This document shows positions 1 through 33,445 of a stretch of 33,445 bases of DNA, piece after piece. Within the stretch, counting starts at the first letter, position 1. Each line of letters begins with the position of its first letter. Under the pieces are notes generated by a model. The model made no database searches. It was not told where the DNA came from and saw nothing but the letters and a program-made list of their open reading frames with translations. The stretch spans positions 1 to 33,445 of the IMG/VR virus record IMGVR_UViG_3300027741_000164; one strand, 5' to 3'. The translations under genes were made by a program, and so were the position numbers. Source of the stretch: a virus.

Positions 1-210
1 CTTCAAGCTGTTCAAACGGGGAAGACCCACACTGTTCATGGATCTAGTAAATCTGCCTGTGACTGTGCCAAATTGCAATTGAAGATAATTCACATTTGTA
101 TAATACTCCACGTTACCCACCACGTCCACAACACCATCGGCTGTGATCTCATAGACACCATCCATATCCACTTGTTTTTTCAGCATCTGCTCTATATCAC
201 TTTTATTCAT
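1..210 (-). CDS. LRR-like repeat protein, N-terminal part (runs off left edge)
   Basis: The reverse strand is open from an ATG at 210 to the window edge (70 codons, no stop), so the C-terminal part lies outside the window. The visible part contains DGVVDVVGNV, then LQLQFGTVTGRFT and a stretch ending LPRLNSLK. These match, in order, the head modules of the two LRR-like paralogues at 23186 and 23854 (for example NGVVDVVGNV then VQFGRVTG, and VQFGTVTGKFT). The 20-residue repeats would be expected just beyond the edge. It starts 4 bases after the stop of the gene at 214-786 on the same strand, with a purine-rich TGGTGGTGA before the ATG, so the two probably form one late operon. Function is unknown; membership of this three-copy family is well supported by the shared head module. 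Confidence 0.72.
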   Translation of the reverse strand, partial: MNKSDIEQMLKKQVDMDGVYEITADGVVDVVGNVEYYTNVNYLQLQFGTVTGRFTRSMNSVGLPRLNSLK

Positions 211-213
211 GAA

Positions 214-786
214 TCACCACCATTGTGCGTTTATAGGAGATAAGCCCAAACTCTTGGCAAATCGGGGCAGTCTACATGACCAATAACTGGCCTTTGTTTT
301 GTCCTTCCTTTCAGCACATTTGTGACGAGCTGCAAAGCTGGCTCTGCGTGCAGGATCTTGTATCTTCACACTCAGTTCTGTACTACCAAATGTGACTCTC
401 TTTACTCTATCAGTCTTGGGATCCATCACATACACATAATACTTTTTGGGACCACCTCTTTTGGGTTTGTTCAGCTGCACAGTTTTACCCTGATACTCTG
501 CTTCCAGCACATGGTCAGGTGTTTGCATGATCACATCCAAGGGCACTTGAGCACCTTCAAATAGTGCAAATTCACCTATTTGTGTGCGCAGTAACTCTTG
601 ATCTGATTCATGCAGCTGAGATCTTTGTGATTCTGTTAACATTTTGGCTTGGCGAAAGTACTCAAACCAAGCTTCACTAAAGATTCGAAAAGGGTTATCC
701 AACAACCTGGTATTACGCTGGATGCTCTCGGTGAGAGCTTGTTGTGCCACTTGTGTGTGCGATGTGAGCAGGTCTGATATCTTCAT
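214..786 (-). CDS. Conserved phage protein with C-terminal Arg/Cys-rich motif, probable virion-associated
   Basis: The protein has 190 residues from the chosen ATG at 786. An in-frame ATG at 825 would add 13 residues, but it lies upstream of the TAAATA late promoter, so 786 is preferred. The N terminus MKISDLLTSH resembles the first residues of the genes at 826, 1482 and 4782. The middle is rich in charged and Gln residues. The C-terminal third carries KPKRGGPKKYYVYV, then DPARRASFAARHKC followed by YWSCR. I recognise the RxSFxARHxC...YWSCR pattern as recurrent in proteins of T4-like phages, but I know no proven biochemical function for it. Promoter class and neighbours suggest a late product packaged in or on the virion. 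It is divergent from the gene at 826, with only 39 bases between the two starts. Confidence 0.7.
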   Translation of the reverse strand: MKISDLLTSHTQVAQQALTESIQRNTRLLDNPFRIFSEAWFEYFRQAKMLTESQRSQLHESDQELLRTQIGEFALFEGAQVPLDVIMQTPDHVLEAEYQGKTVQLNKPKRGGPKKYYVYVMDPKTDRVKRVTFGSTELSVKIQDPARRASFAARHKCAERKDKTKASYWSCRLPRFAKSLGLSPINAQWW

Positions 787-793
787 GATGTGA

Positions 794-799
794 TATTTA
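794..799 (-). promoter_or_regulatory. T4-type late promoter (TAAATA), minus strand
   Basis: Reading the minus strand gives GGGTAAATA followed by seven bases and the ATG at 786. It lies back-to-back with the plus-strand late promoter at 813-820, making a compact divergent late control region of about 40 bases. Confidence 0.6.
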
Positions 800-812
800 C
801 CCATAAGTTGGG

Positions 813-820
813 TATAAATA
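813..820 (+). promoter_or_regulatory. T4-type late promoter (TATAAATA)
   Basis: This is a perfect match to the T4 late octamer TATAAATA. It is followed by exactly five bases (TTCAC) and the ATG at 826. If initiation occurs where it does in T4, the transcript begins at the start codon itself. Confidence 0.7.
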
Positions 821-825
821 TTCAC

Positions 826-1476
826 ATGAGAATATCACAGCTACAATTGACTGAAGGCAGAAACACACCTGTTATTTGTGTGGATGTGCAGCCTGAATAC
901 AGTGGTATGAATGATGGGGATGAAAATCCTGTGTTTGAACAGATCATACAATTTGTGAATAACCAAACTGGGCCTGTGCTCATGTATGTGAATGCTGAGG
1001 ATCAAGGTTTAACTGGGGATACCGTGCAGGATGTGAAGTCATACTGGGAAGATACCATACGTGGAGAAGATGCAGATCCGGAAGATTACTATGATTCTCC
1101 CATCAACTGGAGCAGATTTCAAATAGTCGACAAAGGTTACGGATTCCTGAGATCTTGGATGGATCATGACATCCCCGCTGCCACTATTATCAAAACTATA
1201 AGAATGATGTATCAACAAAAAGTAAGTAGTTCCGATGATCTTACTTTTCCAAAGTTGAGTCAACGGACTCCAGAAATGGTGGACATCAAGCACACAATTG
1301 AAGAAATGGATGGCGATTCAATCACCGTCAACTGGATTAGTATTGCACAGCTAAAACGCTTCCATGGAGCCTATATAGTGGGCGGTGGCAGGATGGAATG
1401 TCTGAGAGAAGTTGAACTGCTCATGAATGCATTCAATATAAAATACAAACGGATAGACCATCTGGTCTACGGGTAA
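826..1476 (+). CDS. Conserved phage protein, possibly cysteine-hydrolase (isochorismatase-like) fold
   Basis: The protein has 216 residues. An in-frame ATG at 790 is rejected because it lies upstream of the TATAAATA element; the ATG at 826 sits five bases after it. The N terminus MRISQLQLTEG resembles a T4-style capsid-targeting peptide ending in an LxE protease site (inference). Residues about 17-27 (VICVDVQPEY) and the C-terminal GGGRMECLREVELL recall the N-terminal Asp strand and the Cys-bearing helix of isochorismatase-like hydrolases, but the match is loose and catalytic Lys placement is not clear. It is followed after 5 bases by the 1090-residue gene, so the two are probably co-transcribed late. 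It may equally be an uncharacterised structural protein. Confidence 0.6.
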   Translation: MRISQLQLTEGRNTPVICVDVQPEYSGMNDGDENPVFEQIIQFVNNQTGPVLMYVNAEDQGLTGDTVQDVKSYWEDTIRGEDADPEDYYDSPINWSRFQIVDKGYGFLRSWMDHDIPAATIIKTIRMMYQQKVSSSDDLTFPKLSQRTPEMVDIKHTIEEMDGDSITVNWISIAQLKRFHGAYIVGGGRMECLREVELLMNAFNIKYKRIDHLVYG

Positions 1477-1481
1477 CACAC

Positions 1482-4400
1482 ATGAAATTAAATGACCTGC
1501 TGGACAACTTGCCTGTGACTCTGCTGCATGTTCATGAGCAAATAAGTGCTTATGAGCCTGTGCAGGATCCCACACCAGCGCAGTTGAAGTTATTGGCTCG
1601 TCGTAACAAATACCGCAGTGCCAGATTTGTCATCTACAAGCCTGACCGTGAAGGTCATACTCACTGGGTAGCAGCAGATTCAGAGCACTTCACACACCAC
1701 AGTATGGCCCCTGCCATGGGATCCTGGTTGCTCAAGGGGTATGTGGATTACGTGGGCGATGGCGAGTATGCATATCGCAGCATGGAAGTGTATTCGCCCA
1801 AAACTGTGTACCATTCTCTACTTAAAACATGGGAGCAGGCTGGCATCCAGGATGGTAATCCTGATAGATCAAACTGGAATCCAGTGTATGAACATGTTAC
1901 CCCCAAGACTGACAATCAAACATTAAGCCAAATGGTAGCACGAGACCAAACTGAGCGCAATGAATATCAACAATTTGTCAAGACCAAGGCAGGTGGAGAC
2001 TGGCATATGGGTGCCAAAATGTATGCAGCGTTTAAGAACCGCAGACAAGATGATGTGTTTGGTGAGCGGTCCGGGTTACAAAAATTTATGAGCATGCAGT
2101 TCGACTTTGATCAATTTACTCAAACAGATTGGGACAATTATTGGTTATTGTCACAGCATTGTGATTTCAATCGTACTTTCCAGAAACAGGCGCTGAGCAT
2201 TATTACAAAATATCTAGGCACTGAGCATTCTCATTACAGATACTTATATGATAGGATCAGTTGCGGAACTTCAGGCACTCAAAAATACGGCACACAAGAT
2301 ATATGCGGCAAAGACGATACTGCGACAGAATCACAACAGTTACAGGAATCTCTAATCAACAATATACACGGTTGGGGTAAAGTGCCCAACAACCAGAATG
2401 TGGACTACTTGGGCATGAGAGTGAGCATGAAACCTAGCATGTTTTTGAAACTGGCTGCACCTCTGGAAAGAGCAAATGCCAGCAGTGTGCAGGATATGGT
2501 GCAACACCTGCGCACAGGCGGCACAGTGGCCAGTCCTTGGTTGGTCATACGCATACCTGAAGCATGGGAAGAGGGTGATTATGATCAGGCAGCCAGAGTT
2601 ACCAGCCATGAAGGCAGAAACAGAATGTATGCTATCCAGGAAGTGCAGGGTGATGAACCTGTGGAAGTACATGTTTTCTTTGCATCAGGGCTGAGAGCCA
2701 GACACATAAAACCAGACTGGGTGCGTCACATGATGCATGAACTGATTCCCCAACATGCCAGCTCTGCACAGTCAGGCAATTGGTTTCAACCAATGAATCA
2801 ACAAATGGAGGAAAGCGCAATTGATTTGAGTCAAGGTGGCAGAGCTGTCAAGGACCTGAGAGTGGAAAGTGTGGTCAAAATGGCTCGCAAACAACCAGTG
2901 CGAGGGCTAGTATTTGGCAGACACATTTATTGGTGGCCAGCTGCAAATGCCACTCATGGTGAAGTCGCAGCACAGTTGGGGTTTACAGATTATGTGGACT
3001 ACAGACTCATGCTCAGCAAAGAGAACGGTGAGTTAAGACTCCGAGGTCATCCTGTGGAAATCCCACAATGGCTGCATCATGTCAAGTTGTGCCCTCAGTT
3101 GAATAAACTGACCCAATCTGATCAATTATACTTCCATGCAGGTGGACACGGTTGGGTGTCCGGACCAGAATTTGCTGAGTTGGTTAGGGATGAAACCACC
3201 ACACACATGAGTGAAGCAGCTCTTGTAAAACTGGGTCCACAGTTGTATGTGCCACATCCTGGCAAGCTCAAGGAGGGTCTCAAGCCTGAGGCCAAACTGT
3301 GGACCAGTACTGCTCACAAGAGTGATGCTGGTTACACTAGTGCATGGGCTGAATGGTGTTCACATGCCATGCCAGCATGGTTGGCCACTCAAGGCACGCT
3401 GTATGATGTTAAACCAGGTGCTCGAATCCTCACGATAAACACTGACCGTCAAGCACGTGCCATAGCTAAAAAATATGGTGTGCAGATGACCAATGTGATA
3501 AGTCTGCTGCGTCTCATGCCCTGGGACCGGATCAGCCAAGACTATGATGCTGTGCATCATGTACCCTCTGGTGACAGACTGAGCAACCTGCTCATGGGCA
3601 CATGGGATGTGGAAAGCACAGCTTGGTTCAATACCAACTTTTTGACCAATCCACGTAAAGTGGAAATCCACACTCAGGACACACCCTTGGCAGAAGCCCC
3701 CATCCGTGCCACTCTATACACTGATCCCAGTTACTATGGCGCCTCAGTGCAGGTGCCTAAAAAGATTCAAGAACCAGTTGTTCTGTTGCCCACCAACAAG
3801 ATAGATGTATTTGAACCTGATGCTAAATTTAACAATCCCAAGCACGCTGCAAATCTAGAGCGTATAAAGGCAGCCATCCTCAAGGGAGTTAAACTGCCAG
3901 CCATACTGGTTCGCAGAGTAGGGCAAAAATATCAGGTGGTGGATGGACATCACAGGTTCAAAGCCTATAGGAATTTAAACATAAAGCAGATACCTGCTAG
4001 AATAGTAAAATCTCAAAACATTGCAGTAGTGGACAAATCATCCAGTCCAGTTGATGAAGCCTGGAGCAAGAAATATAAAAAGAGTATCAACTGTAACAAC
4101 CCCAAAGGGTTTAGCCAACGTGCTCATTGTGCAGGCAGGAAAGCCAGATCCTCACACAGAAAAACTAAATCTGCCAGTGTGAGTGAAGCTACTAACCCGT
4201 CTAACACTGCCCATGATATGGATCAGATAGCTACCCACTATTCAGAATTATATGATCAAATCCTTACTGTACTGTGTGATATGATTGATTATCAAAACAC
4301 TCACAATCCAAAAAAATACGGAGAGGTGGGAGCAGCCATCGTGGATCCTGATTCCAGAATCGTTGTGGGTTTTAGTACATCCAGCAATGGAAAGTGGCGG

Positions 4401-4754
4401 CACGCAGAATACAATGCCATTGTTGCATATAATAAAAAGTATGGAGCTATACCCGCAGGCAGTGTTGTGATCACCACTTGCAGCCCTTGTAGTGCCCGAA
4501 TGCCAGATAGACACGGTGTGAGTTGCACACACAGAATAAATGAACAGCCTATTCCATTAGTTTATTGTGGATTTGAAGATCCCACACAACACACTCACTT
4601 ACACAACTTTAAAATGGTGATAACCCAGAACACCCACATACATGACAGATGCAAAAAACATGCACAGCGGTTCCTGGATTGGGAACTGGAACAAAAAACT
4701 CAAGCTCATCCTGACTCCCACAGTGCAGCAGCCTTAAAAGCTAATCAACCCTGA
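1482..4754 (+). CDS. Large multidomain polyvalent-like protein (ParB-like x2, ART-like, deaminase-like)
   Basis: This 1090-residue protein is probably packaged in the head and injected with DNA. Modules in order: N terminus MKLNDLLDN; a Gln-rich region to about 290; a ParB/Srx-like module around 310-430 with SHEGRNR at 375-381; an ART-like region around 577-730 (LKPEAKLWTSTA, GYTSAWAEWC, VKPGARILTINTD, WDVESTAWF), assigned by general resemblance only; a second ParB-like module around 770-850 with DGHHRF near 821-826; a Cys motif KSINCNNPKGFSQRAHC; and a cytidine-deaminase-like C terminus with H974-A-E976, P1002-C1003 and C1015. The last Cys is further from PC than in canonical PCxxC enzymes. 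Multiple DNA/nucleotide-directed domains in one chain fit the 'polyvalent protein' theme described for phages and conjugative elements. The second ParB-like and deaminase calls are the firmest. Confidence 0.75.
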   Translation: MKLNDLLDNLPVTLLHVHEQISAYEPVQDPTPAQLKLLARRNKYRSARFVIYKPDREGHTHWVAADSEHFTHHSMAPAMGSWLLKGYVDYVGDGEYAYRSMEVYSPKTVYHSLLKTWEQAGIQDGNPDRSNWNPVYEHVTPKTDNQTLSQMVARDQTERNEYQQFVKTKAGGDWHMGAKMYAAFKNRRQDDVFGERSGLQKFMSMQFDFDQFTQTDWDNYWLLSQHCDFNRTFQKQALSIITKYLGTEHSHYRYLYDRISCGTSGTQKYGTQDICGKDDTATESQQLQESLINNIHGWGKVPNNQNVDYLGMRVSMKPSMFLKLAAPLERANASSVQDMVQHLRTGGTVASPWLVIRIPEAWEEGDYDQAARVTSHEGRNRMYAIQEVQGDEPVEVHVFFASGLRARHIKPDWVRHMMHELIPQHASSAQSGNWFQPMNQQMEESAIDLSQGGRAVKDLRVESVVKMARKQPVRGLVFGRHIYWWPAANATHGEVAAQLGFTDYVDYRLMLSKENGELRLRGHPVEIPQWLHHVKLCPQLNKLTQSDQLYFHAGGHGWVSGPEFAELVRDETTTHMSEAALVKLGPQLYVPHPGKLKEGLKPEAKLWTSTAHKSDAGYTSAWAEWCSHAMPAWLATQGTLYDVKPGARILTINTDRQARAIAKKYGVQMTNVISLLRLMPWDRISQDYDAVHHVPSGDRLSNLLMGTWDVESTAWFNTNFLTNPRKVEIHTQDTPLAEAPIRATLYTDPSYYGASVQVPKKIQEPVVLLPTNKIDVFEPDAKFNNPKHAANLERIKAAILKGVKLPAILVRRVGQKYQVVDGHHRFKAYRNLNIKQIPARIVKSQNIAVVDKSSSPVDEAWSKKYKKSINCNNPKGFSQRAHCAGRKARSSHRKTKSASVSEATNPSNTAHDMDQIATHYSELYDQILTVLCDMIDYQNTHNPKKYGEVGAAIVDPDSRIVVGFSTSSNGKWRHAEYNAIVAYNKKYGAIPAGSVVITTCSPCSARMPDRHGVSCTHRINEQPIPLVYCGFEDPTQHTHLHNFKMVITQNTHIHDRCKKHAQRFLDWELEQKTQAHPDSHSAAALKANQP

Positions 4755-4768
4755 TTAACATATAGCCT

Positions 4769-4776
4769 GGTAAATA
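4769..4776 (+). promoter_or_regulatory. T4-type late promoter (GGTAAATA)
   Basis: TAAATA at 4771-4776 is followed by exactly five bases (CTCAC) and the ATG at 4782. The string TAAATACTCACATG recurs identically at 25524-25537 before an unrelated gene, which supports a functional element. Confidence 0.65.
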
Positions 4777-4781
4777 CTCAC

Positions 4782-5618
4782 ATGAAGATTCACGAACTTG
4801 TATCACATGACCCTACAAGCATTCAGGAACGAACCACCAGAACCAGCAATGCTGGTGCACCAGGCACTCTCAAGGCTAAGATATCTGGCAAGGTAACTTG
4901 TGACAAAGTTCAAAAACTCAAGCACAGACGGAATGCCACTCCGCACGATGTTAGGCAAGCAAACTGGTTCATAAACATGCATGGATGTTCTGAATCCACG
5001 CAGCTAACAGAAATATTCAGAGAACCTGCACAGCATGTGAAGTGGAATCGTGGTCAGCATGGTGAATATCACTTCTTTGAGACTGAGTTTGCATTCCAGA
5101 ACAAAAGAGTGGTGGTGGGCATGTATGAGGACCATGATCAAATCAGTGCCAAGTTTGTGGCACGTAACACAGACATGGATCTACCACCCGAATACAAAGG
5201 ATACAGTGTGGTGTTCAGTGTGAACGGCAGCACAGATGCAACTGGAGAGTTGGGCACTGCTGCCAGCAAGCTGTTTGCACAAGTGGTCAGCGTACTAAAA
5301 GGTTTCCTGAGCACCCATTCCTGGGATTATGTGTTTTTTGTGGGTGGAGAAGAAAGCAGGGACAGGTTGTATGATGCACTCACGCATCTGTTAGCTAATC
5401 AAGTGGGCGCTAAAGTGGCCACATACAGAAGTGACTTTCTCATATACAAGCCATACACAGAATTAACAGAGGCAGGTGGTGTAGGGTTGGTGGTGCCTGG
5501 AGTCAACATGCCTGCTGATATTCATCCTGATGAGATCCAGCGTCAAGCACGTAAATTGGGATTTAAAGTGAACAAGCAGGGCGTGCCACCCGTTGTGCGC
5601 TCAGATGGTAAGTTGTGA
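4782..5618 (+). CDS. Conserved T4-like phage protein, probable virion-associated
   Basis: The protein has 278 residues with N terminus MKIHELVSHDPTSIQE, again of the short MKI-type leader kind with an IxE site at 14-16. Residues about 29-65 contain GTLKAKISGKVTCDKVQKLK and RQANWFINMHG, a motif I have seen in T4-like phage proteins without an assigned function. Residues about 140-225 form a mixed alpha/beta region (VVFSVNGSTDATGELGTA, then WDYVFFVGGEESRDRLYDAL and SDFLIYKPY) that resembles the C-terminal half of GNAT-like folds, with no clear acetyl-CoA loop. The late promoter overlapping its start and the upstream polyvalent-like gene suggest a late, probably packaged product. Function is not established. 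Confidence 0.6.
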   Translation: MKIHELVSHDPTSIQERTTRTSNAGAPGTLKAKISGKVTCDKVQKLKHRRNATPHDVRQANWFINMHGCSESTQLTEIFREPAQHVKWNRGQHGEYHFFETEFAFQNKRVVVGMYEDHDQISAKFVARNTDMDLPPEYKGYSVVFSVNGSTDATGELGTAASKLFAQVVSVLKGFLSTHSWDYVFFVGGEESRDRLYDALTHLLANQVGAKVATYRSDFLIYKPYTELTEAGGVGLVVPGVNMPADIHPDEIQRQARKLGFKVNKQGVPPVVRSDGKL

Positions 5619-5660
5619 ACATATTGTAATCATCATCCGCATGTTGCATAATTCCGGCAC

Positions 5661-6344
5661 ATGTTATCCAGTGTTCAACAACGACTTGCAGAATTATCTG
5701 CACAGCCTCTGCTACCAGAATCCCATGTGAGATTTCTGTATCATTTGAGAGATCAGGGGGTACAGCCTGCCATCATTTATGATGTGGGTGCATGTGTGCT
5801 ACACTGGTATTCACAAGCTGTGCAAGTATGGCCTCGGGCATCCTATTATGTGTGCGAAGCCATGCACAGTGTGGAATTCCTATACAAACAACATGGGTTA
5901 AACTACCATTTGGGTGTGCTCAGCAATAGCGATCGTAAAACTGTCACATTCTGGCAGAATGATCATCACCCTGGTGGTAACAGTTATTACAAAGAGAATG
6001 AACTGCACAACCCAGTAGTTCATGAATATTTCAATGCACAGCATCGCAAACTGCTGCCCACTTGTACGTTGGACAGAGTGATCACAGAACGTGGTTGGCC
6101 CTTGCCTGATCTGATCAAAATGGATGTGCAGGGTGCAGAAGCAGATGTATTACAAGGCATGCAACAGGTGTTGCCACATGTGCAACATGTGATCCTGGAG
6201 TTGCAGCAGGTTGATTACAACCAGGGTGCGCCACAGGCACCACAAGTGATTGAATGGCTAACTCAACAAGGGTTCACATGTGAGGCACCCTTGTTTAGTA
6301 ACAATGGTGTGGATGGCGATTACTACTTTAGGAGAATGTCATGA
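5661..6344 (+). CDS. FkbM-family SAM-dependent methyltransferase
   Basis: The protein has 227 residues. IIYDVGACVLHWY near 38-50 is the glycine-rich SAM-binding strand (D-x-G-A), the following acidic segment reads YYVCEAMHS, and LIKMDVQGAEADVLQG near 154-169 is the hallmark FkbM motif. FkbM enzymes usually O-methylate sugars or other small moieties. It overlaps the next gene, a glycosyltransferase, by ATGA, so the pair are translationally coupled and probably build or decorate a methylated glycan. The target (virion protein, host surface or DNA) cannot be told from sequence. No strong ribosome-binding site precedes the ATG at 5661, and the 42 bases upstream are featureless. Confidence 0.85.
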   Translation: MLSSVQQRLAELSAQPLLPESHVRFLYHLRDQGVQPAIIYDVGACVLHWYSQAVQVWPRASYYVCEAMHSVEFLYKQHGLNYHLGVLSNSDRKTVTFWQNDHHPGGNSYYKENELHNPVVHEYFNAQHRKLLPTCTLDRVITERGWPLPDLIKMDVQGAEADVLQGMQQVLPHVQHVILELQQVDYNQGAPQAPQVIEWLTQQGFTCEAPLFSNNGVDGDYYFRRMS

Positions 6345-9070
6345 AGATAGCATTTGTGGATGTGTTGGGTTTACCTTATGATGGTGCGACACTTTCCAAG
6401 AGAGGTTTGGGTGGCAGTGAGAGTGCTGTCATATACATGAGTGCTAATTTGGTTAAGTTGGGTTTTCAAGTCACAGTTTTTTGTGAATGTGACACAGATA
6501 ATGCTTGTCCAGGCACATATGACGGTGTGCAATACAAACACTTATATGAACTTGCACATGATGACTGTGAATATGATGTGATCATAAGCAGCCGAAGTGT
6601 GGAACCCTTTGTGCCTGTAGACTGGGACAGATCATGGTGTAGACATGATCACACGTTATATAACACTTTACAAGGTAGTAAGGCCCACAAAGTGCTCTGG
6701 ATGCATGACACATTCTGTTCAGGGGACCATGTGTTGGAACAGCTGGTCATGCACAATCACTTCCAGGAAATGTTTGTGCTGAGTGACTGGCACATGACAT
6801 ATGTGCTCAACTGTGATCATGGGGCACGCAGAAACTATGAAGTGCTCAAACGTAAGACCTGGATCACACGCAATGGTGTGAACATTTGGCAGCCATATGT
6901 GGATGTGAGTGCTAAAGATCCTTGGCAATTTGTGTATAACGCCAGTGTGAGTAAGGGCATGCAGATCCTGTTAGAGCATGTCTGGCCACGCATTCATGAG
7001 GCACATCCTGAGGCCAAGCTCAAAGTTATTGGTGGCTATTACAAGTTCAGATCCGATCAGCCACCAGATGAACAGGAACAATTGTGGCATCGTTTGAAAG
7101 ATGTGCACAACCAAAAGCTGGGAGTGCACTTCACAGGCATAATCACTCAGCCACAGATAGCAGAAATTCTAGCTGCAAGCACTGCAATGATTTACCCTAA
7201 TGCCTTCCCAGAAACATTTGGCATCAGTGCTCTTGAAAGTTTGTGCTATAACACGCCACTCATCACCAATCGCTTTGGAGCACTAGAGGAAACTGCTGTG
7301 GACACAGCCTGCTACAAAGTGGATTATGCTATACAGCCAAACAGTTTGTTCCCTCTCATAAACACTGCGCACCAAGTGGACGCATTTGTGCATGAGGTGT
7401 TGCAGGTCATACAGAACAGATATCTATTGCAGCAGAAGCAACATGCATGCAGCATTGTGAAGCCCTGGGTCACCTGGAACACAGTGGCACTACAATGGAA
7501 GCAACACTTTTTCCGTATCACAGATCGCATGCTGAGTTCAGAAGAATTTATTCAGTCAGCTCAGGTCACAACCAGAATTCAACAGATCTTTGGCCGTAGA
7601 ACCACAAATCCAGAAGGGCATCAAGTATACCAAATACCTGAACAACCCATTGTGATCATATCCCCTTTCAGAAATGCTGAGAACTATATCAGCAGATGCA
7701 TCATGAGTGTGGCCACACAATCATACATGAACGTCACACACATCCTGATAGATGATGCAAGCACAGACAGCAGCTATCATATAGCACAAATGACTATTAA
7801 CTCATGCCCTGTGCACATACAATCCAGAATCCAGTTGTGGCAGAACACACAAAGAGTGGGTGCTGTGGGCAACCAATTTCAAGCTTTACAGTGGGTCAAG
7901 CAAAACTGCGCTGCAAACACCATTGTGTGTTTGTTGGATGGAGATGACTGGTTGGTGAACAGAAATGATGTACTCCACATGATAAATCGTCACATGGATG
8001 ATACATGTGATTTCAGTTATGGTAGCTCATGGAGTGTGGCAGATCAGATTCCTCTCATAGCACAGGAATATCCACCTGATGTGAGAGCAGCAAGATCATA
8101 CAGATCACACAAGTTCACCTGGATTATTCCCTATACCCACATGAGAACATTCAGAATTCATTTATTTGATGCACAAATAAAATCTGAATGGCAGTCAGAT
8201 TCTGGTGAATGGTGGCTAGCAGGTGGAGATACACATGTGTTCTATTCTCTCATAGAGCGTGTGCACCCTGATCGTATCAAAGTCATGCAGGATGTGATTG
8301 TGAACTATAATGATGAGAACCCTTTGAACGACTACAAAGTGCATGCACAAGAACAGACTGCAACTGCTCATGCTGCCATAAGCCCTGTGTCTCAGGGGGG
8401 TACCTCCGTGCTTGCACCCACACCATCGCCCGTCATACCATCTACTCCCCATGTGTTAAAACCCACACGCATTCTGTTGGCCATACCCACAGCCAAATAT
8501 GTGGAAGTGGACACATTTAAAAGCATGTGGGATCTACAAGTGCCCCAAAACTGTGAGCTGGAGTTTCAATACTTTTATGGTTATAACATACAGCAGATTA
8601 GGAATCTGCAAGTAATCTGGATGCTGAACAATCAGTTTGATCATGTGCTGCATGTGGACAGTGACATGACTTTTCCACCTCACACGCTGGAATGGCTATT
8701 GCACATGCAGACTGAACGAAGAGCCATCACAAGTGGATGCTATGTGCAACGCAAAGATTCAGAAAAGATACTGGAAGTTTATGTGCATGATGTACAAACA
8801 GGTGGTCATGTACATCTGCCTGTGCAAGATCTTGTACCCAATCGCATCAGGAATGTACAAGCCGTGGGATTCGGCTGCTGTTTGGTGAGGCGAGATGTAT
8901 ATGAGCAGGTGTCTGACCCTTGGTTTGAATATCATAACCCCACACCACACAAGGCGATTGTGAGTGAGGATGTGGACTTGTGCATGAAGGCCACACAAAA
9001 AGGCTTTGAAATTGGTGTGCACACAGGATTACACTATGGACACATTCACAAGACTGTGTTGAGGCCATAA
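6341..9070 (+). CDS. Three-module glycosyltransferase (GT-B + GT2 + GT-A-like)
   Basis: The protein has 909 residues and three apparent catalytic modules. Residues 1 to about 400 are GT-B (GT4-like): LGGSESAVIYMSANL at the start and the donor-site segment PNAFPETFGISALES. Residues about 434-690 are a GT2-like GT-A domain: PIVIISPFRNAENYISRC, ILIDDASTDSS and the DxD-type LLDGDDW near 533. A Ser/Pro/Thr-rich linker follows (about 675-707). Residues about 708-909 are a second GT-A-like domain: TRILLAIPTAKY, HVDSDMTFPP near 771 and the late SEDVDLCMKA motif. The start overlaps the FkbM gene (ATGA). The trio probably assembles a short methylated glycan. Whether all three modules are active is unknown; the third lacks obvious nucleotide-sugar family specificity. 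Confidence 0.85.
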   Translation: MKIAFVDVLGLPYDGATLSKRGLGGSESAVIYMSANLVKLGFQVTVFCECDTDNACPGTYDGVQYKHLYELAHDDCEYDVIISSRSVEPFVPVDWDRSWCRHDHTLYNTLQGSKAHKVLWMHDTFCSGDHVLEQLVMHNHFQEMFVLSDWHMTYVLNCDHGARRNYEVLKRKTWITRNGVNIWQPYVDVSAKDPWQFVYNASVSKGMQILLEHVWPRIHEAHPEAKLKVIGGYYKFRSDQPPDEQEQLWHRLKDVHNQKLGVHFTGIITQPQIAEILAASTAMIYPNAFPETFGISALESLCYNTPLITNRFGALEETAVDTACYKVDYAIQPNSLFPLINTAHQVDAFVHEVLQVIQNRYLLQQKQHACSIVKPWVTWNTVALQWKQHFFRITDRMLSSEEFIQSAQVTTRIQQIFGRRTTNPEGHQVYQIPEQPIVIISPFRNAENYISRCIMSVATQSYMNVTHILIDDASTDSSYHIAQMTINSCPVHIQSRIQLWQNTQRVGAVGNQFQALQWVKQNCAANTIVCLLDGDDWLVNRNDVLHMINRHMDDTCDFSYGSSWSVADQIPLIAQEYPPDVRAARSYRSHKFTWIIPYTHMRTFRIHLFDAQIKSEWQSDSGEWWLAGGDTHVFYSLIERVHPDRIKVMQDVIVNYNDENPLNDYKVHAQEQTATAHAAISPVSQGGTSVLAPTPSPVIPSTPHVLKPTRILLAIPTAKYVEVDTFKSMWDLQVPQNCELEFQYFYGYNIQQIRNLQVIWMLNNQFDHVLHVDSDMTFPPHTLEWLLHMQTERRAITSGCYVQRKDSEKILEVYVHDVQTGGHVHLPVQDLVPNRIRNVQAVGFGCCLVRRDVYEQVSDPWFEYHNPTPHKAIVSEDVDLCMKATQKGFEIGVHTGLHYGHIHKTVLRP

Positions 9071-9072
9071 GG

Positions 9073-9080
9073 TTTAAATA
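9073..9080 (+). promoter_or_regulatory. T4-type late promoter (TTTAAATA)
   Basis: TAAATA at 9075-9080 is followed by exactly five bases (GGGTC) and the ATG at 9086. It lies just past the stop of the glycosyltransferase gene. Confidence 0.6.
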
Positions 9081-9085
9081 GGGTC

Positions 9086-10006
9086 ATGCCCAATTTATAT
9101 GCGTTTGGCGCTCAAGCCATCAACTACTACAGCAAGTGTGGAATATGTTCCACCACAGACTTGACGTCTTTTGTGCCAGTGAGTGCACCCAATCTGCCAT
9201 ACACTCACTTATTGAGTGCAACCAGAAGCCCAAGTGGTGCATGGTGCATGTCCACTAATTCGGGCGGTGCAGTAAGAACTTCCAATCTTGTGGATTACTA
9301 TTCATATGACTTGAGTAATAAACAATGGCAGTTTAACAAAGTGTTGTATAGCACTCAATTCGTTGCAGTAGGTTTTGTGAGAACTTTGGAAAACCTGGAA
9401 CAAGCCACTTTGTTTATAAGTGACTCTGCATTTGACGAATACAGCTGGCAAGCCAGATTTGCTGTGTTTGATACATACAGTGCATTTACAGATGTTTGCA
9501 ATACCAGTGCAGGTAATATGGTGGCTGTGGGGTATGCTAACAAGCTACAAACCAGTTTGATGATTGTGGGATCTGTATCAGGCAGATGGGAGCAGATACA
9601 ATTACCTGAGCACATACAAGGTGGTGTATGGAGTGTGAGCAGTGATGGCACACACATATGGGTGGGTGGAAGAGGATGGATCGCCGTTGCCCCTCTTACC
9701 AATTTGTCCAACTGGATACGTATTGATTTAGGAACTTCTGATACAGTCACTCAAATTGTGAATGCAAATGGATTGACTGCGGCTGTGGCAGGAGACAGGG
9801 TGTTCTATAGCACTAACGGTGTGGACTATGACAACATTCTTATTCCTGGGCATGAGCTTACATGTGTGCATGCTTACAACAGCAAGATAATTATTGGTGG
9901 CCACAGCATGCTCACACAAACAGACATGTGGGTGTTTGATCCTGTCTCCAAACAAGTGGATCCTAAAAAGACTGGAATACATGCATATTCGTTTGTGATG
10001 GTTTGA
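9086..10006 (+). CDS. Beta-propeller-like repeat protein, probable late structural protein
   Basis: The protein has 306 residues with no Lys/Arg-rich tail and almost no predicted helix. It consists of recurring short beta segments of the form (VxxxNGxxxAVxxDxVFYSTNGVDY), with the blades WVGGRGWIAVAPLTNLSNW and RVFYSTNGVDYDNILIPG the clearest. The repetition of 'S..G..W..G' blades about 40-50 residues apart suggests a beta-propeller of about six blades, as in sialidase/photosystem-II-stability-factor-like proteins of phage tails. The late promoter at 9073 supports a virion role such as a tail fibre accessory or receptor-binding component. It could instead be an uncharacterised secreted-like beta protein; there is no signal peptide. 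Confidence 0.55.
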   Translation: MPNLYAFGAQAINYYSKCGICSTTDLTSFVPVSAPNLPYTHLLSATRSPSGAWCMSTNSGGAVRTSNLVDYYSYDLSNKQWQFNKVLYSTQFVAVGFVRTLENLEQATLFISDSAFDEYSWQARFAVFDTYSAFTDVCNTSAGNMVAVGYANKLQTSLMIVGSVSGRWEQIQLPEHIQGGVWSVSSDGTHIWVGGRGWIAVAPLTNLSNWIRIDLGTSDTVTQIVNANGLTAAVAGDRVFYSTNGVDYDNILIPGHELTCVHAYNSKIIIGGHSMLTQTDMWVFDPVSKQVDPKKTGIHAYSFVMV

Positions 10007-10031
10007 CACAAACTTTCCTGGCACACACAAT
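10003..10031 (+). promoter_or_regulatory. Sigma70-like early promoter for the replication operon
   Basis: TTGACA (10003-10008) overlaps the stop codon of the previous gene. It is followed by a 17-base spacer and CACAAT (10026-10031). The predicted start near 10038 leaves room for the CAGGAG ribosome-binding site before the ATG at 10066. Confidence 0.45.
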
Positions 10032-10065
10032 CACATATGTGTAATTTTAACCAGGAGTAAATCAC

Positions 10066-10347
10066 ATGACTAATGCAACCCCAGCCAACTTTGGTGCAGC
10101 AGATAAGACCAAGATCCAGCATCTGATCAATTCGGGAATTGAAGTTATGCGTGAAATTGCCACCCTTAGAGAGGGGCTCAAAGACACTGTGACCGCAGTA
10201 TCTGATGAACTAGATCTGGAAAAGAAGGTGCTACAACGTGCAATTCGCATGGCTTATAAGAAGAGCCAGCAAAATCAGAATGTGGTGGAAGATGCCCAGG
10301 AGGAACTGGATGCTGTGGAGCAACTGTTAGCGGCTGCCGGAGTATAA
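10066..10347 (+). CDS. dsbA: DsbA-like dsDNA-binding / late transcription protein
   Basis: The protein has 93 residues and is highly helical. It matches the size and layout of T4 DsbA (89 residues), a dsDNA-binding protein linked to late transcription: a helical N terminus, then LREGLKDTVTAVSDELDL, a short KKVLQRAIRMAYKKS helix and an acidic C-terminal helix EDAQEELDAVEQL. CAGGAG lies upstream with good spacing. The gene heads the operon that includes gp43 polymerase, consistent with a replication/late-transcription role. The assignment is by size, helix pattern and context rather than by invariant residues. Confidence 0.6.
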   Translation: MTNATPANFGAADKTKIQHLINSGIEVMREIATLREGLKDTVTAVSDELDLEKKVLQRAIRMAYKKSQQNQNVVEDAQEELDAVEQLLAAAGV

Positions 10348-10350
10348 TCT

Positions 10351-10617
10351 TTGATACAAATATGGAATCAGCTGTGTGCAGAATTACGCACACAGCCTGT
10401 GACTGTGAGTTTGGAGATCATGGGCACTGTCACCAGCATGCTGGCTGCGGTGCTGCTGAGTTTCCAGCTGGCAGGATTGATCTGGGTGTATGTGTGCTGG
10501 ATGTTGGGCAGTGTGTGTTTAACCATGAGCAGCTACAAAAGACGTAACATGAGCTTGATCATGCTCATGATATTCTATACAATCATGAACATTATTGGAT
10601 TTTGGAATTACCTATGA
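10351..10617 (+). CDS. Small integral membrane protein (PnuC-like partial resemblance)
   Basis: The protein has 88 residues and uses a TTG start supported by GGAG eight bases upstream, three bases after the previous stop. There are two long hydrophobic stretches: residues about 20-58 (probably two helices around ATG-encoded M24) and about 66-88, ending FYTIMNIIGFWNYL. A two-to-three-helix inner-membrane protein is likely. The 'EIMGTVTS' opening and 'NIIGFWNY' end recall a half-size PnuC (nicotinamide riboside transporter) repeat, but this is too short for a firm call. Its stop overlaps the polymerase start (ATGA). A holin-type role cannot be excluded, though the location in the replication operon argues against it. 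Confidence 0.55.
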   Translation: MIQIWNQLCAELRTQPVTVSLEIMGTVTSMLAAVLLSFQLAGLIWVYVCWMLGSVCLTMSSYKRRNMSLIMLMIFYTIMNIIGFWNYL

Positions 10618-13586
10618 CTTATGTGGATGCCTTTTGGAACAAAGAACGAAATTGTATTGACGTAGTGGAGCGTGTGAATTCACGCAGGGTGTATCAGACT
10701 TGGCCCACTCGCTTTTTGGTGGCCTGGCCCAGCATCAAAGGCACACAAAAGAGCATTTATGATACCCCTCTGGACAAGTTTGAGACCAACAAGTGGGAAG
10801 AGTTTCAGCGTGAACTCAGACAAATACCCAAGGATCAGCAGTATGAAAGTGATCGCAACCCTGTGTTCAGGTGTTTGTATGATCATTACCAACACACTCC
10901 CACTCCCAAGTTGCATGTAGCCGTATTTGACATTGAAACGGACTTTGATCCTGAAAAGGGTTTCAGTGGCATTGAGGAAGCATTCAATAAGATAACAGCT
11001 GTGAGTGTATATTGTGATTGGTTGAACACCAACTTTACATTAGTGCTCAAACCACGCACATACACTCAGGCTCAAGCTGAGGAAATCTGTCTTAAGTTTG
11101 ATAACACAGTGTTGTGTGAATCAGAACAAGAGCTCCTGGATGTGTTCCTCACACTCATTGAGGATGCAGATGTGCTCACAGGTTGGAATTCTGAAGGGTA
11201 TGACATCCCCTATCTGGTCAACCGCATAGTACAAGTCATGGGCAAGGAACACACCAGACGCTTGTGTTTGTGGAACAAGCTGCCCAAGAAGCGTGAATAT
11301 GAATCATATGGCAAGCCCACATTCACTTATGATCTGAGCGGCAGAGTGCATTTGGACTATCTGCAATTGTATCGCAAGCACACATACCATGAAATGCATT
11401 CATATCGCTTGGACTTTGTGGGCGAGTATGAGGTGGGTGATAAGAAGATTGCATATGAAGGCAGTCTGGACAAGCTGTATAATGAAGACTTTGAGAAGTT
11501 CATTGAATACAACAGGCAGGACGTCATGCTGCTGGTCAAGATTGATCAGAAGCTCAAGTTCATTGATCTGAGCAATGACCTGGCACACACAAATGGTGTT
11601 CTGTTGGTGACCACCATGGGTTCAGTGCAGCTGATTGACAATGCCATCACCAACCGTGCCCATGACCTGGGCATGTGGGTACCTGCTCGGCCTCCCAGAG
11701 ACTTCAGAGAGCAAGTGAGTGTGGATGCAGATGATAACGATGCAGACATGACTCATGGCATTGTGGGGGCATATGTGGCAGATCCTGTACAGGGCATGCA
11801 TGAATGGATTGGGGGTGTGGACATCAACAGTCTGTATCCATCCACCATTCGCACACTCAATATGAGTAAGGAAACTGTGGTGGGTCAGATCAGACAGGAT
11901 GCCACCAACAAGATCATACAGAAGCGCATGAAGGAACAGAAGCGCACATTCGCAGATGCCTGGAATGAAATGTTTAGCATTCTGGAATATGCACAGATGA
12001 TGAATCGTGAGCAAGTGATCCTCACTGTGGATCTGGAAGATGGTTCGCATGTGGACATGAGCGGTGATGAACTGTATCAGTGGATCTTTGAAAATCCCAA
12101 GCGCAAAATGACTGTGAGTTCCAACGGTACCATATTCAGCGTTGATCGTGAAGGCATTGTGCCTGGCCTGCTGGCCACTTGGTATAGCCAGAGAAAACAG
12201 ATGCAGGCACAAACTCGTGAGTATGTGGACCTGCTGAGTGGTGGCATAGAGTTTGCAGATGGGCTCGCACAGCATGTCACACCCTTGCAAGCAGCCTTTG
12301 AAGATTCTGCCACCGCAGGTGTGTGGGATGGACAGTCAGGCATCCTGGAGTTATGCAAGAAGGGCAACTATGCAGCCGTGGTGGCATTCATGCACAAGTA
12401 TAATGTGCATTTGGAAGGCCACAAGCTCCTGTTGCGCAGTCAGGATCCTGATGTGATCTCAGAGTTAAAGGTACAGCGAGACTTCTGGGATCGCCGCCAG
12501 TTGATAAGAAAAATCTTGCTTAACAGTTTGTATGGCGCCATAGGAAATTTTGCATCTGCATGGCATGACAGCCGCATTGCACAAAGCACCACACTCACTG
12601 GACGTTGTATCGTCAAGCACATGGGGGCTAAAATAAATGAAGTGATAACCGGTGATTATGACTACAAAGGTAAATCCATCATATATGGAGATACCGACAG
12701 TCAATATTTTAGTGCATATCCAGTCATGAGCAACATGGAAGAATTTGCAGACTTTGAGTGGACCAAGGAGGCTGTGGTGCAACTGTATGACCAGATTGCA
12801 GACATCACTAACAACAGCTTTCCTGAATTCATGCGCACAAGCTTCAATGTGCCAGAATCACGCAGCGTGATCAAAGCCGGTAGGGAATTGGTTGCTATCA
12901 AGGGCATGTTCATTACCAAGAAGCGTTATGCGGTGCTAATCTACGACAAGGAAGGTAAACGCAAGGATGTGATGGGTAAGCCAGGTGAGATCAAAGCCAT
13001 GGGACTGGATCTGAAACGATCAGACACACCCAAGCCTGTGCAAGAGTTCCTTCATGAGATTCTGGTCCTGGTGCTCACAGATGGCACCAAGAAGCAGGTG
13101 TTTGATCGCATAAGACAGTTCCGATCAGAGTTTTCCAGCTGGCCAGCGTGGGCAAAGGGTACTCCCAAGAGGGTGAACAAGCTCACATACTATGGTGACC
13201 TCATGCGCAAGCAGGAGGGTGGCATGAAGGATGTGTTCAGCCAATCCAGTAAGGATGCCAAGAAGACCATCCCAGGACATGTAAGGTCATCACTAAACTG
13301 GAACATGTTGAGGGACATCCACAATGATCAGTCCAGCATGGTGATCCAGGATGGATTCAAGGTGATTGTAGCCAAACTGCGGGACAATGCAATGGGCTTG
13401 ACCAGTGTGGCATATCCGGTGGACCAACTCATGCTACCAGATTGGTTCAAAGACCTACCCTTTGACAATGATGCCATGGAGGAAGCACTCATAACCAAGA
13501 AGATTGAAAACTTGTTGGGTGTGCTCAATTGGGATCTAAACGAGGGTCGTAATAATGAGACATTTGACAACATGTTCAGTTTTTAA
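10614..13586 (+). CDS. 43: DNA polymerase, family B, T4 gp43 type
   Basis: The protein has 990 residues from the ATG at 10614, which overlaps the previous stop (ATGA); an upstream TTG at 10602 is less likely. This is the replicative polymerase with proofreading. Exonuclease motifs: FDIET (D106, E108), TGWNSEGYDIPYLVNR (Exo II) and YNRQDVMLL (Exo III). Polymerase motifs: A, DINSLYPS (D403); B, ILLNSLYGAIGN; C, YGDTDSQY (D693, D695). All catalytic acids are present. T4 gp43 is 898 residues, and the extra length falls mainly between motifs A and B. There is no intein or frameshift. It is expressed with the DsbA-like gene upstream and lies near the gp45 clamp downstream; the clamp loader and helicase are not in this window. 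Confidence 0.97.
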   Translation: MTYVDAFWNKERNCIDVVERVNSRRVYQTWPTRFLVAWPSIKGTQKSIYDTPLDKFETNKWEEFQRELRQIPKDQQYESDRNPVFRCLYDHYQHTPTPKLHVAVFDIETDFDPEKGFSGIEEAFNKITAVSVYCDWLNTNFTLVLKPRTYTQAQAEEICLKFDNTVLCESEQELLDVFLTLIEDADVLTGWNSEGYDIPYLVNRIVQVMGKEHTRRLCLWNKLPKKREYESYGKPTFTYDLSGRVHLDYLQLYRKHTYHEMHSYRLDFVGEYEVGDKKIAYEGSLDKLYNEDFEKFIEYNRQDVMLLVKIDQKLKFIDLSNDLAHTNGVLLVTTMGSVQLIDNAITNRAHDLGMWVPARPPRDFREQVSVDADDNDADMTHGIVGAYVADPVQGMHEWIGGVDINSLYPSTIRTLNMSKETVVGQIRQDATNKIIQKRMKEQKRTFADAWNEMFSILEYAQMMNREQVILTVDLEDGSHVDMSGDELYQWIFENPKRKMTVSSNGTIFSVDREGIVPGLLATWYSQRKQMQAQTREYVDLLSGGIEFADGLAQHVTPLQAAFEDSATAGVWDGQSGILELCKKGNYAAVVAFMHKYNVHLEGHKLLLRSQDPDVISELKVQRDFWDRRQLIRKILLNSLYGAIGNFASAWHDSRIAQSTTLTGRCIVKHMGAKINEVITGDYDYKGKSIIYGDTDSQYFSAYPVMSNMEEFADFEWTKEAVVQLYDQIADITNNSFPEFMRTSFNVPESRSVIKAGRELVAIKGMFITKKRYAVLIYDKEGKRKDVMGKPGEIKAMGLDLKRSDTPKPVQEFLHEILVLVLTDGTKKQVFDRIRQFRSEFSSWPAWAKGTPKRVNKLTYYGDLMRKQEGGMKDVFSQSSKDAKKTIPGHVRSSLNWNMLRDIHNDQSSMVIQDGFKVIVAKLRDNAMGLTSVAYPVDQLMLPDWFKDLPFDNDAMEEALITKKIENLLGVLNWDLNEGRNNETFDNMFSF

Positions 13587-13600
13587 GAAGGGACCACATC

Positions 13601-13804
13601 ATGATTAAAATCGTAAATGTGGAGGGACCCATATGTGACCCTGAAACTTTTCAACCATACCTGCGTGTGACTGCTGATTTCCAGATGGAAGTCACACAAG
13701 TGGGCCAAACAGAACAAGAAAATGCTCTCATCATATACACAGCATGGACTACTGCGTTTGAAGAATGGAATCAAAAAGTGGCGCATGTACCCAAAGAGGC
13801 ATAA
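13601..13804 (+). CDS. Small hypothetical protein
   Basis: The protein has 67 residues and starts 14 bases after the polymerase stop, with AAGAAGGGA as the ribosome-binding site. It is soluble and mildly acidic (MIKIVNVEGPICDPETF at the N terminus, alternating beta-like residues in the middle, a helical end). I do not recognise the family. Position suggests co-expression with gp43. A shadow ORF on the other strand has no comparable ribosome-binding site. Confidence 0.55.
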   Translation: MIKIVNVEGPICDPETFQPYLRVTADFQMEVTQVGQTEQENALIIYTAWTTAFEEWNQKVAHVPKEA

Positions 13805-13819
13805 TATGGTTTATTCACC

Positions 13820-13848
13820 TTGACAGTAATTCGCATGCATGATACAAT
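13820..13848 (+). promoter_or_regulatory. Sigma70-like early promoter before the Thg1-like gene
   Basis: TTGACA (13820-13825), 17-base spacer, TACAAT (13843-13848) is the best sigma70 match in the window. It contains the in-frame ATG at 13839, so that ATG cannot be in the transcript and the gene must start at 13878. Confidence 0.65.
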
Positions 13849-13877
13849 CTGTTATCAATTCAAATTGGAATACACAC

Positions 13878-14699
13878 ATGGATGATTTAGGCGACAGGAT
13901 CAAATCATATGAGGCACATGAAACCTCCCGTAAATTGATTCCGGGAATACCTGTGTACGCCCGCATGGACGGTAGGTCATTCAGCAAGTTTACTAGAGAC
14001 ATGGAAAGGCCGTTTGATGCCAGGATGACTGCGGCCATGGTGGACACTCTCAAGCATGTAGTGGACAAAAGTGGAGCCACTGTGGGTTACACACAATCAG
14101 ATGAACTTTCCTTGGCTTGGTGTAATCAAAATCCCGAAGTGGAACCTTGGTTTGGTGGCAAGGTACACAAGCTCACAAGTGTGTTGGCCAGCATGGCCAC
14201 TAGTGCATTCATGGTGAGCATACTCAATCATTTTGACAATTGTGAGGAACTACTATCTCAAATGCCTCACTTTGATTGCAGAGTGTTCCAGGTGCCCAAC
14301 TTGGACGAGCTGGCCAACTGCATGCTTTGGCGCAATCAGGATGCCACCAAGAATGCTATTAGCATGGCTACCCATCACTATTACAGTCACGCAGAGCTAC
14401 AGGGTAAGAGCAGTGCACAGAAGCAGGAGATGTTGTTTGAAAAGGGTCAAAACTTTAACGACTACCCTGCTTCTTTCAAACGAGGCACATTTGTACGCAA
14501 AGAAACTGTGACCAGGACATTTGATCCACAAGAGTGGGCCAGTATTCCTCTCAATCACAGACCAGATTTAGCATCACTTGTGCTCAGATCAGAGCTGATC
14601 ACATTTGACCTGCCGCCGCTAACTCGTGTAAAAAACAAAGTGGCTTGTCTGTTCAACAAGGCAGAGCCTGAACTAAAAGAACTCACAGGAGCACATTAA
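13878..14699 (+). CDS. Thg1-like 3'-5' polymerase (tRNAHis guanylyltransferase family)
   Basis: The protein has 273 residues from ATG 13878; the ATG at 13839 lies inside a promoter. Thg1-family enzymes add nucleotides to RNA 5' ends, opposite in direction to normal polymerases, either G-1 on tRNAHis or 5' repair by Thg1-like proteins. Motifs: VYARMDGRSFSKFTR with D31 as the first metal ligand, and VGYTQSDELSLAW with D75/E76 as the second carboxylate pair. Both are in the spacing of characterised members (D29 and D76 in the human enzyme). Length is normal. It is followed by a tiny gene and the sliding clamp, each after 3-base gaps, so it belongs to the replication-region operon. The RNA substrate is unknown; no tRNA gene is in this window. 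Confidence 0.9.
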   Translation: MDDLGDRIKSYEAHETSRKLIPGIPVYARMDGRSFSKFTRDMERPFDARMTAAMVDTLKHVVDKSGATVGYTQSDELSLAWCNQNPEVEPWFGGKVHKLTSVLASMATSAFMVSILNHFDNCEELLSQMPHFDCRVFQVPNLDELANCMLWRNQDATKNAISMATHHYYSHAELQGKSSAQKQEMLFEKGQNFNDYPASFKRGTFVRKETVTRTFDPQEWASIPLNHRPDLASLVLRSELITFDLPPLTRVKNKVACLFNKAEPELKELTGAH

Positions 14700-14702
14700 G
14701 AA

Positions 14703-14900
14703 ATGTCTAAACAAAGCACATACACACCCGCAGAGCTTAAAGTATTATTTGAAGCACTAAATTCTGCCCCCAGCTATTTGAGCAAGAGATTCATTCTCAG
14801 GAACATGCTGGGCTGGTCAGAAGAGCAGCTTAAACAGAACATGACTTTAATGGATGAAGAACAAGCCTTAAAGAAAATGGGCAAGACAGGAGCATATTAA
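14703..14900 (+). CDS. Small helical hypothetical protein
   Basis: The protein has 65 residues. GGAG lies 11 bases before the ATG. The sequence is helix-rich with the central pattern SKRFILRNMLGWSEEQLKQN and an acidic C terminus. Similar 'LGWSEEQIxxN' segments occur in T4-like phage proteins, but I cannot attach a function. It is sandwiched between the Thg1-like gene and gp45, with 3-base gaps. Its upstream stop/ribosome-binding-site cassette (CAGGAGCACATTAAGAAATG) is nearly repeated before gp45. Confidence 0.65.
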   Translation: MSKQSTYTPAELKVLFEALNSAPSYLSKRFILRNMLGWSEEQLKQNMTLMDEEQALKKMGKTGAY

Positions 14901-14903
14901 AAA

Positions 14904-15659
14904 ATGGCTAATCAGATTGCAGTAAAAGACATCATGCAGGACATGGTCAAGAACACAGTCACAACTGGGTTTTTTGACAAGATCAAGATCACTGCTAGTA
15001 AAAAGAATGTGCAAATTGAAGCACTGGAAAGCAACAAGCAAGTGATCCTGAAGGCTTCCACATCAGCTGGAGTTGATGGTTGGGAAGGAGAGTTTGGTTT
15101 AGCCAACCTGAGCCTGCTACAGAGTATTGTGAACGACTCAGAATATGCACACAAAGATTCCATGCTGGATATGCAATATCAGACCCGCGGTGGTGCAGAT
15201 GTGCCTGTGGAATTGCATTACACCAACAAGAGCAAGACATTTGTAGCCTATCGATTTGTGAGCAAGGACATGGTGCCTGATCAGCCCAAGTACAATGAAC
15301 CCACCTGGGATGTGACAGTGAAGCCTCTCAAGAGTGCCATTCAGCAGTTTGCATGGGCATCCAGTTCACTGAGTTCTTATGAGCAGTATTTTATCCCCAA
15401 GACTGTGGATGGTGCTCTCAAGTTTTTTATTGGTGAAGAGAATGGTGCCAACCAGCGTGGTGGTGTGCAATTTGCATCTGACGTTACTGGTGTATTTGAC
15501 AGCAATCACAAGTGGCCCATTTCACAAATTGCACAAGTGCTCAAGCTAACAGATGGTACAGATGCTGAGATGAAATTCAGTGTGAAGGGCGCCATTCAAT
15601 TAGAGATCAACACTGGCCTTGTGCAATACAGGTTTGTGTTCCCAGCCAAGATGCGCTGA
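14904..15659 (+). CDS. 45: Sliding clamp, T4 gp45 type
   Basis: The protein has 251 residues against 228 for T4 gp45, and is the trimeric processivity clamp of the polymerase. In T4-like phages it is also the mobile activator of late transcription. Recognition rests on overall layout: an N-terminal helix, KIKITASKKNVQIEAL, GEFGLANLSLLQSIVNDSEY (the usual clamp 'D/N-L-x-x-L-x-S-I-V' segment), the repeated second half, and the C-terminal LEINTGLVQYRFVFPAK strand pair. GGAG is present upstream. It sits in the same block as gp43. In combination with TATAAATA late promoters and a DsbA-like protein, it supports replication-coupled late transcription here. Confidence 0.8.
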   Translation: MANQIAVKDIMQDMVKNTVTTGFFDKIKITASKKNVQIEALESNKQVILKASTSAGVDGWEGEFGLANLSLLQSIVNDSEYAHKDSMLDMQYQTRGGADVPVELHYTNKSKTFVAYRFVSKDMVPDQPKYNEPTWDVTVKPLKSAIQQFAWASSSLSSYEQYFIPKTVDGALKFFIGEENGANQRGGVQFASDVTGVFDSNHKWPISQIAQVLKLTDGTDAEMKFSVKGAIQLEINTGLVQYRFVFPAKMR

Positions 15660-15669
15660 GTAACTGATC

Positions 15670-16230
15670 ATGGGTATTGAAAACGAACGCAAGCTGTTGT
15701 TGGATATAACCCGCAGTCAGGAGATCATCAAGCATTTGCGTTCTGATCCGTCTGTAAGTTGGTATGATATCACACAAGGTTACCTGAGTGGTTCGTGTAG
15801 AATTCGACATGTGGTTCCACATGTGGATCCTATCAAAAGTGAGCAGTTCATATTCACTTTCAAAACCAAGGTGAGAGGCAGCACCGTGGAAATTGAATCT
15901 GAGATCAGCACACATGATCATGGCAAACTGTTCCTGATCTGCAAGCCTGTGATTGTTAAAACCAGGGCTAAGATTGTGTGTGGTGATTATACTTGGGACA
16001 TAGATTTTTTGAGGAAGCACAAGAGCGGGGAAATTTATTTGGCCATTGCGGAAGTGGAAATGCCTGAATTTGCAACAGAACTGCCTCTCATTCATGAACT
16101 ACTATCACCACATGCTATAAAGTGGATCGATCAAGGGGACAAGAGATTCAACAACCGTAACTTGAGCAATCCCAAAAAGGCCACCAAGGCAATTGAGGAA
16201 ATCATGGATGTCAAAAACACAGCCAAGTAA
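15670..16230 (+). CDS. CYTH-domain triphosphate tunnel phosphohydrolase
   Basis: The protein has 186 residues. IENERKLLL provides the signature ExExK (E4, E6, K8). The other tunnel strands are visible in order: YLSGSCRIRH, FIFTFKTK, EIESEIS, KTRAKIVCG, YTWDIDFL and YLAIAEVEMPE. All the alternating charged positions expected for a CYTH tunnel are present. Members hydrolyse inorganic or organic triphosphates (ThTP, tripolyphosphate, RNA 5'-triphosphate) or act as class IV adenylate cyclases, and sequence alone does not choose. Ten bases separate it from gp45. Its placement two genes from a Thg1-like enzyme, which handles 5'-triphosphorylated RNA intermediates, suggests but does not prove an RNA 5'-end role. 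Confidence 0.9.
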   Translation: MGIENERKLLLDITRSQEIIKHLRSDPSVSWYDITQGYLSGSCRIRHVVPHVDPIKSEQFIFTFKTKVRGSTVEIESEISTHDHGKLFLICKPVIVKTRAKIVCGDYTWDIDFLRKHKSGEIYLAIAEVEMPEFATELPLIHELLSPHAIKWIDQGDKRFNNRNLSNPKKATKAIEEIMDVKNTAK

Positions 16231-16240
16231 TTTCCCTAGC

Positions 16241-16432
16241 ATGCGCTGCACTTCATGTGATGCACATGTAAAACCACACATCACATGGGCTGCTGATAAT
16301 GAAGGTCTGGTCCACCAAGTTCATGTGGATGCATGGGGCACATATTACTGGGACACACTCACACACAGAGATGAGTTTTGTTCAGCCACATGTGTGATCA
16401 ACTGGCTTACAAATAAATCCGTACCACCTTGA
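16241..16432 (+). CDS. Small zinc-binding-type protein
   Basis: The protein has 63 residues from ATG 16241. An upstream in-frame ATG at 16193 overlaps the CYTH gene and is less likely. CTSC near the N terminus and FCSATC near residue 48 form a plausible four-Cys zinc site, with His residues between. The ribosome-binding site is poor. Family not recognised. It lies at the end of the replication block, directly before the promoter of the deazaguanine operon. Confidence 0.5.
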   Translation: MRCTSCDAHVKPHITWAADNEGLVHQVHVDAWGTYYWDTLTHRDEFCSATCVINWLTNKSVPP

Positions 16433-16457
16433 TATAAGTAAAATTTCCGCATATCAT
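16429..16457 (+). promoter_or_regulatory. Sigma70-like promoter of the QueD-GT-DpdA operon
   Basis: TTGATA (16429-16434), 17-base spacer, TATCAT (16452-16457). A start near 16464 would be followed by AAGGAAG and the ATG at 16483. A nearby TATAAGTA differs from the late consensus. Confidence 0.5.
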
Positions 16458-16482
16458 TAATCAACAACACAAGGAAGATCAC

Positions 16483-16875
16483 ATGATGACTCTCACTGGA
16501 CAAAAGACCTTTGTTTATTGCACCTTCCAGAAGGAAGGATATCATTACTTTCCTGGTGCCGACATCAATCCCACATATGCCACAGGTGATGAATATGATG
16601 TGGGGCATTTGGGACTCAGACACATGCACTACTTTAACTTCAAAGTTTGGGTGCAGGTCACTCACAGCAACAGAGAAATTGAGTTCATACAACTCAGACG
16701 CTGGATTGAGAATTTGTACAAGACCAACAGTCTGGAGATGGATCATCAGAGCTGTGAGATGCTAGCAGAAGCTCTGTTCACAAAGCTGAGTGCACGTTAT
16801 CCAGGCATGGAAATTCGTATTGACATCAGTGAGGAAGGCATCAATGGTGCATATGTGGAGTTTGTACCAGAATGA
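16483..16875 (+). CDS. QueD-like (6-carboxytetrahydropterin synthase superfamily) protein
   Basis: The protein has 130 residues with AAGGAAG upstream. In QueD a three-His zinc site and a Cys/His/Asp relay convert dihydroneopterin triphosphate to 6-carboxytetrahydropterin. Here GLRHMHYFNFKVWVQV supplies the H-x-H pair leading into the characteristic strand. It is followed by NREIEFIQLRRWIENLY (the linker helix), SCEMLAEALFTKL (second helix) and IRIDISEEGINGAYVEF, where the E in 'ISEEG' fits the conserved pterin-binding Glu. The canonical catalytic Cys is not evident, so this is a divergent member. Adjacent DpdA and nearby FolE and QueE make the pathway role likely. It overlaps the next gene by ATGA. 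Confidence 0.6.
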   Translation: MMTLTGQKTFVYCTFQKEGYHYFPGADINPTYATGDEYDVGHLGLRHMHYFNFKVWVQVTHSNREIEFIQLRRWIENLYKTNSLEMDHQSCEMLAEALFTKLSARYPGMEIRIDISEEGINGAYVEFVPE

Positions 16876-17966
16876 CTAATATCATTCTCTTTCCCATCGA
16901 ACCTTTGGACAGCCGTTATTCGGCTCAGTGGTATCAGAGTGTGCCACAATCTCTGCAGGCTAAACTCAAACAGTTGGGGTTGACGGGTAGTGTGATCACT
17001 GTGGATGGTGTTCAAAAAACTTCCTCAGTCACATCAGGCGCATTCCTAAACTTCCAGGACACTAATCGCTACAAAAGCAGTCAGCTTGTGTCATTCTGTG
17101 ACATGCTGGATGCAGGCACAGTGACCACAAATGATGTCATGCTGTTCACAGACGCTTGGAACCCTGCTCTACTACAGGTCAAATATATGAGAGACCTAGG
17201 TGGATACAACTGGAAGATACATTCCATATTTCATGCTGGAGCCTACGACCCCACAGACATCCTTGGCTACAAGATGGAAAAGCCCTGGCCTCATCACACG
17301 GAGCGTGCTCTCTACTATGCATGTGACATCAATTGGTATGCCACAGATTTCCATCGCCAGATGTTCCTGCGTAACCTGGGTATTCCCGAATCAGATCATG
17401 GCAGAGCACAACTGAGTGGACAACCTCATGATCTGATTGTGGATGCCATGGGCAAGATCAATCTGAAGGCCGTTAATAAGAGCGGTGTGATTTGGCCACA
17501 TCGCTACAACGTAGACAAGCAGCCTGAGATTGCAGAAACACTGAGTGCACAATTTGCTACACCCTGGTGCATTACTCAGAAGTTAGACCTGAGCAAGCCA
17601 GAATACTATCAAAAACTATCAGAGGCTAGTGTGATGTTCTCTTGTAGCTTGCATGAGAATTTGGGCATCAGCATCATGGAGGGTGTCATGCTGGATGTGA
17701 TTCCTGTGCTGCCTAATCGCTGCTCTTATACAGAAATGTATATGCCAGACTTCCTGTATCCCAGTGCATGGACAGAAAGCTGGGCTGCATTTAAAAAACA
17801 TGAACAAGATCTGCTGGAATTCATACGTCATCGTGTGGAACAGCCCAAGAAGTATTCACGTCAGTTGGCCAAGCAGAAGAAGATCTTGAAAGAGAGATAT
17901 CTGACTGCTGACCGCATGTTTGATCAAATGGTTGATCATGTTGCAATAACACAAAACACACAGTAA
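16872..17966 (+). CDS. GT-B fold glycosyltransferase in the deazaguanine operon
   Basis: The protein has 364 residues, overlaps the QueD-like stop (ATGA) and precedes the DpdA-like gene by 8 bases, so it is co-expressed with both. The C-terminal half has the GT4-like donor-binding signature: VIWPHRYNVDKQPEI (after a beta strand) and SLHENLGISIMEGVMLDVIPV with the E-x7-E-type spacing, then a Lys-rich C-terminal helical tail. The N-terminal half contains MLFTDAWNPALLQVKYM, typical of a Rossmann-like acceptor domain. T4-like phages use glycosyltransferases to sugar-decorate modified DNA bases. Location suggests, but does not show, that this one acts on the deazaguanine-modified DNA or on a precursor. 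It is distinct from the GT modules at 6341. Confidence 0.8.
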   Translation: MTNIILFPIEPLDSRYSAQWYQSVPQSLQAKLKQLGLTGSVITVDGVQKTSSVTSGAFLNFQDTNRYKSSQLVSFCDMLDAGTVTTNDVMLFTDAWNPALLQVKYMRDLGGYNWKIHSIFHAGAYDPTDILGYKMEKPWPHHTERALYYACDINWYATDFHRQMFLRNLGIPESDHGRAQLSGQPHDLIVDAMGKINLKAVNKSGVIWPHRYNVDKQPEIAETLSAQFATPWCITQKLDLSKPEYYQKLSEASVMFSCSLHENLGISIMEGVMLDVIPVLPNRCSYTEMYMPDFLYPSAWTESWAAFKKHEQDLLEFIRHRVEQPKKYSRQLAKQKKILKERYLTADRMFDQMVDHVAITQNTQ

Positions 17967-17974
17967 GATTAGTC

Positions 17975-19627
17975 ATGAAAAAAGTCTCCAGTCCCAACCC
18001 ACATGTGGGTCGCACATATGAAAACTTTCGCAAGCCACCTGGCAAGGACTTGTGGACCAGTAACAAGGACTATGCCATTTTTCTTCCGTCAATTTCGGCA
18101 ATCTATGCTCGTCAACAAAGTGATCCGGACAGTCGCATACCCACAGGGTTAAAGGGTGGAGCAACTGATCTCAACTTCCTGGATAATAAAACCAATCTGT
18201 TTTATTATCCTATTGCACTCTATTCTAGTGGCCACAGTGTATGGGATTTGGAACAGAGTGAAGTTCAGGAAGCCATGGTGCAGAAGCGAGATAAAAATCG
18301 CACCGTGATTGTGGGTGACTCAGGTGGGTATCAGATTGCCACAGGTGTGCTCAAATGGCCCTGGCAGAAGAAGCCCAACCAAGATGATGCCAGCTGGGTC
18401 AAGGACAAGGATGCTATTCGCATGCAAATTTTGCGCTGGCTGGAACACACTTGTGATTACAGCATGGTGCTGGATGTGCCCACAGGCAGCCTGCTCAAGT
18501 TTGGTAATGATCCCAAGACTGGTGAAAACCTGCATCCTGGTGTGAAGAACTTCAAAGACTGTCTGACCAGTTCCCTAGAAAATCATGAATTCTTCCTCAA
18601 GCATCGTGTGGAGGGCGCCACCAAGTTCATGAATGTGTTGCAGGGACGCAACCAGGAAGAGGGTGACATCTGGTGGGATGCAGTCAAGGATCTGCCCTTT
18701 GAGACTTGGGCATATTCCAATGTGCAGGCCAGCAACTTTGCCATGAATTTGCGTCGCATCATCATCCAGCGTGACACAGGCTATCTGGATGGACGTGACT
18801 GGATCCACTATCTGGGCAACGGTAAGATCAAAATGGGATGTGCGCTCACCACCCTGCAACGTGTGTGGCGCAAACACATCAATGAGAAGGTCACACTCAG
18901 TTATGATGCTGCATCGCCTTTTGTGAACGTGGCCAAAGGCAACATTTACTATAGCTGGGAACTGAGCCCACAGAATATTGCGTTCAAGGGTGGTAACATT
19001 CCTGATCTCAAGGAACTCAAGGGTAATCCACAGTTGATCCAAGAATGGATCAATGCTCGTAACACCAAGTGGCCTCATCGTGAAAGTGAAATTTGCAAAC
19101 AGATTGCACTGGGTGATGTGTGTTGCAAAGGTTATGAAGACCTCAACTACAAGAAGGTGGCATTCACTAAAAAGGAACTGGAAAGTGAATGGTATCCTCT
19201 CACACCAGAAGGTAAAATGGGTGACAAGTTTAGGTACAGCGATGCATACATGGAGTACATGACTCATCATGGAGACCACGGCGGTTTGTTTGATTGGAAT
19301 GCCCAAGCTTTTGATCAGGAGCAAAATAAGTATCAAGTCAAGTGGCCCAGCAGCATGGATGGCATGAGTTATGTGCTGCTCATGAATCATAATGTGGAAC
19401 TTCATATTGACGCAATTCAACAGGCATGTGCTGCACAGGATCTGCCCTTGCACAAAGCCAAAGAAATCCTGAGTGCAGACGTTTTGGACTTTGCACATGG
19501 TTTATGTGAGGAAATCCTCACAAGTGAGTCACCCATGACACTCATTGAAAAGCATCAAAAGATGTTGTGCAATCTGAGTGGCATGGATGCAGACAACTCC
19601 ATCCACATGGAGTTGGATAATATCTGA
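17975..19627 (+). CDS. dpdA: DpdA-like 7-deazaguanine DNA transglycosylase (TGT family)
   Basis: The protein has 550 residues. Like tRNA-guanine transglycosylase it has a TIM-barrel pattern: VIVGDSGGYQIATGVL with D115 in the place of the TGT DSGGFQ Asp; SMVLDVPTG for the next substrate-binding strand; FMNVLQGRN for the TGT QG motif; and TLSYDAASPFVNVAKG with D311 matching the nucleophile segment. The usual tRNA-TGT zinc motif CxCxxC is absent, as expected for the DNA-acting relatives. DpdA proteins swap guanine in phage DNA for a 7-deazaguanine precursor, protecting against restriction. FolE, QueE and a QueD-like gene in the window could supply the base. Which deazaguanine is inserted cannot be read from sequence. 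Confidence 0.85.
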   Translation: MKKVSSPNPHVGRTYENFRKPPGKDLWTSNKDYAIFLPSISAIYARQQSDPDSRIPTGLKGGATDLNFLDNKTNLFYYPIALYSSGHSVWDLEQSEVQEAMVQKRDKNRTVIVGDSGGYQIATGVLKWPWQKKPNQDDASWVKDKDAIRMQILRWLEHTCDYSMVLDVPTGSLLKFGNDPKTGENLHPGVKNFKDCLTSSLENHEFFLKHRVEGATKFMNVLQGRNQEEGDIWWDAVKDLPFETWAYSNVQASNFAMNLRRIIIQRDTGYLDGRDWIHYLGNGKIKMGCALTTLQRVWRKHINEKVTLSYDAASPFVNVAKGNIYYSWELSPQNIAFKGGNIPDLKELKGNPQLIQEWINARNTKWPHRESEICKQIALGDVCCKGYEDLNYKKVAFTKKELESEWYPLTPEGKMGDKFRYSDAYMEYMTHHGDHGGLFDWNAQAFDQEQNKYQVKWPSSMDGMSYVLLMNHNVELHIDAIQQACAAQDLPLHKAKEILSADVLDFAHGLCEEILTSESPMTLIEKHQKMLCNLSGMDADNSIHMELDNI

Positions 19628-19636
19628 GGAAATCAC

Positions 19637-19996
19637 ATGCAGGATACCCATATGACAAAAACCCCTGATCCATCACATATAGAGGATTTGAATGATCTAA
19701 TCAAGCAGATTGTGGAACTCAGGAACACTATTGACAGTATTAAGCAGGAAAAACAGCAGGCTCAACAAATGGTTAATGCTTTTGAGGCTCAAATAGCTGA
19801 GCTAAACACACAAATGACCCATGCTCGTGATGTTTTGGATCATTGTTTGATCACAGGTGACGACCCAACCGTGGTCAAATTAACCAAGACCCACAAGGAA
19901 ATTAAATCTGACAAACAGAAGAAATTGTTAATGGAGAGTACCTTTACCACTTATTATGATGATGCATTTCAAAATATAAAACGTACCAGTTTCTGA
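19637..19996 (+). CDS. Coiled-coil hypothetical protein (paralogue of next gene)
   Basis: The protein has 119 residues; GAGGA lies seven bases before the ATG. Residues about 15-65 form a heptad-like coiled coil (IVELRNTIDSIKQEKQQAQQ...EAQIAELNTQM). It is followed by RDVLDHCLITGDDPTVVKL, which is shared with the neighbour's LIDFCIITGESPVQAQL at the equivalent position, and a Lys-rich helix. It appears to be a small helical protein that could bind a partner through the 'hCxITGxxP' turn. Function unknown. Confidence 0.65.
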   Translation: MQDTHMTKTPDPSHIEDLNDLIKQIVELRNTIDSIKQEKQQAQQMVNAFEAQIAELNTQMTHARDVLDHCLITGDDPTVVKLTKTHKEIKSDKQKKLLMESTFTTYYDDAFQNIKRTSF

Positions 19997-20000
19997 TGTG

Positions 20001-20028
20001 TTGACTCCCATGGTCATGTTCATATATC
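20001..20028 (+). promoter_or_regulatory. Sigma70-like promoter overlapping upstream start codons
   Basis: TTGACT (20001-20006), 16-base spacer, TATATC (20023-20028). It overlaps the possible GTG start at 19998, which argues that the gene starts at 20037 or 20046. Confidence 0.4.
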
Positions 20029-20036
20029 ATGAGAAC

Positions 20037-20489
20037 ATGACCACAATGCATCAACTATCCAAAAAATATCGCAAGCTGTGTGAAAAACCACAGGAATGGG
20101 ATGCCCAGCTTCAAGCGGCTAGGGACCATATTAAAAACATACAAGAATCCAAGCGTGTATGTTTACAAAATATTGAAAACACCAAAATACTCATTGATTT
20201 TTGTATTATCACAGGAGAATCACCCGTGCAGGCCCAGTTATCACACACCCTGCCTCAGATGAAAGAAACTGTACAGCGTCATGTACAGGGAATATATTCA
20301 GATAATATTCAATTGGATATTAATTATAATTACAACTCAGCTTCTGCAAAAACTATAACTTCATCTCCTGTGTTAACAGGCACAATAACTTGTGGTTCGG
20401 CTATCACAGGTATCTCAACATGCGGTTCCACAACTGCATCCACATCCACCATGAGCAACATGTTGAATACCACTCACACAATTGTTTGA
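20037..20489 (+). CDS. Coiled-coil hypothetical protein with Thr/Ser/Gly-rich tail
   Basis: The protein has 150 residues from ATG 20037. A GTG at 19998 and an ATG at 20046 are alternatives; 20046 has a better-spaced GAGA. Residues about 5-60 are helical and Lys/Gln-rich, followed by ILIDFCIITGESPVQAQL, the segment shared with the upstream paralogue. The last 45 residues are unlike any neighbour: Thr/Ser/Gly-rich with two degenerate copies of a ten-residue unit (TGTITCGSAI, TGISTCGSTT), each with a Cys. The tail may be disordered or a small beta structure. Function unknown. Confidence 0.6.
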   Translation: MTTMHQLSKKYRKLCEKPQEWDAQLQAARDHIKNIQESKRVCLQNIENTKILIDFCIITGESPVQAQLSHTLPQMKETVQRHVQGIYSDNIQLDINYNYNSASAKTITSSPVLTGTITCGSAITGISTCGSTTASTSTMSNMLNTTHTIV

Positions 20490-20514
20490 CTGTGTGTGAG
20501 GCACACCCCATACT
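20486..20514 (+). promoter_or_regulatory. Sigma70-like promoter of the folE-queE operon
   Basis: TTGACT (20486-20491), 17-base spacer, CATACT (20509-20514), overlapping the stop of the previous gene. A TAAATA (20514-20519) follows directly, so this operon may also have weak late expression. Confidence 0.4.
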
Positions 20515-20542
20515 AAATAACTGGTCACAAACAGGTGACACA

Positions 20543-20578
20543 ATGGCATTAAACAAGCCCGTTGCGTGTAAACGATAG
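20543..20578 (+). CDS. Possible 11-residue leader peptide upstream of folE
   Basis: ATG at 20543 follows CAGGTGACACA and encodes MALNKPVACKR before a TAG; the next gene begins 24 bases later. It lies in the only sizeable gap of this operon. It may be a short leader or chance. I see no attenuator hairpin attached to it. Confidence 0.2.
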   Translation: MALNKPVACKR

Positions 20579-20602
20579 ACACGTTGGAAAGGAAAAAATA
20601 CT

Positions 20603-21283
20603 ATGGCATTCAATCGTACCAAATGTGACCCCGAACTAGGTCACAAGATCCACGAACATCTGATTCGATGCGGAGTGGAAACCCCCACAATTGATAACGG
20701 TATTAGCAGAACTGATCGTATCGAAATCATCGAAACTAAATTCCGAGACATCATGACCACCATGGGTCTGGACCTCGCAGACGACAGCCTAGCTGAAACT
20801 CCGTTACGAGTGGCAAAAATGTTCGTGGGGGAAATTTTTTGGGGTCTGGACTGGGAAGCGTTTCCCAAGTGCACCACTGTGCAGAACAAAATGGGTTATG
20901 ATGAAATGGTGGTGGAAAAGAACATCACCATCAAGAGCAACTGTGAACATCACTTTGTGCCCATCGTGGGTCTGGCTCATGTGGCATACATTCCCAACAA
21001 GAAGGTGTTGGGGCTCAGCAAGATTCCAAGAATTTGTGAATACTTTTCTCGCAGGCCACAGATTCAGGAGCGTCTGACTGAACAGGTGTTTCATGCCATG
21101 CAGTACATCCTGGAAACTGACAACATTGCAGTGGTGATCAATGCACGCCACCTGTGTGTGAGTCATCGTGGTGTGGAAGACACAAATGCTAGCACTGTGA
21201 CCAGCAAGCTGGGTGGTGCTTTCAAGGCAGATCCCATGGCCAGAGCAGAGTTCATGAACACATTGGACCTCAAGAGCCTGTAA
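20603..21283 (+). CDS. folE: GTP cyclohydrolase I (FolE)
   Basis: The protein has 226 residues with AAGGAA before the ATG. It converts GTP to 7,8-dihydroneopterin triphosphate, the first step towards 7-deazaguanines (and folate). Motifs: ETPLRVAKMFVGEIFWGLDW; IKSNCEHHFVPIVG carrying the zinc Cys and the catalytic His-His; VLGLSKIPRICEYFSRRPQIQ; and HLCVSHRGVED with the second zinc Cys. Length is normal for a T-fold FolE. It overlaps the next gene by one base and lies in one operon with queE. With the QueD-like protein and DpdA it forms a pathway for modified phage DNA rather than folate supply (inference from context). Confidence 0.95.
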   Translation: MAFNRTKCDPELGHKIHEHLIRCGVETPTIDNGISRTDRIEIIETKFRDIMTTMGLDLADDSLAETPLRVAKMFVGEIFWGLDWEAFPKCTTVQNKMGYDEMVVEKNITIKSNCEHHFVPIVGLAHVAYIPNKKVLGLSKIPRICEYFSRRPQIQERLTEQVFHAMQYILETDNIAVVINARHLCVSHRGVEDTNASTVTSKLGGAFKADPMARAEFMNTLDLKSL

Positions 21284-21594
21284 TGCTATTCCACAAACAG
21301 AAGCAGGTTGATATCAGCAGGGATCTTCCTGCCGATATCCATAGTGCTTACCTTCAGCACAGCATTCATGTCACATGTGAACAAACATACATGACTCCCA
21401 CAGATCGTACAGAGCCCACCCTGGAACAACTCACAGACTGGTGCAACGCACATTGTGATTCCATATTTGCAGTAACCAAATGGACTCAAAGTAATGCATA
21501 CTTTAGGTTTTATTGGGCATCTGACCTGCATCAGTTTATTTTACATTTGCAAAGTTTAACAGTTGCAAATGACCATTCTGATCTCACACAATAA
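21283..21594 (+). CDS. Small hypothetical protein between folE and queE
   Basis: The protein has 103 residues. The ATG overlaps the folE stop (TAATG), so translation is coupled. The N terminus is basic (LFHKQKQVDISRDL); the remainder has a beta-helix look (HVTCEQTYM; LTDWCNAHCDSIFAVTKW; FRFYWASDLHQFILHLQ), a ferredoxin-like size. Family not recognised. Location suggests a role or passenger status in the deazaguanine operon. Confidence 0.65.
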   Translation: MLFHKQKQVDISRDLPADIHSAYLQHSIHVTCEQTYMTPTDRTEPTLEQLTDWCNAHCDSIFAVTKWTQSNAYFRFYWASDLHQFILHLQSLTVANDHSDLTQ

Positions 21595-21615
21595 CATGGA
21601 AAGGAAGATAATCTG

Positions 21616-22485
21616 ATGTTTGGAAAAAACGAAGTGGTGGGGCAACGATACTTTGACAAAGCTGGTGACAAGCTGTTTGTCACAAGTGTGTTTTATACTT
21701 TACAAGGCGAGGGTCCCTATCGCGGTGAGCCAGCGGTGTTTGTGAGACTGGCCAAGTGCAATCTGGATTGTTCATTCTGTGATACTTTTTTTGATGATGG
21801 TGACTGGTTCACTATTGCAGAACTGGATGCCAAGATTGATCAAGTGATTTCTAACCACTTTCATGGAGAAGTTCCTGTATGGGCTCAGTTTGTCCAGGAG
21901 GGTGAATTCACTCGCAAGCGTAACATGGTGTTGGTGATCACAGGCGGTGAACCCATGTTGCAGAAGAATCTAGTGCCCTTCCTGGAACACATGCAGCACA
22001 GATTTGTGAAAACACAGATCGAAAGCAACGGCACCATTGTACAAGACATTCCTGACAGCACCACTCTGGTGGTGAGTCCCAAGTGTAGTGAGAAGAGGGG
22101 TGTGGCCATCAAATACCTTACTCCCAAGCCTGAAATGCTGGCTAGAGCAAACTGTCTCAAGTTTGTGATGAACGCAGATCCAGAGAGCCCATACAGCTCA
22201 GTCCCAGACTGGGCACATGAGTTCCGTGCAGCAGGTGGCACAGTTTTTGTGAGTCCCATGAACATCTACAACAGTGAACCTCAGAAGAGCAAGCAGTTGA
22301 GGGCAAGCACAAATCAGATCAGTCTGGAAGAGCGCAGCACGGTTGACGAGATCGTATCGTTTTGGGAACCTGGCCTTTTGAACATGGCTGAGAATCAAAA
22401 GAACCATGAGTATGCGGCTGCATACTGTGCACAACATGGTCTGATCATGAATCTACAAATCCACTTATACACCAGTTTGGCTTAA
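21616..22485 (+). CDS. queE: 7-carboxy-7-deazaguanine synthase (QueE), radical SAM
   Basis: The protein has 289 residues with AAGGAAG upstream. It converts 6-carboxytetrahydropterin to 7-carboxy-7-deazaguanine with a 4Fe-4S cluster. YTLQGEGPYRGEPAVFVRLAK leads to CNLDCSFCDT, giving the CxxxCxxC cluster ligands C48, C52 and C55. ITGGEPMLQ is the SAM-binding GGE motif, and QIESNGT, VSPKCSEKRG and LKFVMNAD are the later QueE strands. It is longer than many QueE (about 210-240) because of an insertion between the cluster motif and GGEP. It is the last enzyme of this pathway seen in the window. Confidence 0.92.
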   Translation: MFGKNEVVGQRYFDKAGDKLFVTSVFYTLQGEGPYRGEPAVFVRLAKCNLDCSFCDTFFDDGDWFTIAELDAKIDQVISNHFHGEVPVWAQFVQEGEFTRKRNMVLVITGGEPMLQKNLVPFLEHMQHRFVKTQIESNGTIVQDIPDSTTLVVSPKCSEKRGVAIKYLTPKPEMLARANCLKFVMNADPESPYSSVPDWAHEFRAAGGTVFVSPMNIYNSEPQKSKQLRASTNQISLEERSTVDEIVSFWEPGLLNMAENQKNHEYAAAYCAQHGLIMNLQIHLYTSLA

Positions 22486-22522
22486 GGATACAGTAAATTT
22501 AAAGCCATTTTAAGGAGATCAC

Positions 22523-23137
22523 GTGAAAAAGAACAAAATACCGTTTAGCTGGTGGCCAGGCCACTGGGGACTAAAAGGCAAGACCAGAGCTCGTGCTGTG
22601 GCAGAATATGAACTTGAGGGCATGGACTTGGATCTCAGACTGGCTGAAATTGACCATGATGATCCCAAGCTTCAAGCTCTAGCCAAGCTGGATGTGCGTC
22701 TAAAACACAAACAACTGGATGTGTATGATCATGACGTGGAATACCACAAGGTCAAGTTTGAAGGCCATGAATCACTGGAAGAGTTACTGGTGGGACTGGA
22801 ACTAAAACACCATCGTATCAGCCAACATGCACATGATCGCAAAGTGGCTGATCTCAGGTCAGAGCCATGGGTCAACATGCCTGACATCAAGTGGGATCCG
22901 CAAGATCCTTCCAAGAGCTACTTTGAACTGGACTACAATGACCACTTTGTCACGTTCCTGAGAGACAACAACTACAAGGGTGTGAGCGACGATCAGATTG
23001 TGGAAAGCTGGCTCACAGACGTTTGTCGAAGCGTGGCATCTGAATTGGCGCAAAGCGACCCAGCTTTTGTGAGTGAAGCTGTGACGCCTGTGACCAAGCG
23101 CAGACAGCCTCGTAAAAAGAAGACAGAATACAGCTAA
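22523..23137 (+). CDS. Conserved phage hypothetical protein (GTG start)
   Basis: The protein has 204 residues. The GTG start is supported by a strong AAGGAG five bases upstream. The N terminus KIPFSWWPGHWGLKGKTRARAVAEYELEG resembles a conserved opening in T4-like phage proteins of unknown function. Next come two charged, helix-rich segments (LDLRLAEIDHDDPKLQALAK; SLEELLVGLELKHHRISQH), an acidic region and a basic C terminus KRRQPRKKK. The basic tail and helical body suggest a nucleic-acid or scaffold contact, but no domain is recognised. It follows queE by 37 bases and is probably in the same transcript. Confidence 0.7.
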   Translation: MKKNKIPFSWWPGHWGLKGKTRARAVAEYELEGMDLDLRLAEIDHDDPKLQALAKLDVRLKHKQLDVYDHDVEYHKVKFEGHESLEELLVGLELKHHRISQHAHDRKVADLRSEPWVNMPDIKWDPQDPSKSYFELDYNDHFVTFLRDNNYKGVSDDQIVESWLTDVCRSVASELAQSDPAFVSEAVTPVTKRRQPRKKKTEYS

Positions 23138-23145
23138 CCTGACTG

Positions 23146-23182
23146 ATACCCCTGTGTGGTTAAATATATCACACAGGGGTAT
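23146..23182 (+). promoter_or_regulatory. 13-bp hairpin hiding a ribosome-binding site, with late promoter in its loop
   Basis: ATACCCCTGTGTG (23146-23158) pairs perfectly with CACACAGGGGTAT (23170-23182); the loop is 11 bases. The right arm holds the AGGGG ribosome-binding site (23175-23179) of the gene starting at 23186. The loop holds TTAAATA. Readthrough RNA would fold and block translation, whereas RNA started from the loop promoter near 23172 lacks the left arm and leaves AGGGG free. The same design is known for T4 gene e and soc. Confidence 0.65.
23159..23166 (+). promoter_or_regulatory. T4-type late promoter (GTTAAATA) inside hairpin loop
   Basis: TAAATA at 23161-23166; initiation at the T4 distance falls near 23172, inside the right arm of the hairpin and upstream of AGGGG. 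Confidence 0.6.
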
Positions 23183-23185
23183 TTC

Positions 23186-23860
23186 ATGACCGAACATTCA
23201 GATATACAAGACAAGTTACGCAGGTTTTTTAGGGTCACAGGCAAAGTGCATATCCGTGCAAATGGTGTGGTGGATGTGGTGGGTAATGTGTATCTGACCA
23301 GTGAGTGGTCCCAAATGCCTGTGCAATTTGGGCGAGTGACAGGTGTATTTATATGTGCTATAAACAAACTCACCACTCTGGCAGGATGCCCCACACATGT
23401 GGGCGACAACTTCGATTGCAGCAGCAACCTGTTGACCACTCTGGAAGGATGCCCCACACATTTGCGTAAAAACTTTCGCTGTTCAGATAATCTGATCACT
23501 AGCCTTACTCATGCTCCCACACATGTGCCTGGATCTTTCAATTGTTCCAAAAACAAGCTGACCAACTTGGTGGGCGCTCCTGAATATGTGGGAGATGACA
23601 TGAGCTGCCATAACAATCCGTTAGAGAGTTTGCAGGGTGCTCCCACACATGTGGGCAGAAATTGGTGGATTTCATATCATGAAAAACTGCCATTATTGCG
23701 CACTATTATCGGTCAACAAGTTGAATTCATGAACCTGAATCCTACAAGTAACCAAGTGGCTGAAATACTCAATAAACACACTGGTGAAGGCAAGGCAGGT
23801 GCTTTGAAAGCTGCTGCAGAACTGATCAGAGCAGGATACAAGGATAATGCCAGATGGTAG
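23186..23860 (+). CDS. LRR-like repeat protein (paralogue 1)
   Basis: The protein has 224 residues from ATG 23186, chosen because AGGGG lies six bases upstream; an ORF extension to 23156 lies in the hairpin. A head module NGVVDVVGNVYL...VQFGRVTG is followed by five 20-residue repeats of the form FxCSxNxLTxLxGxPTHVGxN (from about 58 to 157). The tail ends WWISYHEKLPLLR and GKAGALKAAAELIRAG-KDNARW. These bacterial/phage LRR-like repeats would form a short solenoid for protein contacts. The gene at 23854 has the same head, repeats and tail, and overlaps by 7 bases. The partial gene at 1-210 shares the head. The target is unknown. Late control by the hairpin promoter suggests a late product. Confidence 0.85.
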   Translation: MTEHSDIQDKLRRFFRVTGKVHIRANGVVDVVGNVYLTSEWSQMPVQFGRVTGVFICAINKLTTLAGCPTHVGDNFDCSSNLLTTLEGCPTHLRKNFRCSDNLITSLTHAPTHVPGSFNCSKNKLTNLVGAPEYVGDDMSCHNNPLESLQGAPTHVGRNWWISYHEKLPLLRTIIGQQVEFMNLNPTSNQVAEILNKHTGEGKAGALKAAAELIRAGYKDNARW

Positions 23861-24459
23861 ATGTTTCCGCAATAAAAACATTGTTAACAGATCATTTTGA
23901 CGTGTATGGTGACGCACATATTGATCCAGAAACAGGCACAGTGGATGTGGAAGGCAGAGTAATATTAGCTAAACCCTTACGCAAGTTTCCTGTGCAATTT
24001 GGTACAGTGACTGGTAAATTTACATGCAGTGACAACAAATTGGAAAGTTTGGTGGGCGCACCTCACACAGTGGGGGATATTTTTGCATGTACTAAAAACA
24101 GACTGACCAGTTTAGTGGGTGGGCCCCAATGGGTGGGTGGCGCATTTTTGTGTTCTCTTAATCAATTAACCAGTTTGGTGGGCGCCCCTGATCATGTGGG
24201 GCGCAGCCTGCAGATAAGCGACAATCCTTTGAAATCCCTAGATGGCATGCCTGTGGAGTTGATGGGAAGTATTTGGTTAGACTATCACAAGGATTTGCCC
24301 TTGTTAAGATTATTAGGGGTTCCAGATTTCATGCTGAGTTATGCCCCTAATCCAGTAGGAGCGATATTGGACAAATACAAGAGTCAAGGTAAACCTGGTG
24401 CTCTGAAAGCCGCAGCTGAACTGATCAGAGCTGGATTCAAGGGAAATGCCAGATGGTAA
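23854..24459 (+). CDS. LRR-like repeat protein (paralogue 2)
   Basis: The protein has 201 residues and its start overlaps the stop of paralogue 1, so the two are translationally coupled. The head is ETGTVDVEGRVIL...VQFGTVTGKF. Four 20-residue repeats follow (for example FTCSDNKLESLVGAPHTVGD, then FACTKNRLTSLVGGPQWVGG), then IWLDYHKDLPLLR and GKPGALKAAAELIRAGFKGNARW. Compared with paralogue 1 it lost one repeat and is also conserved at the DNA level in the last 60 bases, so a recent tandem duplication is likely. Function unknown. Confidence 0.85.
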   Translation: MVDVSAIKTLLTDHFDVYGDAHIDPETGTVDVEGRVILAKPLRKFPVQFGTVTGKFTCSDNKLESLVGAPHTVGDIFACTKNRLTSLVGGPQWVGGAFLCSLNQLTSLVGAPDHVGRSLQISDNPLKSLDGMPVELMGSIWLDYHKDLPLLRLLGVPDFMLSYAPNPVGAILDKYKSQGKPGALKAAAELIRAGFKGNARW

Positions 24460-24463
24460 TGTG

Positions 24464-24492
24464 TTGACTTAACCCATTCTTCGTGCCATTAT
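24464..24492 (+). promoter_or_regulatory. Sigma70-like promoter of the RNase H gene
   Basis: TTGACT (24464-24469), 17-base spacer, CATTAT (24487-24492). It covers the in-frame ATG at 24483, so the true start lies downstream. Confidence 0.45.
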
Positions 24493-24527
24493 TTCAGTTG
24501 TACTCAATAATTCACAGGATGATCATG

Positions 24528-25523
24528 ATGGCCACATACATTTTAACTGACACTTTGAACTTGGCCATGCGAGTGCGATATGGCATGCGATCTCCTGACA
24601 TGGACACCATGGTGGGTATGGCCATCCATGTGATGTTTAACGCCATCAAAAAGGTGTGGAATCAGTTTGATGCAGATCATGCAGTATTTTTACTTGATGG
24701 TAAGTCATGGCGCAAAGACTTTTATACACCCTACAAAGCCAACCGCAAGGAAACTGCGGCTGCTCGTTCTCCAGAAGAAGTGGCCGATGACAAACAGTTT
24801 TTTGAGGCCATTGATCAGTTCATTCAGTTTTTGAGTGATAAAACCAATGCCAGTGTGATCCGACATCCTAGAGCAGAGGCAGATGATCTGATTGCTCGCT
24901 GGATCCACATGCATCCTGATGACTCACATGTGATTGTGAGTACAGATTCAGACTTCATGCAACTGTTGAGCCCAAATGTCAAGATCTTCAACGGTATTGC
25001 GGGTCTGCTGTACACACATGAAGGCGTGTGGGATAAAAATGGAAAAGCGGCCTTGGACAAGAAAGGCATGCCCATGCAAATTCCCAATCCAGAATGGCTG
25101 CTGTTTGAGAAGATCATACGTGGTGATGACTCAGACAATGTGATGAGTGCATACCCAGGGGTCCGCAAAAAGCGGCTACAAGAAGCATTTGATAATCGTC
25201 ACCATCAAGGATATGCATGGAACAATCTGATGTTGAGTAGCTGGACAGATCATGTGGGGCAAGACCATCGTGTCCGGGATGTGTATGAACGCAACCGCAC
25301 ACTGATTGATCTGACTGCGCAGCCCCCAGAACTCAAGCTACAGTTTGATGAACAGATCACACAAACTGTGAATATGCCGCTCAAACAACAAATTGGATTT
25401 CATCTGCTCAAGTTTGCAAATCAATGGGGTCTGGTCAGAATTGAGCAAAACTCAGCAGATTATACAGCATGTTTGAGTAAGCCTTATACAGGGTTGCACA
25501 AACACTCTACCCAAGATTCTTAA
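24528..25523 (+). CDS. rnh: T4 RNase H-type 5'-3' exonuclease (FEN family)
   Basis: The protein has 331 residues from ATG 24528. In-frame ATGs at 24519 and 24525 are close alternatives, while 24483 lies in the promoter. It removes RNA primers during lagging-strand synthesis. Motifs: ILTDTLNLAMR (first metal Asp), AVFLLDGKSWRKDFYTPYKANR (typical of T4 rnh), RAEADDLIARW with E117, D119 and D120, VSTDSDFMQLL, and IIRGDDSDNV followed by a helix-hairpin-helix-type stretch. All carboxylates are present. Length is close to T4 RNase H (305). It is expressed from its own early promoter, separate from gp43. Confidence 0.92.
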   Translation: MATYILTDTLNLAMRVRYGMRSPDMDTMVGMAIHVMFNAIKKVWNQFDADHAVFLLDGKSWRKDFYTPYKANRKETAAARSPEEVADDKQFFEAIDQFIQFLSDKTNASVIRHPRAEADDLIARWIHMHPDDSHVIVSTDSDFMQLLSPNVKIFNGIAGLLYTHEGVWDKNGKAALDKKGMPMQIPNPEWLLFEKIIRGDDSDNVMSAYPGVRKKRLQEAFDNRHHQGYAWNNLMLSSWTDHVGQDHRVRDVYERNRTLIDLTAQPPELKLQFDEQITQTVNMPLKQQIGFHLLKFANQWGLVRIEQNSADYTACLSKPYTGLHKHSTQDS

Positions 25524-25529
25524 TAAATA
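25522..25529 (+). promoter_or_regulatory. T4-type late promoter (AATAAATA)
   Basis: TAAATA at 25524-25529 is followed by exactly five bases (CTCAC) and the ATG at 25535; the site overlaps the stop codon of rnh. Confidence 0.65.
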
Positions 25530-25534
25530 CTCAC

Positions 25535-26056
25535 ATGAACTGGGATCATGCTTGGAGTCAATTGGGTGATCTGATACCACCAGAAGTATCCCATCATCGT
25601 GCACATGCACATCCTGGTGTCACCTGGTGGCTGAAATGTGCTGTGCCTGAGTACACCCCTCCCGCACATTATTGGAGTCAGATTGCTTACACACATACAA
25701 ATTTAGTACATGTGCGCAATCAAGCATGGGATTGGCATGGGGCGCAAATTCCTGATTGTGTGAGTGTGTGGATCAAGAATACCCATGATGTCACCATGCA
25801 TGTGCATGTGGACTCATGGGATTATGAAATTCACACATTTGCACAGGGCCAGCATCAATTTGCACGCAATCTAAAAGCTGAAATCCAAAATAACTGTGAC
25901 GATCACACTTGGCATGAGATAAATTGTGCTCTACAATTGTTAACACAACATGTGAGCAATACAGAAGCTCATGTGCGTAGACAATCATTTAAGGTGATTC
26001 ATGGGAAAAAAACTACAAGCCACAAGCGTACAGGACCAAACCTGGATAGTGAGTGA
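25535..26056 (+). CDS. Hypothetical late protein, Trp/His-rich
   Basis: The protein has 173 residues and is rich in Trp and His (PGVTWWLKC, WDWHGAQIPDC, MHVHVDSWDYEIH). The alternating pattern suggests beta structure in the first two-thirds and a basic helical end (VRRQSFKVIHGKKTTSHKRT). Its late promoter abuts the ATG. Its last 56 bases overlap the next gene in a different frame, which is unusual for this window and leaves the exact C terminus open to doubt. Family not recognised. Confidence 0.6.
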   Translation: MNWDHAWSQLGDLIPPEVSHHRAHAHPGVTWWLKCAVPEYTPPAHYWSQIAYTHTNLVHVRNQAWDWHGAQIPDCVSVWIKNTHDVTMHVHVDSWDYEIHTFAQGQHQFARNLKAEIQNNCDDHTWHEINCALQLLTQHVSNTEAHVRRQSFKVIHGKKTTSHKRTGPNLDSE

Positions 26057-26489
26057 TCTGGGTCAACGGCTGGGGTTATTGAGTAAACAAGGCGATTCCA
26101 CATTTGTGTTCTTGGGCAAGGGCACCATGACCCAAGTGAACACTATCCCAGAACTGGAAACCCTACTCAAGGGCCAGATACACTGGGAAAAGACAAAGAC
26201 AGAGCCTGACACTGTGAAGCAGACACATGTGCATAACCTGCCCATCAAACATGATCAAGCTGTGGATGTGCAACTGATTCCCATGATCACATACAAGAAG
26301 ACAGAAACCAGTGAAACCAGATTCGCAGCAGGTTATTGGATCTTGAAGTTTAGCACAGGTTGGTCAGGCAGTTTGAGCCCCAAACTTGCCACATTGCAGG
26401 AATATGAGCATCAGGGCGCGTTCTCATCCAAACTTGAGATGAACACCATGTTGGCTCAGAAAAATGCAGAATTTAAACGTAAAAGTTGA
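26001..26489 (+). CDS. Conserved T4-like phage hypothetical protein
   Basis: The protein has 162 residues with AGGTG before the ATG, overlapping the previous gene by 56 bases. The N-terminal half is a small beta domain (WIVSDLGQRLGLLSKQGDSTFVF). The C-terminal half has AAGYWILKFSTGWSGSLSPKLATLQEYEHQGAF, a pattern ('AGYW...GW...PKLxTLxxYxxxGxF') I recognise as recurrent in T4-like phage proteins of unknown function. No catalytic motif is visible. Confidence 0.7.
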   Translation: MGKKLQATSVQDQTWIVSDLGQRLGLLSKQGDSTFVFLGKGTMTQVNTIPELETLLKGQIHWEKTKTEPDTVKQTHVHNLPIKHDQAVDVQLIPMITYKKTETSETRFAAGYWILKFSTGWSGSLSPKLATLQEYEHQGAFSSKLEMNTMLAQKNAEFKRKS

Positions 26490-26501
26490 ACAGGACAAGT
26501 A

Positions 26502-26744
26502 ATGATAAATTTGACCCCCATGGAGCGTTTTATGAAAGCGGTCCGAACTGCCAAAGATTACAACAGCAAAGAGATTCGCCTCACCATTGCAGAAGCAGAT
26601 GCCATGTCAGACTGTGTGAGTCAATTGTTGTTGCAAGAGCGTGCATTAACTGATAAGATCATGTGGCTGCAAGATCAGCTCACACAAAAGAACGCCTCTT
26701 CAAACACAGACACTAGTATGAATTTAAGTGGAGGTTCATTTTAA
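26502..26744 (+). CDS. Small helical hypothetical protein
   Basis: The protein has 80 residues with AGGA upstream. MERFMKAVRTAKDYNSKEIRLTIAEADAMSD is a basic then amphipathic helix, followed by a second helix (LLLQERALTDKIMWLQDQL) and a Ser/Asn-rich tail. Family not recognised. The 12-base gap to the previous gene suggests one transcript. Confidence 0.6.
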   Translation: MINLTPMERFMKAVRTAKDYNSKEIRLTIAEADAMSDCVSQLLLQERALTDKIMWLQDQLTQKNASSNTDTSMNLSGGSF

Positions 26745-26748
26745 TCAC

Positions 26749-27432
26749 ATGCTAAAGAAACCCATGCAGGATGTTGGTTTCCGTCATCTGTTAAGCATGC
26801 TGCCTGCCATCAACATGGAAACTGGCCCCTGGATCACTGGAGGTTGTGCACGTAGGCTATGGGAACAAAAAGACTGGCACATGGGTGATGTGGATGTGTT
26901 TTTCAGAAACACTGAACAGCGTGAATCTTGGTTGGCAGAATTTGATAAAACCTGGAACTACACCTATACCCAACGCACCCTGAGTTATAATACAGTGGCT
27001 TTCAGCTTGGATTTTAATGAGCAGCTGACCCCCAAACCCACACTACTGCCACAAGCCACCACTCGTATGCGCACAGACAATGCCATCACCTTTGATTTGG
27101 AATACAAACACCCAAATGGTGAATCACATGCTCAATGTCAATTGCAAGTGATCTTGGCCAGAGAAGCCCCCACTTTGCAAGAGCTATGGAAAGAGTTTGA
27201 TTTTAATGTGTGCTGTTTTGCTGTGAATGATCAATTTGTATATGCAGACCCACTGGCTGTGGAAGATCTGGATTCCAATCAGATCACACCCAGAAGCAAC
27301 GATTCCAATAAGAACAAACCACTCAGAGTGTTCAAACATTTTAGCCAAGGTTTTCATGTGCATGATGATCTATTAAAGGCCGCCATCAAGAATATCTGCA
27401 ACAAGGAGGTGGACTGGTGCAACAACTACTAA
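26749..27432 (+). CDS. Nucleotidyltransferase-like (Pol-beta superfamily) phage protein
   Basis: The protein has 227 residues from ATG 26749; a GTG at 26728 is possible but overlaps the previous gene. WITGGCARRLWEQKDWHMGDVDVFF has the GG...DxD signature of the Pol-beta nucleotidyltransferase fold, with G-G followed by 14 residues and D-V-D. Later segments NAITFDLEY, LQVILAREAPTLQELWKEFDFNVCCFAV and RVFKHFSQGF match a recurrent phage family with this N-terminal fold. The substrate (nucleotide, tRNA end or protein) is unknown. It may act as a modifying or antitoxin-like enzyme, or be inactive; the third carboxylate is not certain. Confidence 0.7.
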   Translation: MLKKPMQDVGFRHLLSMLPAINMETGPWITGGCARRLWEQKDWHMGDVDVFFRNTEQRESWLAEFDKTWNYTYTQRTLSYNTVAFSLDFNEQLTPKPTLLPQATTRMRTDNAITFDLEYKHPNGESHAQCQLQVILAREAPTLQELWKEFDFNVCCFAVNDQFVYADPLAVEDLDSNQITPRSNDSNKNKPLRVFKHFSQGFHVHDDLLKAAIKNICNKEVDWCNNY

Positions 27433-27809
27433 CTGATCAGCTACAAGAGCTGTGTATAGCCAGCGAGTTCAGCAATGTACCCATGTGTATGTGGATCAAT
27501 CAAGATGGCTATATGATGCCAGTTGTGGCATGTCACAGTTGGATCATGCCCAAGGACTGCTTCATCATGTTGTGGTTCTGGGTGGTGTGTGATGGTAGAG
27601 TGTTCAACAAACAATGGGATCATCAAGCCTGGAGCCCTATCTTGTGTGAACTTAATCCTCACAAACAGGTCCCCACAGAATATGAATCACGCATACTGGA
27701 ATATATTCACATGTTATTGCATGCACACGTGAGCACTTGGGAACCAGATGTAAAGTATGCAAATTTTGAAAGAATTCTGGACGACCTAGCACAGGATGCA
27801 TGTGCATGA
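27417..27809 (+). CDS. Hypothetical protein with GTG start
   Basis: The protein has 130 residues. The GTG at 27417 has a very strong AAGGAGG seven bases upstream, inside the end of the nucleotidyltransferase-like gene, so translation is coupled. It is Trp/Met-rich with a hydrophobic central strand region (CFIMLWFWVVCDGRVF) that reads as a core strand rather than a confident membrane span, followed by an acidic helical C terminus. Family not recognised. Confidence 0.6.
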   Translation: MQQLLTDQLQELCIASEFSNVPMCMWINQDGYMMPVVACHSWIMPKDCFIMLWFWVVCDGRVFNKQWDHQAWSPILCELNPHKQVPTEYESRILEYIHMLLHAHVSTWEPDVKYANFERILDDLAQDACA

Positions 27810-27829
27810 CGTGCGAGATCACAATGTGA

Positions 27830-27837
27830 TATAAATA
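27830..27837 (+). promoter_or_regulatory. T4-type late promoter (TATAAATA)
   Basis: This is a perfect octamer. It is preceded by the dyad ATCACA-A-TGTGAT (27818-27830). The predicted start near 27843 gives a 19-base leader with GAAGG before ATG 27862, so unlike most late sites here it has a ribosome-binding site. Confidence 0.6.
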
Positions 27838-27861
27838 TGGTACACTGTGAAGGTACCCATC

Positions 27862-28158
27862 ATGAGCAGACCTAAACCTAAAGTTTTATTAACTCACACT
27901 AATAACCAAAACTATTTGAGTGAACAGGTACTGTATGTGAAAGCCATGTATGTGGTTTGTTACGATGGTAAACCCATAAATCTGAAAATTGTGCACAGTT
28001 TGCTTAGTGATCAAACACCCAAATACAGACGCACCTGTTTTCCAGAGTCACCGGGTCATGCCCTAAACTTGTCAGAGAAGCTAAATCTCTTGTTCAAAAC
28101 TGACAAGTTTACTGTATGGGAAATGCAGCCCACAACCAGAGTAACTAGATCCATATGA
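27862..28158 (+). CDS. Conserved small phage protein
   Basis: The protein has 98 residues from ATG 27862; the GTG at 27847 is rejected because GAAGG is better placed for 27862. The core is AMYVVCYDGKPINLKI, then YRRTCFPESPGHALNLSEKLN and LFKTDKFTVWEM. This combination recurs in T4-like phages as a small protein of unknown function. Its stop overlaps the next start (ATGA), so the two are translated together. Confidence 0.7.
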   Translation: MSRPKPKVLLTHTNNQNYLSEQVLYVKAMYVVCYDGKPINLKIVHSLLSDQTPKYRRTCFPESPGHALNLSEKLNLLFKTDKFTVWEMQPTTRVTRSI

Positions 28159-28544
28159 GTTCTGTGCATGATGAAATTCATGCACAGTTTGTTAATATGT
28201 GTGAACAAAGTGGTTCTAATATTATTCACACATTTCCCAATGTGCATGATAAGACTTATTTCCTTAAAACCTGTTTCCTTAATTGCACAGGATCGCACAT
28301 GAGTTTGCGATTAACCTCAATTGGTCACAACATACTCAAGAAAATGTATGAGTGTTGGAGTTGGCCTTTACAAAAGGAAGACCATGTGTTATTGGACCGC
28401 GGCTACACATTGGTCCAATTACACAACAAGATGCAGGCCCCTTATTATTGGGACTTCAAGCATTTTTATGTGTACTATAGTGAGTATGCTATGGAATATG
28501 AAATGGTTAGCAGAGATTTCAGGTCCTGGTTAAAAGCTCAATAA
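28155..28544 (+). CDS. Conserved small phage protein, coupled to previous gene
   Basis: The protein has 129 residues. The C-terminal half has the conserved pattern MSLRLTSIGHNILKKMYECW, then QLHNKMQAPYYW and MEYEMVSRDFRSWL. It probably forms a pair with the preceding gene, as their starts and stops overlap. I know the pattern from T4-like phage genomes but no assigned function. Confidence 0.7.
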   Translation: MSSVHDEIHAQFVNMCEQSGSNIIHTFPNVHDKTYFLKTCFLNCTGSHMSLRLTSIGHNILKKMYECWSWPLQKEDHVLLDRGYTLVQLHNKMQAPYYWDFKHFYVYYSEYAMEYEMVSRDFRSWLKAQ

Positions 28545-28552
28545 AATAAGTG

Positions 28553-28580
28553 TTGACGTATCACATGGTGATGTTAAATT
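28553..28580 (+). promoter_or_regulatory. Sigma70-like promoter of the MoxR ATPase gene
   Basis: TTGACG (28553-28558), 16-base spacer, TAAATT (28575-28580). It precedes ATG 28615, making the TTG at 28579 and ATG at 28585 unlikely starts. Confidence 0.4.
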
Positions 28581-28614
28581 GAGTATGTTAGACAACAATC
28601 CACAGGACTCACAC

Positions 28615-29823
28615 ATGTCAAAGACAAACGACAAGATTAACACCATCACTACTGTTAGCCCTAATCGGCTCAAGAGCATGCTGATTCATACTATTGCTCG
28701 AAAAAGACCCATGTTCATTAGCGGTCCTCCTGGTATTGGCAAGAGTGACATTGTGGCAGAAGTTGCCCGCATGCAGAACCGCCCACTGATTGATATCCGC
28801 TTGCCACTCATGGAAGCCACAGACATTCGTGGTTTGCCCTACTTGCGTGAAGTCACTATCCGCGATGCACAAGGCAACGTGGTGCTCAATGAGCATAATG
28901 TGCCACTAAGTGAAAAGCTGTTTACTTGGAGCACACCTTCAGACCTGCCCACAGATCCAAACAGTCGTGCCCTTGTGTTTTTTGATGAGATGAGCGCTGC
29001 TCCTCCCAGTGTGCAGGCTGCAACTTATCAGGTGATCCTGAACCGCCGTATTGGCACTTATCAACTGCCTGAAGATGTGGTGATTGTGGCTGCTGGTAAC
29101 CGAGTCAAGGACAAGGGTGTTGCCTATAACATGCCCACTCCGCTAGCTAATCGATTCATCCATGCCACACTGCATGTGGATTTTGATGACTGGCAGGAAT
29201 GGGCCATGAAGAATCGTGTGCACAAGGATGTGGTGGGTTACCTCACGTACCAGCCCAATGACCTGTTTGACTTTGACCCGCGGCGTGAAAGCTATGCATT
29301 CGCAACACCACGCAGCTGGAGCTTTGTGAGCGAGCTGCTGTATGAGCGTGGTGTGAACGGTGAGTATGGTGAAACTGAATTGCCCACAGACATTTTGGGA
29401 GACCTGGTCAAGGGCACTGTGGGCGAAGGTCCTGCCCTCAAGTTCATGACTTATCGCAAGCAGGCTGCAAATCTGCCACGGGCACGTGATGTTTTGGAGG
29501 CCAAGGTCACATCGCTCAAGTTGAAGCAAATTGATGTGATGTATGCGCTCACTACTGCACTGGTTTATGAACTGGTGGATGATGTATCCAAGGCTGAGCG
29601 TGCTAAGAAGAATGGTGATAAGAACAGTCACGACGCTGTGCACACCTATACAGATAACTTTTTCCAATTCATGATGGACAATTTTGAAGACGAAATGGTT
29701 GTTATGGGTGCACGGGGCTTCATGACTGCCACCCGCGATACACCCATCCGACATGCTGCTCTTAAGAACTGGCGTCCGTTTGTGCAAAAGTACAGTTCAC
29801 TAATTCCTTCCATGAGCTCATAA
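28615..29823 (+). CDS. MoxR-type AAA+ ATPase
   Basis: The protein has 402 residues from ATG 28615, which has AGGA well spaced upstream. Walker A is SGPPGIGKSDI near 37-44; the pore-loop region reads PLMEATDIRGLPYL; Walker B is LVFFDEMSAA; and sensor 1 is VIVAAGNRVKD. NMPTPLANRFIHATL carries the Arg finger. MoxR ATPases work with VWA-domain partners to remodel or load metals into target complexes. The following gene at 29930 is a matching metallopeptidase-like/VWA protein, so the pair should form a chaperone system. Phages commonly carry such pairs; the target is unknown. It ends in a strong terminator. Confidence 0.92.
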   Translation: MSKTNDKINTITTVSPNRLKSMLIHTIARKRPMFISGPPGIGKSDIVAEVARMQNRPLIDIRLPLMEATDIRGLPYLREVTIRDAQGNVVLNEHNVPLSEKLFTWSTPSDLPTDPNSRALVFFDEMSAAPPSVQAATYQVILNRRIGTYQLPEDVVIVAAGNRVKDKGVAYNMPTPLANRFIHATLHVDFDDWQEWAMKNRVHKDVVGYLTYQPNDLFDFDPRRESYAFATPRSWSFVSELLYERGVNGEYGETELPTDILGDLVKGTVGEGPALKFMTYRKQAANLPRARDVLEAKVTSLKLKQIDVMYALTTALVYELVDDVSKAERAKKNGDKNSHDAVHTYTDNFFQFMMDNFEDEMVVMGARGFMTATRDTPIRHAALKNWRPFVQKYSSLIPSMSS

Positions 29824-29841
29824 GCTCACACGCCCACAGTG

Positions 29842-29874
29842 GGCGGGTATGAATAACTCATACCCGCCTTTTTT
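29842..29874 (+). terminator. Rho-independent terminator
   Basis: GGCGGGTATGA (29842-29852) and TCATACCCGCC (29858-29868) form an 11-bp perfect stem with a five-base loop, followed by six T residues. An upstream hairpin CGCCCA-CAG-TGGGCG (29831-29845) shares bases with the left arm and could compete. Confidence 0.85.
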
Positions 29875-29877
29875 ACG

Positions 29878-29905
29878 TTGACACACTGAATCTAAATGTT
29901 ATTCT
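29878..29905 (+). promoter_or_regulatory. Sigma70-like promoter of the VWA/metallopeptidase gene
   Basis: TTGACA (29878-29883), 16-base spacer, TATTCT (29900-29905), four bases after the terminator. CAGGAGA and ATG 29930 follow. Confidence 0.55.
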
Positions 29906-29929
29906 CTATACATATCAGGAGATACCCAC

Positions 29930-31183
29930 ATGAGCACCAATCTAGATGTAGTAACAAAGATCAAGAAGGCCAGGCTGTCACTCTTGTTCAACAATCCGTT
30001 TTTCGGAACGCTTATCATGCAGCTACCCCTCCAGGAGCAAAACACTTGGTGCACAACTGCCGCAGTGGACGGACGTTATATCTATTGGAATCGCAAGTTT
30101 TTTGAATCACTAACACTGGAAGAGACCATTTTTGTGTTGGCTCATGAAGTCATGCATGTGGTGTATGACCATTTTGGTCGTCGTAGCCATCGTGATCCAG
30201 GTTACTACAATATGGCAGGTGATTATATTATTAACGCCATGTTGATCAATGAAAAGATTGGCGCCATGCCCATGAAGCCTGTGGTGGACAAGGATGAGTC
30301 AGGCAACACCAGCCAACGTGTGGGTCTATACGATAAGAAATATGAAGGTTGGACTTCCGAGGCTGTGTATGATGACCTGGTCAAACGCCAAGTCAAAAAG
30401 CAGATGACTCTTGACGTGCACATCCAGGTGGGCAAGGATGCGCAAGACTCTGAGGGCAAAAAGCAGATGCAGGGTATTCCCATCGAAATGGATGAGGAAG
30501 CGCTCAAGGGCATCCGTGAAGAGCTTAAGAACAAAATCTTACAGGCGGCACAAGCCAGCGTGGGCAAGATGCCTGCCAGCATTGCGCGTCTGGTGGATCA
30601 TCTTATAGAGCCCAAAATTAACTGGCGTGACTATATCCGGGAAACTCTGCAAAGTCAGCTCACGGCAGACTACACTTGGCACAAACCCAACCGTCGCCAT
30701 CATGGTTCTGATGTGATCTTCCCCAGCTTGATTAAGGAGGAGACTATTGATGTGGAGGTGAGTATTGACCAAAGTGGCAGCATCAGTGTAGAGATGGCTC
30801 GTGACTTTTTGAGTGAAATCCATGGCATGACTCAGCAATATGCACAGTTCACTATTGCTGTGAGCACCTTCGACACCAAATTGTATAATCGGCAGGTGTT
30901 CAATAATGAAAACTTGGATGAGCTGCTGGACTATGAACCCAAGGGTGGTGGCGGTACTCGAATTCCAGTTGTGATCGACTACTTGAAGAAGCACAGTATT
31001 GAACCCAAGCTGCTGATCATCTTCACGGACCTGGAAGACAACAGCCATGGAGATCCCAATTACTGCAACACTCTCTGGTTGATTAATAACCCTTATAACA
31101 AGGCCATCGTTCCAGAATTTGGATCTTGGGTTAGGTACGAGAGAGATCAGGGTGTGACAGAGACAGGGGAAGTTTCAGCATGA
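29930..31183 (+). CDS. Metallopeptidase-like / VWA domain protein (MoxR partner)
   Basis: The protein has 417 residues. N-terminal half: the DUF2201-type metallopeptidase-like domain with VLAHEVMHVVYDH (H72, E73, H76) and a following DYIINAMLI helix. Middle: a charged linker. C-terminal half: a VWA-like domain with VSIDQSGSIS supplying the MIDAS D-x-S-x-S (D280), GGGGTRIP as the Thr-containing second MIDAS loop, and LIIFTDLEDNS as the third. MIDAS is complete, so metal-mediated partner binding is plausible. It lies downstream of the MoxR ATPase but has its own promoter. Together they form a likely remodelling complex; the target is unknown. Confidence 0.88.
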   Translation: MSTNLDVVTKIKKARLSLLFNNPFFGTLIMQLPLQEQNTWCTTAAVDGRYIYWNRKFFESLTLEETIFVLAHEVMHVVYDHFGRRSHRDPGYYNMAGDYIINAMLINEKIGAMPMKPVVDKDESGNTSQRVGLYDKKYEGWTSEAVYDDLVKRQVKKQMTLDVHIQVGKDAQDSEGKKQMQGIPIEMDEEALKGIREELKNKILQAAQASVGKMPASIARLVDHLIEPKINWRDYIRETLQSQLTADYTWHKPNRRHHGSDVIFPSLIKEETIDVEVSIDQSGSISVEMARDFLSEIHGMTQQYAQFTIAVSTFDTKLYNRQVFNNENLDELLDYEPKGGGGTRIPVVIDYLKKHSIEPKLLIIFTDLEDNSHGDPNYCNTLWLINNPYNKAIVPEFGSWVRYERDQGVTETGEVSA

Positions 31184-31473
31184 GAATCAACATGAATATT
31201 GTTCACACAAGTGAACCGCCTCCCCGCAGTTTATTGACACTCTGGTGCAATATGTTGGCATCAGAGTACTTGGTGCCCCCAATGAAAGCCATGGCATGGC
31301 TACATGGAGATAACAGTCGAGAGTTTGTGGTTGACTTTTTGAAAAGCAAGGGTTGGAAGGTGGAATCATACACCACTCCAGTGACAGAGATGAATAGTGG
31401 GGCTGTGAGTTATGGGTATTTGATTTCCGATGATTGTGAAAATTTGGTTGCCTGGAAGCTGATTGAACAATGA
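31180..31473 (+). CDS. Small paralogous protein, triplet member 1
   Basis: The protein has 97 residues and its start overlaps the VWA gene stop (ATGA). N terminus MRINMNIVHTS; the core has MAWLHGDNSREFVVDFLKSKGWKVESY; the C terminus reads SYGYLISDDCENLVAWKLI. The next two genes share this ending pattern ('SxGxxxxxDCxxLxxWxLM/L'). It is an alpha/beta protein of unknown function. Confidence 0.7.
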   Translation: MRINMNIVHTSEPPPRSLLTLWCNMLASEYLVPPMKAMAWLHGDNSREFVVDFLKSKGWKVESYTTPVTEMNSGAVSYGYLISDDCENLVAWKLIEQ

Positions 31474-31787
31474 GAATCAACTTGGCTAATCCCATAAAGG
31501 GTCATCAGTCCAAATTGGTCAAACATATTGTTCACTTGTTTGCAGAAGAGTTTTGCGCTCATGCCCCTGCAGTTTTTAATCACATCAAAAGTGGAGATCC
31601 CCAAGTGGGGGAATATGTGACCAAATGGTTACAAGAACAAGGATGGAAAATCACCTGGTATCATGTGCCTGTGCCATCATCCACTTATGCCCCCAATGAC
31701 TTTGCACCCTTCAGTGCCATTAGTTTTGGTTGGGTATTCCAATCAGACTGTGACCAGTTGATCAAATGGCAGTTAATGAACACATGA
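31470..31787 (+). CDS. Small paralogous protein, triplet member 2
   Basis: The protein has 105 residues; the start overlaps the previous stop (ATGA). N terminus MRINLANPIKGHQ; HIVHLFAEEFCAHAPAVFNH is an added helix; the core VGEYVTKWLQEQGWKITWYHV aligns with FVVDFLKSKGWKVESYTT of member 1. The ending SFGWVFQSDCDQLIKWQLM aligns with SYGYLISDDCENLVAWKLI. Function unknown. Confidence 0.7.
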   Translation: MRINLANPIKGHQSKLVKHIVHLFAEEFCAHAPAVFNHIKSGDPQVGEYVTKWLQEQGWKITWYHVPVPSSTYAPNDFAPFSAISFGWVFQSDCDQLIKWQLMNT

Positions 31788-32140
31788 AAATCACACTCAC
31801 CAAAGTAACTCTAAACTCCCTTTACTTTGGGCCTGCATCAGGGTCCATGGAAAACTCATTGTTCCGACATTTATATTTTTTAGCTTACAGCCACAATCAC
31901 AACAGCACAGGGCCAACCTCATTAGCAACATCTCTTGGTGAACTAAACTATGTGCGAGTGGATTTGTCTGAGATGGCTAAATTGCTGCGAGCACAAGATT
32001 GGTGTGTGTATTATTGGCGAGACAAACAGGGTATTGAATCCGATGACCACAACACACAAATCAATTATGGTGTTCAGGAAGGATTAATTGTGGGCGCATA
32101 CTGTGGTAACTTGACAGCCTGGTTGTTGGCTAACACATAA
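31784..32140 (+). CDS. Small paralogous protein, triplet member 3
   Basis: The protein has 118 residues from ATG 31784, which overlaps the previous stop (ATGA); an earlier ATG at 31766 is less likely. N terminus MKITLTKVT; core VDLSEMAKLLRAQDWCVYYWR; ending LIVGAYCGNLTAWLLANT. It is the most diverged of the three but keeps the leading MKI, the position of the core helix and the final Trp. Confidence 0.65.
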   Translation: MKITLTKVTLNSLYFGPASGSMENSLFRHLYFLAYSHNHNSTGPTSLATSLGELNYVRVDLSEMAKLLRAQDWCVYYWRDKQGIESDDHNTQINYGVQEGLIVGAYCGNLTAWLLANT

Positions 32141-32146
32141 TAACGA

Positions 32147-32425
32147 ATGACAGAATCAAATGAAATCGCTTCCCAACTGAGTGAATTGGCTGTGCAAATC
32201 ACAGTGAGAGTGGCAGACATGCTGAGTACTGCTAGCAAAGACATGCCACGTGACAAACGTGACCAGATTGATGAAATGATTCAGACCAGTCTGCCTGATG
32301 TGGTGTTGAAAACATTGTTTGGAACTTCTGCGTTGCATAATTCAAAAGGTATTGAACACTTAAAAGAAAATGTAAGCTATTACTCAGATCAGATTGCACA
32401 GAGATTTATTAAAAATGATATGTGA
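32147..32425 (+). CDS. Small helical hypothetical protein
   Basis: The protein has 92 residues, essentially all helix (SQLSELAVQITVRVADMLST; RDQIDEMIQTSLPDVVLKTL; IEHLKENVSYYSDQIAQRF). No clear ribosome-binding site is present. Family not recognised. It follows the triplet by six bases. Confidence 0.6.
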   Translation: MTESNEIASQLSELAVQITVRVADMLSTASKDMPRDKRDQIDEMIQTSLPDVVLKTLFGTSALHNSKGIEHLKENVSYYSDQIAQRFIKNDM

Positions 32426-32436
32426 ATCATATACTT

Positions 32437-32444
32437 AATAAATA
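32437..32444 (+). promoter_or_regulatory. T4-type late promoter (AATAAATA)
   Basis: TAAATA at 32439-32444 is followed by five bases and the GTG at 32450. The GTG start at the same five-base distance as the ATG sites supports the GTG call. Confidence 0.5.
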
Positions 32445-32449
32445 AATTT

Positions 32450-32743
32450 GTGACGCAAACATCATGTGTACAATTAAACTTTGAATCTCCAGACCGGCTG
32501 TTAGAGCTCAAGATGGCCATCTGGGAAACACAATTGCAAGATCTTTATCCCACCGCGCATATCATGTGTGCATATGATCATGTTCACCATCATGGACATG
32601 TGACAATACAATTTGAATCTGGTGAAGATCATGTGCATTGGTGTTTGAGCCAACCAGCATGCTCCCAGTTAAATCAATTATTGACATATCACACGCCCTT
32701 GTTAAACTGCAAGTATGAGCAGCAAATCCGAAGTATACATTAG
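32450..32743 (+). CDS. Hypothetical protein with GTG start, His-rich
   Basis: The protein has 97 residues. There is no ribosome-binding site before the GTG, but a late promoter is placed so that transcription would begin at the start codon. DRLLELKMAIWETQL is a helix; the His cluster CAYDHVHHHGHVTIQF could bind metal; the remainder is beta-like. It overlaps the next gene by 29 bases. Family not recognised. Confidence 0.5.
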   Translation: MTQTSCVQLNFESPDRLLELKMAIWETQLQDLYPTAHIMCAYDHVHHHGHVTIQFESGEDHVHWCLSQPACSQLNQLLTYHTPLLNCKYEQQIRSIH

Positions 32744-33278
32744 TATAGACGTGGAAACCAATGGACCTATTCCAGGTCATTATTCCATGCTGAGCCTGGG
32801 TGCTGTGGCATTTGATGCATCAGGCACAGAACTGTCATCATGGTATCAAAACTTTGATCTGTTAGATGGTTCTCATGCAGATCCCAAAACTCAAGCATTT
32901 TGGGAACAGAATAAAAACGCATATGACTTGACCAGGATCAGTACTCATCCACCCTCCGAAGCCATGACTTGGTTTGTTAGTTGGGTGCGCAGTTTACCAG
33001 GCACTCCTGTGGCTGTGGCGTCACCTGCAGGATTTGACTTCACTTGGGTGTACTGGTATCTGATCCGATTCACAGGGTCATCACCCTTCTCATTCTCCTG
33101 TATAGATGTGAAAACCATGGTGATGACCATGCTAAAGCTACCCTATCGCGACAGCAGCAAAAAGGCTTGGAAGGCGTCTTGGCAGTCAGGTCTGCCTCAC
33201 ACCCACCATGCATTATCAGATGCTAGAGAACAAGGTGTGAGTTTCTGCAGAATGTTGCAAGAGCTTCACACCACATAA
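32715..33278 (+). CDS. DnaQ-like 3'-5' exonuclease (DEDDh type)
   Basis: The protein has 187 residues. ISIDVETNGPIPGHYSMLSLG gives Exo I with D12 and E14. SPAGFDFTWVYWYL is the Exo II Asp region. HHALSDAREQG is Exo III with the DEDDh His and final Asp. All four acidic residues and the His are in place. It differs from the proofreading domain inside gp43 and may serve in RNA processing, DNA repair or host nucleotide scavenging. The start lies within the previous gene, so the two are coupled. Confidence 0.88.
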   Translation: MSSKSEVYISIDVETNGPIPGHYSMLSLGAVAFDASGTELSSWYQNFDLLDGSHADPKTQAFWEQNKNAYDLTRISTHPPSEAMTWFVSWVRSLPGTPVAVASPAGFDFTWVYWYLIRFTGSSPFSFSCIDVKTMVMTMLKLPYRDSSKKAWKASWQSGLPHTHHALSDAREQGVSFCRMLQELHTT

Positions 33279-33300
33279 CGGAATGTGTCATATATCAACT

Positions 33301-33308
33301 GGTAAATA
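33301..33308 (+). promoter_or_regulatory. T4-type late promoter (GGTAAATA)
   Basis: TAAATA at 33303-33308 is followed by exactly five bases (CCCTT) and an ATG at 33314, the same geometry as the other late sites. Confidence 0.5.
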
Positions 33309-33313
33309 CCCTT

Positions 33314-33355
33314 ATGCTAGAACCCTTTACAGCATCAGTATTAGTATTGAGTTGA
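33314..33355 (+). CDS. 13-codon ORF directly after a late promoter
   Basis: MLEPFTASVLVLS followed by TGA. Its opening resembles the first residues of longer phage proteins that start MLDPhTA, so it may be a broken or frameshifted gene start, a true small peptide or a leader. Only its promoter geometry supports it. Confidence 0.25.
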   Translation: MLEPFTASVLVLS

Positions 33356-33362
33356 TGTACAC

Positions 33363-33445
33363 ATGGTGAAATTGTATTTGAAAAACTGGGAACATGTTAC
33401 ACCAACTGATATATCCAGTTGGTGTAATTTCTGTCTTCATGTGCA
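33363..33445 (+). CDS. Possible partial ORF at right edge
   Basis: An ATG at 33363 opens a frame to the window edge (27 codons, MVKLYLKNWEHVTP at the N terminus). It has no good ribosome-binding site, and the perfect inverted repeat at 33397-33427 lies inside it, so it may not be a real gene. Confidence 0.2.
   Translation, partial: MVKLYLKNWEHVTPTDISSWCNFCLHV
33397..33427. repeat. Perfect 12-bp inverted repeat, terminator-like
   Basis: TTACACCAACTG and CAGTTGGTGTAA are separated by seven bases, with TTTCTGTCTT following. It may terminate the late transcript from 33301, or be bidirectional if the next gene is on the other strand. The T-tract is imperfect. Confidence 0.4.

What the first reader, a model, noticed from the sequence alone, without database searches (positions are those of the whole stretch)
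23146..23188. Hairpin that hides a ribosome-binding site and carries a late promoter in its loop
A perfect 13-bp stem covers the AGGGG of the LRR-like gene at 23186, and the 11-base loop contains GTTAAATA. Transcripts reading through from upstream carry both arms and should be untranslatable for this gene. Transcripts started at the T4 late distance (near 23172) lose the left arm and should be translated. This reproduces the design known for T4 gene e and soc, in a different gene. The sequence features are seen; the switching is inferred.
Basis: partly seen in the sequence, partly recalled or inferred. Interest (0 to 1): 0.75.

Follow-up and report, generated by a model that had tools for sequence, protein, structure and literature searches.

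The report
Hairpin lock opened by late promoter
A giant bacterial virus appears to hide the ribosome-landing site of one gene inside an RNA hairpin and to place a late-infection promoter inside that hairpin, so that only late messages, which lack half of the hairpin, can be translated; the trick is known from phage T4, and here it is found in a distant jumbo-phage group where it recurs.

Summary
A perfect 13-bp stem (23146-23158 / 23170-23182, 11-nt loop) covers the Shine-Dalgarno (SD) AGGGG of the LRR-like gene at 23186, and GTTAAATA lies in the loop. It is the strongest clean hairpin in the 33-kb window and far exceeds shuffles. The window is a fragment of a jumbo phage related to Agrobacterium phage Atu_ph07, Sinorhizobium phage Phosso and Pseudomonas phage PA5oct. 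All three encode a gp55-like late sigma factor.

In this clade (A/T)TAAATA is a real promoter core: it sits exactly 12 nt before many start codons, conserved between orthologues down to about 30% identity. That register puts +1 at 23172, inside the stem. Predicted SD accessibility rises from 0.00 (read-through RNA) to 0.68 (late RNA). A 92%-identical relative keeps the 48-nt intergenic region unchanged although synonymous sites differ by about 0.2 per site. In two relatives without the gene, the hairpin is absent.

The same design recurs at another gene (27862), with different stem sequences in several lineages (combined p about 6e-5), and sporadically across the relatives.

This is a new member of a known kind (T4 e, soc, 49, I-TevI, I-TevII). 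The switching itself remains inferred. The less expected by-product is a set of apparently leaderless late genes in the same clade.

The parts
22523..23137 (+). Upstream gene, phrog_13349 (virion structural protein); presumed source of read-through transcripts; stop 9 nt before the hairpin
   Evidence: synteny with Phosso, PA5oct and Atu_ph07
23146..23158 (+). Left arm of the stem (ATACCCCTGTGTG); lost from late transcripts
23159..23166 (+). GTTAAATA, late-promoter core (WTAAATA, 23160-23166) in the loop
   Evidence: motif validated by fixed 12-nt spacing to start codons
23172..23172 (+). Predicted late transcription start (12 nt from the first base of the WTAAATA core)
   Evidence: inferred from clade register and T4 register (PMC2988020)
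23170..23182 (+). Right arm of the stem (CACACAGGGGTAT); contains the SD
23175..23179 (+). AGGGG, Shine-Dalgarno sequence; predicted pairing with anti-SD -6.6 kcal/mol
23186..23860 (+). LRR-like gene (224 aa), first of two overlapping LRR-like genes; dN 0.05, dS 0.23 against its relative, so under purifying selection
23854..24459 (+). Second LRR-like gene; start overlaps the stop of the first (ATGGTAG), so probably coupled to it and under the same switch
   Evidence: coupling inferred
27830..27837 (+). TATAAATA, late promoter of the 98-aa gene at 27862, lying inside a weaker imperfect hairpin (about 27819-27828 with 27841-27850) next to the SD
27862..28158 (+). 98-aa conserved gene of unknown function (begins MSRPKPKV); orthologues carry a late promoter in hairpins of different sequence

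Best explanation
The element is a late-expression lock of the T4 type. RNA that reads through from upstream genes carries both arms, folds into a very stable hairpin and hides the SD of the LRR-like gene, so the gene (and probably the overlapping second LRR-like gene) is not translated from it. Late in infection the phage's gp55-like sigma factor directs host RNA polymerase to GTTAAATA in the loop; transcription starts at about 23172, inside the right arm, so the late RNA (5'-CACAGGGGUAUUUCAUG...) lacks the left arm, cannot fold, and is translated. Shown here: the hairpin, the promoter motif and its register in the clade, the conservation of the element with the gene, and recurrence of the design. 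Inferred: that read-through RNA exists, that the promoter is used late, that this phage has the sigma factor, and that translation switches.
For: Perfect stem far beyond chance. (A/T)TAAATA sits exactly 12 nt before start codons in this clade (18 cases in the first count; other distances 0-7, mostly 0-4), with the arrangement kept between orthologues at 94, 74, 50, 43, 42 and 31% identity; that validates TTAAATA as a core and sets +1 at 23172. SD unpaired probability 0.00 in the long RNA and 0.68 in the short one. In the relative G001 the 48 nt between stop and start are unchanged although dS of the two flanking genes is 0.21-0.23; about 9-10 changes would be expected if neutral. Hairpin absent where the LRR genes are absent. 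At the gene at 27862, orthologues in several lineages have the promoter inside or beside stems of different sequence (TATTATCTGCA/TGCAGATAATA; GGTGTGCC/GGCACACC; CCAGTAA/TTACTGG and others), Fisher p 6e-5 over eight. SD-covering stems of 7 or more pairs are 2.6 times more frequent at leader-bearing late promoters than at other starts in four genome sets, p 0.006. Named relatives encode gp55-like sigma, and ATAAATA is the predicted late motif in the related jumbo phage CBB (PMC5259590). T4 e and I-TevII behave alike in the same calculation.
Against: No transcript data. The window and its sister fragments do not show the sigma gene (one marginal hit only), though all are fragments. The loop motif differs from the T4 consensus TATAAATA at two of eight positions. 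For the LRR gene itself only two near-identical sequences and one decayed copy exist, so there is no compensatory change in this very stem beyond two G-U substitutions in the decayed copy. Most leader-bearing late promoters of the clade do not sit in such hairpins (median interaction no different from control). The enrichment test draws three control geometries per gene, which are not independent. Other LRR arrays in more distant contigs lack the hairpin.
Confidence: 0.8

Rival explanations
1. The hairpin is an intrinsic terminator of the upstream structural gene, and its position over the SD is incidental.
For: It begins 9 nt after the upstream stop; the stem is G+C-rich and its core is followed by TATTTC.
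Against: No U tract, and the terminator scan does not report it. It is absent after the same upstream gene in L006 and L007, where the LRR genes are missing, so it belongs to the LRR gene. A terminator does not need a promoter core in its loop.
Confidence: 0.08
2. The inverted repeat acts as DNA: an operator for a repressor that blocks the late promoter in the loop, as I-TevI does at its own late promoter.
For: A palindrome centred on a promoter is a usual operator shape; T4 homing endonucleases add such autorepression (PMC2988022).
Against: The LRR-like protein shows no DNA-binding family. Stems at the 27862 orthologues share no sequence with this one or with each other, as expected for RNA pairing and not for one DNA-binding site.
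Confidence: 0.06
3. The hairpin mainly protects or processes the RNA (stability element or nuclease site) and does not control translation.
For: General knowledge: stable 5' hairpins can protect mRNA. The stem is very stable.
Against: The predicted late RNA would lack the left arm and so the hairpin; the SD is buried in the stem rather than beside it.
Confidence: 0.05

Closest known systems
T4 I-TevII / I-TevI leader hairpins (late promoter in the hairpin, RBS sequestered)
   Same: TATA-like late promoter in the loop, SD in the right arm, late RNA starts after the left arm; the I-TevII sequence CCTCGTATAAATATGAATACGAGG has the same layout (PMC2988022)
   Different: Gene is an LRR-like protein of a jumbo phage, not an intron endonuclease; the stem is longer and stronger (-22.4 against -13.5 kcal/mol in the same measure)
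T4 gene e (lysozyme), soc and 49 leaders
   Same: Read-through early RNA is poorly translated, late RNA well (PMC3014915); same calculation gives -13.3 for e and -7.0 for soc
   Different: In e the promoter sequence forms part of the stem; other gene, other phage clade, core TTAAATA instead of TATAAATA
Aeh1 mobE and T4 segB hairpins
   Same: Same arrangement reported in T4-related phages (PMC2988022)
   Different: Homing endonuclease genes; sequences not tested here

Membership tests
T4-type late-promoter-in-hairpin translational lock | Stem that sequesters the SD in the long transcript | tested here: met
   SD unpaired probability 0.00
T4-type late-promoter-in-hairpin translational lock | Late promoter placed so that the late RNA lacks the 5' arm | tested here: met
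   Motif and 12-nt register established from the clade; predicted +1 at 23172; SD unpaired 0.68 in the short RNA. Sequence evidence only
T4-type late-promoter-in-hairpin translational lock | Phage encodes T4-type late sigma (gp55) | tested here: inconclusive
   Named relatives Phosso, Atu_ph07, PA5oct and SCTP-2 do, E 1e-18 to 1e-22; the window and sister contigs are fragments without it, apart from a marginal E 0.001 stretch in G003
T4-type late-promoter-in-hairpin translational lock | Two transcript classes and a translation switch demonstrated | not testable with these tools
   Needs 5'-end mapping and reporters
Intrinsic terminator | Stem followed by a U tract | tested here: not met
   Followed by TTC; not reported by the scan
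Atu_ph07/Phosso/PA5oct-related jumbo phages | Shared polymerase and gene order | tested here: met
   DNA polymerase best hits Phosso 46% and Atu_ph07 44%; order queE, structural gene, polI-like exonuclease, 98-aa gene, ATPase shared in part or whole

The most novel reading that the evidence does not exclude
In this jumbo-phage clade the late promoter itself licenses translation by two alternative means: (a) leader-bearing genes whose SD is locked in a hairpin that only a late start removes, and (b) leaderless genes whose start codon is at +1 of the late promoter and which lack an SD, so that they too would be silent inside read-through RNA. Together these would make such late genes translatable only from their own late transcripts even though the genome is transcribed through.
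Probability: 0.4. Interest if true: 0.7.

Novelty: new member of a known kind. Interest (0 to 1): 0.5.

Why it matters
It carries a classic T4 gene-control device beyond the T-even phages to a distant group of jumbo phages, and shows it recurring at orthologous genes with turnover of the stem sequence, which argues that the structure, not the sequence, is selected. The calibrated motif and register make late genes of these phages predictable from sequence and point to an unexpected class of leaderless late messages that one 5'-end map would confirm or refute.

Tried and rejected
Search for the loop sequence in viral contigs: at least 119 hits, nearly all without a stem. L021 has a 13-bp stem around the same loop, but it lies in a contig that looks unrelated to this clade, about 80 nt from the next gene, so it was set aside as coincidence. 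L092's short stem has no evident relation either. Rfam found nothing at the hairpin. DNA similarity to known phages was too low to help, protein searches did. Gp45 clamp not found in the fragments. No LRR homologue was found in the four named relatives. A group-wide test of interaction energy over all leader-bearing late promoters was not significant; only the stricter SD-covering stem count was. The T4 gene 49 internal start showed no motif within 110 nt in my calculation. SCTP-2 was left out of the orthologue test because its motif lies further than 60 nt upstream. The PA5oct transcriptome paper was not held.

Full report
Observation. It is a 13-nt fully complementary pair with an 11-nt spacer; every longer inverted repeat in the 33,445-base window is imperfect. 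Folding gives -24.7 kcal/mol, z about -6, none of 200 shuffles as good.

Setting. All main genes run on the + strand. Upstream is a structural-protein gene (phrog_13349, 22523-23137), downstream a second LRR-like gene overlapping the first (ATGGTAG), then a 5'-3' exonuclease. The family-B DNA polymerase is nearest to Sinorhizobium phage Phosso (46%) and Agrobacterium phage Atu_ph07 (44%), and gene order agrees in part with Phosso, PA5oct and Atu_ph07. The window is therefore a fragment of a jumbo phage of that T4-related group. Phosso, Atu_ph07, PA5oct and SCTP-2 all carry a gp55-like late sigma factor; CBB, a related jumbo phage, has a gp55-like sigma and a predicted ATAAATA late motif (PMC5259590).

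Is TTAAATA a promoter here? In the window and fourteen related contigs, (A/T)TAAATA lies exactly 12 nt before a start codon 18 times, while other distances from 8 to 45 hold 0 to 7, mostly 0 to 4; variants of the motif show no such peak (some contigs are near-duplicates, 13 different sequences are listed). The arrangement is kept between orthologues: the 9086 gene at 94, 50 and 31% identity, the 826 gene at 74%, the 25535 gene at 43%, the 32450 gene at 42%. In the T4 register (TATA box about one helical turn upstream of the start, first positions -13/-12; PMC2988020) the start codon is then at +1. This shows both that TTAAATA serves as well as ATAAATA and that +1 lies 12 nt from the first base of the core. 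For the hairpin this means 23172, inside the right arm.

Two RNAs. With the left arm the SD is unpaired with probability 0.00; in RNA starting at 23172 with 0.68. Interaction between lost and kept parts is -22.4 kcal/mol (p 0.001 by shuffles), stronger than T4 e (-13.3), I-TevII (-13.5) and soc (-7.0) in the same measure.

Evolution at this locus. In G001 the 48 intergenic bases are identical, although synonymous divergence of the flanking genes is 0.21 and 0.23; the LRR gene has dN 0.05. By my arithmetic, no change in 48 neutral sites at that divergence has a probability of about 4e-5. In G002 the gene is a remnant without its ATG, the core reads TTCAATA, and the stem still pairs with two G-U pairs. 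In L006 and L007 the LRR genes and the hairpin are both missing. The hairpin thus goes with the gene.

Recurrence. The 98-aa gene at 27862 has a late promoter 29-44 nt before its start in eight lineages. The stems around it have different sequences: TATTATCTGCA/TGCAGATAATA in G006-G008, GGTGTGCC/GGCACACC in G002, TCACA-TGTG/CAC-TGTGA type in the window, CCAGTAA/TTACTGG in PA5oct, and a stem that includes the promoter itself in Atu_ph07. Combined p is 6e-5; leaving out G006, through which I noticed the gene, it is about 4e-4 by my arithmetic. G003, PA5oct and the window itself are individually weak (p 0.15-0.25). Across the window clade, PA5oct, Atu_ph07 and Phosso, stems of at least 7 pairs covering the SD occur at 11 of 100 leader-bearing late promoters against 133 of 2973 control geometries (odds ratio 2.6, p 0.006; controls drawn three per gene, gene calls crude). 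Clear examples: AAAACCTCGGAA/TTCCGAGGTTTT in Atu_ph07, CTTCTAACTAT/ATAGTTAGGAG in Phosso, GTCTCCGT/ACGGAGAC in PA5oct. The design is a minority device: median interaction energy does not differ from control.

Conclusion. The best explanation is the T4-type lock: read-through RNA is untranslatable for the LRR-like pair, late RNA is translatable. The mechanism is documented for T4 e, soc, 49, I-TevI and related genes (PMC3014915; PMC2988022). This is a new member of a known kind, in a phage group where I found no report of it in the papers searched, a search limited to open-licence papers. What the LRR-like proteins do, and why they must be late, is unknown. No RNA was measured.

Noticed in passing
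window 814-828, 9074-9088, 25523-25537, 32438-32452: Late-promoter cores (A/T)TAAATA exactly 12 nt before the start codons at 826, 9086, 25535 and 32450, with no SD between; conserved in orthologues down to 31% identity. Suggests leaderless late mRNAs in this jumbo-phage clade; not clearly enriched in Phosso, PA5oct, Atu_ph07 or SCTP-2.
   Followed up: partly
window 27819-28158: A 98-aa conserved gene of unknown function whose late promoter sits in hairpins of different sequence in different lineages.
   Followed up: yes
L143, L145, L146, L148: LRR-like genes form tandem arrays of several members joined by overlapping stop/start codons (ATGGTGA or ATGGTAG) in related contigs; copy number varies between relatives.
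   Followed up: partly
L005 6615-6825: The first LRR-like gene is decayed to a remnant in G002 while its C-terminal end and the second gene persist.
   Followed up: partly
L021 1202-1238: Contig that looks unrelated to this clade, with the same loop GTTAAATATAT in a 13-bp stem of other sequence, intergenic and not at an RBS; taken as coincidence.
   Followed up: partly
window 13839-14699 and 20603-22485: tRNA-His guanylyltransferase, GTP cyclohydrolase and QueE-like genes: tRNA-repair and deazaguanine-type metabolism in the same phage.
   Followed up: no
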